Shown: piece after piece, positions 1 through 64,000 of the stretch | Layout: each line of letters opens with the position of its first letter | How positions within the stretch are numbered: position 1 is the stretch's first letter | Assembly (NCBI RefSeq): GCF_013760955.1 | Contig: NZ_JACDUL010000002.1 | Span: 380,719-444,718, forward strand | Length of the DNA: 64,000 nt | Reading direction: 5' to 3' | Source: Methanococcus maripaludis | Lineage (GTDB): Archaea; AGJL01; Methanococci; Methanococcales; Methanococcaceae | Translations under genes and position numbers: made by a program | Notes under the pieces: generated by a model | The model's database searches: none | Told to the model about the DNA's origin: nothing | What the model saw: only the letters and a program-made list of their open reading frames with translations

Positions 1-1
1 T

Positions 2-1099
2 CCTGCAATATACTACGGCATTAAACATTTTAAAAAATCAGGCGAATTCAATATTGCTGTTTTTCCTTCAGATCATTTAATAGAAAATGAAGAGTTATTA
101 CTTGAAACATTTTTAAATTCTGAAGAACTTGCGAAAAAATACCTGTTAACTTTTGGAATAACCCCAAATAAACCACATACGGGATATGGATACATAAAAC
201 CGGGAAAAAAACTTGAAAACGGAAATTTAGTTGAAGAATTTAAAGAAAAACCTGATTTGAAAACTGCCGAAGAATATATTAACAAATGTTATCTTTGGAA
301 CAGCGGCATGTTTTTATTAAATTCAGATATTTTTGAAAATGAACTTAAAATCCACGCTCCTGAGATTTATGAAGCATTTGAAACTGAAAACGTTGAAAAA
401 ACCTTTGAAAGTGTTCCAAACATATCAATAGATTATGGAATAATGGAAAAATCAAAAAATGTGGCAGTTGTTCCGATAAATATTACTTGGAATGACCTTG
501 GAAGCTTTGATGCATTTTACGACGAATTTGAAACTGATGAAAATAAAAACATAACCCCTGTTGAAAATATCTGCATAAATTCAAGCGGAAATTTAGTAAA
601 TACATCCGATAAAAAAATAGTTTCACTAATTGGTATCGATGATGCAATAATTGTAGATACGAGAGATTCGTTATTGATCTGTAAAAAAGGCCAGTCTGAA
701 AAAGTAAAAGATATTGTAAACATTTTAAAATCTAAAAAAGATGAAAGAGCAGAACTCCATAAAAAAGTTTACCGTTCATGGGGAATTTATGAAATTTTAG
801 AAGATTCAGAAATCTATAAAATTAAAAAAATTACTGTTCTTCCTGGAAAAAAATTAAGCTACCAGCTCCACCACCACAGGAGCGAACACTGGGTTATTGT
901 AAAAGGAATGGCGAAAGTTACTGTTGAAGGTGAAGAATACTTTGTAAGAAATGGGGAAAGTACATTTGTAAAATCAGGTTTAAAGCACAGATTAGAAAAC
1001 CCTGGGAAACTCCCTCTTGAAATGATAGAAATACAAATTGGAGAATATTTTAAAGAAGACGATATTATAAGGTTTGATGATGACTGGGGAAGAAAATAA
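2..1099 (+). CDS. manC: Mannose-1-phosphate guanylyltransferase / mannose-6-phosphate isomerase (5' end missing)
   Basis: Makes GDP-mannose from mannose-1-phosphate and GTP. The reading frame is open from base 2, so the start lies outside the window. The visible N-terminal part has the FPSDHLI segment of the nucleotidyltransferase domain. The last ~110 residues form the cupin (type II phosphomannose isomerase) domain, with a His cluster (LHHHRSEHW) and RNGESTFVKSG. GDP-mannose is the substrate of the GDP-mannose dehydratase encoded at 7226-8278, so this gene feeds the glycan island. Its end overlaps the next glycosyltransferase by about 20 bases, suggesting translational coupling. Family assignment is firm; whether both activities are retained is inferred. 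Confidence 0.93.
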   Translation, partial: PAIYYGIKHFKKSGEFNIAVFPSDHLIENEELLLETFLNSEELAKKYLLTFGITPNKPHTGYGYIKPGKKLENGNLVEEFKEKPDLKTAEEYINKCYLWNSGMFLLNSDIFENELKIHAPEIYEAFETENVEKTFESVPNISIDYGIMEKSKNVAVVPINITWNDLGSFDAFYDEFETDENKNITPVENICINSSGNLVNTSDKKIVSLIGIDDAIIVDTRDSLLICKKGQSEKVKDIVNILKSKKDERAELHKKVYRSWGIYEILEDSEIYKIKKITVLPGKKLSYQLHHHRSEHWVIVKGMAKVTVEGEEYFVRNGESTFVKSGLKHRLENPGKLPLEMIEIQIGEYFKEDDIIRFDDDWGRK

Positions 1100-1913
1100 T
1101 CCAACAGTTTCTGTTATAATGCCAAATTATAACAATGAAAAATATTTGCCTGAAGCAATTGAATCAATCTTAAATCAAACTTATGAAAATTTTGAATTTA
1201 TCATAATTGATGATTTTTCAACAGACACCTCTTGGAATATAATTCAAAATTACGCTAAAAAAGATAATAGAATTAAAGCATTTAGAAACGAACAGAATTT
1301 AAAAATTGTAAAAACAAGAAATAAAGGTTTTGAATTAATGTCTCCAAATTCAAAATATATTGCAATTTTTGATAGTGACGATATATCCCTACCAGAAAGA
1401 CTAGAAAAACAGGTTATGTTCTTGGAAAAAAACTTGGATTACGGGTTGATTGGAAGCCATACTTTGATAATTGATGAAAGTTCCGCCATAATAGGATCTA
1501 GAAAATATGAAACAGATTTTAAAAAAATAATTAAAAATATGGTTAAAAAAAATCAAATCGCTCAGCCTTCTGCAATGATCGGAAAATCTGTTTTAAATGA
1601 AGTTGGACATTATAACGAAAAATATACTCGATGTCAGGATTATGAATTGTGGTTTAGAATTGCTAAAGTTTTTAAAATTGGAAATTTAGATGAATTTTTA
1701 ATAAAATATCGTGTAAGTAAAACTCAAGGAAAAACGACCAACTTAAAAGAAACTTTGAAATTTACATTGGATATTCAGAAAAAATGGCTTTTTGATAAAA
1801 AATTTTTTAGTATCTTTGGAGTTATATATTACTTTTTAGAGCATTTGATGTATTTTTTACCCACAAATGTTGTTTTAAAATTGTTTAAGGTTTTAAATTA
1901 TGAAAAAGCTTAA
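1077..1913 (+). CDS. Family 2 glycosyltransferase
   Basis: A GT-A fold glycosyltransferase that would transfer a sugar from a nucleotide donor to a growing lipid-linked or surface glycan. The N-terminus shows the GT2 pattern VSVIMPNYNNEKYL, then IIDDFSTD, and the metal-binding DSDD around residue 98. The C-terminal third is hydrophobic (YYFLEHLMYFLP) and may lie at the membrane. The start is uncertain: TTG 1074, ATG 1077 and ATG 1080 are adjacent in frame, and all overlap the end of manC. It overlaps the following glycosyltransferase by 14 bases. Donor and acceptor cannot be read from sequence. Confidence 0.88.
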   Translation: MMTGEENNPTVSVIMPNYNNEKYLPEAIESILNQTYENFEFIIIDDFSTDTSWNIIQNYAKKDNRIKAFRNEQNLKIVKTRNKGFELMSPNSKYIAIFDSDDISLPERLEKQVMFLEKNLDYGLIGSHTLIIDESSAIIGSRKYETDFKKIIKNMVKKNQIAQPSAMIGKSVLNEVGHYNEKYTRCQDYELWFRIAKVFKIGNLDEFLIKYRVSKTQGKTTNLKETLKFTLDIQKKWLFDKKFFSIFGVIYYFLEHLMYFLPTNVVLKLFKVLNYEKA

Positions 1914-2697
1914 ATTATGTGTTTTAATTACCACAATGAATGAAAATATTAAACGAGTTAAGGAAGAATTACTGCCACAATTAAAAAATTGTGAAGTTGT
2001 AATCTCTCATCAAATTACCAACGGAAGTATAAAACCATATAATGAAATTCTTGGCAATAATGTTAAATATGTTTATATGTATGATAAGGGGTTATCCAAA
2101 AATAGAAATAATGCTTTAAAACATGCCACTGGTGACATATGTATTATTTGTGATGATGATGTAAATTTTGTTGATAATTTTGAAGAAAAAATTAAATCCT
2201 CGTATAGTAGTGAATCGATAGATATCGTAACGTACAAATCAGTAGATTTTGATGGGAAAGAGCGAAAAAATTATCCTAAAACAAAATTTAAACATAATTT
2301 AAAAAGTATACTATCGGTTAGTTCTATTGAAATTTCGTTTAAAAGAGATCCGGTAATTTCTAAAGGATTAACTTTTGATGAAAATTTTGGTTTTTCTAAA
2401 TATATAGGCTGTGAAGAAAATATTTTTCTAAAAGATTGTTTAGATAATGGATTAAATGTAATATTTGTTCCAGAACAAATAGTAATACATCCAATTGAAA
2501 GTTCCGGAACATTTTGGACAGAACATTCTGTTTACTCAAAAGGTGCTGCATTTAAAAGAATGTATGGTACGTTGGGAGGACTTTCGCTCTGTTTTATACT
2601 TTCACTTTTAAAATACAAAAGTTACGGCAAAAATTTAAGTTTTTTTAAATTTTTAAGGTTAATATTAAATGGATTCTTTGAATATACTAAAACATAA
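1900..2697 (+). CDS. GT2-like glycosyltransferase
   Basis: A 265-residue GT-A type glycosyltransferase, more divergent than its neighbours. The N-terminus (LCVLITTMNENIKRV) replaces the usual VSVIxPxYN motif. The core has GLSKNRNNALKHATGDI followed by a DDD metal-binding motif (CDDDVNF) near residue 88. The C-terminus carries a hydrophobic stretch (LGGLSLCFILSLLKY). It overlaps the upstream glycosyltransferase by 14 bases and ends two bases before the convergent gene at 2699, so it is the last gene of the rightward manC operon. The sugar specificity is unknown. Confidence 0.8.
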   Translation: MKKLKLCVLITTMNENIKRVKEELLPQLKNCEVVISHQITNGSIKPYNEILGNNVKYVYMYDKGLSKNRNNALKHATGDICIICDDDVNFVDNFEEKIKSSYSSESIDIVTYKSVDFDGKERKNYPKTKFKHNLKSILSVSSIEISFKRDPVISKGLTFDENFGFSKYIGCEENIFLKDCLDNGLNVIFVPEQIVIHPIESSGTFWTEHSVYSKGAAFKRMYGTLGGLSLCFILSLLKYKSYGKNLSFFKFLRLILNGFFEYTKT

Positions 2698-2698
2698 T

Positions 2699-3667
2699 TT
2701 ATTTAATAATATTTAAAAAATCCCAATATAGGCGATAAATTCCAAAAAACATTTTTTTCCCAAAACATGCTAATATATAATATATCAAAATTACGTTAAT
2801 ATACCCTTCAGTATTAAAGTACTGGTTCATTAATTTTTTAGCATCTTTAAAATTTCCCAATTTTAAATTTACTTCAATATTCGCTTTTAGAGTGTCACTT
2901 GAACAATCTAACATCAAATTTTCAATTTCATTAACATTAAGTTCTGAGTAATTGTCGGAACCTGTTTTAAGTCTCTGTTCATAGTATTCTAAAGCTTTTT
3001 TAGCATAATATTTCTGTTTAGTTGTTCTAGAGCATGAAATGGAATTTTGATTTATTCGATATTTTACCAAAATTTCAGGAATATTTTTTAAACGTTTTTT
3101 TTCGGAGAGTAACCTCAAGTATAAATCATAATCCTGTGCATTTACAAATTTTTCTCGATAATAGGTTTTTCCATTATTTCGAAACATTATTGTAGGATGA
3201 TTTATTGAATTTCTTTTTTCGAGTATCTTTTTTAATCGGGCTTCTGAAGTAATCATTTTATGTTTTACAATCGCTTTTCCGTTTCCATCCATATCAATTA
3301 TTCCCGAACCAATTAAAAAAATTTCAGGATTTTTTTCCATATATTCATACTGTACCTCTAACCGATATGGTAAGGAAATATCATCAGCATCCATAATTGC
3401 TATATAATTTCCTTTTGAAATATTAATCCCGTTGTTCCGTGATTCTGCTGCTCCAAGATTTTTTTCATTTTTTATTAGTCTTATTCGATCATCTTTTGAA
3501 GCATATCTCTCGAGTTCTGCCCATATTTCAAAATTGTTAGGATTATCCAAAATAATTATAAATTCAAAATCATTGAATGATTGGGATAATATTGAATCTA
3601 CTGAATTTTTTATGTAATCCACTGGTTCATTATATGTAGACATTATTACTGAAATTTTTGGATGCAT
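2699..3667 (-). CDS. Family 2 glycosyltransferase
   Basis: A 322-residue GT2 enzyme. It shows ISVIMSTYNEP at the N-terminus, IIILDNPNN, and the DADD metal-binding motif near residue 94, followed by ISLPYRLEVQ, which is typical of small GT2 enzymes of surface-polysaccharide clusters. The C-terminal ~100 residues form a helical extension without transmembrane segments except a hydrophobic tail. It is convergent with the preceding GT gene (one base between stop codons). Upstream, a 61-base gap separates it from the decayed TupA-like gene on the same strand. The acceptor is unknown. Confidence 0.88.
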   Translation of the reverse strand: MHPKISVIMSTYNEPVDYIKNSVDSILSQSFNDFEFIIILDNPNNFEIWAELERYASKDDRIRLIKNEKNLGAAESRNNGINISKGNYIAIMDADDISLPYRLEVQYEYMEKNPEIFLIGSGIIDMDGNGKAIVKHKMITSEARLKKILEKRNSINHPTIMFRNNGKTYYREKFVNAQDYDLYLRLLSEKKRLKNIPEILVKYRINQNSISCSRTTKQKYYAKKALEYYEQRLKTGSDNYSELNVNEIENLMLDCSSDTLKANIEVNLKLGNFKDAKKLMNQYFNTEGYINVILIYYILACFGKKMFFGIYRLYWDFLNIIK

Positions 3668-3728
3668 TTTGCAACTCCTTAAAATATTGTTAAATTTAAT
3701 TGGCCATACGATTCAACATATTATATAC

Positions 3729-4600
3729 TCATTTTTTTGTTTTAGATAATTCTATCCAGTTTCCCATTTCAATTTCAAATTCTTTTGGATTTATTTTTGC
3801 AGTTCCAGATTGGTGATAAAAAGTCATTTCCCCAAAATAGATTTTATCTTTGATTGAATAAAGATCAACTCTAACATGCGGGATTCCTTTGGACAAACGT
3901 TTGCTCAAATTTATCATTTTTTCAAGATTATTTGGTTTCGGACATTTGATTCCCAACTCTCGAGGATATGAAATTTCAGCACCTAACAAATTCCACTCCA
4001 AATCATATAAATTTCTTCTTTTTTTGGTTTTATCGGTGGTATTAAAATCTACCATTATAAATTTAGGGTTTCCATCACAACATAAAAACCGATAATCATT
4101 TAACTCCAAATTTTCATTATCTAAAAGGTATTTTTCACAGACTATCTTGGGTTTTACGTTTTTATACGGCCATTCTCTTGATAAATAATAATAATTCCTT
4201 TTTAAACATCTGTTGAGTTTTCTCCTAGCTTCTTTAAAATCAAACTTAGTTTTATCCTTACAAATTACTACACTTCCCGAATCATGATTACATTTTAATA
4301 CAAGTTGAAGAAGTTTCGAAAAATCAAGGTCATCAATTGCCATTTCACCATGAAATAATGTATTCTTCACCCATAGTTTAGAAATGTGGTTCCCAACATC
4401 AATTTATCAGCATGTTTTGCGTATTCGGGATTTTTTCATTTAATGTTTTGGATTCGTTAAGTTAAGTTTGTTTTTTTAACTTAGAATAATATTTAACTTT
4501 TATATATTGCTCATTAAGTGTGATATCAAATGCCCCTTTTAAAATATCCAAAAAATATAATATCCCATAATAACGGTCGGTTGTTTTTAGTTCATTAATT
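3729..4600 (-). pseudogene. TupA-like ATP-grasp gene, multiply frameshifted
   Basis: The 3' part (3729-4370, GTG, 213 codons) is open and resembles TupA-like ATP-grasp proteins of polysaccharide clusters (LKCNHDSGSVVICKDK, HVRVDLYS, YFGEMTFYHQSG). The normal N-terminal ~90 residues are not in that frame but are recoverable upstream in pieces. LKGAFDITLNEQYIKV lies at about 4520-4570, NPEYAKHADKLM at 4397-4433 in another frame, VGNHISK in the frame of the long ORF, and GEEYIISW near 4350-4372 in the third frame, before HGEMAIDDLDFSKL. At least four frame changes, and apparently a small deletion, separate these fragments. It is therefore a decayed gene, and the 213-codon ORF is probably not functional. 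The domain assignment comes from recall of the family, not a search. Confidence 0.8.
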
Positions 4601-4624
4601 AATGTAGTATACACCACTTAGCAC

Positions 4625-5173
4625 CTAATAAGGCCCCATTATATTACTTATTACAGGTTTAACTATTGAGTTATCCGGAATTTCTTGCCCATTCAATACT
4701 GCCCCAGATAATATCTTGCAGTTTTTTCCGATTTTTGTGTGGACTATTGTACAGCCCATTCCGATTTTTGTATTCGCTCCAATTTTACTTTCTGCGATAT
4801 TACATCCTGCACCAACCGTTACATTATCTGCAATCTTTGTATGCCCAATGATATTTCCACCTGAGCCCACCCTACAAAAATTACCGATTTTTGGAGCATT
4901 TCCGGTTTTTAAATTCCTTCCAATTGTAGTATTCTGCTGGATTACAGTATTTTCCCCTATTTCTGCGGCTTCCGACACCACTATGCCTACGTGGTGACCA
5001 AACCTACATTTTATGGCATCCGTGTTTGGGTATTCCCCTGAAAGGAGTATTGATATTATTGAAGTCAACATATGATGGAGAATTCTTGAAAATATGCTAT
5101 TTCCTTGTTTTGGAATTGGTTTTATATAAAAATTTGGATTTAAGGTTAATATGGCATATAATCTTTCTTTCAT
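4625..5173 (-). CDS. Serine O-acetyltransferase-like hexapeptide-repeat acyltransferase
   Basis: A left-handed beta-helix acyltransferase, about 182 residues from ATG 5173, or 190 from ATG 5197. Repeated hexapeptides (IGENTV, IGRNLK, IGNFCR, IADNVT, IGANTK, IGKNCK) fill residues ~75-165. The conserved region CRFGHHVGIVVSE resembles the active-site segment of serine and sugar acetyltransferases. In this glycan island it more likely O-acetylates a sugar than makes O-acetylserine, but this is inferred from position only. Neither start has a strong Shine-Dalgarno sequence. A GGGG about 10 bases before 5173 makes the shorter form slightly preferable. Confidence 0.8.
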   Translation of the reverse strand: MKERLYAILTLNPNFYIKPIPKQGNSIFSRILHHMLTSIISILLSGEYPNTDAIKCRFGHHVGIVVSEAAEIGENTVIQQNTTIGRNLKTGNAPKIGNFCRVGSGGNIIGHTKIADNVTVGAGCNIAESKIGANTKIGMGCTIVHTKIGKNCKILSGAVLNGQEIPDNSIVKPVISNIMGPY

Positions 5174-5232
5174 AGTGTGCCCCGTATTAATTAGCATTAT
5201 TTTTATCTTTTGAGAATATTTTTCAAGTTATA

Positions 5233-5368
5233 CTATAATTCAACTTTAATGATTAAGTTAAACCCATCAGTGAATTCTTTTAAATAAGCTTTTGGTTCAT
5301 TATATAACGCCATAATCACAAATTTTGCATATGACCCATAACACCGTTTTATAAATATCATTGGTTTT
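5233..5368 (-). pseudogene. Unidentified short gene remnant downstream of the fucosyltransferase
   Basis: Between the fucosyltransferase stop and the acyltransferase start an open frame reads LNEKPMIFIKRCYGSY and then ALYNEPKAYLKEFTDGF before stopping at 5233. It overlaps the end of the fucosyltransferase gene in another frame, has no Shine-Dalgarno site, and its first Met lies inside that gene. The composition looks protein-like. The simplest reading is the 3' end of a lost glycan-cluster gene, but I do not recognise the family. A chance ORF is the alternative. Confidence 0.35.
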
Positions 5369-6226
5369 TCATTTAATTTTAATCCACCCATTTGGTACAA
5401 TATTAACATTGTTTCGATCATTGACCCATTTTTTAGGTGAAAAAACCTTTTTTTCAGTATTTTGATTTAACCATGCTCCCCACCAACTAAAAGAACTGTT
5501 TGCAATAATATTGTTCTTACAATTACTCATTAAATACATATCCTGATAACTATATGGTCCAGTATTCCAATCCACATAGACTGGATCATCAATCCCCAAA
5601 TTAGATTTACACCAAGTTATATCATCTGAAAAAATTACGAATTTAGGGTTTTTCAAATTATTATTTGCCAAGTTTATAGCTTTATTGTAATATTCTAAAT
5701 TACATATGTTTCCATGGACGTTCAGTGCCTTTTGGTTAGTTACATAATCGCCCCTCCGTACATGGACACTAACAGAATTTATGGACTTTAAATACTCTGA
5801 AAATTCAGCATTTCTTTTATCAATATTTTTAAATGAAAAATCATTTAAAATTTCTGAACGAAAATTTTTAAAATAATTCTCATTTTGCCAATAACCTTCA
5901 AAATAACCATTAGTTACTTCAAAAACATTGTTATCATAATTAAAATTACTTTTTTCAAAAAAATGTGTTTTTTTAGGAAAAACTTTACGTTTTACATTAT
6001 ATATTAAATTTATGGGAATATCCCCTAATTTAAAACATTGTCTTATGGATGCATACTCAGGGCTTAATCCAAAAACCCACTCTAATTCATAACCATTGTG
6101 TGCATTGTTTTTTAAATACCACGATATATCCAATAAAACTTCCTGTCCCCTCTTTTTTAGTGATTTATATAATGCATATTGAAACATTTGATTTCCAAGC
6201 CCGCCTTTCAACTGTATTATCTTCAC
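5369..6226 (-). CDS. Alpha-1,2-fucosyltransferase, GT11 family
   Basis: Predicted to transfer L-fucose from GDP-fucose to a galactose-type acceptor in an alpha-1,2 linkage. The 285 residues cover the whole GT11 family. The N-terminus MKIIQLKGGLGNQMFQYALY is the signature glycine-rich motif. The donor-binding motif HVRRGDY occurs near residue 157, and the C-terminal motif NSSFSWWGAWLN near residue 245. It lies 66 bases downstream of GDP-fucose synthase and GDP-mannose dehydratase on the same strand, so donor synthesis and transfer are encoded together. The family call is strong. The exact linkage is inferred from the family; other GT11 members act on GlcNAc or other sugars. Confidence 0.92.
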   Translation of the reverse strand: MKIIQLKGGLGNQMFQYALYKSLKKRGQEVLLDISWYLKNNAHNGYELEWVFGLSPEYASIRQCFKLGDIPINLIYNVKRKVFPKKTHFFEKSNFNYDNNVFEVTNGYFEGYWQNENYFKNFRSEILNDFSFKNIDKRNAEFSEYLKSINSVSVHVRRGDYVTNQKALNVHGNICNLEYYNKAINLANNNLKNPKFVIFSDDITWCKSNLGIDDPVYVDWNTGPYSYQDMYLMSNCKNNIIANSSFSWWGAWLNQNTEKKVFSPKKWVNDRNNVNIVPNGWIKIK

Positions 6227-6292
6227 AATCTCACAAATTTACACTTTTTAGAAATATCTCCTTAAATTTAACTATATTATCCAAACTGATTC

Positions 6293-7216
6293 TTAAAAAT
6301 CATCATTCAAAACTTCTTTAACGCCATCTTCAAAGCTTCGGGGATTAAATTCAGGCATAATTTCTTTTAATTTCGAAATATCGGTTCTTTTTTCAAAAAC
6401 CCCGTCGGGTTTTGATAAATCCCAATTAATTTCAACATCAAAGTCAAGCACTTTTTTCATAATTTCGATATACTCTTTTATCGAATAATCAAATCCTGTT
6501 CCAATATTTATGATATCAGGACTGTTATAATTGTCCATTAAGTAAATACATGCATCAGCACAGTCATCAACATATAGGGCCTCCCTTCTTGGAATTCCAG
6601 TTCCCCAAAAGGTAAGTTCTTTTAAATTGTTATTTTTTGCATCTACAAACTTTTTAATTAATGAGGGAATAAAATGCCCATCTTCAAGGTCATACGTGTC
6701 ATTTGGACCATACATATTTGTGGGCATTACACAGATCGAATTTATTCCGTATTGTTTTTTATATAATTCACATCCAACAATTCCTAAAATTTTAGCAAGT
6801 GCATAACCTTTGTTAGATTCTTCTAAAAGGCCGTTTAAAAGCCTATTTTCAGAAATAGGTTGCGGATTTTCTTTTGGGTATATGCAAGTTGAACCAGTAT
6901 ATAGTATTTTTGTATCCTTAGAACAGTTTTTAATTGATTCTAAAACATTGAGAATCATTATTGAATTTTGGTATAAAAAGTCCGCATTTCTTTTCATGTT
7001 GCCGTAAATTCCGCCAACTAACCCTGCAACCATGAATAAATATTCCGGTTTTTCAGATTTTATGTATTCTTCAACCTGATTTTTATCCAACAGGTTAACG
7101 GATTTACTTGATGGATAGTTTACATTTGAATAACCTTTTTTAGAAAGTTGTCTAAAAATTGAACTTCCGACAAGGCCCGATCCACCAAAAATAGTTATTT
7201 TACTATTTTTATCCAT
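6293..7216 (-). CDS. fcl: GDP-L-fucose synthase
   Basis: Short-chain dehydrogenase (3,5-epimerase/4-reductase) converting GDP-4-keto-6-deoxymannose to GDP-L-fucose with NADPH. It shows the Rossmann motif GGSGLVGSSI at the N-terminus and the GDP-fucose-synthase signature GLVGGIYGN. The active-site segment YTGSTCIYP and the YALAK Tyr/Lys pair are present, as is MPTNMYGPND. The length (~307) is normal. The start at ATG 7216 is chosen because a GGTGA Shine-Dalgarno lies immediately upstream and overlaps the TAG stop of gmd. The alternative GTG 7225 is itself part of that site. It is directly translationally coupled to gmd. Confidence 0.95.
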   Translation of the reverse strand: MDKNSKITIFGGSGLVGSSIFRQLSKKGYSNVNYPSSKSVNLLDKNQVEEYIKSEKPEYLFMVAGLVGGIYGNMKRNADFLYQNSIMILNVLESIKNCSKDTKILYTGSTCIYPKENPQPISENRLLNGLLEESNKGYALAKILGIVGCELYKKQYGINSICVMPTNMYGPNDTYDLEDGHFIPSLIKKFVDAKNNNLKELTFWGTGIPRREALYVDDCADACIYLMDNYNSPDIINIGTGFDYSIKEYIEIMKKVLDFDVEINWDLSKPDGVFEKRTDISKLKEIMPEFNPRSFEDGVKEVLNDDF

Positions 7217-7225
7217 GTTATTCAC

Positions 7226-8278
7226 CTAATAAAGTTCAAAGTTTCCGCTTTTTAAAAGTTCATAGTCTGATTTTACCATTAATTCAACAAGTTCTTCAAA
7301 TTTAATTTTTGGTTCCCATTTTAGTTCTTTGGCTTTGGAAGGGTCCCCCAAAAGTAAATCTACCTCAGTTGGCCTAAAGTACTTTTTATTAACCTTAACT
7401 ACGATTTTTCCAGTATTCCTATCAATTCCAACTTCATCTGCACCAGTTCCTTCAAAGTAAATATCAATTCCAAGATGTTTTCCGGCAAGTTCAATAAATT
7501 CTCTAACGGAATGGGTTTCACCTGTTGCAATTACATAATCTTCGGGAATTTCTTGTTGTAGCATTAAATACATTGCTTCAACGTAATCTCTTGCATGGCC
7601 CCAATCCCGTTTAGCATCCAAATTTCCTAACTCCAAAACATCCTGCAATCCCAATTTTATTTTAGATAATCCGACAGTTATTTTTCGAGTAACAAAAGTG
7701 AGTCCCCTTCTTTCAGATTCATGGTTGAATAATATTCCATTGCATGCAAACATATCGTATGCTTCACGGTAATTTTTAATTATCCAATACCCATAAAGTT
7801 TTGCAACCCCATAAGGACTTCTTGGATAAAACGGAGTGGTTTCTGACTGGGGTGTTTCTAAAACTTTTCCATATAATTCAGAAGTTGATGCTTGGTATAG
7901 TTTAGTGCTTTTTTCCAAACCTAAAATTCTTACTGCTTCAAGAAGTCTCAAAGTTCCAAGAGCATCGATATTTGCAGTAACTTCAGGAATTTCAAAAGAA
8001 ACTTTCACGTGACTTTGCGCAGCCAAATTGTAAATTTCATTGGGTTTAATTTTTCCAATTATACTTGTAAGACTGGTAATATCCGTTAAATCCCCGTAAT
8101 GCAAAAAAAGTTTTTTATCAAGAATTTCTGGATTACCATACAGGTGATTTATCCTCCACGTATTAATTGTACTTGATCGTCTAACTAGTCCATGAACTTC
8201 ATAGCCTTTTTCTAAAAGAAATTCTGCTAAATAAGATCCGTCCTGACCAGTAATTCCGGTAATTAATGCTTTTTTCAT
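7226..8278 (-). CDS. gmd: GDP-mannose 4,6-dehydratase
   Basis: Converts GDP-D-mannose to GDP-4-keto-6-deoxy-D-mannose, the first committed step to GDP-fucose and other 6-deoxyhexoses. The 350 residues match the full family length. Visible motifs are [20 protein letters not shown] at the N-terminus, [12 protein letters not shown], the STSELYG active-site Ser/Glu region and the YGVAK catalytic Tyr/Lys pair near residue 155, then [15 protein letters not shown] precedes the ATG. It sits between the flippase (six bases upstream) and fcl (overlapping signals), so the three are cotranscribed. Confidence 0.97.
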
Positions 8279-8283
8279 TCAAG

Positions 8284-9786
8284 TCACCAGAGCTTAAAAC
8301 TCTTCAATTCATTTAAATTTAGTATATTTAATAAAAATACCAATAACAAATACATTATGAAATACAATATACAAGATAATAATATTAACAAGTATTCATT
8401 TGAAACCATTTCTTTTATAATTAATAAAGGTATTATCGAAATTATTGCAGAAGCTACCGATAAAGCGAATTTTTTAACAGGAAATTTATAATCTAAAAAT
8501 TTATTTAAATAATGAGCCTGTAAAACTTGAATTAAAACGTAACTCAGTGTTGTAGTAAATGCTGCCCCAACTGTTCCAAATTTTGGAATTAATAATAAAT
8601 TAGAGATTAAATTAAATAATGCCCCGATATATAATATCTTTGTTGAAATATGCGGTTTTCCGATTCCATTGAATACGTTAAATATGATGTTATTCATCGA
8701 TAAAAAGATTATTCCAAAACTTAAAATTGACATTGGAATGGCCGCTGTTAAATAATTTTCATTAAAAAATAAATTTATCAATACTGTCGGGAAATGTGCC
8801 AAAACTACTGCAAATGGAACTGAAATTATAAAGGAATAAGATAATATTTTTTTTAAACCATCTGAAAGATTCTTTTTTTCCCCCTTTTCCCACATTTCAG
8901 TACTCATTGGAAGCATTACCCTACATACTGCCGATGCAAAATAACTTAATACTAAAACTGTCGGCATTGCAACATTTCGATAATCTGCAACTGCATCAAG
9001 TCCGGTAAAGTAAGTTAAACATATCGAATCAAGGTACCCCATTACAATAAACCCTGCACTTCCAAACATTATTGGCATACTATATGAAAAAATATCTTTT
9101 AAAAGTTTTTTTGAAAGGTTAAATTTTTCATTAAAAAATTCTGGAAATATTTTTTTAAAAAAAATTATTCCATATAATCCAATCATTAAAATTGAATTAA
9201 ACGTATAAGCCAATACCGGAGAATATACCCCATACCCCCAATAAAGAAAAATAAGTGATAAGAACAAGATGCTTAAAATATTTAAAAAATTACATGTGCT
9301 AAACAGTTTTTGTCTTTGAAATCCTTGTATTGAATTAAAAAGTATGGATTTTATTCCATCAAAAATATAATATCCAAAAATCATTGTTATAAATAGGTTA
9401 AAAATTAACTGAAAATCTCCAAATTGATTTTGATTATTTATATAATTATTAATAATTAAAGGGGAAACCAGATACATTATAAATGCCACCAGTATTGCCA
9501 CCAATATCTGAATAACTAAAACAGAAATCAATGTTGATTTTATAAGATCTTTTTTATTTTGAACTAAAAATTTGGGAATAAAATAAATAACTGCATTATT
9601 CAATCCAAGACTCCTGAAAATTGCAATCATACCTATTAAATCCAAAATTGCATAAAATAATCCCACTTCAACTTTCGTTAAGGAATTTGCATAAAGTATC
9701 CTTACAAAATATCCAATAGGAGCAGCCAATATTAAAAATAAAAAATTCCAGCTAGTACCTTTGATCATTCGTTCTTTATAGTCCAA
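8284..9786 (-). CDS. Polysaccharide flippase (Wzx-like, MOP superfamily)
   Basis: A 500-residue integral membrane protein with about 12-14 hydrophobic segments spread over its whole length. The N-terminus (IKGTSWNFLFLILAAPIGY) is typical of Wzx/RfbX flippases that move lipid-linked oligosaccharides across the membrane. The ATSLSY-like region is replaced here by FTTTLSYVLIQVLQAHYL. It probably starts at TTG 9786, with AGGGGAT four bases upstream; ATG 9768 is an alternative. It is followed after five bases by gmd. In archaea, related proteins act in surface-glycan or lipid-linked oligosaccharide export. The cargo here is presumably the fucosylated unit made by neighbouring enzymes (inference). 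Confidence 0.88.
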   Translation of the reverse strand: MDYKERMIKGTSWNFLFLILAAPIGYFVRILYANSLTKVEVGLFYAILDLIGMIAIFRSLGLNNAVIYFIPKFLVQNKKDLIKSTLISVLVIQILVAILVAFIMYLVSPLIINNYINNQNQFGDFQLIFNLFITMIFGYYIFDGIKSILFNSIQGFQRQKLFSTCNFLNILSILFLSLIFLYWGYGVYSPVLAYTFNSILMIGLYGIIFFKKIFPEFFNEKFNLSKKLLKDIFSYSMPIMFGSAGFIVMGYLDSICLTYFTGLDAVADYRNVAMPTVLVLSYFASAVCRVMLPMSTEMWEKGEKKNLSDGLKKILSYSFIISVPFAVVLAHFPTVLINLFFNENYLTAAIPMSILSFGIIFLSMNNIIFNVFNGIGKPHISTKILYIGALFNLISNLLLIPKFGTVGAAFTTTLSYVLIQVLQAHYLNKFLDYKFPVKKFALSVASAIISIIPLLIIKEMVSNEYLLILLSCILYFIMYLLLVFLLNILNLNELKSFKLW

Positions 9787-9813
9787 TCATATCCCCTGAA
9801 AAATAAAAATATT

Positions 9814-10692
9814 TTAAATCTCTTTAATTCCATTTTCTAATTCAAATTCAGGAATCCAACCCAAAGTTTTAGCTTTGGAATAATCAATATAAATTCTATA
9901 AACTTCGCCTTCTCTTTCTTTTTCATAAATTGGATCTTTATTAAAACCAGTTTCTGAAGCGATAATTTTAAAAAGTTCATTTACAGATGTTTCGTTTCCA
10001 TAACCAATATTTACAATATCATTTTTCCAATCTAGGGCCATTAAATTTGCTTTTGCAACGTCTTTTACATTCACGAAATCTCGGGTCTGATTTCCATCAC
10101 CATATATTATTGGAGTTTCCCCTTTTTTCATTTTATCAATAAAAATTGAAATAACTCCTGCTTCACCAAGAGGATCCTGCCTACTCCCATAAACATTGGA
10201 ATATCTTAAAATGCAATATTCGATCCCGTAAAGTCTAGCATATAATTTAATATACTCTTCTGCACAGAATTTACTTAAACCGTAGGGAGATAATGGATTT
10301 ACAGCGTGTTTTTCATCAACTGGTAAATATTCGGGTTCACCGTAAACTGCACCTCCTGAAGACGAAAATATAATCTTTTTAACGCCATATTCTTTTATTT
10401 TTTCTAAAATATTAATTGTTCCTAAAACATTTATATTTGCATCAAAAACTGGATTTTCAACTGAGGTTCTAACGTTGATTTGTGCTGCTTCATGAATTAC
10501 ACATTCAAATCCGGTTAAATCCAAATTTTTATCTAAAATATCTCCTTTAATAAATTTTGCTGAAGAATTCAAATTTTTTTCATTTCCAGTGCTTAAATTA
10601 TCCAAAACAGATACATCGTGCCCGTTTTCGATTAATAAATCAACAATGTGGCTTCCAATAAATCCTGCACCGCCAGTTACCAAAATTTTCAA
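9814..10692 (-). CDS. galE: UDP-glucose 4-epimerase-like NAD-dependent epimerase
   Basis: Extended SDR epimerase/dehydratase. The NAD-binding motif GGAGFIGSHIVD is at the N-terminus, with HEAAQINVRTSVE, the SSSGGAVYG active-site segment and the catalytic YGLSK Tyr/Lys pair near residue 142. RYSNVYGSRQDP marks the UDP-hexose epimerase clade common in archaeal glycan clusters. Translation begins at TTG 10692, preceded by GGTGAAATT. At 292 residues it ends a little earlier than usual (~305-310), but all catalytic elements are present. It is likely to supply UDP-galactose or a related sugar together with the GalU encoded just upstream. Substrate specificity (UDP-Glc versus UDP-GlcNAc) is not settled. 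Confidence 0.87.
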   Translation of the reverse strand: MKILVTGGAGFIGSHIVDLLIENGHDVSVLDNLSTGNEKNLNSSAKFIKGDILDKNLDLTGFECVIHEAAQINVRTSVENPVFDANINVLGTINILEKIKEYGVKKIIFSSSGGAVYGEPEYLPVDEKHAVNPLSPYGLSKFCAEEYIKLYARLYGIEYCILRYSNVYGSRQDPLGEAGVISIFIDKMKKGETPIIYGDGNQTRDFVNVKDVAKANLMALDWKNDIVNIGYGNETSVNELFKIIASETGFNKDPIYEKEREGEVYRIYIDYSKAKTLGWIPEFELENGIKEI

Positions 10693-10725
10693 AATTTCAC
10701 CAAAATTTAAATTTTATATATATTT

Positions 10726-11574
10726 TTATTTATTACATAAATCCCCGATATATTCCTTAAATCCATCTATGTTTTCCATTCCAAGTTCTACGTTTGCTTC
10801 AAGCCATCCCTTGATGTCTCCAATATCATAACGTTTGAAATCAACTTCAACACCAATTATTTTTTCTTCTTTCAAAAGTGCATTCATTGCATCCGTTAAT
10901 TGAATTTCTCCGCCCCTTCCAGGTTCAGTATTTTCAATGTGTTCAAATATTTTTGAAGATAATAAATATGCTCCAGTAATTATCAAATTGGATGGTGCAT
11001 CTTCCACGTTTGGTTTTTCTACGAGATCATTTATTTCAAAAATACCTTTTTCAAGTTCTTTTCCAGAAATTACTCCATATTTATACACATCTTCTTTTGG
11101 AACTCTTTCAAGGGCAATTACTGAACATCCATACTTTTCATGGGCTTCGATAAGTTTTTTTGGAACATTTCCTGAGTAAATCGTATCTCCAACCATTATG
11201 ATTGTATAATCGTCACAAACAAACTCCCTTCCACAATAAACTGCATCGCCTAGGCCTTTTTGTTTACCCTGTCGGATATAATAAATGTGTGCAAAATCGT
11301 TTATTTCCTGAATTGCTTTTAAAGCTTCACATTTACCATCTTTCTTCAATCTTTCTTCAAGTTCAAAATTTTTATCGAAGTGATTTTCTATTGCGTATTT
11401 TCCACGACCGGTAATAATAAGGATATTTTCAATTCCAGCATCTGCTAAATCTTCAATTACATATTGAATTATTGGTTTTCCAAGTACTGGAAGCATTTCT
11501 TTTGGCTGTGCCTTTGTAATTGGAAGAAGTCGCGTTCCAAATCCTGCTGCAGGTATAATAGCTTTTTTTACCAT
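10726..11574 (-). CDS. galU: UTP-glucose-1-phosphate uridylyltransferase
   Basis: Makes UDP-glucose from glucose-1-phosphate and UTP. The 282 residues have the nucleotidyltransferase signature AAGFGTRLLPITKAQPKEML at the N-terminus, YVIEDLADAGI, GLGDAVYCG and GRGGEIQLTDA. These are all typical of GalU proteins of archaea and bacteria. GGGGGAAT precedes ATG 11574. It lies 33 bases upstream of the galE-like epimerase on the same strand and is the first gene of the leftward glycan operon (galU-galE-flippase-gmd-fcl-fucosyltransferase). About 70 AT-rich bases separate it from the AEC transporter. Confidence 0.95.
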   Translation of the reverse strand: MVKKAIIPAAGFGTRLLPITKAQPKEMLPVLGKPIIQYVIEDLADAGIENILIITGRGKYAIENHFDKNFELEERLKKDGKCEALKAIQEINDFAHIYYIRQGKQKGLGDAVYCGREFVCDDYTIIMVGDTIYSGNVPKKLIEAHEKYGCSVIALERVPKEDVYKYGVISGKELEKGIFEINDLVEKPNVEDAPSNLIITGAYLLSSKIFEHIENTEPGRGGEIQLTDAMNALLKEEKIIGVEVDFKRYDIGDIKGWLEANVELGMENIDGFKEYIGDLCNK

Positions 11575-11646
11575 TAATTATTCCCCCAAAATTATAATAC
11601 CGATTATTAAATTCAGATATAAAATTATGATGTTTAAATTCGCTTT

Positions 11647-12570
11647 TTACATTGTTTGCATTGCAGTATATATTACTGGCAAAACCAGCAATGAAACAAC
11701 CGTTGAAACAAAACATGCTGAAGCGACAAGCCTTACATCTAGATCATAGATTACTGCATAAACTAGCGGCATCATTGCTGAAGGCATTGCTGATTGCATT
11801 ATCGCTACTTGTTTATCTAACTGGTTTGATAAAATACTTTCGGAAATTGGAAATGCAATCAGTGGCGAAATTACCATCCTAAATATTGATGCTAAGAGCC
11901 CATAGAATATTCCAAATTTTGCAGCTTTTGGAGATAAAGAAAGCCCAAGTGAAAGCATAATTAGTGGAATTGTTGCGTTTGACATGTATTCGAGCGATTT
12001 TATAAAAAATTCTGGGAATATCGATAATTTTACATGCAATAATACCAATATTAATGTAAATAGTGCTGTAAACAAAGGTGGAAATGTAAATACCTCTTTT
12101 AAAATACTTTTTTTTGCACCGCTTAACTTAACTCCGATATACGTTCCAAGAAGCATACTACAAAAAATTGCAGCCATATCACAAAAAATTGCCCTTAAAA
12201 GACCTGATTCTCCATAAAACCCCAAAATTACGGGATAACCTAAAAATCCAGTGTTTCCAATTGAAGAAACGAGTACGAATCCACCAAGTGATTTATTATC
12301 TAATTTTAAACGCTTTCCAACAAAATATGCCAAAAGTGCACATACTGACGTTGAAATAAATATTATCACAGGAAGTTTCATAAATTCTGGAAGGTCTGAC
12401 GGAGTTACATTCGTAAGTAATTGCAAAAATATTGTTGATGGCATTGCTATGTAAATTACTATTTTATTTAAGACCATCCTATCTTTTTCATCGAGTATTT
12501 TAAAATGTCTTGAAATATACCCGATTAATATTAAAAATACGATTATATACATGATTTCCATAAATATCAT
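11647..12570 (-). CDS. AEC-family transporter (auxin efflux carrier/malonate transporter type)
   Basis: A 307-residue membrane protein with about ten hydrophobic helices in two five-helix halves, as in the bile/arsenite/riboflavin-related AEC family. Visible markers include the N-terminal helix followed by [20 protein letters not shown] and a conserved glycine/proline segment ([15 protein letters not shown]). Substrates of archaeal members are not known; organic acids are a family-level guess. The ATG at 12570 overlaps the coaD stop in an ATGA arrangement, so the two are coupled, although no functional link is evident. ATG 12561 is an alternative start. Confidence 0.85.
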
Positions 12571-13013
12571 CGTTTTAAATTTCCGTATAGATCTATCTCG
12601 CCATTTCTGATCCTTGTTGTTGAAATCGGAATGTTATCTGTTGCCATTAAAAAATCATAAACTTCAATATTTAGCGGTTTTAATCCATTTTTAAGCCTTA
12701 TTTTATTTATAATTTCAGCATTTTCTTTCGTTTCAGGAGTTACTACAATTATATCGTAATTTTTTGAAATTGAATTTCCATATGGGTCATTAATTACCAT
12801 TATCTCATAATCTAAGTTATTACTATCTAAAAACTTTTTTAAATTGTTTTCTCGAATATTTAATGGATTTACTTCGTGTTTTTTGTATAATTTTATAAAT
12901 TCATCACTGGTAATCCCAATAAAAAGTTTTCCAAATTTTGATGCGTGTAACAATAGATTTTCGTGGCCTTTATGTAATATATCAAAGGTACCTCCGATAA
13001 CAACTTTATTCAT
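12567..13013 (-). CDS. coaD: Phosphopantetheine adenylyltransferase, archaeal type
   Basis: Transfers AMP from ATP to 4'-phosphopantetheine, the penultimate step of coenzyme A synthesis. The 148-residue nucleotidyltransferase has the HxGH signature as [15 protein letters not shown] at the N-terminus and the C-terminal [12 protein letters not shown], equivalent to the KMSKS-like ISSTRIR motif. This is the pattern of the archaeal PPAT family (eukaryote-like, distinct from bacterial CoaD). The related archaeal FAD synthase also carries the HxGH motif, but the length and the [10 protein letters not shown] ending favour PPAT. It is the first gene of a two-gene unit with the AEC transporter. Confidence 0.88.
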
Positions 13014-13076
13014 CTCAAAAACACCATTGTAAATTAAAATTAAAGGATATACTACTAAAAAATAAAAAAGAAAGAA

Positions 13077-15353
13077 TTATTTTTGTTTTCTTATGGATTC
13101 AAGAATGATTTTTTGTTCAGTTCTTGCAACAACATTTCTTATCGTTTCCACTGCATCAATATTTGCAGAAATACTTGTAATTCCCCATTCAACCAATTTT
13201 TCAACGATTTGTGGCCTACTTCCAGCTTGACCACAAATTGAAGTTTTTACACCTGCACTTTTACAGGAGGTTATTACAAGTTCAATCAATTTCAGAACTG
13301 CAGGGTGGTTTTCTAAGTAGTACTTCGAAACATTTTCATTATTTCTATCAATTGCAATTGTATACTGGGTTAAATCGTTTGTTCCAAGACTTACAAAATC
13401 AATTCCTTCATTTATAATATCATCAATTATCAAAGCTGCAGCAGGTGTTTCGACCATTACACCAAACTCCACATCTAACCTAAGTTTTAATCCAACTTCA
13501 TTTGCAATTTCTTTTACTTTTCTTATTTCATCAACATTTGTAACCAAAGGTATCATTACGTTGATATTTCTGTATCCATCGTCCTTTAATTGTTTAATTG
13601 CCCTTAATTCACACTTTAAAATTTCAGGCTGATCGAGTCCCCTTCTAATACCTCTCCATCCCATCATAGGGTTGTGTTCATGAGGTTCATCTTCGCCACC
13701 TTTTAATCCAACAAACTCATCTGTTGGAGCATCAAGTGTTCTGTAAGTAACAGGTCTTGGGTAGAAAGCATCTGCAACTTTTTTAATACCTTCTGCAAAT
13801 ACTTCAGTTAGTGCACCCTCCCCCCCTTCATTTAATATTTTACCTGGGTGAACACCAGTTCCTAAAATCATGTGTTCTGCTCTTAAAAGTCCAACACCAT
13901 CAGCACCGGTTGCTGCTGCTCGTTCTGCAACTTCGGGCATGCTAACATTTGCTTTTATTTCTGTTGCGGTGATTACTGGAGCTCCAGCATAAACTATCTG
14001 TGCAGTTGCTTTTTCTTCTTTTTTACCAATTTTTCCTTCGTAAACTATTCCTTTTTCACCGTCAACGGTGACGCATTCATCGTCTTTTAAATTCTTGGTA
14101 GCTTCTTTTGTTCCAACAACACAAGGCGTTCCAAGTTCTCTTGAAATAATTGCAGCGTGGCAGGTCAATCCACCATCGTCAGTAATAATTGCTGCTGCCT
14201 TTTTCATTGCAGGAACCATGTCAGGAGTTGTCATTTTTGTAACTAAAATATCTCCATCCAATATTCTTCCAATTTCTTCAATTTCAGAAATGATTTTTAT
14301 TTTTCCAGCTTCAATTCCGGGGGATGCACCAATTCCTTTTAATAAGATTTTTCCCTCAACCTCATTTGAAGATTTTGATTCTTTTTTCTCGTTTAATGTG
14401 GTAATTGGCCTTGCCTGTAACATGTAAATCTCGCCTTTTTCAATAGCCCATTCGATATCCATTGGCCTTTTGTAGTGGTTTTCAATTGTTTGACCAACAT
14501 TTTCAAGTTTTTTGATTAGTTCCTCCGATAAAACTTGTTTTTCAAGTAAATCTTCAGGAGTTTTTACTTCTTTTGTAACCCCATCAGTGTCTTTTATAAA
14601 CATTGTATCTTTCCTTGCAACATTGATACTTAAAATTTCTTGGGTATCTTTTGAAACAATATACGTGTCAGGACTTACTGTTCCACTAACAACACCTTCA
14701 CCAAGCCCCCAAGCTCCTTCTATGACCATTTGGTTGTAGTCGTGGTTTATTGGGTTTACTGTAAACATAACTCCGGCTTGGTCTGCATTTACCATTTTTT
14801 GAACTACTGCAGCAAGTGCAACTTCAAAATGGTCAAATCCTTTTTCTTCCCTGTAAAAAATAGCTCTTGGCGTAAATAATGATGAAAAACACTCTTGAAC
14901 AGCTTGTAAAACCTGTTCATTTCCTTTCATATTCAAAAAAGTTTCCTGTTGACCTGCAAAACTTGCATCGGGTAAATCTTCTGCAGTTGCTGAGCTCCTT
15001 ACAGCAACAAATGTTTCGTCATCCCCACTTATTTCACACATTTTATGGTATGATTCAATAATACTCAATTTTAAATCATCAGGAATTTTAACATTTTCTA
15101 TAGCTTTTCTAACTTCTTTTGATGCCTTATTCAATTCTTCATTGTTATTAACATCAATATTTGACAAAATTCTTTCGATTTCGTCTTGCAACTTCGTTTC
15201 TTTAATAAAGTATCTGTAAGCCTCTGAAGTAATGACAAATGCTGGAGGAACAGGTAATTTAGCATTCCACATTTCCCCCAAAGAAGCCCCTTTTCCACCT
15301 GCAATATCAACATCATCATTTCTAAGATCATCAAGCCAAGTTATCAATTTCAT
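13077..15353 (-). CDS. ppsA: Phosphoenolpyruvate synthase
   Basis: Converts pyruvate, ATP and water to PEP, AMP and phosphate. It is the entry to gluconeogenesis for a methanogen that fixes CO2 into acetyl-CoA and pyruvate. The N-terminal ATP-binding domain has GGKGASLGEMW and SSATAEDLPDASFAGQQETF. The phosphohistidine domain has GGLTCHAAIISRELG (catalytic His), and the C-terminal PEP/pyruvate domain has DFVSLGTNDLTQYT and SICGQAGS. ATG 15353 is chosen because GGAGG lies seven bases upstream; the frame continues to 15380 without a better start. The leader has a TATA-like element near 15434-15442. Confidence 0.97.
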   Translation of the reverse strand: MKLITWLDDLRNDDVDIAGGKGASLGEMWNAKLPVPPAFVITSEAYRYFIKETKLQDEIERILSNIDVNNNEELNKASKEVRKAIENVKIPDDLKLSIIESYHKMCEISGDDETFVAVRSSATAEDLPDASFAGQQETFLNMKGNEQVLQAVQECFSSLFTPRAIFYREEKGFDHFEVALAAVVQKMVNADQAGVMFTVNPINHDYNQMVIEGAWGLGEGVVSGTVSPDTYIVSKDTQEILSINVARKDTMFIKDTDGVTKEVKTPEDLLEKQVLSEELIKKLENVGQTIENHYKRPMDIEWAIEKGEIYMLQARPITTLNEKKESKSSNEVEGKILLKGIGASPGIEAGKIKIISEIEEIGRILDGDILVTKMTTPDMVPAMKKAAAIITDDGGLTCHAAIISRELGTPCVVGTKEATKNLKDDECVTVDGEKGIVYEGKIGKKEEKATAQIVYAGAPVITATEIKANVSMPEVAERAAATGADGVGLLRAEHMILGTGVHPGKILNEGGEGALTEVFAEGIKKVADAFYPRPVTYRTLDAPTDEFVGLKGGEDEPHEHNPMMGWRGIRRGLDQPEILKCELRAIKQLKDDGYRNINVMIPLVTNVDEIRKVKEIANEVGLKLRLDVEFGVMVETPAAALIIDDIINEGIDFVSLGTNDLTQYTIAIDRNNENVSKYYLENHPAVLKLIELVITSCKSAGVKTSICGQAGSRPQIVEKLVEWGITSISANIDAVETIRNVVARTEQKIILESIRKQK

Positions 15354-15431
15354 GTTGAATCCTCCATTCGTTCGAGTCATGTTTCTTCTATCAAAAATAA
15401 CTATGATTACAATTCTATTTTATACATCTCA

Positions 15432-15444
15432 GATATATAATATT
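15432..15444 (-). promoter_or_regulatory. Probable TATA box for ppsA
   Basis: On the minus strand this reads ATTATATATCT, a good archaeal TATA element. Initiation about 25 bases downstream (near 15407) would give a leader of roughly 55 bases ending at the GGAGG site of ppsA. It lies in the 240-base gap shared with the divergent pst operon. Confidence 0.5.
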
Positions 15445-15542
15445 TTGTAGAGTTGATTTCAGACTTAGTTTTTGATAATTTATTTTTTTTAAATTAACCT
15501 AGTTTATTCATAAAATAGGAACTAAAATACCAAAATAGAAAC

Positions 15543-15554
15543 ATTTATATACAT
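15543..15554 (+). promoter_or_regulatory. Probable TATA box of the pst operon
   Basis: ATTTATATACAT preceded by an A-rich GAAAC that could serve as the TFB recognition element. Initiation about 25 bases downstream would fall near 15572-15577, giving a very short leader before GGGAGGTG at 15582-15589. The leader is too short for a riboswitch, so phosphate control would have to act at the promoter. Confidence 0.55.
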
Positions 15555-15595
15555 TTGACGTGTACGGTATATCATAAACCTGGGAGGTGTCTCCT

Positions 15596-16441
15596 TTGAA
15601 AAAATATATAAGTGTTCTAATAGGTGCGGTCTTTATTTCACTAATCGTAGGATTTAGTGGCTGCATGGATAGTACTAATGGCTCAAATGATGTAGAAGAA
15701 ATTCAGCAAGTAAATTTAAAAATTTCAGGCTCGACAACAGTTTTACCAATCGCAGAAGAAGCTGCAAAACAATTCATGATGGCAAATAAAAATTACATGA
15801 TTGAAGTTACCGGTGGAGGCTCAGGTCTCGGTGTTAAAGAATCCGGTGAAAACTTAAATGACATAGGAATGGCTTCAAGAGAAATCAAATCCTCAGAATT
15901 AGATACATACCCCGAATTAATCGCATACGGAATTGCAAAAGATGGTGTTGCAATTATCGTGCACCCAGAAAACCCAGTATCAAGCTTAACACAAGAACAG
16001 ATTATTGCAATATACTCTGGAAAAATTACAAACTGGAACGAAGTTGGTGGAGATGACGCACCAATTACAGTTTACACGAGAGACGAAGAAAGTGGTACTA
16101 GAGAAGTATTCTTTGAAAAAGCATTGAATAAAGGAAATATTACAAAACAGGCAGTTGTTGTTGCATCAAACGGTGCAATGAAATCATCAGTTAAAGCTGA
16201 TGTTAACGGAATTGGATACCTTTCAATTGGATACCTTGACTCATCAGTTAAAGGTTGTGAATACGAAGGAGTAATCCCTACCGAAGCTAACGTTGTTGCA
16301 GGAACTTACAAAGTTTCAAGAACATTAAACGTTATTACAAACGGTGAACCTTCAGCAGAAGCTAAAGCATTTATTGACTTTTTATTAAGTTCAGAAGGTC
16401 AACAAATCGTCGTAGAAGAAGGATACATATCAGTAAACTAA
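15596..16441 (+). CDS. pstS: Phosphate ABC transporter substrate-binding lipoprotein
   Basis: Captures phosphate outside the cell for the PstCAB permease. The N-terminus has a lysine pair, a hydrophobic segment (ISVLIGAVFISLIVGF) and a lipobox-like SGC. The mature protein has the PstS signatures ISGSTTVLPIAE, GGGSGLGVK and RDEESGTREVF, which bind the phosphate oxygens. The start is taken as TTG 15596, six bases after GGGAGGTG. The GTG at 15587 is within that Shine-Dalgarno itself. It is the first gene of pstSCAB-phoU, followed by a T-rich stretch (about 16452-16469) that may partly terminate transcription and favour high pstS expression. Confidence 0.95.
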   Translation: MKKYISVLIGAVFISLIVGFSGCMDSTNGSNDVEEIQQVNLKISGSTTVLPIAEEAAKQFMMANKNYMIEVTGGGSGLGVKESGENLNDIGMASREIKSSELDTYPELIAYGIAKDGVAIIVHPENPVSSLTQEQIIAIYSGKITNWNEVGGDDAPITVYTRDEESGTREVFFEKALNKGNITKQAVVVASNGAMKSSVKADVNGIGYLSIGYLDSSVKGCEYEGVIPTEANVVAGTYKVSRTLNVITNGEPSAEAKAFIDFLLSSEGQQIVVEEGYISVN

Positions 16442-16451
16442 CTAATCTAAA

Positions 16452-16470
16452 TTTTTACTTATTTTTTTAA
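16452..16470 (+). terminator. T-rich stretch after pstS (possible partial terminator)
   Basis: TTTTTACTTATTTTTTTAA follows the pstS stop. Archaeal termination is driven by T-runs, so this could attenuate readthrough into pstC. The rest of the operon has no obvious separate promoter, so any termination is presumably partial. Confidence 0.35.
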
Positions 16471-16513
16471 AAAATTCTATTAATTATTTCAATTTACAAT
16501 TATGGTGAACGAG

Positions 16514-17389
16514 ATGCATAAAAAAAATATTGGCGAATCAGTCCTTGAAAATCTATTGAAATTGAATGCACTGTTATCAAGCGTAATTATTTTTGCAATG
16601 GTTTTGTTTTTAATATTCAGTAGTCTTCCTGTTTTTTCAGTCGTGAGTCCGTTTGACTTTGTATTTGGGCTTGACTGGTCACCAAATTATGACTCTTACG
16701 GAATATTTCCAATGATTATTGGCTCATTTTTGGTAACTGTGCTTGCACTTGTATTTTCAATACCTTTGGGAGTTGGATGCGCCATATTTTTAGCAGAACT
16801 TGCACCAAAAAAAGTTCAAAATATATTAAGACCGTCCATTGAAATTTTAACTGCGATTCCATCAGTAGTTTATGGTTTTGTGGGAATGGTTTTACTTGTT
16901 CCATTAATTCGAGATGTTTTTAATACAAACCCCGGATACAGCTGGCTTGCTGCATCAATAATTCTTGGAATCATGATTGTTCCAACAATTACGGTACTTT
17001 CAGAGGATGCAATCAATTCTGTTCCTTCCCAATTAAAAGAAGGAAGCCTTGCAATGGGTGCTACAAGGTGGCAGACCATAAAGAAGGTAATTCTTCCAGC
17101 GTCCCTCAGTGGAATACTCTCTGGTGTTATACTTGGAATGGGTAGAGCAATTGGAGAAACGATGGCAGTTTTAATGGTTGCTGGAAACTGGCCGTTAATT
17201 CCAACATCGATTTTCAATCCAGTTAGACCATTGACATCCCACATTATACTAAATATCAAAGAAGCAGCTTCAGGAAGCCCGATTTACTATGCAATGTTTG
17301 CAACGGGGCTTGTGCTCTTTATAATGGTTCTTTCACTCAATTTAATTTCCCAATACATCAATAAAAAATACAAAATAAAATGGGACTAA
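16514..17389 (+). CDS. pstC: Phosphate ABC transporter permease PstC
   Basis: One of two membrane permeases of the high-affinity phosphate importer. It has six predicted helices and the inner-membrane component signature EGSLAMGATRWQTIKKVILPA (EAA loop contacting PstB) around residue 175. IPSVVYGFVGM and AIGETMAVLMVAGN are typical of PstC. The start is ATG 16514, with GGTGA at 16504-16508; the upstream ATG at 16502 overlaps that site. pstA follows after nine bases. Confidence 0.94.
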   Translation: MHKKNIGESVLENLLKLNALLSSVIIFAMVLFLIFSSLPVFSVVSPFDFVFGLDWSPNYDSYGIFPMIIGSFLVTVLALVFSIPLGVGCAIFLAELAPKKVQNILRPSIEILTAIPSVVYGFVGMVLLVPLIRDVFNTNPGYSWLAASIILGIMIVPTITVLSEDAINSVPSQLKEGSLAMGATRWQTIKKVILPASLSGILSGVILGMGRAIGETMAVLMVAGNWPLIPTSIFNPVRPLTSHIILNIKEAASGSPIYYAMFATGLVLFIMVLSLNLISQYINKKYKIKWD

Positions 17390-17398
17390 GGTGGAAAT

Positions 17399-18265
17399 TT
17401 GAATAATTCTAAAAAAGCCAAAATCGAAGAAAACATTGTGTTTGGTATTTTTTACCTGTTTGCCTTTATTGTGATAGGTATTTTGTTTACAATTGTCGGC
17501 TACGTATTTATCAATGGAATCGGCGCAATAAACATGGCATTTTTCTTTGGAGATGCTAACCCAATAAACGTGATTTTGGGTTCTGAAAGATGTTTTGATG
17601 GGATCTGGAATTCCATACTTGGAACCCTTGCATTAGTTGTCCTTTCAATATTATTATCAATTCCTTTCGGAGTTTTGGGTGCAATATATCTCCATGAATA
17701 CGCTTCAGACAATAAAATAACCCAAGCAATTAGATTTTCATCAGACAGCCTTGCAGGACTTCCATCAATTGTGTTTGGTATTTTTGGATATGCGCTTGCA
17801 ATAAAAACAGTTGGTCCATCATTATTAATCGGAGGGCTTACTCTTTCATTCATGGTTCTTCCAATTATCATGAGAGCGACTGAAGAAGGTCTAAAAGCGG
17901 TTGCACCAGGCCTTAGAGAAGGAAGCCTGGCACTTGGAGCTACAAAATGGCAAACAATCACAAAAGTAGTAATCCCGTCAGCACTGCCCCAGATGATTAC
18001 AGGAATAATTCTCGCAATGGGTAGAAGTGCAGAAGAAACTGCCGCAATAATGTTTACCGCCGCCACTACATTTTCATTTGGCCTCGGGTTATTTAACAGA
18101 GTCGAAACTCTTTCGTTTAGTTTATACGTTCTTGCAACAGAATATTCTACTACAGAAGAACTCCAACTGGCTTATGGGATTGCGTTAGTATTAATTGTAA
18201 TCATGTTTATACTATTTACAATTGCAAATGTCGTTAAAAATAGATTCAAACTCATGCAAAGTTAA
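17399..18265 (+). CDS. pstA: Phosphate ABC transporter permease PstA
   Basis: Second membrane permease of the phosphate importer. Helices span the whole 288 residues. The EAA loop reads [21 protein letters not shown], and the downstream [17 protein letters not shown] is the PstA counterpart of the PstC motif, with Ser/Glu in place of Ile/Gly. It initiates at TTG 17399, four bases after AAGGTGG (17388-17394), the second TTG start in this operon. pstB follows after a short gap. Confidence 0.94.
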
Positions 18266-18282
18266 TTAAAATTGGTGTGATT

Positions 18283-19038
18283 ATGAAACTCAAAATGGAA
18301 TCAAAAGATGTAAATTTGTGGTACGGAGAAAAAAAGGCGTTAAATGACATAAATCTGCCAATTTATGAAAACAACATCACTGCACTAATCGGCCCAAGTG
18401 GTTGTGGAAAATCCACATTTTTAAGATGCCTCAATAGGATGAATGACTTAATTTCGGGAGTTACCATTACTGGAACGATAACTATTGATGAAAAAAATAT
18501 TTATGACAAAGATGTTGACGTTGTTGAACTTAGAAAACGAGTTGGAATGGTATTTCAAAAACCAAACCCTTTCCCAATGAGTATTTATGATAATATTGCA
18601 TATGGTCCAAAAATACATGGAATTAAAGATAAAAATGAACTTGATGAAATCGTTGAATGGGCATTGAAAAAATCTGCACTATGGGAAGATGTAAAAGATG
18701 ACCTTAAAAAATCCGCTTTAAAGCTTTCGGGCGGCCAGCAGCAGAGACTCTGTATTGCAAGAACCATCGCTGTAAAACCTGATGTAATACTGATGGATGA
18801 GCCGTGTTCTGCACTTGACCCGATTTCCACGCTCAAAATTGAAGATTTAATGGTTGAATTAAAAAATGAATATTCGATAGTAATTGTAACGCACAATATG
18901 CAGCAAGCAAGCCGTGTTTCAGACTACACTGGATTTTTCATGCTTGGAGATTTAGTAGAGTTTAATAAAACTGACAAATTATTTGTTGAACCTGAAAACA
19001 AAAAAACTGAAGATTACATTAGTGGAAGATTTGGTTAA
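18283..19038 (+). CDS. pstB: Phosphate ABC transporter ATP-binding protein
   Basis: ATPase that powers PstCA, on the cytoplasmic face of the membrane. Walker A is GPSGCGKST (residue ~37), the Q-loop region [16 protein letters not shown] is diagnostic of PstB, and the ABC signature is [13 protein letters not shown]. Walker B is [13 protein letters not shown] and the switch His lies in IVTHNMQQA. The length of 251 is typical. The start is ATG 18283, with GGTGTG just upstream; the GTG at 18277 lies within the ribosome-binding site. Confidence 0.97.
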
Positions 19039-19068
19039 TTAAAAAAAAATTAAAATTTGGTGATAGAA

Positions 19069-19770
19069 ATGGTCAGAACTGCATTTTCCTACCAGATGAA
19101 AGAAATTGAAGATATGATTTATGAAATGTCTGAAATGTGTGTAACTGCCCTAAAAAATTCAATAAATGCGTATCTAAACAATGACGTCGAACTTGCGAAG
19201 ATTGTAAAAGCTGGAGACGACAGTATTGATTTAAAAGAAATGGAAATTGAAGAAAAATGTATTTCATTTATGGCGAGACAGCAACCTGTTGCAAGCGATT
19301 TAAGGGAAATTATTACAATGATTAAAATTATATCAAAACTTGAAAAAGTTGGAGATATGGCTTCAAGAATTGCAAAAATAACCATAAATTCAGAACAGAA
19401 CACTCTTAGATCAAAAAATGGAAGTGTACTAACAATCATGGGCGAAATTCTTGAAAAAATGCTTAAAAATTCAATTTTATCATTTAGAAATAGAGATTTA
19501 AGCCTTGCAAAAGAAACTTATCTTGAAGATAATAAAATAGACGAACTATACAAAGTTCTCTGCAGAGATATGACAATCAATATGATTGAAAATCCAAAAA
19601 TAATCAGCGAAGCAAGCGACTTTATCGTTGTTGGAACTTATCTTGAAAGAGTTGGAAACTCATGTAAAAGTATTGGAGATAGAGTTGCCTTCATGATTAC
19701 CGGAGAACGATTAAAAGAAGAAGAATTTGAGAAAGTATTGAAAAAAACTACAAAAAAATTGGAAAATTAA
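19069..19770 (+). CDS. phoU: Phosphate transport regulator PhoU
   Basis: Helical-bundle protein that restrains PstSCAB when phosphate is plentiful. Two PhoU repeats are visible: residues ~10-95 include KAGDDSIDLKEMEIEEKCIS and QQPVASDLREI, and residues ~110-220 include EDNKIDELYKVL and VVGTYLERVGNSCKSIG. The (D/E)xxx(D)-type metal-binding acidic motifs are present in both. The start at ATG 19069 follows GGTGAT at 19059-19064. The stop overlaps by three bases the stop of the convergent winged-helix regulator, so the two genes may influence each other at the RNA level. Confidence 0.93.
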   Translation: MVRTAFSYQMKEIEDMIYEMSEMCVTALKNSINAYLNNDVELAKIVKAGDDSIDLKEMEIEEKCISFMARQQPVASDLREIITMIKIISKLEKVGDMASRIAKITINSEQNTLRSKNGSVLTIMGEILEKMLKNSILSFRNRDLSLAKETYLEDNKIDELYKVLCRDMTINMIENPKIISEASDFIVVGTYLERVGNSCKSIGDRVAFMITGERLKEEEFEKVLKKTTKKLEN

Positions 19771-20174
19771 TCCTTATACTTTTCATCAACTACAATTTTT
19801 ACAGGAACGAATGGTATTTTAAGCTCTTTTGCATCAAGTCTTTTATCAACCATTATCAAATCATTTAATTTTTCCTGAATGCTTTTTGAAATTTTTCTAA
19901 CGATTTCTGAAGGTGCTGCCGCAGTATATAAATACGGTTTTTTACCCAATCCTTCTTTATCCATTTTTTCTCTTGAAACATAGCCTGTGTTATACATATC
20001 AAGTATCGATTCTCGAACTGTTGATGGATAGATTCCAGTTCCGTCAGCAATTTCGTCAACTGTACTTTTATTGTATTTCCGTAAATAGATATAGATCTTT
20101 GCTCGAACCTCACTTGACATTAGATTTGCAAGATTTTCAATCAGCTTTCGATCTACATTTTCGATAGAATTCAC
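19767..20174 (-). CDS. Winged-helix transcriptional regulator, convergent with phoU
   Basis: A 135-residue DNA-binding protein of the archaeal ArsR/TrmB-like type. Residues ~15-85 form a winged helix: SEVRAKIYIYLRKY is helix 1, STVDEIADGTGIYPSTVRESILDMYNTG is the helix-turn-helix, and VSREKMDKEGLGKKPYLYTA is the wing. A C-terminal helix (IVRKISKSIQEKLNDLIMVD) may dimerise. Its targets are unknown. The tail-to-tail position beside pstSCAB-phoU raises the possibility that it regulates phosphate genes, but this is inference from proximity alone. A TATA-like AAAATATATAATT lies upstream near 20258-20270. Confidence 0.82.
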   Translation of the reverse strand: MNSIENVDRKLIENLANLMSSEVRAKIYIYLRKYNKSTVDEIADGTGIYPSTVRESILDMYNTGYVSREKMDKEGLGKKPYLYTAAAPSEIVRKISKSIQEKLNDLIMVDKRLDAKELKIPFVPVKIVVDEKYKD

Positions 20175-20391
20175 TAATATCGCCCCACTCTCATATTTAA
20201 TTTAAAAATTTAACCCAATATAAAAAGCCATTTAAAGCGCCCCCACTTCAAAAGACATAATTATATATTTTAAAAATGTGGAATATATAGTTTTTGTATG
20301 GTCAACTATCATTAGAAAAACATTTTTAATCAAATTCAGATTAATGTTGTATAGTTTTGAACATTATGACTAAATCAAAAAGAGAAAAAAG

Positions 20392-21579
20392 TTAAATTTC
20401 GGAAAACACTTCGTCAAGAGCCGAAATAATTGCATCGATATGTTCTTTTTCAACAATTAATGGTGGTAAGAACCTCAAAACGGTATCTGAAGTGCAGTTT
20501 ATCAAAAATCCTTTTTCAAACATCTTCGAAACGATATCTGATCCATTAAATGTTAATTCGATTCCAATCATAAGTCCGAGAGATCTGACTTCTTTTATAA
20601 ATTCGTACTTTTTGTCCAAGATTTTTAATTTATTTTTGAAGTAGTCTCCCATTTCAAGCGTATTTTCTAAAAGTCCAGAAATTACATCGATCGCTGCATT
20701 AGATGAAGCACATGCTAGTGGGTTTCCACCAAATGTAGTTCCGTGACTTCCAGGAGTGAATGCACTTGCAATTTTACTTTTTGCGACTATTGCGCCGATA
20801 GGAACTCCCCCACCAAGCCCTTTTGCAAGGGTTACAATGTCTGGGAGTACCCCATACTGTTCATATGCAAAAATAGTTCCGGTTCTACCCATTCCACACT
20901 GTACTTCATCAAAAATTAAAACGATATTATTTTCATCGCATAATTTTCGTACGGCTTTTAAATAGTCTTTATCTGCAACGTGAATTCCACCTTCCCCTTG
21001 AACTGGTTCAATCATTATTGCAGCTGTTTTTTCTGAAATTCCTGCTTTCAATGCTTCAATATCATTAAATGGAATGTATGCAAAACCTTGTGGTAATGGT
21101 TCAAATCCTTCCTGATATTTTGCTTTAGGAGTTGCAGTAACTGTTGTAAGGGTTCTTCCGTGGAATGAGTGTTCCATTGTAATTATTTCCCCTTGTTTAC
21201 CTTTTGTTTTACCATATTTTCTTGCAAGTTTTATTGCAGCTTCGTTTGCTTCTGCACCACTATTACAGAAAAATGCTTTATCTAATCCGCTTAAATTTAC
21301 AAGTTTTTTTGCCAACTCGATTTGTGGAACATTGTAATAAATATTTGAAATGTGAATTAAGGTTTCTGCCTGGTTTTTAATTGTTTCAACAACCTTAGGG
21401 TGGCAGTGCCCAACGTTATTTACTCCGATTCCCGCAAGAAAATCGAGATATTCTTTTCCTTCGGTATCAAATACGCTCATTCCTTTTCCTTTTACAAGGA
21501 CCACTGGAACTCGGCCGTAAGTGTTTATAACGTATTTTTTCTCATCTGAAATAATTTGTTCTTTTTCTAAAGTGCTCAT
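20392..21579 (-). CDS. argD: Acetylornithine aminotransferase
   Basis: PLP-dependent class III aminotransferase of arginine (and possibly lysine) synthesis. It shows GKEYLDFLAGIGVNNVGHCH, FFCNSGAEANEAAIKLARK, MEHSFHGRTL, IFDEVQCGMGRTG and LAKGLGGGVPIGA, the last carrying the Schiff-base lysine near residue 255. The 396-residue length is standard. ATG 21579 is chosen because GGTGGTTAGA precedes it; the frame is open upstream to 21633 without support. There is no neighbouring arginine gene in the window. It is divergent from the PLD-domain gene. Confidence 0.95.
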   Translation of the reverse strand: MSTLEKEQIISDEKKYVINTYGRVPVVLVKGKGMSVFDTEGKEYLDFLAGIGVNNVGHCHPKVVETIKNQAETLIHISNIYYNVPQIELAKKLVNLSGLDKAFFCNSGAEANEAAIKLARKYGKTKGKQGEIITMEHSFHGRTLTTVTATPKAKYQEGFEPLPQGFAYIPFNDIEALKAGISEKTAAIMIEPVQGEGGIHVADKDYLKAVRKLCDENNIVLIFDEVQCGMGRTGTIFAYEQYGVLPDIVTLAKGLGGGVPIGAIVAKSKIASAFTPGSHGTTFGGNPLACASSNAAIDVISGLLENTLEMGDYFKNKLKILDKKYEFIKEVRSLGLMIGIELTFNGSDIVSKMFEKGFLINCTSDTVLRFLPPLIVEKEHIDAIISALDEVFSEI

Positions 21580-21731
21580 TCTAACCACCAAGACAATTAA
21601 AATCAGTCGTGTGATAAATAAATCATGATTCAAAATTATTTAATAGTACCGAGTTTAAAAATATATTGTTTTTTAAAATAAGTTTTGTAATTTTCACTAA
21701 AAATTATTATCAACACGATTAGAGGATTAAA

Positions 21732-22307
21732 ATGGAGTTTGATTTAACCAATATATGTGGATATTTGGCAATTATAAACACGATAGTCCTCGTAATTTTA
21801 TTTTACATTATTATAAGGTTATTAAAACTTGTAAAAAGTAATTTTGAATATTCAAGAAGTTTAACCTGCCCTGAGGATAGGATTGAAGTATTGAATGACG
21901 AAAAATACTATTATTACGTTTTAAATCGAATAAAATATGCCAAAAAAGAAATTGACGTCATTATGTTTTCGATATACTTAAATCCAAAGATATCAGAATT
22001 AATCGATGAACTTGTAAATGCGAGAAAGCGTGGAGTTATGGTTAGGGTAATTCTTGAAGAAGAAGTTGGATCAAATATTCTAGCCCAGAGCAAGCTTTCA
22101 AGCCAGCACATCATGGTAAAATTCCACGATTCTAAGAAAACACATAATAAATTAATAATTGTGGATGATACGGTTATTGTTGGAAGTCATAACTGGACTG
22201 ATAAAGCCCTTTTTGAAAATAAGGAATCTGGAATTGCAATATCAAACGAAAATGTTCTTAAAGAGGAAAAAGAATATTTCGAATCATTGTGGAGGTCTGT
22301 CGAATGA
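21732..22307 (+). CDS. Membrane-anchored phospholipase D-like domain protein
   Basis: A 191-residue protein with one N-terminal membrane helix (residues ~9-33, YLAIINTIVLVILFYIIIRL) and one PLD domain. The HKD motif reads HNKLIIVDDTVIVGSHNW near residue 140, followed by ESGIAI. Single-HKD proteins of this size dimerise and act as nucleases or phosphodiesterases (family knowledge). The substrate here is unknown. It overlaps tfuA by four bases (ATGA), indicating coupled translation. Confidence 0.85.
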   Translation: MEFDLTNICGYLAIINTIVLVILFYIIIRLLKLVKSNFEYSRSLTCPEDRIEVLNDEKYYYYVLNRIKYAKKEIDVIMFSIYLNPKISELIDELVNARKRGVMVRVILEEEVGSNILAQSKLSSQHIMVKFHDSKKTHNKLIIVDDTVIVGSHNWTDKALFENKESGIAISNENVLKEEKEYFESLWRSVE

Positions 22308-22948
22308 AAATAGCTATTTTTTCCAAATTAACTATCAAGGAAGATGAAATAAAAGAAAAAATGAAAAACTTTGATGTAGATATTTATCCTCCGATAAAAC
22401 GTGGAGATTTAACTGCTCAAAAAATCTTTGATTATGACGTCATTGGAATAATCGACGGATGTTTCCTTCAAAATACTGCGGTAGCCCATAGAGAAATTTT
22501 AAAGGTCCTTCAAAATAACATCAAAGTATTTGGTGCAGGTTCAATGGGGGCACTCAGAGCTTCGGAATTAGACAGCTGCGGTATGATTGGAGTTGGCTCA
22601 GTTTATTCATTATACAAACATGGAATAATTACCGATGATGATGAAGTTGCAGTTACTTTTGATGATAATTTAAATCAGATCACATTTTCAATGATCAGCT
22701 TTAGGGAAATGATCAATAATGCAATTAAAGATAAAATAATCGATGAAAATGATTCTAAGAAACTGATTACTTCAGGAAAAGAACTTTATTATCCACTTAG
22801 GACTTTTGAAAACGTTATTGAAAAATCGGGAATTTCTGATGAAAAAAAGGAAGTCTTGGAAAAATATCTTAAAAATCAACAAGACATAAAAAGAATCGAT
22901 GCCTTTGAAATGCTCGAAGAAATTATAAAATATATTGAAAAACAGTAA
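22304..22948 (+). CDS. tfuA: TfuA-like protein
   Basis: Member of the TfuA family. In methanogens TfuA partners with a YcaO enzyme to thioamidate a glycine of methyl-coenzyme M reductase (McrA). Visible are the N-terminal IDGCFLQNTAVAHREIL segment and GAGSMGALRASEL, the family's most conserved motif, followed by GVGSVYSLYKHGIITDDDEVAV. The start is ATG 22304, with GGAGGT at 22291-22296. It overlaps the PLD-domain gene. No ycaO gene is in the window, so the pair is split at this locus. Role in McrA modification is inferred from family and organism. Confidence 0.85.
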   Translation: MKIAIFSKLTIKEDEIKEKMKNFDVDIYPPIKRGDLTAQKIFDYDVIGIIDGCFLQNTAVAHREILKVLQNNIKVFGAGSMGALRASELDSCGMIGVGSVYSLYKHGIITDDDEVAVTFDDNLNQITFSMISFREMINNAIKDKIIDENDSKKLITSGKELYYPLRTFENVIEKSGISDEKKEVLEKYLKNQQDIKRIDAFEMLEEIIKYIEKQ

Positions 22949-22997
22949 TGATTTAAAACAGTTTTTTAATAGTTATATAAAAATATCTGGTGAAGTT

Positions 22998-23444
22998 ATG
23001 AAAATGGAACTTAAGGTAAAACCCATTGAAAACGGAACTGTTATCGACCATATCAGTGGTTCAAAAGCCTTGAAAGTTTATAAAATCTTAAATATCGAAG
23101 AAAAACTCCCGATGACCATTGCATTAAACGTGCCTTCAAAAAAAGGTGTTATGAAAGATATCTTAAAAATTGAAGGGCTTGAACTTACAAAAGAGGATGT
23201 AAATAAAATTGCGCTAATTTCACCAGATGCAACGATAAACATCATCAAAGAAGGAATCGTCATAAAAAAATTTAAAGTAGACCTCCCAAAAAGAATTGAT
23301 GGGATAATCAAGTGTACAAACCCAAACTGTATCACGAACAAAGAAAATATTGACGGCAAATTTTCGATTGAACAGAAAAACACGTTAAAAATCAGATGCG
23401 AATACTGCGAAAAATTCATTAATTCGATTATAATCTCAAAATAA
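22998..23444 (+). CDS. pyrI: Aspartate carbamoyltransferase regulatory chain
   Basis: Regulatory subunit of the pyrimidine-pathway aspartate transcarbamoylase; it binds nucleotide effectors and a structural zinc. The N-terminal allosteric domain begins KVKPIENGTVIDHISGSKAL, with IALNVPSKKGVMKDILKIEG. The C-terminal zinc domain has the four cysteines as CTNPNC and CEYC. The length is typical at 148 residues. ATG 22998 is supported by GGTGA at 22989-22993, so the open extension back to 22935 is not used. The catalytic chain pyrB is not in the window. Confidence 0.95.
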   Translation: MKMELKVKPIENGTVIDHISGSKALKVYKILNIEEKLPMTIALNVPSKKGVMKDILKIEGLELTKEDVNKIALISPDATINIIKEGIVIKKFKVDLPKRIDGIIKCTNPNCITNKENIDGKFSIEQKNTLKIRCEYCEKFINSIIISK

Positions 23445-23496
23445 ACACGTATTTACATTTTCAGTAACTATTGTCAACAAACATGCGGTGAATTTT

Positions 23497-24585
23497 ATGA
23501 AATTGCACGAATATGAAGCAAAGGAAATTTTTAAAGAAAATGGAATCCCAATTCCAAAAAACAAACTTACTTGCGGTAAAGTCGACAGTATCGATTATCC
23601 TGTTGTTATAAAAGCGCAAGTTTTAGTCGGTGGAAGAGGAAAAGCTGGCGGAATCTTATTTTCAGATAATTTAGATGATGCAAACGAAAAAATTGAATCA
23701 TTGATAGGAAACACGGTAAAAGGAGAAGTCGTTGAAAAAGTACTCCTTGAAGAGCAGATAAAGATTTCAAAAGAATACTATGTTGGCGTTGTTGTTAATA
23801 GAAATGAAAAAAACAATGTTGTTATATTTTCAACCGAAGGTGGAGTAGATATTGAAGAAGTAGCTTCAAAAACTCCAGAAAAAATAATAAAATTGCCGTT
23901 AGAATCTGGAAAAGAATTTTTACCATACCTTGCAAGAGAAATGCTCAAAAAAGCAGGCATTCCAAGTGCAGAAATTCCAAAAGTTGCAGACGTTTTGTGC
24001 AAAGTTTATAAAGCATTCAAAGATATGGATGGAATTTTAGCTGAAATAAACCCGTTAGTGTTTACAGAAGATGGAAAAATCATTGCTGCGGATGCAGTTT
24101 TAAATATTGACGACGATGCATACTTTAGACATAATTACGATAAATTTGAAGAATTTGAAAAACAGGAAAAATCCGAATTTGCATACGTTGAACTTGATGG
24201 TGACATTGCAGTTATCGGAAACGGTGCAGGACTTACCCTTGCAAGCATGGATATTGTAAAAGAGTTCGGCGGAGAACCTGCATGTTTCTTGGATGTTGGT
24301 GGTGGTTCGACCAGAGAAACTGTAAAAAAAGCACTTTTAAAAGCAACTTCTAGAAAAAATGTTAAAGGAGCATTTATCAATATTCTTGGTGGAATTACTA
24401 GATGTGATGAAGTCTCATTGGGAATTGTAGACGTTTTAAATGAAAATCCAAACCTTAAATTTGCAGTTAGAATGATGGGAACTAACGAAGAAGAGGGAAG
24501 AAAAATCCTCTCTGAAAATGGAGTAAGTTTCGAAAATTCAATGGACGGGGCAGCAAAAGCACTTACAGAACTAATAAATAGTTAA
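23497..24585 (+). CDS. sucC: Succinyl-CoA synthetase (ADP-forming) beta subunit
   Basis: ATP-grasp subunit of succinyl-CoA synthetase, part of the incomplete reductive TCA branch that makes 2-oxoglutarate in methanococci. The N-terminus MKLHEYEAKEIFKENGIPIP is the family signature. KAQVLVGGRGKAGGI, EINPLVFTEDG and IGNGAGLTLASMDIVKEFGG follow, then FLDVGGGSTRE and FINILGGITRCDEV (CoA ligase part). The start at ATG 23497 follows GGTGA at 23487-23491. The alpha subunit sucD is not nearby, so subunits are encoded at separate loci. Confidence 0.95.
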   Translation: MKLHEYEAKEIFKENGIPIPKNKLTCGKVDSIDYPVVIKAQVLVGGRGKAGGILFSDNLDDANEKIESLIGNTVKGEVVEKVLLEEQIKISKEYYVGVVVNRNEKNNVVIFSTEGGVDIEEVASKTPEKIIKLPLESGKEFLPYLAREMLKKAGIPSAEIPKVADVLCKVYKAFKDMDGILAEINPLVFTEDGKIIAADAVLNIDDDAYFRHNYDKFEEFEKQEKSEFAYVELDGDIAVIGNGAGLTLASMDIVKEFGGEPACFLDVGGGSTRETVKKALLKATSRKNVKGAFINILGGITRCDEVSLGIVDVLNENPNLKFAVRMMGTNEEEGRKILSENGVSFENSMDGAAKALTELINS

Positions 24586-24597
24586 CTGTGATTTTAC

Positions 24598-24912
24598 ATG
24601 TTTAAACTCCGAAAAAAAAAGCCTGAAACTGTTTCAAGAGATAAATATGAGGATATTAAAAAGATATATCTTGAATCTAAAAAATCTTATATCGCACTCG
24701 AAGCAAAATATAAACATGAATTATACACAAACAGCCAGTTAAAAAGTGAAATAAGCAGAAAAAATGTAGAACTTGAATATTTAAATCATAAACTAAATGA
24801 ACTCTATGAAAAATATAGGGATCTTTCAAAGAGTTACGAAAAACTGGAAAACAGAATTAAATTTTTACTTTCAGAACTTGAAATCAAAGATAAAAAAGAT
24901 TCTGAAAAATAA
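24598..24912 (+). CDS. Small coiled-coil protein
   Basis: A 104-residue highly charged protein with no recognised domain. Residues ~15-100 are predicted continuous coiled coil: heptad-like Leu/Tyr spacing in LESKKSYIALEAKYKHEL, ISRKNVELEYLNHKLNELY and YEKLENRIKFLLSELE. The N-terminus (MFKLRKKKPE) is basic. It starts 12 bases after sucC with GTGAT just upstream, so it is probably cotranscribed. It abuts the SRP19 stop on the opposite strand. Function unknown. Confidence 0.7.
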   Translation: MFKLRKKKPETVSRDKYEDIKKIYLESKKSYIALEAKYKHELYTNSQLKSEISRKNVELEYLNHKLNELYEKYRDLSKSYEKLENRIKFLLSELEIKDKKDSEK

Positions 24913-25182
24913 TTATTTCATATTTTTAGATATTTCTTTTAAAATTTGCAATTTTGAAGTGTTTTTATCCAATTTTACTTTTATATATCCACAAATTTCC
25001 CAAGGTTCCATTGGATAACTTTTTTTAATTTCAATACTATGTTCTAAACCCATTTTCTTTATTTTATCAGCAATATCTTTTAATTTCGGGTTTGCTACTG
25101 CAAATTCTTTTGGAACTTTTCTGCCTTCGTTTTTAGTTCTTTTTATATCAATATACGCAGGCCATATAATCATTTCTTTCAT
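24913..25182 (-). CDS. srp19: Signal recognition particle 19 kDa protein
   Basis: Binds helices 6 and 8 of 7S RNA and allows SRP54 to join, for co-translational targeting. The N-terminus [19 protein letters not shown] is the SRP19 signature, followed by [20 protein letters not shown]. The total of about 89 residues is the short archaeal form, with a basic surface. GGTGA at 25188-25192 supports ATG 25182 over the GTG at 25191. It follows the CorA gene by 14 bases on the same strand. Confidence 0.93.
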
Positions 25183-25196
25183 TAATTTCACCGAAA

Positions 25197-26147
25197 TTAT
25201 TTAATCCATTTTTCTTTTACAAAGGTGTGAATAATTATCATTATAATTACAATTGATACCGCAGAAATTATCCAAAATCCATAAGGGTGCTCTGAAAGAG
25301 GCATATATTTAAAATTCATACCATATATTCCAGTAATCCACATTGGAACTGCAAATAACGCAGTAACCATTGTAAGTATCTTCATTACCTGATTCATCCT
25401 TATGTTTTCAATCGAAAGAGACATATCCATCATGGAAGATAAAAGCTCACGATATGTAGTTTCCATGTCAATTAACTGCAAAACATCGTAGTAGAGGTCT
25501 TCAAATTCCCATCTGTCTTCCTGAGTAGTTATTGAAAGGTATTTTCTTTTTAAAACTGAAATAACATCCTTGTTTGAAATAAGCGCCTTGTGAAAATAAA
25601 CAAGCATTTTTCTAAGCTGTAGTATTTCTTCAGTCATATTTTTATTTTGTTCTTGAACAATTCGGTCTTCTAAAACATCCAACTGATCTTCAAGGTTTAC
25701 AAGAATCCTAGAATAGCTTATTGTAATCTGGTTTAGTATCGTGTAGATAAAAAATCCTTTTCCCTTATCCAGAAGTGTTTTTGGCTTTTTTGTCTTCACT
25801 AAATTATACAGTCGCCCAATTGACTTAATTTTATCTGCATGAATCGTCAATATAATATTATCTTTTACATAAATTCCAAAAGAAGTCGTTGTGATGTCTT
25901 CTTCAAATAACGGAGCTTTAAAAATAATTGTATAATATTTATCTTCTTCTTCAACCCTTGGAACTTCCTGTTCATCGAGACCAAGGCTTAATTCATCAAT
26001 TTCTATGTCGATTGTTTTTGAAAGTTCTATCAATTCCACATCTGAAGGATCGTAGCAATCAATCCATATAAGATCGTGTTCACTATTTATCTCATCCAAA
26101 TTCAAAACTTCAAAAGATCCTTTAGCGTATCCAAGAATTTCAAGCAT
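25197..26147 (-). CDS. corA: CorA-type magnesium/cobalt transporter
   Basis: Pentameric divalent-cation channel. The large N-terminal cytoplasmic domain (~250 residues) includes [19 protein letters not shown] and [16 protein letters not shown]. Two transmembrane helices sit at the C-terminus, with the defining YGMNF motif between them (residue ~280) and a basic tail (KEKWIK). The length of 316 is normal. It lies 11 bases after the DUF373 gene and 14 bases before srp19, all leftward, so the three probably share a transcript. No M-box or other leader structure is seen before it. Confidence 0.94.
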
Positions 26148-26157
26148 GTTTTCACAA

Positions 26158-27267
26158 CTACTCGTTATTCATCTCTTCTTTAGATTTTGGCTCGTGAAAT
26201 AATACAACGGACAATACTATCAATATCGAAACATATGCTAAAATATACATTACAAGACCCATAAATTCAACAGTATATCCGATCAAATAATCCGAAGATA
26301 TAATCAACATCTGCCTTAGTATAAATGCAAGAACTACGTTAAAGAATAACCTCTTTATAAGCCTAAGTATGCTTTTTTCAGTATGTATCAAATCATCTAT
26401 AAAATGAACGAGTACTAGCAATACAAATCCCAACGTTAGAGGGTTTGCAATATTTAACAAGAATTTTCCAAAAAATACTGTTAATTCTGGATCTACTGAT
26501 GCCTGATAAGAGTAGAGTATTCCAACAAGAAGTATCAAAAATCCCAAAATATTTCCAAAAGGAGATAATTTTCCAACTTCAAGTCCCTTTTTACTTTCAT
26601 TGAGGGTTTTTTTAATAGATTCAACTAATCCAACACCCTCAGACAAAATGTAAATACCAATAAGTCCTGCAATTATTCTCCAACCAAGATCTGAAAATAT
26701 CGCATATAAAATCATTGCAAATCCAATTGATGTAAATATTAAAGGAATGTACTGCGACATTGTCTTTTTTATAAATTCTTGCATAAGGTAGTAAGTTGAT
26801 TCGAGAGATTCGTTTTGTTTAATTACAATTCTTTTTTTCCAGACAAAAATATCCTTTAATTCCAGATATTTTAAAACCATTTCATCTTCTTTTCCATCCG
26901 AAACCAGATATATGAAATTAGGCTCGTAAAGGTAAATTAAAAAATCAATCTGTTCCTTAATTTTAATTGCACAGACTTCTGATTCGATATCGATATCTCC
27001 AGAAATTGTTGCAATTTCAACGTCTTTTCCTTCTTTTTTTAGGTGGTCGTAGTGCTGAACTCCACCGAGCATGGAGTTTACGTCACTATCTCCAGGATCA
27101 GTCAATCCGAGCCTCACAGCTGCATTGATATTATCTTCCCTACTTAAAATAGGAGTCCTGATGTTTGCTTTTCTTCCGACATCGTCATCCATGTCGACGA
27201 CAATAACAAGATACTTTTTATCTTCGGGAACGTTATAATCTTTGCCGATATCCTTTATTGATACCAT
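26158..27267 (-). CDS. DUF373 family membrane protein
   Basis: A 369-residue archaeal protein of the DUF373 family, function unknown. The N-terminal ~145 residues are soluble and nucleotide-binding-like (YLVIVVDMDDDVGRKA, ISREDN-type AAVRLGLTDPGDSDVNS). The rest has about six hydrophobic helices. Acidic DMDDDVGRK near residue 24 is the most conserved feature and may bind metal. It heads a leftward unit with corA and srp19, preceded by a weak GTGGT Shine-Dalgarno. Confidence 0.85.
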   Translation of the reverse strand: MVSIKDIGKDYNVPEDKKYLVIVVDMDDDVGRKANIRTPILSREDNINAAVRLGLTDPGDSDVNSMLGGVQHYDHLKKEGKDVEIATISGDIDIESEVCAIKIKEQIDFLIYLYEPNFIYLVSDGKEDEMVLKYLELKDIFVWKKRIVIKQNESLESTYYLMQEFIKKTMSQYIPLIFTSIGFAMILYAIFSDLGWRIIAGLIGIYILSEGVGLVESIKKTLNESKKGLEVGKLSPFGNILGFLILLVGILYSYQASVDPELTVFFGKFLLNIANPLTLGFVLLVLVHFIDDLIHTEKSILRLIKRLFFNVVLAFILRQMLIISSDYLIGYTVEFMGLVMYILAYVSILIVLSVVLFHEPKSKEEMNNE

Positions 27268-27316
27268 TATACCACTTTAACACGGAAATAAGAAATAAAT
27301 ATAGTTTTTTAAATAA

Positions 27317-28471
27317 TTAGGGTTTTTTCTGCAGATTTTCTGAAACATACAAGAACGTTAACATTGTAACTAAAAAACCGTAATTAATGCCGATTTCACA
27401 CATTGATAACAATACGGCACCATAAATAGAATATATTTTAGTATCGCTCTTTTTATATATTAACTTACTTATTATTCCAAATATTAGCGAAAAAATTAAG
27501 CTGTAATAACCCAGATCAAGATAAATCGGGCCAAACATGGTTGAAGTAATATTATGTCTGTAACCATGAATTATTTCTCCAATTAACGACTCACCACCTG
27601 GTGTGAATGCAATTTTACCATATAATGCTGCAGGATACAAAATAATCTTTTCTAACGTCATTAAATCAAAATAAGCCCGGTATGATAAGATTTCTAAAAA
27701 ATTAAGGCTCCATGATTGACCTGATGAGGAAAGTATCGACTTTGCCATTATTCCTAAAAATAATATTGTAAAAATTCCGACTAAAAATATTTTTTTCGCG
27801 CCTATTTTGTTTTTTTTGTAATTATAAAGCAAATATGCAACGATTAACACCAAAACATTAGCTTTATAGCCTGTTACTGCCAAAATTGCAAATGATACCA
27901 AAAAATATCCAAAATTAAAAAGGCTTGCAAATATGAGTGCGCCTGAAGAAATTAACCTTAAGGGATCATTTGAAATCGCCATTCTAACGGTATAATCGGT
28001 AATTGGAACGGTTCCGTGAATTAAAATCATTGCAAAAAAGGAAATTACCCCAATTGAAAACATGATTTTACTTATTTTTTCAGAATAATAATATTTCATG
28101 AAAACATGTAAAATCAAAAATATTAGTCCTGAAAATATTATTGAATTTAATATATTTGCTGAAAGGATAAAAATTCCAAAAAACATGGATAATCCAAACA
28201 AAATTCCAGAAACCAATTTTAAATTTAATTTATCTAATTTCAACATCTTTTCAAAATTTATAAAAAATGGAATTGAAAAAATAGCCAGATTTCCAAATAC
28301 AACCAGTATCATTTTTAAAAGGGAATCTATTCCAAATTTATCAAAATAGGGAATTGCAAACAAAAATATCAGCGCATGGCCTAAAAAAATTATGGTTATC
28401 GGGTTATCTAGCCCAAGTCCATATTTTTCTGCAAAATAATTCTTACATTTTTCAAAATTATTTTTTAGCAT
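27317..28471 (-). CDS. Polytopic membrane protein resembling oligosaccharide repeat-unit polymerases (second of a pair)
   Basis: A 384-residue protein with about 10-12 hydrophobic segments and no soluble domain. A long extramembrane loop after helix ~8 (residues ~250-310) carries charged residues, as in Wzy-type O-antigen polymerases. It shares landmarks with the gene just upstream: VTGYKANVLVL versus LLGYRTQVVVL, and TMFGPIYLDLGYYSL versus TIFGAVLMDFGMLGL. The two are thus paralogues. The genes overlap by 14 bases. Polymerase function is inferred from topology and these shared motifs only; an O-antigen ligase-like role is also possible. Confidence 0.65.
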   Translation of the reverse strand: MLKNNFEKCKNYFAEKYGLGLDNPITIIFLGHALIFLFAIPYFDKFGIDSLLKMILVVFGNLAIFSIPFFINFEKMLKLDKLNLKLVSGILFGLSMFFGIFILSANILNSIIFSGLIFLILHVFMKYYYSEKISKIMFSIGVISFFAMILIHGTVPITDYTVRMAISNDPLRLISSGALIFASLFNFGYFLVSFAILAVTGYKANVLVLIVAYLLYNYKKNKIGAKKIFLVGIFTILFLGIMAKSILSSSGQSWSLNFLEILSYRAYFDLMTLEKIILYPAALYGKIAFTPGGESLIGEIIHGYRHNITSTMFGPIYLDLGYYSLIFSLIFGIISKLIYKKSDTKIYSIYGAVLLSMCEIGINYGFLVTMLTFLYVSENLQKKP

Positions 28472-29531
28472 TTAAAATCCCCCTAAAAATCCCGTAAACT
28501 GTCATAATTACCCCTAAAGTATACATCACAACTACATCTAAATCCAAAATTCCAGTTTCAATCCCAACAATTAAATAAGATACCATTATCGAATAAAATC
28601 CAAGATATAAACCTTTTAATTTACTTGAAACCTCGTTTGAAAGCCCCATTAAAAGCCCAAAAATTCCAAAATAAGGAACCAGTCCGAGCATTCCAAAATC
28701 CATCAAAACTGCACCAAATATTGTCGGCGTAATTGTAACCCCTGTTACTCCGATACTGTTTGCAATTAATGTCCTTGGCCCATATTTTGAACCCTCGATT
28801 AACCCGTATGACGAAAATATGGCGTTATGAATAACCCCTTGGAAATTACCGTTGAAATTTTTTACAATGAGATCAAATATGCTCATTGTAAGGTCTATTC
28901 TTGAAAGAAGGGGATTTCCACCAATATTCAACACATAATGCCTCAAAAATGAAAGTCCAAAAACAACCATTGCAAGCCCGATTAATGAATAAATCATGAG
29001 TTTATTCTTTATTTTTCCTGAATAATACATTGCAAAGATTGTTGAAAGTAATAGTACCACAACTTGCGTACGGTAGCCTAAAAGCATTATTAAAGCAGAA
29101 AATAGGCCAGAATATAAAAATATTTTTTTATTGTTTAATTTTGAACTTGAAACAAGTATTGCCCATCCAAGAGGGAGCGTATGCGAAAATGCAGTATATA
29201 TAACACTTAAAAATTTTCTAGATGCAGGGTCGAACAGCGGAACTCCCCTAACCCATAAAAGATCCATTATCGTAAAAAAAATCCCGAATAATATCAAAAA
29301 AAGTCCGATTTTTTCGTGAAGTTTATAATTTAATTCATAGGGTTTGAAATCCAATGTTTTAAAGATATTCTTCCCTGCGATAAATGAAATATAAAAAAAT
29401 ACTGATGAGAATAATACAATGCATGCAGAAATTGTACTAACATTTGACAGAAGTACGAAAAGACAGGATAAACCGACAAATATGTGGTGAGGTCCGATTT
29501 TTTGCGAATTAAGTTCCAAAAACTTCTTCAT
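28458..29531 (-). CDS. Polytopic membrane protein resembling oligosaccharide repeat-unit polymerases (first of a pair)
   Basis: A 357-residue protein with about ten hydrophobic helices. WVRGVPLFDPASRKFL near residue 95 and LLGYRTQVVVLLL near residue 155 match the pattern of repeat-unit polymerases, in which conserved Arg residues sit at helix ends. A loop follows with KNFNGNFQGVIHNAIFSSYG. It overlaps its paralogue by 14 bases and lies five bases after the single-span protein gene at 29536. The glycan or other substrate is unknown, and no glycosyltransferase is next to it. Confidence 0.65.
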   Translation of the reverse strand: MKKFLELNSQKIGPHHIFVGLSCLFVLLSNVSTISACIVLFSSVFFYISFIAGKNIFKTLDFKPYELNYKLHEKIGLFLILFGIFFTIMDLLWVRGVPLFDPASRKFLSVIYTAFSHTLPLGWAILVSSSKLNNKKIFLYSGLFSALIMLLGYRTQVVVLLLSTIFAMYYSGKIKNKLMIYSLIGLAMVVFGLSFLRHYVLNIGGNPLLSRIDLTMSIFDLIVKNFNGNFQGVIHNAIFSSYGLIEGSKYGPRTLIANSIGVTGVTITPTIFGAVLMDFGMLGLVPYFGIFGLLMGLSNEVSSKLKGLYLGFYSIMVSYLIVGIETGILDLDVVVMYTLGVIMTVYGIFRGILNAKK

Positions 29532-29535
29532 ACTA

Positions 29536-30291
29536 TTACATCCAGGTTATTAGTTTTGCATTGTTATAATTTTCAGTGTTTATCTCGTTGCTTGATTCTT
29601 CCACAATAATATTTACTTCCATATCTGATGTAACAATTTTTTGAGGATTTAATAAACTATCTAAATTTTTTAAGTCCTCCAAATTAAACGTTCCTTTTAA
29701 AATCAGCCCACCATCTACAAAACTAATTTTTGGTAGCGCTGTTTCGTATTTGAAATAATTTATAACTTCAAGTTGCTCTGTTGGTGAAAAAGTATCTGAA
29801 TCGATTGCAAATGAACCATCGACGTCAACTTCGAGAACCGTTAAATCATCGCCGATATCTGTATAAATAATATCACTTATTTCGGAAAATGAAGTTCCAT
29901 TTATTGATTCTAAGTTGTATCTGATTATCGTGTTTCCTAAAGGAACCAGATATATTTTACTTGCTGCAATATCTTCTTTTGAAGCAAGTTTTCCACCGAT
30001 AGTCATTTCTTTGTTTTCATATGCAACTGTAAGCGTTCCACCACTTGCAGCTAAGATTTGTACGCGATCTGAAAATTCTAAACCATCAGCAGTCCATTTT
30101 CCATCAATGTCTGCGTAAAGTGGAAAACCCTTAAGCATTATATTTTCAGAAATCCACGCACATTTGTACATTTCTTCCCCATCGAAAGTATACTCTGCTG
30201 AAGTTGGGCTTAAAAAATTGTATCCAATTGCAAGGGCAGTAACCAAAACTGAAATTAAAACTAAAAACTCTAAAATTCCGATTTTTTTCAT
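29536..30291 (-). CDS. Single-span membrane protein with extracytoplasmic beta-rich domain
   Basis: A 251-residue protein with one N-terminal transmembrane helix (residues ~7-27, LEFLVLISVLVTALAIGY) and a long hydrophilic, beta-rich extracytoplasmic part. The beginning (KKIGILEFLVLISVLV plus a short linker) resembles DUF4330-type proteins found beside glycan genes, but I cannot confirm this. It is encoded five bases before the two polymerase-like proteins and probably acts with them. No catalytic motif is visible. Confidence 0.7.
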   Translation of the reverse strand: MKKIGILEFLVLISVLVTALAIGYNFLSPTSAEYTFDGEEMYKCAWISENIMLKGFPLYADIDGKWTADGLEFSDRVQILAASGGTLTVAYENKEMTIGGKLASKEDIAASKIYLVPLGNTIIRYNLESINGTSFSEISDIIYTDIGDDLTVLEVDVDGSFAIDSDTFSPTEQLEVINYFKYETALPKISFVDGGLILKGTFNLEDLKNLDSLLNPQKIVTSDMEVNIIVEESSNEINTENYNNAKLITWM

Positions 30292-30353
30292 GAATCTAAC
30301 CCCGTTTGAAAATTAAAAATAAGAATAATGTTAATTTAAAAGTAATTTAAAAA

Positions 30354-31292
30354 TTATTTTTTGTATGCGTTCAACACGGTTTCTGCAATGCTTTCTGAGT
30401 CGAGTTTATAGTATTTCAATAAATCTCCTGCTTTTCCAGATTTTCCAAACTCGTCATTGATACCAATTCTTAGGAGTTTTTTGTTTAATCCATCTTCTGC
30501 AATGACTTCTGAAATTGCTCCTCCAAGTCCTGCGACAATACTGTGATCTTCAATTGAAACTATAAAATCTTTTGAATTTTTTATTGCATCTTTATCAATT
30601 GGTTTTATTGTTGAAATTGCAATAACTTCTACAGATATTCCTTTTTCCAAAAGTATTTTTGAAGCGTTGATTGCTTCTGGAACGAGTTCTCCTGTTGCAA
30701 TTAGCGTAATATCAGTTCCTTCTTTTAAAATCCTTGCTTTTCCAAACTCGAATTTTGCTTCTTCTTCGTTTTCAAAGATTATTTCCGTATTTCCCCTTGG
30801 CATTCTTACGTAAACCGGACCTTCGTAATTAGATGCCCATCTAATGGCACTTTTTGTTTCCAAATAATCAGATGGAGAAATTACAATCATTTTTGGAATT
30901 GATCTCATTATTGCAATGTCTTCTGTCATTTCATGAGATGCTCCATCTTCACCAACAGTAATTCCACTGTGTGTTGCACATATTTTTACGTTTAAACCAG
31001 GATATGCGATAGAATTTCTAATCTGCTCCCATGCCCTTCCTGTTGCAAACATTGCAAAAGTTGATGCGAATACGGTTTTTCCAGTTCTTGAAAGTCCTGC
31101 TGCCATACCCATCATGTTCTGTTCTGCAATTCCTGCATTGAAAAATCTTTCAGGGTATTTTTTAGCAAAAACGCTTGTTTTGGTAGAACCCGATAAATCA
31201 GCATCAAGTACCACAATATTTTTATTTAATTCTCCAAGTTCGGCCAGTGTTTCGCCGTATGCGTCTCTCATTCCTTTTTTTGTTCCTTTCAT
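30354..31292 (-). CDS. tktC: Transketolase, C-terminal subunit
   Basis: Pyrimidine-binding and C-terminal half of a split transketolase of the non-oxidative pentose phosphate pathway, which makes ribose-5-phosphate in methanococci. Visible are GMRDAYGETLAELG, FNAGIAEQNMMGMAAGLSRTG (the TPP-activating Glu), HSGITVGEDGASHEMTEDIA and MPRGNTEI. GGTGAAGTAT precedes ATG 31292, so the frame upstream to 31319 is not used. It lies 60 bases after rpe in the same direction as the N-terminal subunit gene. Confidence 0.95.
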   Translation of the reverse strand: MKGTKKGMRDAYGETLAELGELNKNIVVLDADLSGSTKTSVFAKKYPERFFNAGIAEQNMMGMAAGLSRTGKTVFASTFAMFATGRAWEQIRNSIAYPGLNVKICATHSGITVGEDGASHEMTEDIAIMRSIPKMIVISPSDYLETKSAIRWASNYEGPVYVRMPRGNTEIIFENEEEAKFEFGKARILKEGTDITLIATGELVPEAINASKILLEKGISVEVIAISTIKPIDKDAIKNSKDFIVSIEDHSIVAGLGGAISEVIAEDGLNKKLLRIGINDEFGKSGKAGDLLKYYKLDSESIAETVLNAYKK

Positions 31293-31352
31293 ATACTTCA
31301 CCACAGTTGTAAACATCAATATTAATTCAACAACTCAATACACATTTTTACA

Positions 31353-32012
31353 TTAAATTTTAAAGTTTGCAGAATTTCTTAAGTCATCTACTGCCTTTTT
31401 AACATCTTCTTTTCCATAAATTGCTGAAGCTGCAATTAAAGCATCTGCTCCTGCTTCAACTGCTTTTGGCGCAGTTTCTAGATTAATTCCACCATCTACA
31501 AAGATTTTTGTGTCATATCCTTCAGCCAATATTTTATTTTTTAAATTATCTATCTTTTTGAGCATTGGATTTATAAAAGACTGCCCTGAAAAGCCAGGTT
31601 CAACGGTCATTATCAAAACACCATACAAATTTTCTAAAACATATTCCACGTTGTTGATAGGGGTTGATGGGTTTAATGCAACTATTGGCTTTGCACCGTG
31701 TTCTTTTATCATGTCAACGGTTCTGAATAAATATTTGCTGGATTCTGCATGAAATGCAATTATATCTGCAGCATCTGCCAATTTGGGAATAAATAAATCA
31801 GGATTTTCAACCATTAAATGTACATCTATTGGAACGTCAGTTATACTTTTCAAATAGTGCGGAACTCTAAGCCCCATACTTAAATTCGGTACAAAGTGTC
31901 CGTCCATTATATCAACGTGAAAGAAATCAACATTCCCTTCTTCAGCCTTTTTTACTTCTTGTTCCATGTGTCCGTAATCTGCAGAAAGAATGGATGCACC
32001 AATCATTACCAT
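31353..32012 (-). CDS. rpe: Ribulose-phosphate 3-epimerase
   Basis: Interconverts ribulose-5-phosphate and xylulose-5-phosphate. TIM-barrel motifs are clear: SILSADYGHMEQEV, DFFHVDIMDGHFVPNLSMG, VDVHLMVE-type DVHLMVENPD, TVEPGFSGQSFI and VDGGINLETA. The 219-residue length is typical. GGTGG lies five bases before ATG 32012. It sits between the two transketolase halves, so its product xylulose-5-phosphate is used directly by the enzyme encoded on either side. Confidence 0.96.
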   Translation of the reverse strand: MVMIGASILSADYGHMEQEVKKAEEGNVDFFHVDIMDGHFVPNLSMGLRVPHYLKSITDVPIDVHLMVENPDLFIPKLADAADIIAFHAESSKYLFRTVDMIKEHGAKPIVALNPSTPINNVEYVLENLYGVLIMTVEPGFSGQSFINPMLKKIDNLKNKILAEGYDTKIFVDGGINLETAPKAVEAGADALIAASAIYGKEDVKKAVDDLRNSANFKI

Positions 32013-32027
32013 TTAAACCACCATCAA

Positions 32028-32855
32028 TTACTGAAGTTCTGTAAGTGCTTTTTCTAATTCTTCTTTATTTGGAGCTTTTCCGTGGAATCCAACGTTGTTT
32101 TCCATGAAAGATACGCCTTTTCCTTTTATTGTATTTGCAATAATCATTTTTGGCTTTCCGTTTTTCATTGATTTTGCAAGTTCTGCGGTTTTGATAATTT
32201 CCTCGTAATTGTGACCTTCGATTTCAAATACATCAAAACCAAATCCTGCAAATTTAGCCTTTAAATCCGCAAGACACATTACATCTTCTGTGCATCCGTC
32301 AATCTGGAGTTTGTTTCTATCGACAAAACCGATTAAATTATCAAGCTTGTAGTGTGCCGCAGCCATTGCAGCTTCCCAGACCTGTCCTTCTTGGCATTCT
32401 CCATCCCCTAAAAGAACGAAAACGTTATTTTCATACTTGTTTAATTTACATCCGATAGCAACGCCAACTGATGAAGAAAATCCCTGTCCAAGTGATCCGG
32501 TATTTACCTCAATTCCAGGAATTTCGATTGTCGGGTGTCCTTGTAAAAGAGCTCCGAGTTGTCTTAAATTCCACAATTCTTCTTCTTTAAAATAACCTAA
32601 ATCTGCAAGTGTTGCATAAAGTGCAGGACATGCGTGACCCTTACTTAAAATAAACCTATCTCTTGAATCCAAATTTGGGTTTTTTGGATCGTAACCCATA
32701 ATGTTATAATAAAGAGCCGTAATAATATCAATTGCTGAAAGGGATCCTCCAGGGTGTCCTGATTCTGCAAGTCCAATCATTTTTACAATATTATATCTTA
32801 AACTTTTTGATTTTACAGCCAATTCTTCAAAAGTCAAGTTTTTTGTGTTTTTCAT
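32028..32855 (-). CDS. tktN: Transketolase, N-terminal subunit
   Basis: TPP-binding half of the split transketolase. [55 protein letters not shown] and the TPP/Mg motif [13 protein letters not shown] followed by DRNKLQIDG are present. ATG 32855 has GGTGAAAAGA just upstream, so the further N-terminal frame to 32879 is not used. It is the first gene of the tktN-rpe-tktC unit. The upstream 330 bases to the divergent M42 gene contain its promoter. Confidence 0.95.
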
Positions 32856-33185
32856 TCTTTTCACCGATTTTAAAAACATGAATTTTTAAATCTGTTTCGT
32901 TTTTTCTTTTGATTTTACTAATAATGGCAATAATATGAAAATAAAAATAAATCGCCAACATGGTGTTTGAATATGTTAAAATATTATATCTTTCAAGAGT
33001 ATTAATATTACAATCCATTGATAACATGAATATATCGGATGCATTTATAAATTTTTTGTATATTCCACTTGTTAAATATTATTTTTTCAGAAAATACCAA
33101 AATTTAGTTAAAAACAATCATATTTAAATCATAGAATAGATATCATTATGAAAATTGAGTAGTTAAGAAATAAGCTGGTGATTTT
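32856..33185. other. Divergent AT-rich intergenic region between tktN and the M42 peptidase
   Basis: About 330 bases without a credible gene. ORF-like frames here lack ribosome-binding sites. TATA-like sequences occur near 32985-32995 on the minus strand (ATATAATATTTT) for tktN, and ATATTTAAAT near 33120 for the rightward gene. No C/D-box, hairpin or tRNA signature was found. Confidence 0.5.
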
Positions 33186-34238
33186 ATGAGTACACTTGAT
33201 TATTTAAAGATTCTCGCAACAGAAAAAGGGATTTCTGGAAGAGAAGATAATGTAAGAGAATACATGAAAAAAGAACTCGAAAAATACTGCGATAGTATTG
33301 AAACTGATAAATTCGGTAATTTAATTGCGAAAAAAGGATCAACCGGTCCAAAAATTATGATTGCATCCCACATGGACGAAATCGGACTCATGGTAAAATT
33401 CATCGATGACAAAGGATTCTTAAAATTTACAAAAATTGGTGGAATTAACGACCAGATGCTTTTAAACCAAAAAGTTATCGTTCACAGCAATGAAGGAGAT
33501 ATTGTTGGAGTTTTGGGATCAAAACCACCACATAAAATGAAAGAAAATGAAAGAAACAAGTTAATTTCAGCTGAACATATGTTTATCGACATCGGTGCAA
33601 AAAATAAAGAAGATGCAGAAAAAATGGGTGTTGAAATCGGTACTGCAATTTCATTCAAGTCTGAATTTGACAACCTTGGTGGAAACGTAGTTTCATGCAA
33701 ATCATTTGACAACAGGGCAGGCTGTGCGGTTGTTTTGAAAACCATGGAATTAATCAAGGATATGGATTTAAAATGTCAGGTTTACGCTGTAGGAACAGTT
33801 CAGGAAGAAGTAGGACTTAAAGGTGCAAAAACATCCGCATTTGGAATTAACCCTGATGTTGCATTTGCACTCGATGTTACAATCTGTGGAGACCACCCTG
33901 GAATTAAATTAGAAGATGCTCCAGTAGAACTTGGAAAAGGCCCTGTTGCAACAATTGTTGATGCTTCTGGAAGGGGAATTATTACACACCCTACAGTTTT
34001 AAAAATGGTAAGGGACGTTACAAAAGAAAACGAAATTCCTGTCCAATACGAAGTTGGAGAAGGTGGAACTACTGATGCAACCGCAATTCACCTGACAAGA
34101 GATGGAATTCCAACTGGAGTTATATCCGTTCCTTCAAGATACATCCACACACCAGTTGAAGTTATTGATACAGAAGACCTTGAAAAAACAACAGAACTTG
34201 TTGTTGCATGCATTAAAAAGGTGCACGAATACTTTTAA
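33186..34238 (+). CDS. M42 family metallopeptidase (tetrahedral aminopeptidase)
   Basis: Cytosolic di-metal aminopeptidase forming dodecameric TET particles, which trim peptides released by the proteasome. Metal ligands and catalytic residues are seen in [37 protein letters not shown] (catalytic Glu pair) and [26 protein letters not shown] near the end supplies the last His. The length of 350 is typical. It was once annotated as endoglucanase or cellulase in archaea; the peptidase assignment is better supported. GGTGAT lies three bases before the ATG. Confidence 0.93.
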
Positions 34239-34318
34239 TTTCAATTAAAATCTATTTTTTAATTTTTAAGATATTAAAAAAATTTAAAAATTTAAACTAA
34301 AACAAAAAAGTGAATTTT

Positions 34319-34810
34319 ATGAAACTTGACATTAAAAAAGACTTAAAAAATATTGCATGGCACTGTATGATGTGTGGTGGATGCTGTGACTCCCCAAGCG
34401 TTTCCAAAAAAGATGTTGCAAACATTGCAGGCTTTTTAAAGATCCCATTTGACGAAGTCGTTAAAAAATACCTTGTAAACTTTGATGGAATGACGGGAAG
34501 ACTTAAAACTTCAAAAGAAAAATGTATATTCTTGGATGAAAACAATAAATGTAAAATTTATAGGGTTAGACCAATCATCTGTAGATTAAGGCCTTATTCA
34601 GTTCAAATAAAAGATAAAAACCTTGTTTTAACGTATGACGGCTGGTTTTTAGAAAACTGTAAAGGTCAGTTCATTGGAGATTTAAACCCTGATGAAGAAT
34701 ATTACAAACACGCTGAAACCGTTTTAAAGTACCTTGGAGAAGAAAAAAATACTCCTGAAGAATTATTTGAAAAAGCGAAAAAAAGATTGAAAAAATCTAA
34801 AAAAAATTGA
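34319..34810 (+). CDS. YkgJ-type cysteine-cluster protein
   Basis: A 163-residue protein with cysteines spaced as in the YkgJ/zinc- or iron-chelating family. CMMCGGCC is near the N-terminus, and KCIFLDENNKCKIY and RPIICRLRP follow, giving about eight cysteines. Members probably bind a zinc ion or an iron-sulfur cluster; the reaction is unknown. A GTGA precedes ATG 34319. The C-terminus is lysine-rich. It is separated by an 80-base AT-rich gap from the M42 gene. Confidence 0.85.
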   Translation: MKLDIKKDLKNIAWHCMMCGGCCDSPSVSKKDVANIAGFLKIPFDEVVKKYLVNFDGMTGRLKTSKEKCIFLDENNKCKIYRVRPIICRLRPYSVQIKDKNLVLTYDGWFLENCKGQFIGDLNPDEEYYKHAETVLKYLGEEKNTPEELFEKAKKRLKKSKKN

Positions 34811-34821
34811 AAAATAATAAT

Positions 34822-35118
34822 TTAACAGAACGTTCTGTTTGAAACTGGAATACATAGTGTCTTTTTACAGTTTGGACACTCCACTGTTACTTTTTCCAGT
34901 TCATAGTTTTCTGCAAAAGGCTTGTCACAGTACGGGCAGTACCATAACTTTTTACCTGTTTTTTCGCATTCCCCAATTTCTCCAACAGTAGGATGCTTCT
35001 TAAAAGTAACGTCACTTTCTTTATCCTGGTATTTAAAAAAAAGTTCGATTAAATCCTTGTAAATTTGAACTGCTGACATTCTTATGCATTTTTCTCCGCC
35101 ACAGATAGGACATTCCAT
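34822..35118 (-). CDS. Zinc-ribbon protein
   Basis: A protein of about 98 residues starting at ATG 35118, chosen because GGTGAAAAT is directly upstream; the open frame to 35193 is not needed. It has three CxxC knuckles: CPICGGEKC at the N-terminus, CPYCDKPF in the middle and CPNCKKTLC at the end, plus GECEKTGKKLW. This suggests two zinc ribbons. No family is recognised. It may be an RNA- or DNA-binding adaptor. It is convergent with the YkgJ-type gene. Confidence 0.75.
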   Translation of the reverse strand: MECPICGGEKCIRMSAVQIYKDLIELFFKYQDKESDVTFKKHPTVGEIGECEKTGKKLWYCPYCDKPFAENYELEKVTVECPNCKKTLCIPVSNRTFC

Positions 35119-35254
35119 ATTTTCACCAAAAAATTTCATCCCAAATATACTAAAATGTAGTTTTATTCTATATAATATATTGTTAAGATACATTTACATC
35201 AAAAGTTTTAAATTTTAGTCTTTCAACTTTATTTTAACAAATTCTGGTGTATTT

Positions 35255-36199
35255 ATGAAATCGATAATTTTAGGAATTCTTTCATCACTTTTTTTCGCAT
35301 CCACTTTTGTTTTGAATCGACAGATGGATCTTTTCGGGGGAGATTGGGTATTTTCTGCATCTTTAAGATACATATTTACACTGCCAATTCTCTTAATTTT
35401 GCTTTACGGTAGAAATAACATTAAAAAAGTAATTTCTGAAATAAAAAACAATTTTAAAGAATGGTTTATCTGGAGTAATGTTGGTTTTGTTTTATTTTAC
35501 GCCCCACTTACATTTGCAGGTGATTACGGGCCATCCTGGCTTATTGCGGGAACCTGGCAGATTACAATCATTGCAGGAATTCTTGTAACCCCGTTATTTT
35601 ACAGCATGGTTGAAAATAATGGAAATTTAGAAAAAGTAAAGAATAAAATTCCAAAAAAATCGCTTTTTATTTCAGCCATAATTCTTTTTGGAATTATTTT
35701 AATGCAGTATTCAAGAATAACTTCTGTTTCAATAGAATCAATTATTTTTGGATTTTTACCAGTTATTGTTGCGGCATTTTCATATCCCTTGGGAAACAGA
35801 AAAACCATGGAAATTTCGGGCGGTAAATTAACCACATTTCAGAGAATTCTTGGAATGACTCTTTGCAGCATGCCTGCATGGATTTTACTTTTAATTTACG
35901 GACTTTTAAGGTCAGGTATTCCAAACAATAACCAGATTATACAGTCATTTATTGTTGCATTATTTTCAGGAATAATTGCAACCTGGCTTTTTTTCAAGGC
36001 GACAGACCTTGTAAGAAAAGATATGAAAAAACTTGCTGCTGTTGAATCAACACAGTCTGGAGAAATAGTATTTTCAGTACTTGGTGAAATTATCCTGCTT
36101 GGTGGTGCATTTCCAGACATTTCTGCAATTTTCGGACTGCTTGTCGTGATATCTGGAATGATTATACATAGTATTCATTCTGTTAGAATAAATAGCTGA
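35255..36199 (+). CDS. DMT-superfamily multidrug-resistance efflux transporter
   Basis: A 314-residue protein with about ten hydrophobic helices in two repeats, typical of EmrE-like drug/metabolite transporters. The N-terminal SSLFFASTFVLNRQMDLFGG and the C-terminal AVESTQSGEIVFSVLGEIIL repeat the same theme. The ligand is unknown. A GGTG (ctggtg) about six bases before ATG 35255 is a plausible ribosome-binding site. It is not linked to a regulator in the window. Confidence 0.88.
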   Translation: MKSIILGILSSLFFASTFVLNRQMDLFGGDWVFSASLRYIFTLPILLILLYGRNNIKKVISEIKNNFKEWFIWSNVGFVLFYAPLTFAGDYGPSWLIAGTWQITIIAGILVTPLFYSMVENNGNLEKVKNKIPKKSLFISAIILFGIILMQYSRITSVSIESIIFGFLPVIVAAFSYPLGNRKTMEISGGKLTTFQRILGMTLCSMPAWILLLIYGLLRSGIPNNNQIIQSFIVALFSGIIATWLFFKATDLVRKDMKKLAAVESTQSGEIVFSVLGEIILLGGAFPDISAIFGLLVVISGMIIHSIHSVRINS

Positions 36200-36325
36200 T
36201 AAATCAGAAATGTTGTCCTTGATCCCAATAAAAAAATTATTTAATAAGTTGCCTAAATATATGATTAAAATAATTAATGAGCATATTTCGATAAATTTAA
36301 TTTAATATATTATTTGTGGTGCCTC

Positions 36326-38170
36326 ATGAGAAAATCAAGAATTGGAATGATTGGAACTAAATTACTAATTTATTCAATAATTATTGTTTTAATCCCGACA
36401 ATAATGTTGAGCTATGTATCAACAGATACAATTTCAGATTTGATGATTTCAAACCAGAATAAAGATCTCGATAGAAATATGGGAATATTGACTGAAAGAA
36501 TGGATAGTGTACTCATCGAATTTGACACTATGACGTCATATACAGCACAGCTTCCAGTTGTAATTAATGCAGTCAAAAATAAGGATGAAAAAACATTACA
36601 GGATTTTGCAAATGGTCTTGAAGACCAGTCTTGGGTTGACCTGGTAGTATTTACCGATGCAGAAGGAAACGTAATTTGTGCAAGTTACGGAGATACCAAT
36701 GCAGAAATAAGTTCTTACGTTAAAAAATTACTCGGAAAAAATACACTATACGCTTACGATGTCCTTCCAAATGAAGAAGCTTCAAAATATAGCGATTATG
36801 AACTGGATGGCTACGATGCACTCGCAATATTTACTGTTGCACCAGTACATGATGGAGAATCACTTATCGGTACTGTAACCTATGTAGATATCATGAATAA
36901 AGATGATTACTGGGTAGATAGAGTTAAAGAAGTTACTGGCGATGATGCTTCAATATATCTAAAAAATGTAAGGATATCTACAACTAGCCAAATGGATGGA
37001 GTAGATGGTTATGGTATGCCTGCATCTGAAGGAATATTTGAAACTATTTCAAAAAAACAAGATTATATTGGAGATATAAGTATTAACGGAGTATTGTATT
37101 TAGGCGAATATTCTCCTATATATAATATCGATGGCGAAGTAATCGGAATGACGGCGGTTGGAACTCCTCAAACTCCATTTATGGCATTGCTTAATTCAAC
37201 GATTCAGAAAATATTCTTTATCGCAGCCACAAGCCTGCTTATCGCAGTTTTAGTTGCTATAATTTTAAACAGAAAAATAATAGTTCCGATAAAAAAACTT
37301 AAAAATTCTGCTGAAATATTTGGGCATGGAAAATATGATGAAAGAGTACATATCGAAACTGGCGATGAAATAGAAGAATTGGCAGAATCATTCAACAGTA
37401 TGGCCGAAGAAATAAGTAGGTCAGATCAAAAACTTAAAAAAGATGCAAATGACCTTAAACATTCATATGACGAATTAAAAGAAGTTGATGATTTAAAATC
37501 CGAACTTATTTCGATAGTATCTCACGAATTGAGAACTCCGCTTACGTCAATTCTTGGATATATTCAACTGTTAAAAGATGAAACTGCGGGAAAACTAAAT
37601 GAAAAGCAGAAAGAATTCGTATCAGTAATATCTGAAAATTCAGAACGGTTAAAAAGAATTACCGATAACATGTCAGACCTCGTAAGTGTTGATGATGATG
37701 TTTTAGATGGCGAATTTAATAAATTAAACATCAAAAATGCAGTGGAAGAAATTATTTCCTCTTTACAGCACTTTGCAGACAGTAGAAACATAATTTTACT
37801 CGAGGATGTAGATGATTCGTATATAAAAGGAGATAAATCTAAAATACATCAGGTTCTTGCAAATTTAATTGAAAATGCAGTGAAATTCAGTAAAAAACAG
37901 ACCAAAGTTACAGTAACTGGTTTTGAAGATAACGGAAACATTCACCTTGAAATTACCGATCAAGGACCCGGAATTCCAAAAGAACATCTTGATAAAATAT
38001 TTGACAGATTTTACCAGATCGATTCTTCTTCAAAACGAGAAATCGGTGGATCGGGCCTTGGACTTGCAGTCTGTAAAAAAATCGTTGAATCCCACGGTGG
38101 ATCAATTTGGGTTGAAAGCAAAATTGGAAAAGGTACAATCGTTCACGTACTGTTCCCATTAGTTAAATAA
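36326..38170 (+). CDS. Transmembrane sensor histidine kinase
   Basis: A 614-residue kinase. The order is an N-terminal transmembrane helix (residues ~12-32), then an extracytoplasmic dCache-like sensor (~35-290, with VVFTDAEGNVI and FTVAPVHDGESLIGTVTYVD). A second helix (~298-320), a HAMP domain (IVPIKKLKNSAEIF, DEIEELAESFNSMA), HisKA with the phospho-accepting His in SIVSHELRTPLTSILGYIQLL, and HATPase_c (ENAVKFS, DQGPGIPKEHLDKIF, GGSGLGLAVCKKIVESHGG) follow. It has no response-regulator gene beside it. The start at ATG 36326 has GGTG upstream. Confidence 0.95.
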   Translation: MRKSRIGMIGTKLLIYSIIIVLIPTIMLSYVSTDTISDLMISNQNKDLDRNMGILTERMDSVLIEFDTMTSYTAQLPVVINAVKNKDEKTLQDFANGLEDQSWVDLVVFTDAEGNVICASYGDTNAEISSYVKKLLGKNTLYAYDVLPNEEASKYSDYELDGYDALAIFTVAPVHDGESLIGTVTYVDIMNKDDYWVDRVKEVTGDDASIYLKNVRISTTSQMDGVDGYGMPASEGIFETISKKQDYIGDISINGVLYLGEYSPIYNIDGEVIGMTAVGTPQTPFMALLNSTIQKIFFIAATSLLIAVLVAIILNRKIIVPIKKLKNSAEIFGHGKYDERVHIETGDEIEELAESFNSMAEEISRSDQKLKKDANDLKHSYDELKEVDDLKSELISIVSHELRTPLTSILGYIQLLKDETAGKLNEKQKEFVSVISENSERLKRITDNMSDLVSVDDDVLDGEFNKLNIKNAVEEIISSLQHFADSRNIILLEDVDDSYIKGDKSKIHQVLANLIENAVKFSKKQTKVTVTGFEDNGNIHLEITDQGPGIPKEHLDKIFDRFYQIDSSSKREIGGSGLGLAVCKKIVESHGGSIWVESKIGKGTIVHVLFPLVK

Positions 38171-38210
38171 CCCAAAAAAAATAATTTTTTAAAATATTTG
38201 AAGTTTAAAT

Positions 38211-38774
38211 TTAATTAAATGAAATATTTTCTTTTACTTCTTTTAAAACAGAATTTACAAAATCATCAAGCGTTATTTTCAAATTTTCTTCACAGGATTC
38301 AATCTGTTCCCTTGAAACATTCTGTGCAAAACTTTTATCTTTTAATTTTTTCTTAATTGACTTTAATTCTGCCTTTTTTACATCTTTGTCAGGCCTCATT
38401 AAAACATAAGCTCGAATAATTCCCGAAAGTGCATCAACGGCCCATAAAGCATGCCTAATTTCCGAATTTCTTTCAATATTCAATACATCGTTGTGAGATT
38501 TTATATCTTCAATTAAATCTTTTGAAATTCCTTCCTTTTTTAAAATTTCTTCGCCAAGGATACAGTGTTTTTCTATATCGCAGCCATATTCTTCAATGTC
38601 GATATCGTGTAAAACTCCGGTTACAAACCAGCAATTTTGTTCGGTTTCGTCCTTTTCAAGATATTTAGCTATTCCAAGCATTCCATATCCAACGATTAAA
38701 TTATGATCAAGATTGGACTGTTCTTTTACATAAAAATTTAATAAATCTAGCGCTTTTTTACCATCAGGTATCAT
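38211..38774 (-). CDS. HD-domain phosphohydrolase
   Basis: A 187-residue protein with the HD metal-binding pattern: His in the first helix near GYGMLGIAKYL, VLHDIDIEEYG with the HD dyad near residue 56, KHCILGEEILKK, and a later ALWAVDAL with the final Asp. HD proteins hydrolyse phosphate esters of nucleotides or nucleic acids; the substrate here is unknown. It lies 42 bases upstream of the OBG-type GTPase gene end, on the same strand, and is probably the downstream partner of that gene. Confidence 0.85.
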   Translation of the reverse strand: MIPDGKKALDLLNFYVKEQSNLDHNLIVGYGMLGIAKYLEKDETEQNCWFVTGVLHDIDIEEYGCDIEKHCILGEEILKKEGISKDLIEDIKSHNDVLNIERNSEIRHALWAVDALSGIIRAYVLMRPDKDVKKAELKSIKKKLKDKSFAQNVSREQIESCEENLKITLDDFVNSVLKEVKENISFN

Positions 38775-38816
38775 TTAAAATCCCTCCAAAAAAAGAATAT
38801 ATAAAATTTAAAAAAA

Positions 38817-39995
38817 TTATGCAGCAGAAACAATTTTTATAATGTCTCCATCGTTTAATTCCTGATCTGCACTGATTCTCAACTTTTTCTTCGCATCGAC
38901 CGCGTAGATGAACTTTTGCCCGATTTCTGTGTGTATTTTGAATGCAAGGTCTTTTGCAGTTGCTCCTTTTTTAACAAGGTATGCATCAGGTAAAACATTT
39001 CCTTTTTTATCGCAGAATTTTCCTTCGTCCTCCACAGGATAGACTACAATCATATTTAATAGATCAAAATAAGCCACATTGATTAAATCCTGAATTCCTG
39101 TTCCACCAAATTTATCAAGGTAGCTTTTCATATAATTTAATGCATTTTTCTGTGCATTATTTAGGGATGATTCATCCAAAATTTCCATTGATTTTCCATC
39201 ATATTTTATTAAACCTGCTTTCTGCGCCTTTTTTAGTGCAAGTTCAATTTCAGCAGATGTTGGAATAACCAAAAAGTCTTTAAATTCTTCTTTTAATAAT
39301 TCAATGTTTTTTTCTGCGTCAGGGTGATCTGCCTTATTTGCAGAAATAATCATTGGTTTTGAAGCTTTTCTCAAATTTGTCGAAATTTTCAACAAATCAT
39401 CTTCAGACCATTTCATAGGACTTTCGTCAAACTCTTTAATTACCGCAAACACTTGATTTTCTGAAATGTTTAATCCACTTAACTGTTCAGAAAGCGCTTT
39501 TAAAAGATTTTTTTCCTGCTGTGCTTTTCTTGAGAGCCTTTCCCAATTTTTAGTTAAAATACTGTAAATCCACATGTCAAGTTCATTTAACAAAAATTTA
39601 ACGTCATCTACGGGATTATTATTTTCAGAAGGATTTCCTTCAAGATCCGTTTTTCCACTTGCATCAACTACAAGTATAAATGCATCTGCCTGCCTTAAAT
39701 CGTCTAAAAATTTGTTACCCATTCCTTTTCCTTTGTGTGCATCAGGAACGAGCCCTGCAACGTCAATAACTTCAACAGGAATATAACGCATTCCAGCAAA
39801 ACATTTTGAATTGTTTGGGGTACATTTTAAATCTAAAGTGTCACATGGGCATGGCTTTGTAACAAAAGAAGTTCCAATGTTTGGGTTTATCGTAGTAAAT
39901 GGGTAATTTCCAATATCTGCAATTTTTTCTGTCATTGCATTGAATGTAGTTGATTTTCCAACGTTTGGTTTTCCAACGAGTCCTAATATCGCCAT
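38817..39995 (-). CDS. OBG/YchF-type GTP-binding protein with TGS domain
   Basis: A translation-factor-related GTPase/ATPase. The G1 motif is GLVGKPNVGKSTTFNAMT, the G3 region has DVAGLVPDAHKGKGMGN, and SANKADHPDAE is the G4 (NKxD) motif. The C-terminal ~90 residues form a TGS domain (VYPVEDEGKF, LVKKGATAKDLAFKIHTEIG) that could contact ribosomes or RNA. The 392-residue length matches archaeal members. It is transcribed leftward after the radical SAM gene, 27 bases apart. Confidence 0.94.
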   Translation of the reverse strand: MAILGLVGKPNVGKSTTFNAMTEKIADIGNYPFTTINPNIGTSFVTKPCPCDTLDLKCTPNNSKCFAGMRYIPVEVIDVAGLVPDAHKGKGMGNKFLDDLRQADAFILVVDASGKTDLEGNPSENNNPVDDVKFLLNELDMWIYSILTKNWERLSRKAQQEKNLLKALSEQLSGLNISENQVFAVIKEFDESPMKWSEDDLLKISTNLRKASKPMIISANKADHPDAEKNIELLKEEFKDFLVIPTSAEIELALKKAQKAGLIKYDGKSMEILDESSLNNAQKNALNYMKSYLDKFGGTGIQDLINVAYFDLLNMIVVYPVEDEGKFCDKKGNVLPDAYLVKKGATAKDLAFKIHTEIGQKFIYAVDAKKKLRISADQELNDGDIIKIVSAA

Positions 39996-40022
39996 GCTAT
40001 CACCGGTTTTATAATTGTTAAT

Positions 40023-41339
40023 TTAAATTTCTATAAAATCCCAAGGTTTTTCTTCGATTTTATCAATGTAGTTATCCAAATCCACATTTTTAATAAGTTC
40101 CATTGTGTTTTTTGACTCATTTAAAACTTTTGAAAGTTCGACCCCACCTCTTGCAAGAACAGTCTGTGCGACCATGGAATTGAATTTTTCAAAATCAACG
40201 CTAACTTTTATTTTTCGCAGACTCTTTTCGATATATTTTATCTTCGTTTTTGAGCCCATGTCAAATTCAAAACTCTCAAAAGGAGTGTGGGGCTTTGGAA
40301 TCATTGGATTTATACTGACGTCTACTTTTCGAACATTATCTTTTATTTTTTTTGTCAGATTTATTATTTCTTCGATATCTTCATCTGTTTCTTCAGGAAA
40401 ACCAACCATATAATAAAGTTTTACCGTAGATATTCCGTGATTTTTTGCAATATCTACTGCATTTAATATATTTTCTTCAGTGATTCCTTTATCAATTTTT
40501 TTCCGCAAAAATTCACTACCTGCTTCTGGCGCTATCGTCAAAGTTTTCAAATTTAAAAATTCGAGAAGTTCATCAGTAATTGTATCTGCCCTTAACGAAG
40601 ATGGGGAAATCATCATGTTTTTTTCAGAAATATGCTGGCAAAGATCCAGTACATACCGGTAATCGCTTACAGATGGGGCGATTAGCGAAACCTTGTCTGC
40701 GTCGGTGTTTTTTAAACCTTCGTCGACCAGATATTTTAAATCCTCAATTTTTCGATACCTCGGAGGAGCATATATACATTTAGCCATACAAAATTTACAG
40801 TTTCTAATACAGCCCCTCCCAATTTCAAGGAGATATGCTTTCCCATAAGCTCCGGATTCATGAGTTACTTGGGAAATTGGATAATTATCTATCCCGAGTT
40901 TTTTTGGATATATTCTTTTAATTTTTTCATTGTTATAACTTTTTGGAACAAAAACTCCGGGAATTTCAAAATTACCATTAATTAACTGATACATCGTATC
41001 AGTTCCTTCGATTTCACCGATAACGAATGCATCAAAAAATTCATAAAGCGGTAGCGGATTTGAAATGGCACATGGGCCCCCTGCAATGAAAATAGCGTTT
41101 GGATTTTGAACTTTTAATTCATTTACAATTTTTACAACGTTAAAATAGTCGTTTTCATACTGTAAAGTTATTAAAATAGCATCATTGTTCTTAATTTTCG
41201 AATAATTCTCTATAAAATACGCATTTGCAGAGATATCGTGGTACTTATTTAGGTGGCTGTTTAAAACATGCACTGCAAGGCATGCAATTCCCCCGCCAAA
41301 TTTATTAGGGTACACGATTGAAACGTTTTTAATTGCCAT
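40023..41339 (-). CDS. Radical SAM protein with B12-binding-like N-terminal domain
   Basis: A 438-residue radical SAM enzyme. Residues ~1-165 resemble the cobalamin-binding fold (NAIFIAGGPCAISNPLPLYEF, FDAFVIGEIEG). The [4Fe-4S] motif CIRNCKFC (CxxxCxxC) is near residue 176. The SAM barrel follows with LTIAPEAGSEFLRKKIDKG and TVKLYYMVGFPEETDEDI. The product and substrate are not known. Methanogens use several such enzymes for cofactor synthesis or McrA modification. Its partner may be the GTPase gene 27 bases downstream, but the functional link is unproven. Confidence 0.88.
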   Translation of the reverse strand: MAIKNVSIVYPNKFGGGIACLAVHVLNSHLNKYHDISANAYFIENYSKIKNNDAILITLQYENDYFNVVKIVNELKVQNPNAIFIAGGPCAISNPLPLYEFFDAFVIGEIEGTDTMYQLINGNFEIPGVFVPKSYNNEKIKRIYPKKLGIDNYPISQVTHESGAYGKAYLLEIGRGCIRNCKFCMAKCIYAPPRYRKIEDLKYLVDEGLKNTDADKVSLIAPSVSDYRYVLDLCQHISEKNMMISPSSLRADTITDELLEFLNLKTLTIAPEAGSEFLRKKIDKGITEENILNAVDIAKNHGISTVKLYYMVGFPEETDEDIEEIINLTKKIKDNVRKVDVSINPMIPKPHTPFESFEFDMGSKTKIKYIEKSLRKIKVSVDFEKFNSMVAQTVLARGGVELSKVLNESKNTMELIKNVDLDNYIDKIEEKPWDFIEI

Positions 41340-41419
41340 TTTACCGCCAGAATGAAGAATAAAATAAAATTTAATTGTTAAAAGAAGAGATATAAAAATT
41401 TAGTTTTTCAGAATAAAAA

Positions 41420-41485
41420 AATTGGTGTCAGCTCGCCCATCTTTCATCATAAATCAGAAGCTACTCCGTTCATCATCCACCAATT
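41420..41485 (-). ncRNA. Archaeal box C/D guide sRNA
   Basis: On the minus strand, a 66-base RNA with all box C/D elements in the right order and spacing. An 8-bp terminal stem (AATTGGTG/CACCAATT, 41478-41485 with 41420-41427) encloses C box GATGATGA (41470-41477), a 12-base guide (41458-41469) and D' CTGA (41454-41457). A three-base spacer, C' ATGATGA (41444-41450), a second 12-base guide (41432-41443) and D CTGA (41428-41431) follow. The D' guide complements AAGCUACUCCG, which I recall in the peptidyl-transferase region of archaeal 23S rRNA. The D guide complements CUCGCCCAUCUU, whose target I cannot place confidently. A T-run follows at the 3' side. Confidence 0.9.
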
Positions 41486-41544
41486 GCATAAAAATGACAT
41501 TGTGTCCTTATGCGTCAATTGCATCATTAGTATCTCGGATTCAG

Positions 41545-41552
41545 TATATAAA
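41545..41552 (-). promoter_or_regulatory. TATA box upstream of the box C/D sRNA
   Basis: Reads TTTATATA on the minus strand. With a ~25-base offset it would initiate near 41520, giving a leader of about 35 bases before the sRNA stem at 41485. That leader contains a possible hairpin (GCATAA at 41486-41491 with TTATGC at 41508-41513, and GACA with TGTC inside). Confidence 0.5.
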
Positions 41553-41672
41553 GATGATTGTGAAATTAAAATTTACATTTGATAGGTTTTTGGATGTAAC
41601 ATTGAATTTTTAGCTAAATATTTTAAAGAGATTTTTCATAAAAACTATCAAACTTTTAAAACAGGAACAAAA

Positions 41673-42620
41673 ATGAATGAACTCGATATCATTAAAATTA
41701 TTTCAAAGAATCTTTCCTATTCAGACGGCGTTGAAAAGGGAATCGGGGATGACTGTGCGGTTTTCAAATTTGAAAATCAGCATTTAGTTGTAACTACCGA
41801 CATGATGTTTAAATCAACCCATTTTCCAGACATTTTAACACCATTTCAGATTGGGATGAGGCTGGTTACTGCAAATGTATCAGATATTGCTGCAATGTGT
41901 GCAAAACCGCTTGGAATGGTTATTTCAATGGGTTTTGATAGTCCGGACAAAAAATTTATCGATGAATTATCCAAAGGAATAGATTATATTTCAAAAGAAT
42001 ACGAATGTCCAATTGCAGGAGGTGACACGAACAAAGCGCCTGAATTAACGCTATCCGGAACTGCATTTGGAATTACCGATAATCCAATATACCGTGGCGG
42101 AATTATTGGTGAAGACATCTGCATTACTGGAGATGTTGGAAAAGTCGCTTGCGCTTTAAAAATTCTTGAAATGAAAGATAATGGAATTTTAGGAAACTTT
42201 GAATTTAAAAAAACAATATCTGAATTTCCAAAAATCATTGAAAAACTTGCAGAACCAAGAGCAAGGGTTAAAGAAGGACTTTTATTAAATAAAATAATCA
42301 CATCGTGCTGTGATATTTCAGATGGCCTTTCAAAAGATTTAAATTATACTGGAAACTTTGAAATAAATTCTAAAAAGCTATTAAATTCTGTTTCAACAGA
42401 TGTTGTTGAATTCTGTGAAAAATTTGATATGGATTTATTAAATACCGTTTTAAACAGCGGTGAAGAATTTGAATTGCTATTTACAACTGCCGATTTTAAA
42501 AGAGCTGGAGAAAAATTACAAGATGTAAATTCAGTAACAAAAATTGGAAAAGTCGAGGAATCTGGAAAAACGGTTGATGGAAATTCAATTAAATCCGAAG
42601 GTTACGTTCACAAATGGTAA
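41673..42620 (+). CDS. thiL: Thiamine-monophosphate kinase
   Basis: Phosphorylates thiamine monophosphate to the pyrophosphate coenzyme. The 315-residue AIR-synthase-family protein has GIGDDCAVFKF, VVTTDMMFKSTHF, NVSDIAAMCAKPLGM, CPIAGGDTNKAP and CCDISDGLSKDL, the expected ATP/Mg and substrate motifs. Two other thiamin genes in the window, thiM and thiE (53836-55249), are at another locus. Its stop overlaps the frame of the archaeosortase gene, which probably follows in the same transcript. Confidence 0.95.
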   Translation: MNELDIIKIISKNLSYSDGVEKGIGDDCAVFKFENQHLVVTTDMMFKSTHFPDILTPFQIGMRLVTANVSDIAAMCAKPLGMVISMGFDSPDKKFIDELSKGIDYISKEYECPIAGGDTNKAPELTLSGTAFGITDNPIYRGGIIGEDICITGDVGKVACALKILEMKDNGILGNFEFKKTISEFPKIIEKLAEPRARVKEGLLLNKIITSCCDISDGLSKDLNYTGNFEINSKKLLNSVSTDVVEFCEKFDMDLLNTVLNSGEEFELLFTTADFKRAGEKLQDVNSVTKIGKVEESGKTVDGNSIKSEGYVHKW

Positions 42621-42631
42621 AATGGAAAACT

Positions 42632-43964
<1,333 letters not shown>

Positions 43965-44015
43965 TTTTTAAAAAGATCATTCTATCATTTCAATTACTTT
44001 TTTAGAGGGATTATT

Positions 44016-46157
44016 ATGGATATTTTTCAAAAATTGCAAAAAGAATTTAATTTAAAAATATTTCAAGTCGAAAACACGGTTAAATTAATTGATGAAGGAA
44101 ATACAATTCCATTTATTTCAAGATACAGAAAAGAAGCAACAGGTTCACTTGATGACGTTGTTTTGAGGAAATTTTTTGATAGACTGAATTATTTGAGAAA
44201 TTTAGAAGATAAAAAAGCCCAGATTATAAAATTAATTGACGAACAGGGCAAATTAACTGAAGAATTGAAACAAAAGATTGAAAAATCTGAACTTTTAACT
44301 GAACTCGAAGATATTTACCGTCCATTCAGGCCAAAAAGAAAAACAAGGGCGACAATTGCGGAAAGTAAGGGTTTAAAACCCCTATCAGAATTAATTTTAA
44401 AACAGATTTTAGAAAAACCTATCGAAGAACTTGCAAAAGAATACATTAATCCAGAATTGGAAGTTAATTCAATTGAAGATGCAATTTCTGGTGCTAAAGA
44501 TATTATTGCAGAAGAAATTTCAGATAATGCAGATTACAGAAAGTTTATTCGTGAAACTACATTTTCAGAAGGAATTATTTCTGTAAAAGCAAAAAATGTG
44601 GATGAAAAATCAGTTTATGAAATGTATTACGAATATTCTGAAGCAGTTCATAAAATTCCAGGACACAGAATCCTTGCAATAAATCGAGGGGAATCTGAAA
44701 AAGTTTTACAGGTAAAAATCGATGCACCTGTTGAATTTATTCAAGACCGGATATTTAAAAATATAATTTTAGAAAATTCGAAAACTTCTGAAATTTTAAA
44801 AGAAACTGTAATTGACAGCTATAAAAGATTGATTGCGCCATCAATTGAAAGAGAAATAAGAAATAGCCTCACGGAAAAGGCAGAAAACGGTGCAATTGAA
44901 GTATTTTCAAAAAATTTAAAGCAACTGCTACTACAACCGCCAATAAAAAACAAAACCGTGCTTGGATGGGACCCCGCATTTAGAACAGGCTGTAAAATTG
45001 CAGTAGTTGATGAAACCGGAAAAGTTCTCGATAAAACGGTAGTTTATCCAACAGAACCCCACAATAAAATTGCAGAAACTAAAAAACAGGTCAAAGAATT
45101 AATAATAAAACACGATATCGATGTTGTCGCAATTGGAAATGGAACTGCTTCGAGAGAATCTGAACATATTGTTTCTGAAATTTTAAAAGAAGTTGTAAAA
45201 GACGTCTACTACGTGATTGTAAACGAAGCAGGAGCTTCTGTTTATTCTGCATCCGAACTCGGATCTGACGAATTCCCAGAATACGATGTTGGAATTAGAA
45301 GTGCAGTATCAATTGCGAGAAGGCTTCAGGACCCGTTAGCCGAACTTGTAAAAATTGATCCAAAATCAATTGGTGTTGGACAGTACCAGCATGATATGAA
45401 CCAGAAAAAATTATCTGAAAGTTTAACAGGAGTTGTTGAATCATCTGTAAACTCAGTAGGTGTTGATTTAAATACCGCGTCGGTTTCACTTCTTAATTAT
45501 GTATCAGGAATCAATATTGGAATTGCAAAAAATATTGTAGAATACCGACTCGAAAATGGAAAATTTGAATCCCGAAAAGAACTTTTAAAGGTAAATAAAC
45601 TTGGTAAAAAAGCATTTGAACAGTGCGCAGGGTTTTTAAGAATTCCTGAAGGTAAAAATTTATTTGATAACACAGGAGTCCACCCAGAATCTTACAAAAT
45701 TACAGAAAATTTACTTAATGAACTAAATATCTCGATAAAAGATATTAAAGAAAAGAAAGTTGATAAAATTTCTGAAAAAGTCGATATCGAAAAATTGGCC
45801 GAAAAATTAAATTGTGGAGTTCCTACACTTGAAGATATAATTAAAGAACTTGAAAAACCCGGACGAGATCCAAGAGAAGACCTTCCAAAACCAGTTTTAA
45901 GAAGCGATGTTTTGGAACTTGAAGATTTAAAAGAAGGAATGATTCTAAAAGGCACTGTAAGAAATATTGTTGATTTCGGAGCTTTTATTGATATAGGGGT
46001 TCACCACGATGGATTAGCACATATTTCAGAAATTTCCGACAGATTTATAAAGCATCCCCTTGATGTAATCTCAGTTGGAGATATCGTTGATGTTATGGTA
46101 ATGGACATCGATTTTGATAAAAAAAGGGTTTCTCTTTCAATAAAACGTGCAAAATAA
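44016..46157 (+). CDS. tex: Tex-family RNA-binding transcription accessory protein
   Basis: A 713-residue Tex/Spt6-like protein. The N-terminal helical domain (IPFISRYRKEATGSLDD) is followed by the YqgF-like nuclease-fold domain with WDPAFRTGCKIAVVDETGKV. Then come the helix-hairpin-helix region (NYVSGINIGIAKNIVEYR) and a C-terminal S1 RNA-binding domain (LKEGMILKGTVRNIVDFGAF). Full domain order and length are preserved. Tex is common in bacteria and patchy in archaea. It is cotranscribed or closely following the methyltransferase gene (51-base gap). Confidence 0.93.
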   Translation: MDIFQKLQKEFNLKIFQVENTVKLIDEGNTIPFISRYRKEATGSLDDVVLRKFFDRLNYLRNLEDKKAQIIKLIDEQGKLTEELKQKIEKSELLTELEDIYRPFRPKRKTRATIAESKGLKPLSELILKQILEKPIEELAKEYINPELEVNSIEDAISGAKDIIAEEISDNADYRKFIRETTFSEGIISVKAKNVDEKSVYEMYYEYSEAVHKIPGHRILAINRGESEKVLQVKIDAPVEFIQDRIFKNIILENSKTSEILKETVIDSYKRLIAPSIEREIRNSLTEKAENGAIEVFSKNLKQLLLQPPIKNKTVLGWDPAFRTGCKIAVVDETGKVLDKTVVYPTEPHNKIAETKKQVKELIIKHDIDVVAIGNGTASRESEHIVSEILKEVVKDVYYVIVNEAGASVYSASELGSDEFPEYDVGIRSAVSIARRLQDPLAELVKIDPKSIGVGQYQHDMNQKKLSESLTGVVESSVNSVGVDLNTASVSLLNYVSGINIGIAKNIVEYRLENGKFESRKELLKVNKLGKKAFEQCAGFLRIPEGKNLFDNTGVHPESYKITENLLNELNISIKDIKEKKVDKISEKVDIEKLAEKLNCGVPTLEDIIKELEKPGRDPREDLPKPVLRSDVLELEDLKEGMILKGTVRNIVDFGAFIDIGVHHDGLAHISEISDRFIKHPLDVISVGDIVDVMVMDIDFDKKRVSLSIKRAK

Positions 46158-46200
46158 GTTAAAATGAATAAAAAAATTAAATATTAATCTATTTTTTTAA

Positions 46201-46800
46201 TTACTCTTCAATTATTACTTTTTCAATTATTACGTCTTCTACTGGCCAGTTTTGATACTGCCCATTATTTGCAGTTTCCACACTTTCAATTTCATCGAGA
46301 ACATCGAAACCGTCGATCATTTTACCAAATACTGCGTAACCGTAGTTTGAGTCATCTTGATAATCCAAAAATGAATTGTCAACCGTGTTTATGAAGAACT
46401 GGCTTGTTGCTGAATCCACTACACTGGTTCTTGCCATTGCGATAGTTCCTCTTTTGTTTGAGAGTCCGTTATCGGCTTCATTCTTAATCGGATCAAGCGT
46501 TTCTTTTTTAGTTCCATTTACAGTAAAACCACCACCCTGGACCATGAAATCACTTATTACCCTGTGAAAGATTGTTCCTTCGTAAAATCCTGATTCTGCA
46601 TACGTTTTGAAGTTTTCAACGGTTATTGGCGCTTTATCAGGGTAGAGTTCAAAAGTCATGTTTCCGTAATTCGTCTGAATTGTCGCGTAAACTATTTTCC
46701 CAGTTTCATCAGAATTTGTAGAATTTTCGGTGCATCCTGCAAAACTGGTTAATAGAACTATCGATGTTAAAATTATGAAAATAACGTTTTTAAAATCCAT
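46201..46800 (-). CDS. Cyclophilin-type peptidyl-prolyl isomerase, lipoprotein
   Basis: A 199-residue cyclophilin with an N-terminal lipoprotein signal (hydrophobic helix ending LTSFAGC). The mature part (residues ~36-199) is a compact cyclophilin: GTIFHRVISDFMVQGGGFT, RGTIAMARTSVVDSATSQFF and YGYAVFGKMIDG. These include the catalytic Arg and Phe/Gln. The lipid anchor suggests it folds proteins outside the membrane. It follows a near-identical cytosolic copy (46842-47330) by about 41 bases and shows long stretches of nucleotide identity with it. Confidence 0.92.
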   Translation of the reverse strand: MDFKNVIFIILTSIVLLTSFAGCTENSTNSDETGKIVYATIQTNYGNMTFELYPDKAPITVENFKTYAESGFYEGTIFHRVISDFMVQGGGFTVNGTKKETLDPIKNEADNGLSNKRGTIAMARTSVVDSATSQFFINTVDNSFLDYQDDSNYGYAVFGKMIDGFDVLDEIESVETANNGQYQNWPVEDVIIEKVIIEE

Positions 46801-46841
46801 ATTTTCACCAAAAAATAAATAAAATAATAGTTAAAAAATAA

Positions 46842-47330
46842 TTATTCGATTGTAACTTTTTCAATTATTACGTCTTCAACTGGCCAGTCTGCGAAGTATC
46901 CTCTGTTTCCAGTTTTAACTGCTGCAATTTTATCAAGAACTTCAAAACCCTCAGTCATTTCGCCAAATACTGCGTAACCGTAGTTTGAATCATTTTGGTA
47001 GTTTAAAAACATGTTGTCAACGGTGTTTATGAAGAACTGGCTTGTTGCCGAATCTACAACGTTGGTTCTAGCCATTGCGATAGTTCCTCTTTTGTTTGAG
47101 AGTCCGTTTTTAGCTTCGTTTTTGATTGGAGCAAAAGTTTCTTTTTGAATTCCATCTTTTGTAAAACCGCCACCTTGAATCATGAATCCTTTTATTACCC
47201 TATGAAAGATTGTTCCTTCAAAAAATCCAGTTTCTGCGTATTTTTTGAAATTTTCAACAGTTATCGGTGCTTTTTCTTCAAATAATTCTATTTTCATTGT
47301 TCCAAGTGTCGTCTGAATTGTAGCAATCAT
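46842..47330 (-). CDS. Cyclophilin-type peptidyl-prolyl isomerase, cytosolic
   Basis: A 162-residue cyclophilin without a signal peptide, starting directly with the beta-strand MIATIQTTLGTMKIELF. GTIFHRVIKGFMIQGGGFT, RGTIAMARTNVVDSATSQFF and YGYAVFGEMTEGFEVLDKI are present. It is the parental or sister copy of the lipoprotein cyclophilin that follows on the same strand. Confidence 0.95.
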   Translation of the reverse strand: MIATIQTTLGTMKIELFEEKAPITVENFKKYAETGFFEGTIFHRVIKGFMIQGGGFTKDGIQKETFAPIKNEAKNGLSNKRGTIAMARTNVVDSATSQFFINTVDNMFLNYQNDSNYGYAVFGEMTEGFEVLDKIAAVKTGNRGYFADWPVEDVIIEKVTIE

Positions 47331-47438
47331 CTTTTCACCAAAAAATAAATTTTTTAATTAATTTTCAAAAATTAAACGTTTCAGATTATTTTTATAAAAT
47401 TCCAGTATAAATTATTTACTTAAATTTTGCCAATTTAT

Positions 47439-47837
47439 TCAGTCTTTCATTATTTTTACGTAAAATTTCCTGCTTCTTGGCCCGTCAAATTCGCAGAAAT
47501 AAACTCCCTGCCAGGTTCCAAGAATTACTTTTCCATTATTTATTATTAAAGTTAAAGAAGGCCCAAAAAACGAACTTTTCAAGTGCGCATCGGAATTTCC
47601 CTCATTATGTGAAAATCCATAATTTTCGGGGATTTTTTCGTGTAAAAATTTAATAATATCTTTTTTTACAGAAGGGTCTGCATTTTCATTGATTGTTATT
47701 GCAGACGTCGTATGAGGGGTAAAAACTATTGCAATCCCACTTTGGACTTTTGAGTTTTGTACTGCATCTAAAATATTGTCAGAAATATCAACCAAAGACT
47801 CTCTTCCATCAGTTTTAACTGAATATTCAAAAAACAT
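47439..47837 (-). CDS. YjbQ/UPF0047 family protein
   Basis: A 132-residue single-domain protein with the family signature: VFTPHTTSAITINENADPSV, FSHNEGNSDAHLKSSFFGPSL (histidine triad region) and GTWQGVYFCEFDGPRSRKF at the C-terminus. Members have been linked to thiamine-phosphate-synthase-like activity, but the biological role is unclear. It stands alone between the cyclophilin genes and prf1, all leftward. Thiamine genes elsewhere in the window are not adjacent. Confidence 0.9.
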   Translation of the reverse strand: MFFEYSVKTDGRESLVDISDNILDAVQNSKVQSGIAIVFTPHTTSAITINENADPSVKKDIIKFLHEKIPENYGFSHNEGNSDAHLKSSFFGPSLTLIINNGKVILGTWQGVYFCEFDGPRSRKFYVKIMKD

Positions 47838-47901
47838 GGTCGTTCCCCCAATTAACTTGAAAATAAATATTTAAAAATAGTTTAATGTAATTTTAGAATA
47901 A

Positions 47902-49161
47902 TTACAATTTGTATCTTAAAATTGCAGCCATTCCTTTGAATGCTCTTGAAATCTGGCTTCCTTCTTCAGTATCTGTTGAAACAACGATTATATCAGTATT
48001 GTGTACGTTACAGAGTTCAGATAAATATTCGATAATATCTTTCTCCTCATCTATATACATCGCTCCACCACATGTTGGACATGCTTTGGTCTTTAACTGG
48101 TCTTCAAATTTGAACATTTCGTTTGTTTTTACGTTTACTTCTTGAGTATAATCGCAGTTGTTACATTTTACGGTAACCCTTGTAATTCCGATGTCTTCAG
48201 TAACAATGAGCGTATCAATTGCACCCATTCCAAGATATTTCATTACCTGAGCTTCACCATAAGCTGAAAGCCCACCATCATCTTTTATAAGTTCTTTGAA
48301 GAACCTTTGAATCAAATTTTTCTCTTTCATCAAATCAAGGTCCCTTAAAAGATCCGATGCTTTTTCTAAAAGTTCCCTGATTCCAAATTCTTCAGTGTAA
48401 CACAAATCAAATGTATCGATGATTTTTTTCTTTAATTCGTGGTGAAGATAGTCTTTTTCTGCAAATTCGTTTTTAGTGTTTCCAGGGCCCCCCAAAAGAA
48501 GTCCTTTTAATTTTTTCTCCTCTAAAATTGGCATGAACGATTCTGTTGCGTATTCTCCAATCCTTACCATGAACTGGTGTGCCGCATCATCGATAAGTCT
48601 TTCGAGCCTTCTTGCAGACTGACCTCCTGCCTTAAATTTACCAGGAACTCCACTTGTAAGTTTTTTTAGAACAGTTATCGTTTTTCCTTTAACTGTACCT
48701 ATTGTAGCCTCGTTTCTATCAACTAAAATTACACCGTAAACTTCAGTATCCTGAATAAAGTCTTCCAATGGGTCGGTGTAGAATAAAGAATCACATCTGT
48801 ACACAAATGTTTTTACAGGTTCAGGAGGTTCGAGTACGTAAACTTCCATCTTTTCTGTTCCAGGGCCACCCCTTGGAATCATTCCTGCAAATATGATTAC
48901 CCCCATTTCGAGAGGTTCTTTTAAAAGCTTTAATCTCTGCAAAATTACCTCGATTGCAGACTGTACGTTTTTCATTGTTGTTTTGCTTTTAATATTTGAG
49001 GATTGGGAAAGCTCCTGCCTTAAATACTGAGAAATATCAGAAAGCCTCCTTCCTGCAGGAACATAAACGCTTATAAGCTCTGTTCCTTTTCCCTTTTTAC
49101 CTTTAAGTTCCCTTAATGATTTTTTGAATAAATACATATCAGTTGATGAATTTCCGCTCAT
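47902..49161 (-). CDS. prf1: Archaeal peptide chain release factor 1
   Basis: Single release factor aRF1 that reads all stop codons and triggers peptide release. The 419-residue length is standard. NIKS is visible in the N-terminal domain near residue 55 (stop-codon recognition). GGQ is in the middle domain (FKAGGQSARRLERLIDDA). A zinc-binding region follows in the C-terminal domain (CNNCDYTQ, CPTCGGAMY). Its start region faces endA across a 190-base gap with a palindromic TATA element. Confidence 0.97.
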   Translation of the reverse strand: MSGNSSTDMYLFKKSLRELKGKKGKGTELISVYVPAGRRLSDISQYLRQELSQSSNIKSKTTMKNVQSAIEVILQRLKLLKEPLEMGVIIFAGMIPRGGPGTEKMEVYVLEPPEPVKTFVYRCDSLFYTDPLEDFIQDTEVYGVILVDRNEATIGTVKGKTITVLKKLTSGVPGKFKAGGQSARRLERLIDDAAHQFMVRIGEYATESFMPILEEKKLKGLLLGGPGNTKNEFAEKDYLHHELKKKIIDTFDLCYTEEFGIRELLEKASDLLRDLDLMKEKNLIQRFFKELIKDDGGLSAYGEAQVMKYLGMGAIDTLIVTEDIGITRVTVKCNNCDYTQEVNVKTNEMFKFEDQLKTKACPTCGGAMYIDEEKDIIEYLSELCNVHNTDIIVVSTDTEEGSQISRAFKGMAAILRYKL

Positions 49162-49267
49162 ATATCCACCTTAAAATAGTCTTCGCGTTTGTATATCTCA
49201 ATTTCCGTAAATTAAGAGAAATGGATTTAAAATCACGTGTAAGCTTGAATTATATTGAATCTTTTTA

Positions 49268-49285
49268 AAAACTATATATAGTTTT
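49268..49285. promoter_or_regulatory. Perfect 18-bp palindromic TATA element between prf1 and endA
   Basis: AAAACTATATATAGTTTT is a perfect inverted repeat holding a TATA core readable on both strands. It lies about 107 bases before prf1 and 66 bases before endA. Predicted initiation sites about 25 bases out on each side suit both divergent genes. It could equally be a repressor operator. Confidence 0.45.
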
Positions 49286-49350
49286 CTCTATTATATATTA
49301 GATACATGTTTTTTATTCTGATATTTTTATTTTTAATTTGAGGAAATATA

Positions 49351-49881
49351 ATGGCGAAACCTAAGAAAACAATACCTGCAAAACTTTCAGACGAAAGGAT
49401 TGTAATTTACGATAAAGACGGGATATCCCGGTTAAACGAAAAAAGATACGGTGAACTTCACGAAAATTTTTTGTCGCTTTCTTTTGTTGAAGGACTCTAC
49501 CTTGTATCAAAAAACTGGATATCATTGCGAGATAAAACTAATAAACTTCTTTCATTTGAAGAATTGTTCGATGTTGCACAGAATATTGATAGAAAATTGT
49601 GTATCCGATATTTGGCATATAAAGACCTCAGAAATAGGGGTTATACTGTAAGAACTGGTTTAAAATATGGTTCTGATTTTAGGCTTTACGAAAGAAGCAA
49701 TATTGACGAAATTCACTCTAGATACCTTGTAAAAGTTTTTTCAGAAGAAATACCTTGCGAAATTTCAGAAATTACGGGATTTGTTAGAGTTGCACATTCG
49801 GTTAGAAAAGAATTGATTATTGCAATAGTTGATGCTGATGGGAGCGTCGTATACTACAACATGGGATATTTAAAGCTTTAA
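49351..49881 (+). CDS. endA: tRNA splicing endonuclease
   Basis: Cleaves the bulge-helix-bulge motif of archaeal pre-tRNAs and rRNAs. The 176-residue size is that of the homotetrameric archaeal form. The C-terminal catalytic domain has DLRNRGYTVRTGLKYGSDFR, LYERSN, and the catalytic His in VRVAHSVRKE, with Lys in the same segment. It is the first gene before the sulfolactate/malate dehydrogenase, 18 bases away, so the two are probably cotranscribed. Confidence 0.95.
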   Translation: MAKPKKTIPAKLSDERIVIYDKDGISRLNEKRYGELHENFLSLSFVEGLYLVSKNWISLRDKTNKLLSFEELFDVAQNIDRKLCIRYLAYKDLRNRGYTVRTGLKYGSDFRLYERSNIDEIHSRYLVKVFSEEIPCEISEITGFVRVAHSVRKELIIAIVDADGSVVYYNMGYLKL

Positions 49882-49899
49882 TTATTCGGAGGAATCAAA

Positions 49900-50943
49900 A
49901 TGGCACATATAATTACGCCCGAAGGGGAAAATAAATTACTTGCTGATATTTTAATGGCATACGGCGTTAAAAAAGAACATGCTGAAATTACTGCTGAAAT
50001 TTACACTGAAGCTGATTTAAAAGGATTCACTTCACATGGTATTGGAAGATTTCCACAAACAATAATTGGCCTTGAAACTGAAAATATCAAAATTAATCCA
50101 AATATCAAAATTGAAAGAGAAAGCCCTGCAACTGCAACCATGAACGGGGATTTAGCATTAGGTTATGTTACAGCTGCAATGGCAATGGATTTAGCAGTTG
50201 AAAAGGCGAAAAATGTAGGAATTGGTGCGGTTGCTACATATAATTCAAATCACTTTGGAATTACAGGACATTATTCGGAAAGAGCTTCGAAAAAAGGCAT
50301 GATTGGAATTGCAATTACAAATACCGAACCTGCAATGGCGCCATATGGTGGAAAAGATAAAATTTTGGGAACAAATCCAATTGCAATTGCTCTTGAAGGA
50401 AAAAAACACAAATATTCATTGGATATGGCGACAGCATCTGTTGCAAGGGGAAAAATCTTTGAAGCGAAACGTCTTGGAAAAACACTTCCGGAAAATGCGG
50501 CAGTGGATATCAACGGAAATATTACAACTGACCCAGATCAAGCACTTGAGGGCAGTATTTTACCATTTGGTGGAATTAAAGGATATGGAATTGCAATGGC
50601 TGTTGAAATTCTTTCTGCAATCGGTGGTGCAGAACTTGGAACAAATGTGAAAGGGACTGCCCGAGCCGATGAAAAGTGTACGAAAGGAGACTTCTTTATC
50701 GCGATAAATCCTGAATTTTTCGGTGAAAAAAGCGAATTTTTAGATAAAACTGACTTTTTAGTCGATGAAATAAAAAATTCAAACCTTTCTGAAGGGTCTT
50801 CTGAAATTTTAATCCCTGGAGATGTTGAAGCGCGAACTTCTGAAAGTAAAAAAAATGGTTTTGAAATTGATGAAATATTGTTTAAAAAATTAAAAAATAT
50901 CTGTGATAAAAAAGGAATAATTATTGAAAAATACTTAAAATAA
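49900..50943 (+). CDS. comC: Sulfolactate/malate dehydrogenase-type oxidoreductase (LDH2/MDH2 family)
   Basis: A 347-residue NAD(P)-dependent 2-hydroxyacid dehydrogenase of the LDH2/MDH2 family. It shows DLKGFTSHGIGRFPQ, SNHFGITGHYSERASKKGMIG, TNTEPAMAPYGG, LGTNPIAIALEG and FGGIKGYGIAMAVEIL. In methanococci the homologue is assigned to L-sulfolactate dehydrogenase of coenzyme M synthesis, though related enzymes act on malate. Which substrate is used here cannot be read. It is downstream of endA with GGAGG before the ATG. Confidence 0.88.
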   Translation: MAHIITPEGENKLLADILMAYGVKKEHAEITAEIYTEADLKGFTSHGIGRFPQTIIGLETENIKINPNIKIERESPATATMNGDLALGYVTAAMAMDLAVEKAKNVGIGAVATYNSNHFGITGHYSERASKKGMIGIAITNTEPAMAPYGGKDKILGTNPIAIALEGKKHKYSLDMATASVARGKIFEAKRLGKTLPENAAVDINGNITTDPDQALEGSILPFGGIKGYGIAMAVEILSAIGGAELGTNVKGTARADEKCTKGDFFIAINPEFFGEKSEFLDKTDFLVDEIKNSNLSEGSSEILIPGDVEARTSESKKNGFEIDEILFKKLKNICDKKGIIIEKYLK

Positions 50944-51065
50944 TCCTTATTTTTACATCTTTTGATAAAATAATAATTCTAAATATAAAATTATTTAAAT
51001 AAATTCTTTTTATAAATTGTAATAACATTAACTCAATTCTTATCCAAGTTTTGGAGGGCATTTTC

Positions 51066-52289
51066 ATGAAAGCAGATGCAGTGAAAATTAGCGAAGGAGT
51101 CTACTGGGTTGGAACATATGACTGGGATATTCGATCATATCACGGATATACCCTAAAAGGAACCACCTATAACGCTTACCTCGTATTTGGGGACGAAAAA
51201 GTAGCGTTAATTGATAACGTTTATCCCGGAACTTCTGCCCAGATGTGGGGAAGGATAAAAAATGCTTTCGAAAAGGAAGGAAAACCACTCAACATTGATG
51301 TGGTTGTTCAAAACCACGTTGAAAAAGACCACAGTGGTGCGCTCGTTGAAATTACCAAAAAGTTTCCAAATGCCCCAATATACTGTACCGAAGTTGCAGT
51401 TGAAGGTTTGAAAAAACACTATACTGGACTAAAAGATGCACCATTTAAAGTTATAAAATCGCTTGAAAGTATTGATTTAGGCGGAAAAACTCTTACATTC
51501 TTAGAAGCTCCCCTTTTACACTGGCCTGACAGCATGTTTACATTTTATGCTGAAGAAGGCATATTATTTTCAAACGATGCATTTGGACAGCACCTGTGCA
51601 TTACTAAAAGATTTGACAATGAAATTCCAGAAAATATTTTAATGGATGCAAATCAGAAATTCTACGCAAATTTAATTACTCCGCTCTCAAAACTTGTTTT
51701 AAAAAAGTTTAAACAAGTTAGCTCACTAGGTTTACTTGAAAAAATAAAGACGATTGCACCGTCCCACGGACAGATCTGGACTGATCCAATGAAAGTAATC
51801 TCATCATACCAAAACTTTGCAACAGGACAGTGCAAAGACAAAGCTACAATTGTGTACGACACAATGCACTATTCCACTCAAAAAATGGCTCATGCGTTTG
51901 CAGAAGGATTAATGTCAGAAGGAATCGAAGTTGTAATTTATAATTTACACGTTGATGAGAGAAGCGAAATTGTAAAAGATATGCTTGATAGTAAAGCCGT
52001 TTTATTTGGAATTCCAACGATTAATGACCAGCCCTACCCGAGTATTGGAGATTTGATGTATTATTTAAGAGGTCTTAGATTTGATAGAACAGGATTTAAG
52101 AAATTGGCTTTAACATTTGGTTCTATGGGGGGGAGGGGTGGTGCAATCGAAAAAATTGCAAACGAACTCAGGAATTCAGGTTTTGATGTGGTTAATGAAT
52201 ATGAATTATATTATGTTCCAAATGAAGATGAACTTGAAAAATGCTATTCTCTTGGAAATGAACTTGGAAAAAGAATAAAATCTATTTAA
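51066..52289 (+). CDS. fprA: F420H2 oxidase (flavodiiron protein FprA)
   Basis: Reduces oxygen to water with reduced coenzyme F420, protecting the methanogen from air. The N-terminal metallo-beta-lactamase-like domain holds the diiron ligands ([35 protein letters not shown]). The C-terminal flavodoxin domain binds FMN ([28 protein letters not shown]). The length of 408 is typical. The start is ATG 51066, with GGAGG at 51053-51057; the TTG at 51051 overlaps it. It stands alone, with a long gap before the rubrerythrin gene. Confidence 0.95.
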
Positions 52290-52643
52290 TTTATTTTTTA
52301 ATAAAATAATCTTTTTTAAAATTTAATTTTTAATTTGCATAATTTAAAATTTTTAGAAAAACTGTTTCGAATATCGTCACTTTTCATGCTATTTTTGCGG
52401 ATTTCGTAGGGTTAATGTAATATTTAGGCTCCATTATAGGTATATTCGGAAATAACTAATTTAAAACATTGCCCTTGAACCGAAATTAATAAATATATTT
52501 AACTAAGGTAATATAAGCTTACATAGCATATAATTCAAAATAAAATCTAAAACATACTTTTTATAATGAATAAGCGTAAAATATATTTCGAAATTAAAAA
52601 TAAAGGTAAATTTTAAAAATTAGTAAGATATATGGTGAAAATT
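52290..52643. other. AT-rich intergenic region before the rubrerythrin gene
   Basis: About 350 bases without a gene. A good promoter, CCGAAATTAATAAATATATTT (52480-52500), would start transcription near 52520. A second TATA-like TTTATAATGA lies at 52560-52569. The 5' part includes a T-rich stretch after fprA (52290-52320) that may terminate it. No guide-RNA or hairpin signature was found. Confidence 0.5.
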
Positions 52644-53063
52644 ATGGAACTTGTAAACGAACATAAAATTGGTATTTCAAAAGGTACTGCACTTGAAAAA
52701 GAAGTTGGTGGAAACGTTAAAGGGGAATGCATGGAAGTTGGAATGTACCTTGCAATGGCAAGACAGGCACAGAGAGAAGGGCTCCCAGAAATTGCAGAAG
52801 TTTTAAAATCAATTGCATTTGAAGAAGCTGAACATGCTTCAAAATTCGTTGAAATGAACGGAGTAATTAAAGCTACGTTAAAAGAAAACCTTGAAATGAT
52901 GTTTGAAGGCGAAACGATGGCAAACAACGAAAAAAAAGCAGCTGCAGATTTAGCTGAAAAAGAAGGTCTCGAACACATCCACGATTTCTTCGAAGAAAGT
53001 TCAAGAGACGAAGCAAGACATGCTAAAATGTTAAAAGGAATTTTAGATAGATACTTTAAATAA
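52644..53063 (+). CDS. Rubrerythrin-type ferritin-like diiron protein
   Basis: A 139-residue four-helix diiron protein. Helices with [44 protein letters not shown] and [16 protein letters not shown] give the paired ExxH ligands. It ends soon after the fourth helix, so the rubredoxin domain of classical rubrerythrin is missing. Probably a peroxide reductase component dependent on a separate rubredoxin or ferredoxin (inference). GGTGA precedes ATG 52644. Confidence 0.9.
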
Positions 53064-53130
53064 AAATTCTCTTTTAAACCTTTTTTAATCATATATTGTC
53101 TAAAATTAGGTAAAATAGTTCAAAATAAAC

Positions 53131-53160
53131 TTATTTCAACTGTTCTAGTATAATTGCTGG
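53131..53160 (-). repeat. 30-base repeat of the 3' end of the adjacent lrp gene (gene relic)
   Basis: Bases 53131-53160 match 53204-53233, the last coding part of the Lrp/AsnC gene, at 29 of 30 positions. On the minus strand the relic still reads [10 protein letters not shown] then stop. It ends 43 bases before the real gene's stop and has no upstream gene body, so it is a leftover from a duplication or replacement of the gene. Confidence 0.8.
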
Positions 53161-53203
53161 ACATTCTTTCAACATTTTAAAAAGGTTGATCAAAATAATT
53201 TGA

Positions 53204-53626
53204 TTATTTCAACTGTTCTAGTATAATTGCAGGGCAGACTTTTTTAATTCCTTTAATTTTTCCAATTTTATTGAATATTATTTCCGAAAGTTCTTTTCCA
53301 TCTTTTGCCCAAATTTCTGTCATGATCATGTGATCCCCTGTTGAAGTAAAGACCTTTTTTACCTCTTCAAATTTACAGAGTTCCTGTGCAACTGCTAAAA
53401 AGTCTTCAGGGTTTGTATCAAATCCAGTCTGTGCAACAACATTATAACCCATTTTTGGCGTATCAACCATTACAGAATACCCTTTTATTACCCCTTCTTC
53501 CTCCATTTTTTTAACTCTTTTTCGAACGGAACTTTCACTCGTCTTCAATTCCTTTGCAATTTCGGTAAATGGTTTTCTTCCATCCAATATCAAAAAATCA
53601 AGTATTTTCATGTCTTTTTCATCCAT
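53204..53626 (-). CDS. Lrp/AsnC family transcriptional regulator
   Basis: A protein of about 140 residues. The N-terminal helix-turn-helix is [20 protein letters not shown], then [17 protein letters not shown]. The C-terminal RAM domain (residues ~60-135, [33 protein letters not shown]) would bind amino acids and oligomerise. ATG 53626 is supported by GGTGAAAATA upstream; the frame back to 53650 is not used. A TATA-like GTATATATATAG on its strand lies at 53699-53710. Its regulon is unknown; divergent thiM and the nearby rubrerythrin are only positional candidates. Confidence 0.92.
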
Positions 53627-53835
53627 TATTTTCACCAGTTTATTTTCCATAAAAACAATATCATCCTTATTTCATGTTTTTTTATATTGATATTAATCTA
53701 TATATATACGTTATACATTATTATTAGGATAGATATCTGATAAAATTGGACTTTTTTCGGAAACTTTTTTACCGACATGTTTTTAAATACGAGTATGTTT
53801 TTATTAAATGATAATTTGGAGAAATCGGTGAAAAA

Positions 53836-54636
53836 ATGGACTTTGTAGCAAAAAATCTTACAAAATTAAGGGAAACGAACCCACTCGTTCAAAACATTAC
53901 AAATTACGTTGTAATGAACTCTACTGCAAATTCGCTTTTAGCACTTGGTGCTTCTCCAGTAATGGCTCACGCAATGGATGAATTAGAAGAAATGGTATCA
54001 ATTGCAAGTTCTTTAGTAGTAAACATTGGAACTCTTGATGAATACTGGATCCCGTCAATGGAAAAAGCTGCAAAAATTGCAACTGACCTTAAAAAACCAA
54101 TAATACTCGACCCGGTAGGTGCGGGAGCTACCAAATTAAGAACAAAAACAGCCTTAAAAATATTAGATTTTGCAGATATTTCAGTATTACGGGGGAATTT
54201 TGGTGAAATTGCTGCAGTTTTGGGAGAACATGGAAAAACAAGAGGCGTAGACAGCGTTGCATACGACAGCAATGAAGCTATCGAACTTTCTAAAAATGCT
54301 GCAAAAGAATTCAATACCGTTTCAGCAGTAACTGGCCCAATTGATTATGTAAGCAATGGAAAAGAACTTTATGCGATTTCAAACGGACATCCGATGCTTT
54401 CAAAAGTTACCGGAACTGGCTGTGCAAGTACATCAATTATTGGTGCATTTTCCGCAGTTGATGAACCATTGAAAGCTGCAGTTAGCGGACTTACGGTTTA
54501 CGGAATTTCTGCTGAAATGGCATTTGCTGAAGCGCCATATCCTGGAACGTTCCAAGCAAAAGTATACGACTGGTTATACAGAATCGATGAAAAATTAGTT
54601 TTAGAAAAAGCTAAGGTGAATAAATTTGAAATTTAA
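53836..54636 (+). CDS. thiM: Hydroxyethylthiazole kinase
   Basis: Phosphorylates hydroxyethylthiazole, salvaging the thiazole half of thiamine. The 266-residue ribokinase-like protein has the family N-terminus NPLVQNITNYVVMN, ALGASPVMAHAMDE, ILDPVGAGATKLR, VLRGNFGEIAAVLG and TGTGCASTSIIGAF. It overlaps thiE by 11 bases, so the salvage kinase and the coupling enzyme are translated together. The leader shows no recognisable TPP riboswitch. Confidence 0.95.
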   Translation: MDFVAKNLTKLRETNPLVQNITNYVVMNSTANSLLALGASPVMAHAMDELEEMVSIASSLVVNIGTLDEYWIPSMEKAAKIATDLKKPIILDPVGAGATKLRTKTALKILDFADISVLRGNFGEIAAVLGEHGKTRGVDSVAYDSNEAIELSKNAAKEFNTVSAVTGPIDYVSNGKELYAISNGHPMLSKVTGTGCASTSIIGAFSAVDEPLKAAVSGLTVYGISAEMAFAEAPYPGTFQAKVYDWLYRIDEKLVLEKAKVNKFEI

Positions 54637-55249
54637 GGATAAATTAAAATTTTACGTGATAACTGATAATAATTATTCAAATGAAGTTGTTTCTGTTGAA
54701 GAGGCCCTAAAAGGAGGTGCTTCGTCCATTCAACTTCGAATGAAAAATTCAACGACTCGTGAAATGATTGAAGTTGGAAATGAACTTAGAAAATTAACAT
54801 TAGAATACGATGCATTATTTTTTGTAAACGACAGGCTCGATGTAGCGCAAGTTGTAAATGCAGATGGAATCCACGTTGGAATAGATGACATGCCCGTTTC
54901 AAAAATTAAAGAAATTGCACCTAATTTAATAATTGGTGCTTCTGCATATAATATGGAAGAAATGAAAACCGCAGAATCAGAAGGTGCTGATTATCTGGGA
55001 GTTGGTGCGGTTTATTCCACAAATACCAAACTTGATGCGAGAAATCTTGGAATTGATGGACTTAAAAGTATTTCAAAACTTTCTAAATTACCAATTGTTG
55101 CAATTGGGGGCATTAACCATTCTAACGTTCAAAATGTCCTAGAATGCGGTGTTTCAGGGGTTGCAGTTGTTTCTGCAATTGTTGGTGCAGAAAATATCTT
55201 AAAATCTGCTGAAAACATGAACGAACTAATTAAAAAATATATAAAATAG
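54626..55249 (+). CDS. thiE: Thiamine-phosphate synthase
   Basis: Joins hydroxymethylpyrimidine pyrophosphate with thiazole phosphate to give thiamine monophosphate, which ThiL (encoded at 41673) then phosphorylates. The 207-residue TIM barrel has GGASSIQLRMKNSTTREM, FVNDRLDVAQVVNADGIHVG, GADYLGVGAVYSTNTK and IVAIGGINHSNVQ, with the pyrophosphate-binding glycines. It starts inside the thiM 3' end (11-base overlap). Confidence 0.96.
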   Translation: MKFKDKLKFYVITDNNYSNEVVSVEEALKGGASSIQLRMKNSTTREMIEVGNELRKLTLEYDALFFVNDRLDVAQVVNADGIHVGIDDMPVSKIKEIAPNLIIGASAYNMEEMKTAESEGADYLGVGAVYSTNTKLDARNLGIDGLKSISKLSKLPIVAIGGINHSNVQNVLECGVSGVAVVSAIVGAENILKSAENMNELIKKYIK

Positions 55250-55425
55250 CTTTTTTTATTTTTTTGAATTGATTTGAAAATCATAATTTACATAATTAAG
55301 ACGTTTTCTGAACTATTTTGGAATATTTTGACGATTTTAGTAAGGATAGTGTTAAATATATTTCAATGCCATTAATAATTAGAACTAAATCTGCTGAAAT
55401 TCAGAAAATTTTAAACGTGAAAGCT

Positions 55426-55671
55426 ATGACTGTAGAAATTATCGTTGATAAAGAAAAATGCACTGGTTGCGGTAAATGTTACAATAAGTGTCCTAAAGGC
55501 CCTAGAATTTATAAACAAGACCAAGACGGAAAATACTATGCATTTGATGTTTCAGATTGTCACAACTGTAAAATCTGCGTTGCAGCATGTCCTGTTGGTG
55601 CAATTCAGGTTAATTTAAAAAAACGCATTATTGAAAAACAAATTAATAAGTTAAAAGAAAAATTCCACTAG
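55426..55671 (+). CDS. Ferredoxin-like 2[4Fe-4S] protein
   Basis: An 81-residue protein with two clusters: CTGCGKCYNKCP and CHNCKICVAACP, separated by a short linker. The start at ATG 55426 is favoured by GTGA at 55417-55420. The frame is open upstream to 55318 and could give an N-terminal extension, but no supported start is there. The C-terminus is lysine-rich (KRIIEKQINKLKEKFH), unusual for a small ferredoxin and suggestive of partner binding. The partner is unknown. Confidence 0.85.
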   Translation: MTVEIIVDKEKCTGCGKCYNKCPKGPRIYKQDQDGKYYAFDVSDCHNCKICVAACPVGAIQVNLKKRIIEKQINKLKEKFH

Positions 55672-55874
55672 TTTTACAGTTTTTTCGTGGATCCAAAAAT
55701 ACATATAGCAATGTTTCAAAACACTTCTGCTAATACTTATTTTTTAATTACTTTTGAACCCCCAATTTAAAAATTAGATTTAAAAAATTTACAAATTTAC
55801 ACCATAATTTTTACGGTGATATTATCCAATCATCCCCTTTAGAAAACTTAAAAAATCCAGAATATCCATTTGGG

Positions 55875-58499
55875 TTGAAAAATGATGGCGAAATACTAGA
55901 TTTATTCGAACCTGCTGTCAAAAAATGGTGGGTAAATAAATTTGAAGCCTATAAATCAATTAATAATGGATATTTTACCCCACCTCAAAGGCTCGCAATT
56001 CCAAAAATTCATTTTGGAAGAAATACTTTAATTTGTAGCCCTACGGGAAGTGGAAAAACACTTAGCAGCTTTATTGCAATTATAAACGAACTTTTTAGAA
56101 TTGAAAAAGAAGAAGGGCTACAAAACAGTATATACTGCCTCTACATCAGCCCGCTAAAAAGTCTTGCAAACGACATTCACGTAAATTTAGACGAACCATT
56201 ATCTGAAGTAAAAGAAATTTTAAAAGAAGAAGGTAGCGAAATTACAGGAATTAGACATGCGATAAGGCATGGCGATACTTCAAATTATGAAAAATCAAAA
56301 ATGCTAAAAAATACGCCGCATATTTTAAATACAACTCCGGAAACTCTTGCAATTATATTAAATTCCCCAAAATTTAAGGAAAAATTAAAAACTGTTCGAT
56401 GGGTAATTATCGATGAAATCCACGCGCTTGCAGATAACAAAAGAGGAGTTCATTTAAGTATCAGCCTTGAACGACTTCGTGAGCTTACTAATCAGGAATT
56501 TTTAAGAATCGGGTGCAGTGCAACTGTTGAACCTTTAGAAATGGTTGCAGAATACCTTGGAGGGTATTATGACGATGGGTACAACAGACCCGTTGAAATA
56601 GTCGATACAAGGTTTGTTAGGGGATACGATTTAAAATTGCTGTGTCCTGTTGAGGATTTAATAAATAGAACTCCAAAAGAAATTTCTGAAAAGCTCTACG
56701 AAAAACTTGATAGGTTAATTCAAACTCATGAAAATACGCTCATATTTACAAATACGAGGGGTGGCGCTGAAAGAGTATTATATAATCTTAGAAAGCGTTA
56801 TCCTGGAAAATACGATGAAACAAACAGCGGATGCCACCACGGAAGTTTATCAAAAGAAAAAAGGCACGAACTCGAAGAAAAATTAAAAACAGGAAGCCTT
56901 AAATTTGCCACAACTAGCAGCAGCCTTGAACTTGGAATCGATATGCCATATATCGACCTTGTAGTTCAGATTGGAAGTCCAAAAAGTGTTAAAACTATGC
57001 TTCAAAGAATTGGTAGGGCAGGCCACGGAATTGGAAAGGTTGCCAAAGGTAGAATCATTGCACTTGACAGGGACGAACTTTTAGAGTGCGCTGTAATGCT
57101 TAAAAAAGCAATGGATGGTTTTATCGATAAAGTGCACATTCCAAAAGGTCCACTTGATGTTTTGATACAGCATATCTATGGAATTGCGATAAACGGATAT
57201 ATCGAGCTTGAAAGAGTAAAAAATATCATTAGAAGAAGTTATAACTACCACGAAATTACCGATGAAGAGTTTGATATTCTTTTAAACTACCTGACTGCAT
57301 CTTATGCTGGAATGGACGAAAAAAGGATATATTCAAAAATATGGTACGATCCAGACACAAAAATGATTGGAAAAACTGGAAAAACTGCAAGAGCAATTTA
57401 TTACATGAATATAGGCACAATTCCTGACGATTTCAGCTGTGACGTATATTTGAGGGGAACTACAGTCTGGGTTGGAAAACTCGATGAACAGTATTTGGAC
57501 AGGCTTGAAAAGGGCGATGTATTTACACTTGGTGGAGAACACCTTAAATTTCAGTATAGGCGTGGAAGCAAGGTTTATGTCGATAAAACAAGTGAAAGGC
57601 CAAATATTCCTAGCTGGTACTCTGAAAGACTGCCTTTAAGCTACGACCTTGGTAGAAATATCCTTCTTTTTAAAAAGGAAGCTGTTTCAAAATATAATGC
57701 AGGTAGACTCCTTGATCTTTTAAGTGAATACCCACTTGATTCAAATGCTACAAAAAGTCTTTACGGGCTTTTTAACCAGCAGATATTATACAAAGGAAAC
57801 GATAGCGTCAGTACATTAAATAAAATGGTTGTAGAAGGCCATATTTTTGATAAAAAAATGCATTACTACTTCCACAGTAATTACGGAAGGAAATTTAACG
57901 ACGGATTCAGCAGAGCTGTGGCTTATGCCCTGAGTAAACAGTACAAACTTGGAGTTTTGGTAAGTATTTCCGATAACGGATTTTCACTTGAATTTGCGAA
58001 AAACCAAAGAATTGATATTGAAAGTGTGGTAAAATCATTAACTCCTGAAAATATAAAAGATATCTTAAAACAGGCTCTTGATGGAACAAACCTGTTAAAA
58101 AGGATGTTTAGGATAAATGCGACAAGAAGTCTCATGATTTTGAGAAATTACATTGGACATAAAAAATCTGCGAAAAAACAGCAAGTAAGTGCAGATTTGC
58201 TAATAAATTACGCAAAAAGCCTCGATAGATTTGCACCCCTTGAGGAAACACTGCGAGAAATAATTGAAGATTCACTTGAACTTGATAATATTCGTGAAGT
58301 TTTGGGCGAAATTAGGAGCGGAAAATTAAAAATTAATATAATTGATGTTCCAATACCTACCCCGATGAGCTTTGGAATTGCAACACTTAATGCAAGCGAT
58401 TCAGTTCTTGCTGAAAATAAAAACCAGCTTTTGAAAGATTTCCACCAAATGGTAATCAAAATGATTGAATACGAAAAGGGAATTTCGCTTGAGGACTAA
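55875..58499 (+). CDS. lhr: Lhr-type ATP-dependent helicase
   Basis: A superfamily 2 helicase of the archaeal Lhr family, thought to act in DNA repair. Motif I is CSPTGSGKTLSSF, motif II DEIHALADNKRG, motif III GCSATVEP, motifs IV-VI include LIFTNTRGGAE, TSSSLELGIDMP and LQRIGRAGH. The large C-terminal part (~450 residues) contains the Lhr-specific winged-helix and beta domains. TTG 55875 is a conventional start choice. The same frame is open to an ATC at 55824 that sits three bases after GGTGAT, which makes the true start uncertain. The phosphoesterase gene follows after two bases. Confidence 0.93.
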   Translation: MKNDGEILDLFEPAVKKWWVNKFEAYKSINNGYFTPPQRLAIPKIHFGRNTLICSPTGSGKTLSSFIAIINELFRIEKEEGLQNSIYCLYISPLKSLANDIHVNLDEPLSEVKEILKEEGSEITGIRHAIRHGDTSNYEKSKMLKNTPHILNTTPETLAIILNSPKFKEKLKTVRWVIIDEIHALADNKRGVHLSISLERLRELTNQEFLRIGCSATVEPLEMVAEYLGGYYDDGYNRPVEIVDTRFVRGYDLKLLCPVEDLINRTPKEISEKLYEKLDRLIQTHENTLIFTNTRGGAERVLYNLRKRYPGKYDETNSGCHHGSLSKEKRHELEEKLKTGSLKFATTSSSLELGIDMPYIDLVVQIGSPKSVKTMLQRIGRAGHGIGKVAKGRIIALDRDELLECAVMLKKAMDGFIDKVHIPKGPLDVLIQHIYGIAINGYIELERVKNIIRRSYNYHEITDEEFDILLNYLTASYAGMDEKRIYSKIWYDPDTKMIGKTGKTARAIYYMNIGTIPDDFSCDVYLRGTTVWVGKLDEQYLDRLEKGDVFTLGGEHLKFQYRRGSKVYVDKTSERPNIPSWYSERLPLSYDLGRNILLFKKEAVSKYNAGRLLDLLSEYPLDSNATKSLYGLFNQQILYKGNDSVSTLNKMVVEGHIFDKKMHYYFHSNYGRKFNDGFSRAVAYALSKQYKLGVLVSISDNGFSLEFAKNQRIDIESVVKSLTPENIKDILKQALDGTNLLKRMFRINATRSLMILRNYIGHKKSAKKQQVSADLLINYAKSLDRFAPLEETLREIIEDSLELDNIREVLGEIRSGKLKINIIDVPIPTPMSFGIATLNASDSVLAENKNQLLKDFHQMVIKMIEYEKGISLED

Positions 58500-58501
58500 T
58501 T

Positions 58502-59212
58502 ATGAACATTAATGGACATGAAATCCAGTTTAAAGATAATGCAGTGTTTTTAGAAGAAACTAAAACTTTAATAATTGCAGATGTCCACGTTGGAATGGAA
58601 GAATTTATTCGGCGAACCGGTGTTTTATTCCCACTAAATGAAAAAAAAGAACTTCTAAAACGAATTAAAAATTTGATAATTGAATTTAAACCTGAAAAAC
58701 TTGTATTTTTAGGGGATTTTCTCCACCACTTTCAAAAAGTACCCTACAAAGTCTATGAAACAGTTCGAGAATTAAATTCCCTTTTAAAAAATCATGAAAT
58801 AATCGTAATTCGCGGAAATCACGATATAATGCTCGAATATATACTTAAGGAAAATACTAATTTTAAAATTTTAGATTACTTATTTGAAGATAAAATTTTA
58901 ATGGTTCACGGCGATAAAAAATTTGACGTTGATTTTAAATTTAATCTCTTAATCATGGGACATGAACATCCTGTTTTAGAAATAAATAAACAGAGGTTTC
59001 CAAGCTATCTTGAAATCGTTCAGAATGACTTTGAGATACTTGTAGCTCCTGCATTTTCAAACATTGCATCAGGGGTTAAAATAAACGAACTTGAAAGCAA
59101 CTTCATGTCACCCTACTTGAAAAAAGTTAAAAAAGAAGAGATATTCCCAATAGTTATTGGAGAAGAAGTTTTAAAATTTCCCGATCTCTCAATACTTGAA
59201 AAATTCCTGTAA
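58502..59212 (+). CDS. Lhr-associated metallophosphoesterase
   Basis: A 236-residue calcineurin-like phosphoesterase of the COG1407 type. Metal-binding motifs are clear: IIADVHVGMEEF near residue 25, FLGDFLHHFQK, IRGNHDIMLE and MGHEHPVLE. It follows lhr by two bases, an arrangement reported widely, suggesting joint function in nucleic-acid repair. It probably hydrolyses phosphodiesters or phosphomonoesters (family knowledge). Substrate unknown. Confidence 0.9.
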   Translation: MNINGHEIQFKDNAVFLEETKTLIIADVHVGMEEFIRRTGVLFPLNEKKELLKRIKNLIIEFKPEKLVFLGDFLHHFQKVPYKVYETVRELNSLLKNHEIIVIRGNHDIMLEYILKENTNFKILDYLFEDKILMVHGDKKFDVDFKFNLLIMGHEHPVLEINKQRFPSYLEIVQNDFEILVAPAFSNIASGVKINELESNFMSPYLKKVKKEEIFPIVIGEEVLKFPDLSILEKFL

Positions 59213-59263
59213 AATCTGATTTTTTAATTTTTAAATTTATTGTTAATTATTCCACTTTTAGTT

Positions 59264-60013
59264 TTATAAAAACGTTAACACAAAAAATGATGCTAAAAAG
59301 CAGTAATATCCAAAAATTTTAAGTTTTCCACCAATTACCATCCTTTTAACAAGATATAATCCCAAAAGTCCCGTTAAAAATGAAATAACAAATCCAAATA
59401 TCTGCTCTGTTGAAAAAGCTACATTGTGAAGTTCTAGTATCCCTGCACCAAACGTTACTGGAAGGCTCATTAAAAATGAATATTTTACAGCATCTTCTTT
59501 TTTCATTCCTAAAAAAAGCGCTGCAAAAAGCGTTGTTCCACTCCTTGAAATTCCAGGAAGTACTGAAAAAGCCTGAAATACTCCAACGATTAGTGCATCA
59601 AAATAAGGAATAGATTTAATTGTTTTTAGATTTTTATTCAGTTTATCTGAGAGAAGCATTAATATTCCTGTGATCGATAAAAAAATCCCGATCAGATAAG
59701 TTGATGAAAAAACTGATTCTATAAAATCTCCAAAAAATAATCCAACAAAAACTGCAGGAATTGTTGATAAAACAAGTTTTGATGCGAGGTTAATATACTC
59801 TTTATCTTTTTTTGAAATCCCGTTTATTATCTCAAAAACTTCAGATTTTACAAAAATTAAGACTGCCAGAAATGTTGCAAGGTGTAAAAATGCAAAATAA
59901 CCTACATCAGGTGTGCTGTTAAAAATTGCAGTAAATATTGCGAGGTGTCCAGAACTTGAAATCGGTAAAAATTCGGTAAGTCCCTGAACTATTCCTAGAA
60001 TTAATTCTTCCAT
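59264..60013 (-). CDS. uppP: Undecaprenyl-diphosphatase-type phosphatase
   Basis: Membrane phosphatase of the UppP/BacA family, recycling polyprenyl diphosphate lipid carriers. The [14 protein letters not shown] segment and the GISRSGTT motif contain the active-site residues, and about eight helices fill the 249 residues. In an archaeon it would act on dolichol- or undecaprenol-type carriers used for surface glycans (inference). It is a single leftward gene ending in the lhr-phosphoesterase region. Confidence 0.93.
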
Positions 60014-60164
60014 TTTGTATGACCTGATTATTAGTTTGAGTTTCTAATAAATAGTAACTGTTCAATTAAATACTTTTTCTGTTACAAATAACTAAATACA
60101 AATACTTTAAATTAAATAATAAGTAGTTAATTACACGATTCATTTTGTTTTATTTGGTGATTTC

Positions 60165-60953
60165 ATGATTATTACGGTAGCTTCTGGAAAAGGAGGAGTT
60201 GGAAAAACGACAACTTCTGCAAATTTGGCGGTTGCACTTTCCAAACTCGGCAAAAAAACTATTGTAATTGATGGCGATATTTCAATGGCTAATTTAGGGC
60301 TGATATTTGATTTTGAAAAAAACAGACCGTCCATTCATGAAGTTCTCGCAGAAGAGTGTTCAGTAAGAGATGCAATTTACAAACATAAAACCGGTGCATT
60401 TGTACTTCCCGCAAGCCTTTCAATTGCAGGTTATAAAAAATCTGACCTAGATTTATTCCCTGATGTTATAAATGAAATTGCTGATGAATACGATTACGTA
60501 ATTATCGACGCTCCAGCAGGTTTGAATAAAGATATGGCAATTCACCTTGCAATTGCAGATAAAATCCTTCTTGTAGTAACTCCTGAGCTTTTTTCAATTG
60601 CGGATGCGATGAAAATTAAAGAAAGCAGCGAAATGGCAGGAACTAACGTAATGGGAATTGTTTTAAATAGAACTGGAAAAGATTTCGGTGAAATGGGGCC
60701 TGACGAAATTGAAATGATTTTGGAAGAAAAAATTGTTGGATTGATCCCCGAAGATGGAAATATTAGAAATGCGACCCTTAAAAAAATGGATGTAATCCAG
60801 TACAGTCCAAGAAGCCCCGCTTCAAAAGCATACACTGAACTTGCTCTAAAAGTTACAGGGTCATACGTTGACATGGATAAAATCGAAGAAATGTATAACG
60901 AAAGTTTCTTTGAAAAATTAAAAAGAAGCGTTTTTTCAAAATTTAAGAAATAA
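60165..60953 (+). CDS. minD: MinD/ParA-type ATPase
   Basis: A deviant Walker A ATPase of the MinD family, 262 residues. ASGKGGVGKTTTSANLAVAL is the P loop with the signature lysine, followed by IDGDISMANLGLIF and DYVIIDAPAGLNKDMAI (Walker B). The C-terminus ends with a basic/hydrophobic helix (EKLKRSVFSKFKK), similar to the MinD amphipathic membrane-targeting helix. Archaeal MinD homologues position surface or motility structures rather than division in many cases. GGTGAT precedes the ATG. Confidence 0.92.
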   Translation: MIITVASGKGGVGKTTTSANLAVALSKLGKKTIVIDGDISMANLGLIFDFEKNRPSIHEVLAEECSVRDAIYKHKTGAFVLPASLSIAGYKKSDLDLFPDVINEIADEYDYVIIDAPAGLNKDMAIHLAIADKILLVVTPELFSIADAMKIKESSEMAGTNVMGIVLNRTGKDFGEMGPDEIEMILEEKIVGLIPEDGNIRNATLKKMDVIQYSPRSPASKAYTELALKVTGSYVDMDKIEEMYNESFFEKLKRSVFSKFKK

Positions 60954-61003
60954 TTACTCTTTTTTGAACTTTTAAAATATTAAAAAAATAGAAAATTAAA
61001 ATT

Positions 61004-62383
61004 TTATTTTTTGCAACTTCCGCATTCAAATTTGCAAGACACGTCTGTTGGATATTCTCCGTTTAAACATGCTAAACAGAGGTCATCTCTTCCAATTGCT
61101 TCGACTAATCCTTCAACACTTAAATATGCAACAGAATCTGCACCAATCATTTCTGCTATTTCTTCATTGGTTTTTGAATTTGCAATTAATTCCTTTGTTG
61201 TAGCCATGTCTATTCCGTAAAAACATGGTGAAACAATTCTTGGTGACCCGATTCTCAGGTGAACTTCTTTTGCACCTGCTTTTTTAACCATTTTCATGAT
61301 TTTTCCAGATGTAGTTCCCCTTACAATACTATCATCAATCAACATGACTTTTTTATCTTTTAAAAGGTGTTTTACGGGGTTTAACTTCAATCTTACTGCA
61401 AGATCCCTTTCTTCCTGTGTTGGAAGGATAAATGTTCTTCCAATGTATCTATTCTTAATTAAAGCTTCGTAGTAAGGAATTTCTGCTTCTTCAGTGTACC
61501 CTTGTGAAAAAATAATTCCCGAATCTGGAACTGGTGATACAATATCGACTTCTTCAGGAGTCTCCCTTGCTAAAATCTTTCCAATATTTCTTCTAACTGC
61601 ATAAACGCTTATTCCATCGATTACTGAATCAGGCCTTGCAAAATAAACATATTCAAACATGCACGTTGATGCTTTTTCTTTTGCATTTGGTAATTTGTAT
61701 GTGTTAATTCCATTTTTATTTACAACAACCATTTCTCCAGGGGCAACATCCCTTTCGAATTCAACGTCAACGATATCAAGAGCACAGCTTTCAGAACTGA
61801 AATAGTATGCGCCGTCATCTTTTCCAATACATAATGGCTTAAATCCGTTTGGATCCCTTAAAGCTATCAATGTGTCATCGTAGATGATTAAAAGAGAATA
61901 AGCACCATTTAATTTTTGCGTCACGTTTGTGATTGCAGAAATAATATCATCATTTTTTAAAAGTTCCCTAACTAAAAGTTGAGCAATAACTTCAGAATCG
62001 GTTGTAGAAACAAAAATATGTCCCTTTTTTTCGAGTTCGTGTTTTAATTCTTTTGAATTTACAATATCCCCATTGTGGGCAATTGCAATTTTTCCAAAAG
62101 TGCTGTTTACAACAAACGGCTGACAGTTGTCAATTATGTTTCCGCCAGTTGTGGAATACCTTACATGGCCTACCCCAATATGGCCGTACAAATTTTGTAA
62201 TTCCTTGTTGGAAAATACTTCAGGAACCAATCCCAATCCCTTGTAGTGGCCTATTTCTTTGCCGTTTCCGACAGCAATTCCAGCACCTTCCTGCCCCCTG
62301 TGCTGAAGCGCGTAAAGACCATAGTAAACTTTTTTTACAATGTTACTTTTTTCATGAGAATAAATTCCAAAGATTCCACACAT
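61004..62383 (-). CDS. purF: Amidophosphoribosyltransferase
   Basis: First committed step of purine synthesis: PRPP and glutamine to phosphoribosylamine. ATG 62383 is chosen so that Cys2 becomes the N-terminal nucleophile (MCGIFGIYSHE). HRGQEGAGIAV, YGHIGVGHVRYST, the PRPP loop MLIDDSIVRGTT and EIPYYEALIKNRYIGRTF follow. C-terminal cysteines (CLACLNGEYP, CKFECGSCK) indicate the [4Fe-4S] form. The frame to 62392 is open but the ATG has the GTGAT Shine-Dalgarno upstream. Confidence 0.97.
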   Translation of the reverse strand: MCGIFGIYSHEKSNIVKKVYYGLYALQHRGQEGAGIAVGNGKEIGHYKGLGLVPEVFSNKELQNLYGHIGVGHVRYSTTGGNIIDNCQPFVVNSTFGKIAIAHNGDIVNSKELKHELEKKGHIFVSTTDSEVIAQLLVRELLKNDDIISAITNVTQKLNGAYSLLIIYDDTLIALRDPNGFKPLCIGKDDGAYYFSSESCALDIVDVEFERDVAPGEMVVVNKNGINTYKLPNAKEKASTCMFEYVYFARPDSVIDGISVYAVRRNIGKILARETPEEVDIVSPVPDSGIIFSQGYTEEAEIPYYEALIKNRYIGRTFILPTQEERDLAVRLKLNPVKHLLKDKKVMLIDDSIVRGTTSGKIMKMVKKAGAKEVHLRIGSPRIVSPCFYGIDMATTKELIANSKTNEEIAEMIGADSVAYLSVEGLVEAIGRDDLCLACLNGEYPTDVSCKFECGSCKK

Positions 62384-62426
62384 GATTATCACAGAATAAG
62401 ATTGATAGAATAACTAAATTAAACTG

Positions 62427-62436
62427 ATATATAAGT
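62427..62436 (-). promoter_or_regulatory. Probable TATA box for purF
   Basis: Reads CTTATATATC on the minus strand. Initiation about 25 bases downstream would fall near 62402, giving a leader of about 20 bases before ATG 62383. It lies in the gap between L37e and purF, so purF need not depend on readthrough from the LSm-L37e unit. Confidence 0.5.
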
Positions 62437-62518
62437 GTTACAAAAATTGAGTTTAAACGAGTGTTAAAAAAGTTAGTTTGGATTTTTATTTTAAGTAATA
62501 AAAAAGAAAGTGGGTATA

Positions 62519-62713
62519 TTATTTTACTCTGTTTCCTTTTCCGGTAACTTTTTTCCATTGCCATGCAAATCTTTTGATTTTTGAGCTTTTACCAAATCCG
62601 CATGCTGCACATACTTTTTTTCTTACGTGGAATGATCTTCTTCCACATCTTCTGCATACAATATGGTTTGAACCTTTATTGTGTTTACCTTGGGATGGTG
62701 TTCCTTTTGTCAT
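62519..62713 (-). CDS. rpl37e: Ribosomal protein L37e
   Basis: A 64-residue basic zinc-binding protein of the large ribosomal subunit. It has [20 protein letters not shown] and the two cysteine pairs [10 protein letters not shown] and CAACGFG. GGTGAAGTAA precedes the ATG. It is next to the LSm gene on the same strand (77 bases apart), the conserved archaeal order. Confidence 0.97.
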
Positions 62714-62790
62714 TTACTTCACCGTGTTTATCTTTATCCTTATTTGCTATGTCGAGATCACATAAAAAACTAACTGTCGAATCAAAGAAA

Positions 62791-63009
62791 TTATAATGAA
62801 ACGTAGAGTACGTTGTCTCCCCTTACGACTAACATAGGGAATTCTTTTTCTTCATCGTTTTCGATTTTAGCGTTTTCTAAAGCAACGTTCATGTGTAAAT
62901 CGTATGCTTTTAATCTTCCTTTAACAACTTTACCATCTTTTAAGAAAACTGTTACGTTTGTATTGATTGACTTACCTAAAGCGTCTAATGGTCTTTGTGT
63001 ATCCATCAT
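62791..63009 (-). CDS. lsm: Sm-like RNA-binding protein
   Basis: A 72-residue archaeal LSm protein forming RNA-binding rings. It shows QRPLDALGKSINTNVTVFLK, DGKVVKGRLKAYDLHMNVAL (Sm1) and the Sm2 motif MLVVRGDNVLYVSL. The start at ATG 63009 has GAGGTG at -6; the upstream ATG at 63024 lies before that site and is not used. It is the first gene of the LSm-L37e pair. Confidence 0.97.
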   Translation of the reverse strand: MMDTQRPLDALGKSINTNVTVFLKDGKVVKGRLKAYDLHMNVALENAKIENDEEKEFPMLVVRGDNVLYVSL

Positions 63010-63074
63010 ATTCGCACCTCGCATAATAAAAAAACAACTGCTAATTCTAATTCGTAGAAATAAATAAATAGTTC

Positions 63075-63086
63075 TGATATATAATA
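63075..63086. promoter_or_regulatory. Shared TATA region of lsm and the divergent aconitase-family gene
   Basis: TGATATATAATA is TATA-like on both strands. The rightward gene could start transcription near 63105 and the leftward lsm near 63050. It is placed suitably for both, but only one may use it. Confidence 0.4.
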
Positions 63087-63140
63087 CTTTCCAAGTAAGT
63101 ACGCCTTATTTGTCATATGGTGCTATATGGAGGTATAAAC

Positions 63141-64000
63141 ATGGCAATGACCCTAGCTGAAAAAATTTTGGCAAAAGCTTCAGGAAATACTCAGGTTTCA
63201 CCTGGAGACATCGTTATGGCTAAAGTAGAAACCGCGATGGTTCATGATATCACTGGCCCACTTTCTGTAAATACCCTCAAGAAAGAAGGTATTTCAAAGG
63301 TTTGGGACAATGAAAAAATTGTGATTCCATTCGACCACCAGATACCTGCTGATAGCATCAACGCTGCTGAAAATCATATATTAATGAGAAACTTTGTAAA
63401 AGAACAAAATATCAAACACTTCTACGACATTAGAGAGGGAGTTTGCCACCAAGTATTGCCTGAAAAAGGCCACGTAGTTCCAGGAACCGTTGTTGTTGGG
63501 GCAGACAGCCACACCTGTACATACGGTGCATTTGGTGCATTTGCAACAGGTATTGGAAGCACCGACATGGCAGCAGTATTCGCAACCGGTGAACTCTGGT
63601 TTAAAGTTCCTGAAACACTCTATTTCAACATCAGTGGAGAATTAAAACCAGAAGTAATGTCTAAAGATGTAATATTGAGTATTATCGGAATGGTTGGAGC
63701 TGACGGTGCAACATACAAAGCTGCACAGTTTGCAGGAAACACAGTTGATAATATGACTATTGCATCAAGAATGTCAATGTCAAACATGGCTATTGAAATG
63801 GGCGGAAAAGCAGGTTTGATTGCTCCGGACGACAAAACAATTAATTATGTAAAAAATGCAATGGAAACCAACAACACCGCAAAACCATTCGAATTTATTC
63901 TTGGAGATAAAAATGCAGAATTTGAAGAAAAATTCGAAATTGAAGTAGATAACCTCGAACCTGTTATGGCATGCCCGCACAACGTGGATAATGTAAAAAC
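63141..64000 (+). CDS. LeuC/HacA-type 3-isopropylmalate dehydratase or homoaconitase large subunit (3' end missing)
   Basis: Aconitase-superfamily large subunit. Methanogens have two: LeuC for leucine and HacA for coenzyme B (homoaconitase). The visible N-terminal ~285 residues include [50 protein letters not shown] and [20 protein letters not shown]. The [4Fe-4S] cysteine motifs further on are cut by the window edge. LeuC versus HacA cannot be chosen from this part. GGAGGT at 63129-63134 precedes the ATG. Confidence 0.93.

Follow-up and report, generated by a model that had tools for sequence, protein, structure and literature searches.

The region at positions 3729 to 4600 of the window (the whole stretch of 64,000 nucleotides of Methanococcus maripaludis DNA analyzed here) very probably holds, judging from its sequence, a TupA-like ATP-grasp amidoligase gene that is broken and most likely a pseudogene. 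On the minus strand, a family member of nearly full length is traceable, with an open frame remaining only in its C-terminal part. Several lesions break the frame relative to intact relatives, and their occurrence goes beyond chance or method error. The initial annotation had described a multiply frameshifted TupA-like gene in decay rather than a short gene. This description is well supported by the match to PF14305, by fragments in three frames that stand in order in the alignment, by shuffle and stretch controls, and by a test on intact homologues. Annotators could take the 213-codon remainder for a normal short gene.

Tracing of the N-terminal part

The 3′ open reading frame (ORF) matched PF14305 (ATPgrasp_TupA) over profile positions 47 to 240 of 241 with a score of 181.3 bits, compared with the curated Pfam cut-off of 25, which places it in the family. 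The N-terminal part of PF14305 was not found in one open frame and was traceable only through about six frame changes. None of the NCBIfam models matched the ORF or its intact Bacillales homologue at an E-value of 0.001.

As the initial annotation had proposed, the region was compared with intact TupA-like proteins. A frameshift-tolerant DNA alignment was made against a profile built from five intact proteins of the TupA-like ATP-grasp family, from a Bacillales metagenome-assembled genome (MAG; L002), a Lactococcus garvieae plasmid (L007), Paenibacillus (L008), Parabacteroides (L009), and an IMG/VR contig (L010). The alignment on the minus strand spanned 4515 to 3747 and contained about six frame changes (near 4470, 4448, 4425, 4402, 4376, and 4347), two short deletions, and a one-codon deletion, with gaps at profile positions 52–60, 88–91, and 105. 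The number of frame changes called varied with the penalty: seven at penalty 6, six at 8 and at 10, four plus one stop at 12, and one plus one stop at 15. "Several" is secure, and six is the best estimate.

The N-terminal profile score of 58.4 was reached by none of 1000 dinucleotide shuffles (maximum 40.0) and by none of 1000 other stretches of the window on either strand (maximum 37.2). At penalty 8, the same frame changes were called with each of the five leave-one-out profiles, with shifts of at most 3 nt. When each intact homologue was left out of its own profile and treated in the same way, no frame change was called in any of the five at penalties 8 and 10; at penalty 6, two were called in one of them.

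The minus strand contains all four peptide fragments named in the initial annotation, spread over three frames, and the profile alignment placed them in family order. Two details need correction: the residues upstream of about 4515, including LKGAFDITL, are in frame but lie outside the supported homology (the extreme N-terminus of the family is variable), and the final residues of NPEYAKHADKLM sit at a frame change. Within the broken stretch lies the family's QWLK-DKY segment, where the linker lysine, the first catalytic lysine of ATP-grasp enzymes, is expected. This placement is based on the general ATP-grasp layout in the part of PMC4431377 consulted; equating the lysine with the DKY motif is our own reading and not that of PMC4431377.

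Table 1 Features of the broken TupA-like gene and its surroundings (positions in the window unless a record is named).
Feature	Position	Strand	Evidence
Remaining 213-codon ORF, ATP-grasp core of TupA-like protein	3729..4370	-	PF14305, E 3e-53
Broken N-terminal part, about six frame changes and two short deletions	4347..4515	-	Frameshift-tolerant alignment and controls
Probable extreme N-terminus, same frame as first traceable segment, homology unsupported	4516..4617	-	ORF 4462-4617; alignment starts at 4515
GT2 glycosyltransferase gene downstream, open	2699..3667	-	PF00535, E 4.8e-31
Hexapeptide-repeat acyltransferase gene upstream, open	4625..5197	-	Hexapep PF00132, E 4.1e-14
Probable remnant, start of GT2 glycosyltransferase gene	5191..5326	-	Score 56.5 vs neighboring GT2
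Fucosyltransferase-like gene, GT11	5369..6226	-	PF01531, E 7.6e-32
Epimerase-family gene, GDP-fucose synthase by inference	6293..7225	-	PF01370, E 2e-49; beside dehydratase
GDP-mannose 4,6-dehydratase gene	7226..8278	-	PF16363, E 5.9e-151
Flippase-like polysaccharide exporter gene	8284..9786	-	PF01943, E 2.9e-38
Dehydrogenase gene in relatives G001-G003	L018 3555-4889, L020 12978-14300, L034 6508-7848

Clustering of the lesions and alternative readings

The six frame changes are all confined to about 168 nt; the 600 nt that follow are free of them. Uniform placement gives such clustering with a post hoc probability of 1.1e-4, or of 0.0023 (also post hoc) with only four events. Over the whole gene, the N-terminal part is damaged and the 3′ part is little damaged, because the breakage of invariant columns in the latter is in the range of left-out homologues: in profile positions 106–291, the window breaks 9–13 of the 46–57 columns that are invariant in four homologues, and a left-out homologue breaks 2–13. 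The 3′ part retains most invariant residues; at the ORF start, the conserved P and F are altered. Loss of the TupA-like gene is ordinary decay in a variable, fast-changing surface-glycan locus, and the clustering is the one feature that uniform decay leaves unexplained. Such a pattern could reflect a recent break accompanied by a burst of local damage, selection acting on the 3′ ORF, or a fault in the sequence at this place.

A local sequencing or assembly fault, with the gene intact in the organism, is an unlikely source of the frame changes. Their confinement to a short stretch next to a clean one would fit such a fault, as would the short runs of A that adjoin several of them, but the short deletions at profile positions 52–60 and 88–91 are atypical for read errors, and no true frameshift was found in the approximately 47.6–47.9 kb of the window compared with two relatives. 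The control took stop-to-stop ORFs of 100 aa or more, also antisense ones, from the regions of relatives that correspond to the window; tblastn placed them on it, and matches of at least 55% identity were kept. This placed 86 ORFs from relative G001 (47,617 bases), 82 from G002 (47,896), and nine from G003 (4,832). Three of the 177 matched in more than one frame; two of these are the same adjacent pair of copies at 46234–47339, seen from each of two relatives, and the third (60545–61062) involves frames antisense to or beside other long ORFs. No true frameshift was seen elsewhere in about 48 kb of the window, in a control that covers genes with a relative and only a minor part of the glycan cassette. 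A single bad spot in the assembly is possible.

Two minor observations were made during this comparison. The two adjacent copies at 46234–47339, on the minus strand, match one gene each of two relatives, at 87–89% and about 75% identity, and are perhaps a tandem duplication. The ppsA match of G001 (L012) contains one TGA by the count of the search tool.

We consider it quite improbable that the N-terminal part is dead while the 213-codon remainder is expressed and retained as a shorter protein. The frame that stays clean across 600 nt and the number of broken invariant columns, compared above with that of left-out homologues, are consistent with such a protein. Against it stand the loss of the segment presumed to carry the first catalytic lysine, the altered P and F at the ORF start, and the absence of a well-placed Shine-Dalgarno (SD)-like site: no anti-SD-like site was found before the GTG at 4370, and a GGTGA lies only 1 nt before the ATG at 4343. 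The SD argument against expression is weak, because several intact genes of the island also have little or no SD-like site, as scored. There is a small chance, no better than slender, that selection has preserved the C-terminal ATP-grasp core, after loss of its N-terminal part, as a stand-alone protein of an archaeal surface-glycan pathway; this would account for the contrast between about 168 nt full of frame changes and a further 600 nt free of them. That the upstream fragments are chance matches in a gene that is simply short or truncated is extremely improbable: high penalties do cut the number of frame changes called to one plus a stop, but neither the shuffles nor the other stretches reached the score, and the fragments stand in family order.

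Distribution, origin, and predicted function of the family

The source genome (1.76 Mb, seven contigs) is 99.69% complete. Methyl-coenzyme M reductase was found in it and in all six other genomes of the genus examined, and among 14 control genomes only in Methanocaldococcus jannaschii and Methanosarcina acetivorans. PF14305 was present in one of the seven genus genomes and one of 36 phylum genomes, each time only the source genome. The initial annotation had also proposed to look for an intact copy in related genomes. The source genome itself, the six other genus genomes, and the phylum sample (35 other genomes) all lacked one, so the relatives could not show an ancestral intact state. In the six other genus genomes, the DNA at 3680–5400 gave only matches of 36–46 nt, in three of the six.

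All intact copies that were found came from bacterial records, apart from one in a viral-contig record. In the collection of bacterial and archaeal genomes, searched by a pattern-based scan that detects close relatives only, the single match was the Bacillales MAG (47% identity). Plasmids gave 129 matching records, all below 60% identity, with 45% identity to the L. garvieae plasmid protein. Among viral contigs, no relative of the window ORF was found, and one relative of the Bacillales protein (L010) was; two phage records also match the Bacillales protein. The intact Bacillales homologue had no match among solved structures at E-values up to 1. A structure model of it, built from a three-row alignment, had a mean pLDDT of 54.8 and was too poor to use.

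Because none of the other 35 genomes in the phylum sample has PF14305, the gene looks, from these sequence comparisons, like one horizontally gained from bacteria and then broken. It would have arrived with, or into, an exchangeable glycan cassette: a glycan amidoligase of bacterial type would have entered a methanogen and been disrupted there. A literature search was made on pseudogenes at glycan loci of Methanococcus; among the matches listed, the only one naming a pseudogene concerns Francisella. Among those listed for Methanococcus with glycosylation gene clusters or ATP-grasp, nothing was on this gene.

By analogy with the TupA-like domain of Cj1438, the intact enzyme would have linked an amino compound to a uronic-acid carboxylate in the surface glycan; amide ligation on a sugar carboxylate is predicted from this likeness. 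The amidoligase function would have been lost when the N-terminal part broke. The family name comes from the teichuronopeptide of alkaliphilic Bacillus (PMC8153356, in the part consulted). The 3′ ORF resembles bacterial PF14305 proteins in its extensive match to the family and in its setting, since the Bacillales and L. garvieae copies also lie among glycosyltransferase genes; unlike the bacterial proteins, the copy in the archaeal host is broken in its first third. According to the section of PMC11800379 used here, glucuronic acid is amidated at its C6 carboxylate by the TupA-like domain of Cj1438. This C-terminal domain of the Campylobacter jejuni protein is of the same named fold class and acts on a surface glycan, but, unlike the window gene, it is a working domain and is fused to a glycosyltransferase; it is likened here by description and not by sequence.

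Methanococcus N-glycans carry threonine on mannuronic acid in M. voltae and M. maripaludis, and deleting the epimerase gene MMP1090 from M. maripaludis led to a smaller flagellin (PMC2952790, in part). In the portion of this 2010 review consulted, the enzyme attaching the threonine is given as not identified at that time. An amino acid on mannuronic acid is the type of product that a TupA-like enzyme could make, and such an enzyme is of the right kind for the threonine-adding step. However, the family is not the genus-wide threonine-adding enzyme, since it is absent from the other six genus genomes. For the same reason, the intact enzyme would have made a lineage-specific decoration. The initial annotation took the decay to show that the glycan structure has changed in this lineage, which goes too far: the cassette differs between species, and the gene may never have been functional in the lineage after its arrival. 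A change of the glycan itself is what we infer, not what we observed.

The surrounding glycan cassette

The cassette of the TupA-like gene comprises glycosyltransferases, a flippase-like gene, and a branch from GDP-mannose to GDP-fucose (Table 1), in which the epimerase-family gene is read as GDP-fucose synthase because it adjoins the dehydratase gene. The flanks of the cassette are conserved. The left flank consists of a gene that we take to be phosphoglucomutase-like and a gene without a Pfam match at an E-value of 1e-8; the right flank consists of epimerase and galU-like genes, and the epimerase at 9814–10692 is presumably the counterpart of MMP1090. Between the flanks, G001 has a UDP-glucose/GDP-mannose dehydrogenase gene together with PfkB-kinase and SIS-domain genes, which we assume to represent a heptose pathway, and G003 has a different gene set. 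The content of G002 differs too (only the right flank lies within the stretch read), and no flank gene was found in the stretch read of G004. When window positions 1–9800 were set against L018–L021, the flanks were kept and the gene set between them was different wherever both flanks were seen (G001 and G003). As far as gene content tells, the locus is an exchangeable, serotype-like cassette for surface glycans; close relatives differ in what it contains, much as is seen for bacterial capsule or O-antigen loci.

In the G001–G003 stretches, nothing closely corresponds to the cassette's dehydratase and fucose-synthase genes; the best matches were other epimerase-family genes at 22–29% identity. 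The UDP-glucose/GDP-mannose dehydrogenase gene lies in the locus of G001–G003, and the two copies of the source genome are on contigs C3 and C4. We would guess that a missing local source of uronic acid fits the loss of a uronic-acid amidoligase.

A second gene remnant probably lies near the TupA-like gene, between the hexapeptide and fucosyltransferase genes. The score of this GT2 remnant was reached by one of 600 other stretches; hmmscan gave no match for the ORF there, and a search of plasmids with its 30 residues gave one match at an E-value of 3, which is of no use. The stretch at 4501–5250, which holds the hexapeptide gene, has a G+C content of 0.35–0.37, compared with about 0.27–0.30 in its neighbors, and is perhaps of separate origin.

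Follow-up and report, generated by a model that had tools for sequence, protein, structure and literature searches.

A box C/D double-guide sRNA conserved across the Methanococcales with predicted 23S rRNA targets C2558 and U2438

Results

Architecture of the sRNA locus

The DNA analysed here (the window) is a stretch of 64,000 nucleotides of Methanococcus maripaludis. Genes for a B12-type radical SAM protein, ThiL, the archaeosortase ArtE and a NOL1/NOP2/sun methylase lie near a short RNA element, and none of these neighbours need be connected with it, since synteny breaks elsewhere. The element is a complete box C/D sRNA located on the minus strand at 41420-41485, and reads 5'-AAUUGGUG-G-AUGAUGA-ACGGAGUAGCUU-CUGA-UUU-AUGAUGA-AAGAUGGGCGAG-CUGA-CACCAAUU-3'. 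Its component parts and flanking signals are as follows:

41420..41485, minus strand: whole box C/D sRNA; Rfam sR2 (RF01139), 56.5 bits over 41426-41480
41478..41485, minus strand: closing stem, 5' strand AAUUGGUG; 8 bp in the window genome, inner GGUG conserved and pairing with CACC
41470..41476, minus strand: C box AUGAUGA; invariant in 31 aligned genomes
41458..41469, minus strand: D' guide ACGGAGUAGCUU (12 nt); predicted target 23S U2438 (own position 2502)
41454..41457, minus strand: D' box CUGA; invariant in the alignment
41451..41453, minus strand: D'-C' spacer UUU; 3 nt in most relatives, letters vary
41444..41450, minus strand: C' box AUGAUGA; nearly invariant
41432..41443, minus strand: D guide AAGAUGGGCGAG (12 nt); predicted target 23S C2558 (own position 2622)
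41428..41431, minus strand: D box CUGA; invariant in the alignment
41420..41427, minus strand: closing stem, 3' strand CACCAAUU; 8 bp in the window genome, the four inner pairs formed across the order
41415..41421, minus strand: T-run directly past the stem, likely archaeal terminator
41545..41552, minus strand: TATA-like TTTATATA, possible sRNA promoter; consensus match only, 77 nt upstream of the C box

The boxes, the two 12-base guides, the three-base spacer and the 8-bp stem all lie on the strand and at the positions given to them in an earlier note made from the sequence alone. Together with a three-base bulge, the stem and boxes C and D have the layout of a kink-turn, and the hallmarks of archaeal box C/D sRNAs are present throughout: RUGAUGA and CUGA boxes with a stem capable of closing a kink-turn, as well as internal C' and D' boxes with a short spacer. 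The window contains the C-guide-D'-spacer-C' pattern a single time, compared to 0.01 occurrences expected from shuffles, hence the motif is not a product of chance. MFE folding of the leader plus sRNA is no better than that of shuffles (z = -0.68), as expected for a fold that is stabilised by protein. The assignment as a box C/D double-guide sRNA is strongly supported.

Conservation across the Methanococcales

We surveyed 36 genomes of the order Methanococcales, the same 36 that represent the window's GTDB phylum. Using the Rfam model, we located the sRNA in 34 of these and in all 27 near-complete genomes; the two genomes lacking it are incomplete assemblies (54% and 81%). A scan of the named genome contigs returned three Methanothermococcus loci only. 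The alignment of relatives is nearly gap-free. In the window's genus and several relatives the sRNA adjoins thiL, in some also the radical SAM gene, while in the other family and other genera thiL and radical SAM proteins were not found within about 1.5 kb of it. As the neighbouring genes differ in most other genomes, the sRNA is kept independently of them. All of the 34 relatives have a T-run of at least 4 no more than 20 nt from the conserved stem, and in most a TATA-like match lies approximately 35 to 41 bases upstream of the C box.

The window genome and its close relatives G015 and G016 have the TATA-like box at -77 rather than at about -38, and share a possible 40-nt leader (window 41486-41552, minus strand) with a GCAUAA/UUAUGC hairpin just before the closing stem. 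At locus L035, from a Methanothermococcus okinawensis MAG, thiL is present and the sRNA does not adjoin it, unlike at the other Methanothermococcus loci. The archaeosortase ArtE gene (window 42614-43129) follows directly after thiL; ArtE is 34-54% identical even among close relatives, compared to 55-90% for thiL.

Every one of the 28 distinct rows of the alignment forms the four inner pairs of the closing stem, with compensatory changes on both sides. One of these is U-A in 16 and C-G in 12 of the rows, another G-C in 27 and U-A in a single one. The observed covariation was reached by 0 of 500 shuffles, bearing in mind that relatedness inflates such counts, and slid pairings of the stem score below the true register. 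Across the order the outer pairs vary and frequently fail to form; the 8-bp stem of the window genome therefore exceeds what the family keeps.

The sRNA matches Rfam sR2 with an E-value of 1.3e-9 over the window, its 56.5 bits comparing to a gathering score of 42, and this is the only RNA-family match in the window from Rfam. A match above the sR2 family cut-off is lacking in 21 of the 36 Methanococcales genomes. Covariance model R1 scores the window sRNA at 90.3 bits, the alignment behind the model including the window sequence itself. The Rfam match, the order-wide conservation and the stem covariation bear out the box C/D guide assignment of the earlier note.

The D guide is predicted to target 23S C2558

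The 23S and 16S sequences were taken from the window organism's own assembly, with E. coli numbering obtained by alignment with the K-12 rrlB 23S. The D guide pairs with own 23S positions 2618-2627 (UUCGCCCAUU) in helix 92, the A-loop stem, which by the scores used is its best site in the 23S and 16S. The duplex in the window organism consists of 10 contiguous pairs (8 Watson-Crick and 2 G.U), and places C2622, equivalent to E. coli C2558, at the fifth base. The target string predicted in the earlier note, CUCGCCCAUCUU, is absent from the organism's own 23S and 16S; the 'C5' proposed there as the modified base does correspond to C2558 at the best site.

For the window organism alone, shuffled D guides equal the site in 339 of 3000 cases (11%; 10 nt). 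Because this complementarity on its own is weak, the support for C2558 derives from the comparison across genomes. In the sister family (f2), the D guide form TTGATGGGCGAA pairs 12/12 with the C2558 site in the 23S of the window organism, a result that 3 of 3000 shuffles equal; in the 23S loci of that family the site region does not differ. Guide position -1 is only ever A or G, both of which can pair with the facing U2554, and never C or U. The guide is conserved at -3 to -10, the positions predicted to pair, with the flanking positions varying. On these comparative grounds C2558 is a well-supported predicted target of the D guide.

The D' guide is predicted to target 23S U2438

The D' guide pairs with own 23S positions 2498-2508 (AAGCUACCCCG), directly before GGGGAUAAC, forming 10 Watson-Crick pairs of 11 with an A.C mismatch at guide position -8. 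This is the best site in the 23S and 16S by the scores used, and the sole site within one mismatch in the stable RNAs of the genome. The fifth base is U2502, equivalent to E. coli U2438, and is indeed the U of AAGCU that the earlier note had singled out for methylation. That note had also given the sequence before GGGGAUAAC as AAGCUACUCCG; the location holds as the best site, while the organism's own AAGCUACCCCG shows the string of the note to be one base off. E. coli has a U at 2441, as in AAGCUACUCCG, and all readable Methanococcales 23S sequences have a C, which accounts for the A.C mismatch in the duplex. With predicted sites at C2558 and U2438, the description 'peptidyl-transferase region' is apt for both guides.

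Shuffled D' guides equal the site in 137 of 3000 cases (5%; 11 nt) for the window organism alone, so that the complementarity by itself exceeds chance only modestly, and for the D' guide forms of f2 U2438 is not the best site by a run-based score. Conservation of the guide extends from -2 to -11, coinciding with the predicted duplex, whereas the flanking guide positions and the spacer vary. A sub-clade has a D' guide that is 1 nt longer (CGGUGGUAGCUU), in which the centre alone is altered and both flanks are kept; with one U bulged out, the longer guide could form a pair at the C that is otherwise mismatched. Since the target sites for both guides are invariant across the genomes compared, guide-target covariation cannot be seen. 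U2438 is a moderately supported predicted target.

The earlier note had called for complementarity of the guides to rRNA or tRNA. It was found in the 23S (10 contiguous pairs for the D guide, 10 of 11 for the D' guide), and the 30 of 35 tRNA loci scanned gave no run of at least 9 contiguous pairs beyond weak G.U-rich ones. At C4:232156 the D' guide has an exact complement in the genome; this was rejected as a target, as it is not a tRNA and seems to be antisense to the end of a gene.

Both guides are retained on separate sRNAs in three genomes

Three genomes of the window's genus (G018, G019 and G020) contain two C/D units, the distance between their C boxes being about 140-150 nt:

G018:C2:319097-319308 and counterparts (split loci L096, L097 and L098): two tandem C/D sRNAs

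In the first unit ACGGAGUAGCUU is preserved letter for letter, and the D guide, UUUUGAUCCUA, is unrelated. In the second it is AAGAUGGGCGAG that is preserved letter for letter; here the D' guide is unrelated and the D'-C' spacer long, and a separate closing stem shows an A-U that has replaced a G-C. The simplest reading is that the unit was duplicated in tandem and each copy then lost one guide. Each copy keeps one ancestral guide, thus both guides are under separate selection. With one gene in most genomes and two in tandem in three, the family provides a small natural experiment in double-guide sRNA evolution.

Alternative readings

The sRNA lies in intergenic A+T-rich DNA, and a 63-aa ORF overlaps it on the opposite (plus) strand, so that a chance motif, or part of that ORF or of a UTR, has to be considered. 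Such a reading is contradicted by the number of motifs of this kind expected in the window (0.01), by order-wide conservation that persists through changes of neighbourhood, and by length changes in the sRNA that break the ORF frame; its likelihood is negligible. No NCBIfam family matches the ORF, and its similarity to distant relatives is confined to about 20 codons, at the sRNA itself, in line with the earlier view that it is non-coding. The D guide could instead act on the 16S at own position 1261 (CUCGCCCA), where 8 Watson-Crick pairs adjoin the D box in the window organism. In f2, however, the 16S site changes to CUCGCCCU and the guide does not, both end pairs being lost with the guide -1 A facing C, whereas the f2 pairing to the 23S improves to as much as 12/12. 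The 16S target was consequently rejected, and we regard it as highly improbable.

It could also be argued that only the D guide directs methylation (of C2558), the D' side serving as an rRNA-folding clamp or having another target. This would fit with the central mismatch of the D' duplex being kept across the order, with D' complementarity near chance level, and with D' position -1 being unpaired in f2 genomes. The D' guide core is nevertheless conserved as strongly as the D guide, the split genomes keep the D' guide by itself, and 23S 2498-2508 is its only stable-RNA site within one mismatch, making restriction of methylation to the D side unlikely. A more speculative reading is that the central mismatch or bulge of the D' duplex is selected, for example for eased release or as a folding clamp beside the overlapping site of the predicted G2446-guide sRNA described below, and that in one Methanococcus lineage tandem duplication of the double guide divided its two jobs between the copies; this we judge unlikely.

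Discussion

Relation to known box C/D sRNAs

The likeness to Rfam sR2 is one of score and alignment: the boxes align, as do GGAG of the D' guide and GAUGG of the D guide. In contrast, the sR2 consensus guides AAaGGAGaAguAU and GUgGAUGGCgGcu differ at several guide positions, and their best sites on the 23S of the window organism are not U2438 or C2558. The boxes, 12-nt guides, short D'-C' spacer and closing stem are shared with archaeal box C/D sRNAs generally, as is the apparent aiming of two guides at nearby positions of one rRNA; the two sites of a Pyrobaculum dual guide mostly lie no more than 100 nt apart (PMC7994747). There is no difference in kind from this class, the window sRNA having a conserved central mismatch in one guide-target duplex. 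We regard it as a well-supported, ordinary representative of a familiar class whose evolution shows a modest twist.

Seven C/D sRNAs have been reported by RNA-seq in M. maripaludis C5 (PMC4644070). The window sRNA shares their order and sRNA class, and is probably one of the seven. That paper describes the A-loop as lacking a guided site in this species; C2558 sits in the helix 92 stem, not in the loop itself. Among the papers available to the literature search none names Cm2558 or Um2438, and neither the target pair C2558/U2438 nor the guide split was found there.

Proposed mechanism

In archaeal C/D RNPs, L7Ae, Nop5 and fibrillarin assemble on the kink-turn (C/D) and the k-loop (C'/D'). The closing stem and C/D boxes of the window sRNA would form such a kink-turn and its C'/D' boxes a k-loop, on which these three proteins would assemble. 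The D guide, bound to UUCGCCCAUU in helix 92, would direct 2'-O-methylation of 23S C2558, while the D' guide, bound to AAGCUACCCCG beside the peptidyl-transferase ring, would direct methylation of U2438. We consider it probable that the sRNA gene is autonomous and belongs to an order-wide box C/D family, and that its D guide directs methylation of C2558 and its D' guide that of U2438. We infer transcription of the sRNA, RNP assembly and methylation of its targets. In the genome, fibrillarin and Nop-domain genes adjoin each other, and two L7Ae-family genes are present (at the Pfam family level, members not being told apart). The model predicts, specifically and for the whole order, two rRNA methylations (C2558 and U2438) around the peptidyl-transferase centre in tractable methanogens.

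Further candidate C/D sRNAs

A likely C/D sRNA at G000:C2:282595 (L143), without Rfam match above gathering, has a first guide, TGTTATCCCCGG, that pairs 12/12 with 23S CCGGGGAUAACA. The predicted fifth base is G2446, and the site overlaps that of the window D' guide by 3 nt. Two other likely C/D sRNAs, G000:C4:151843 (L151) and G000:C2:246728 (L142), again without Rfam match above gathering, have 11-pair matches to neighbouring 23S sites, at own positions 1995 and 1984 respectively.
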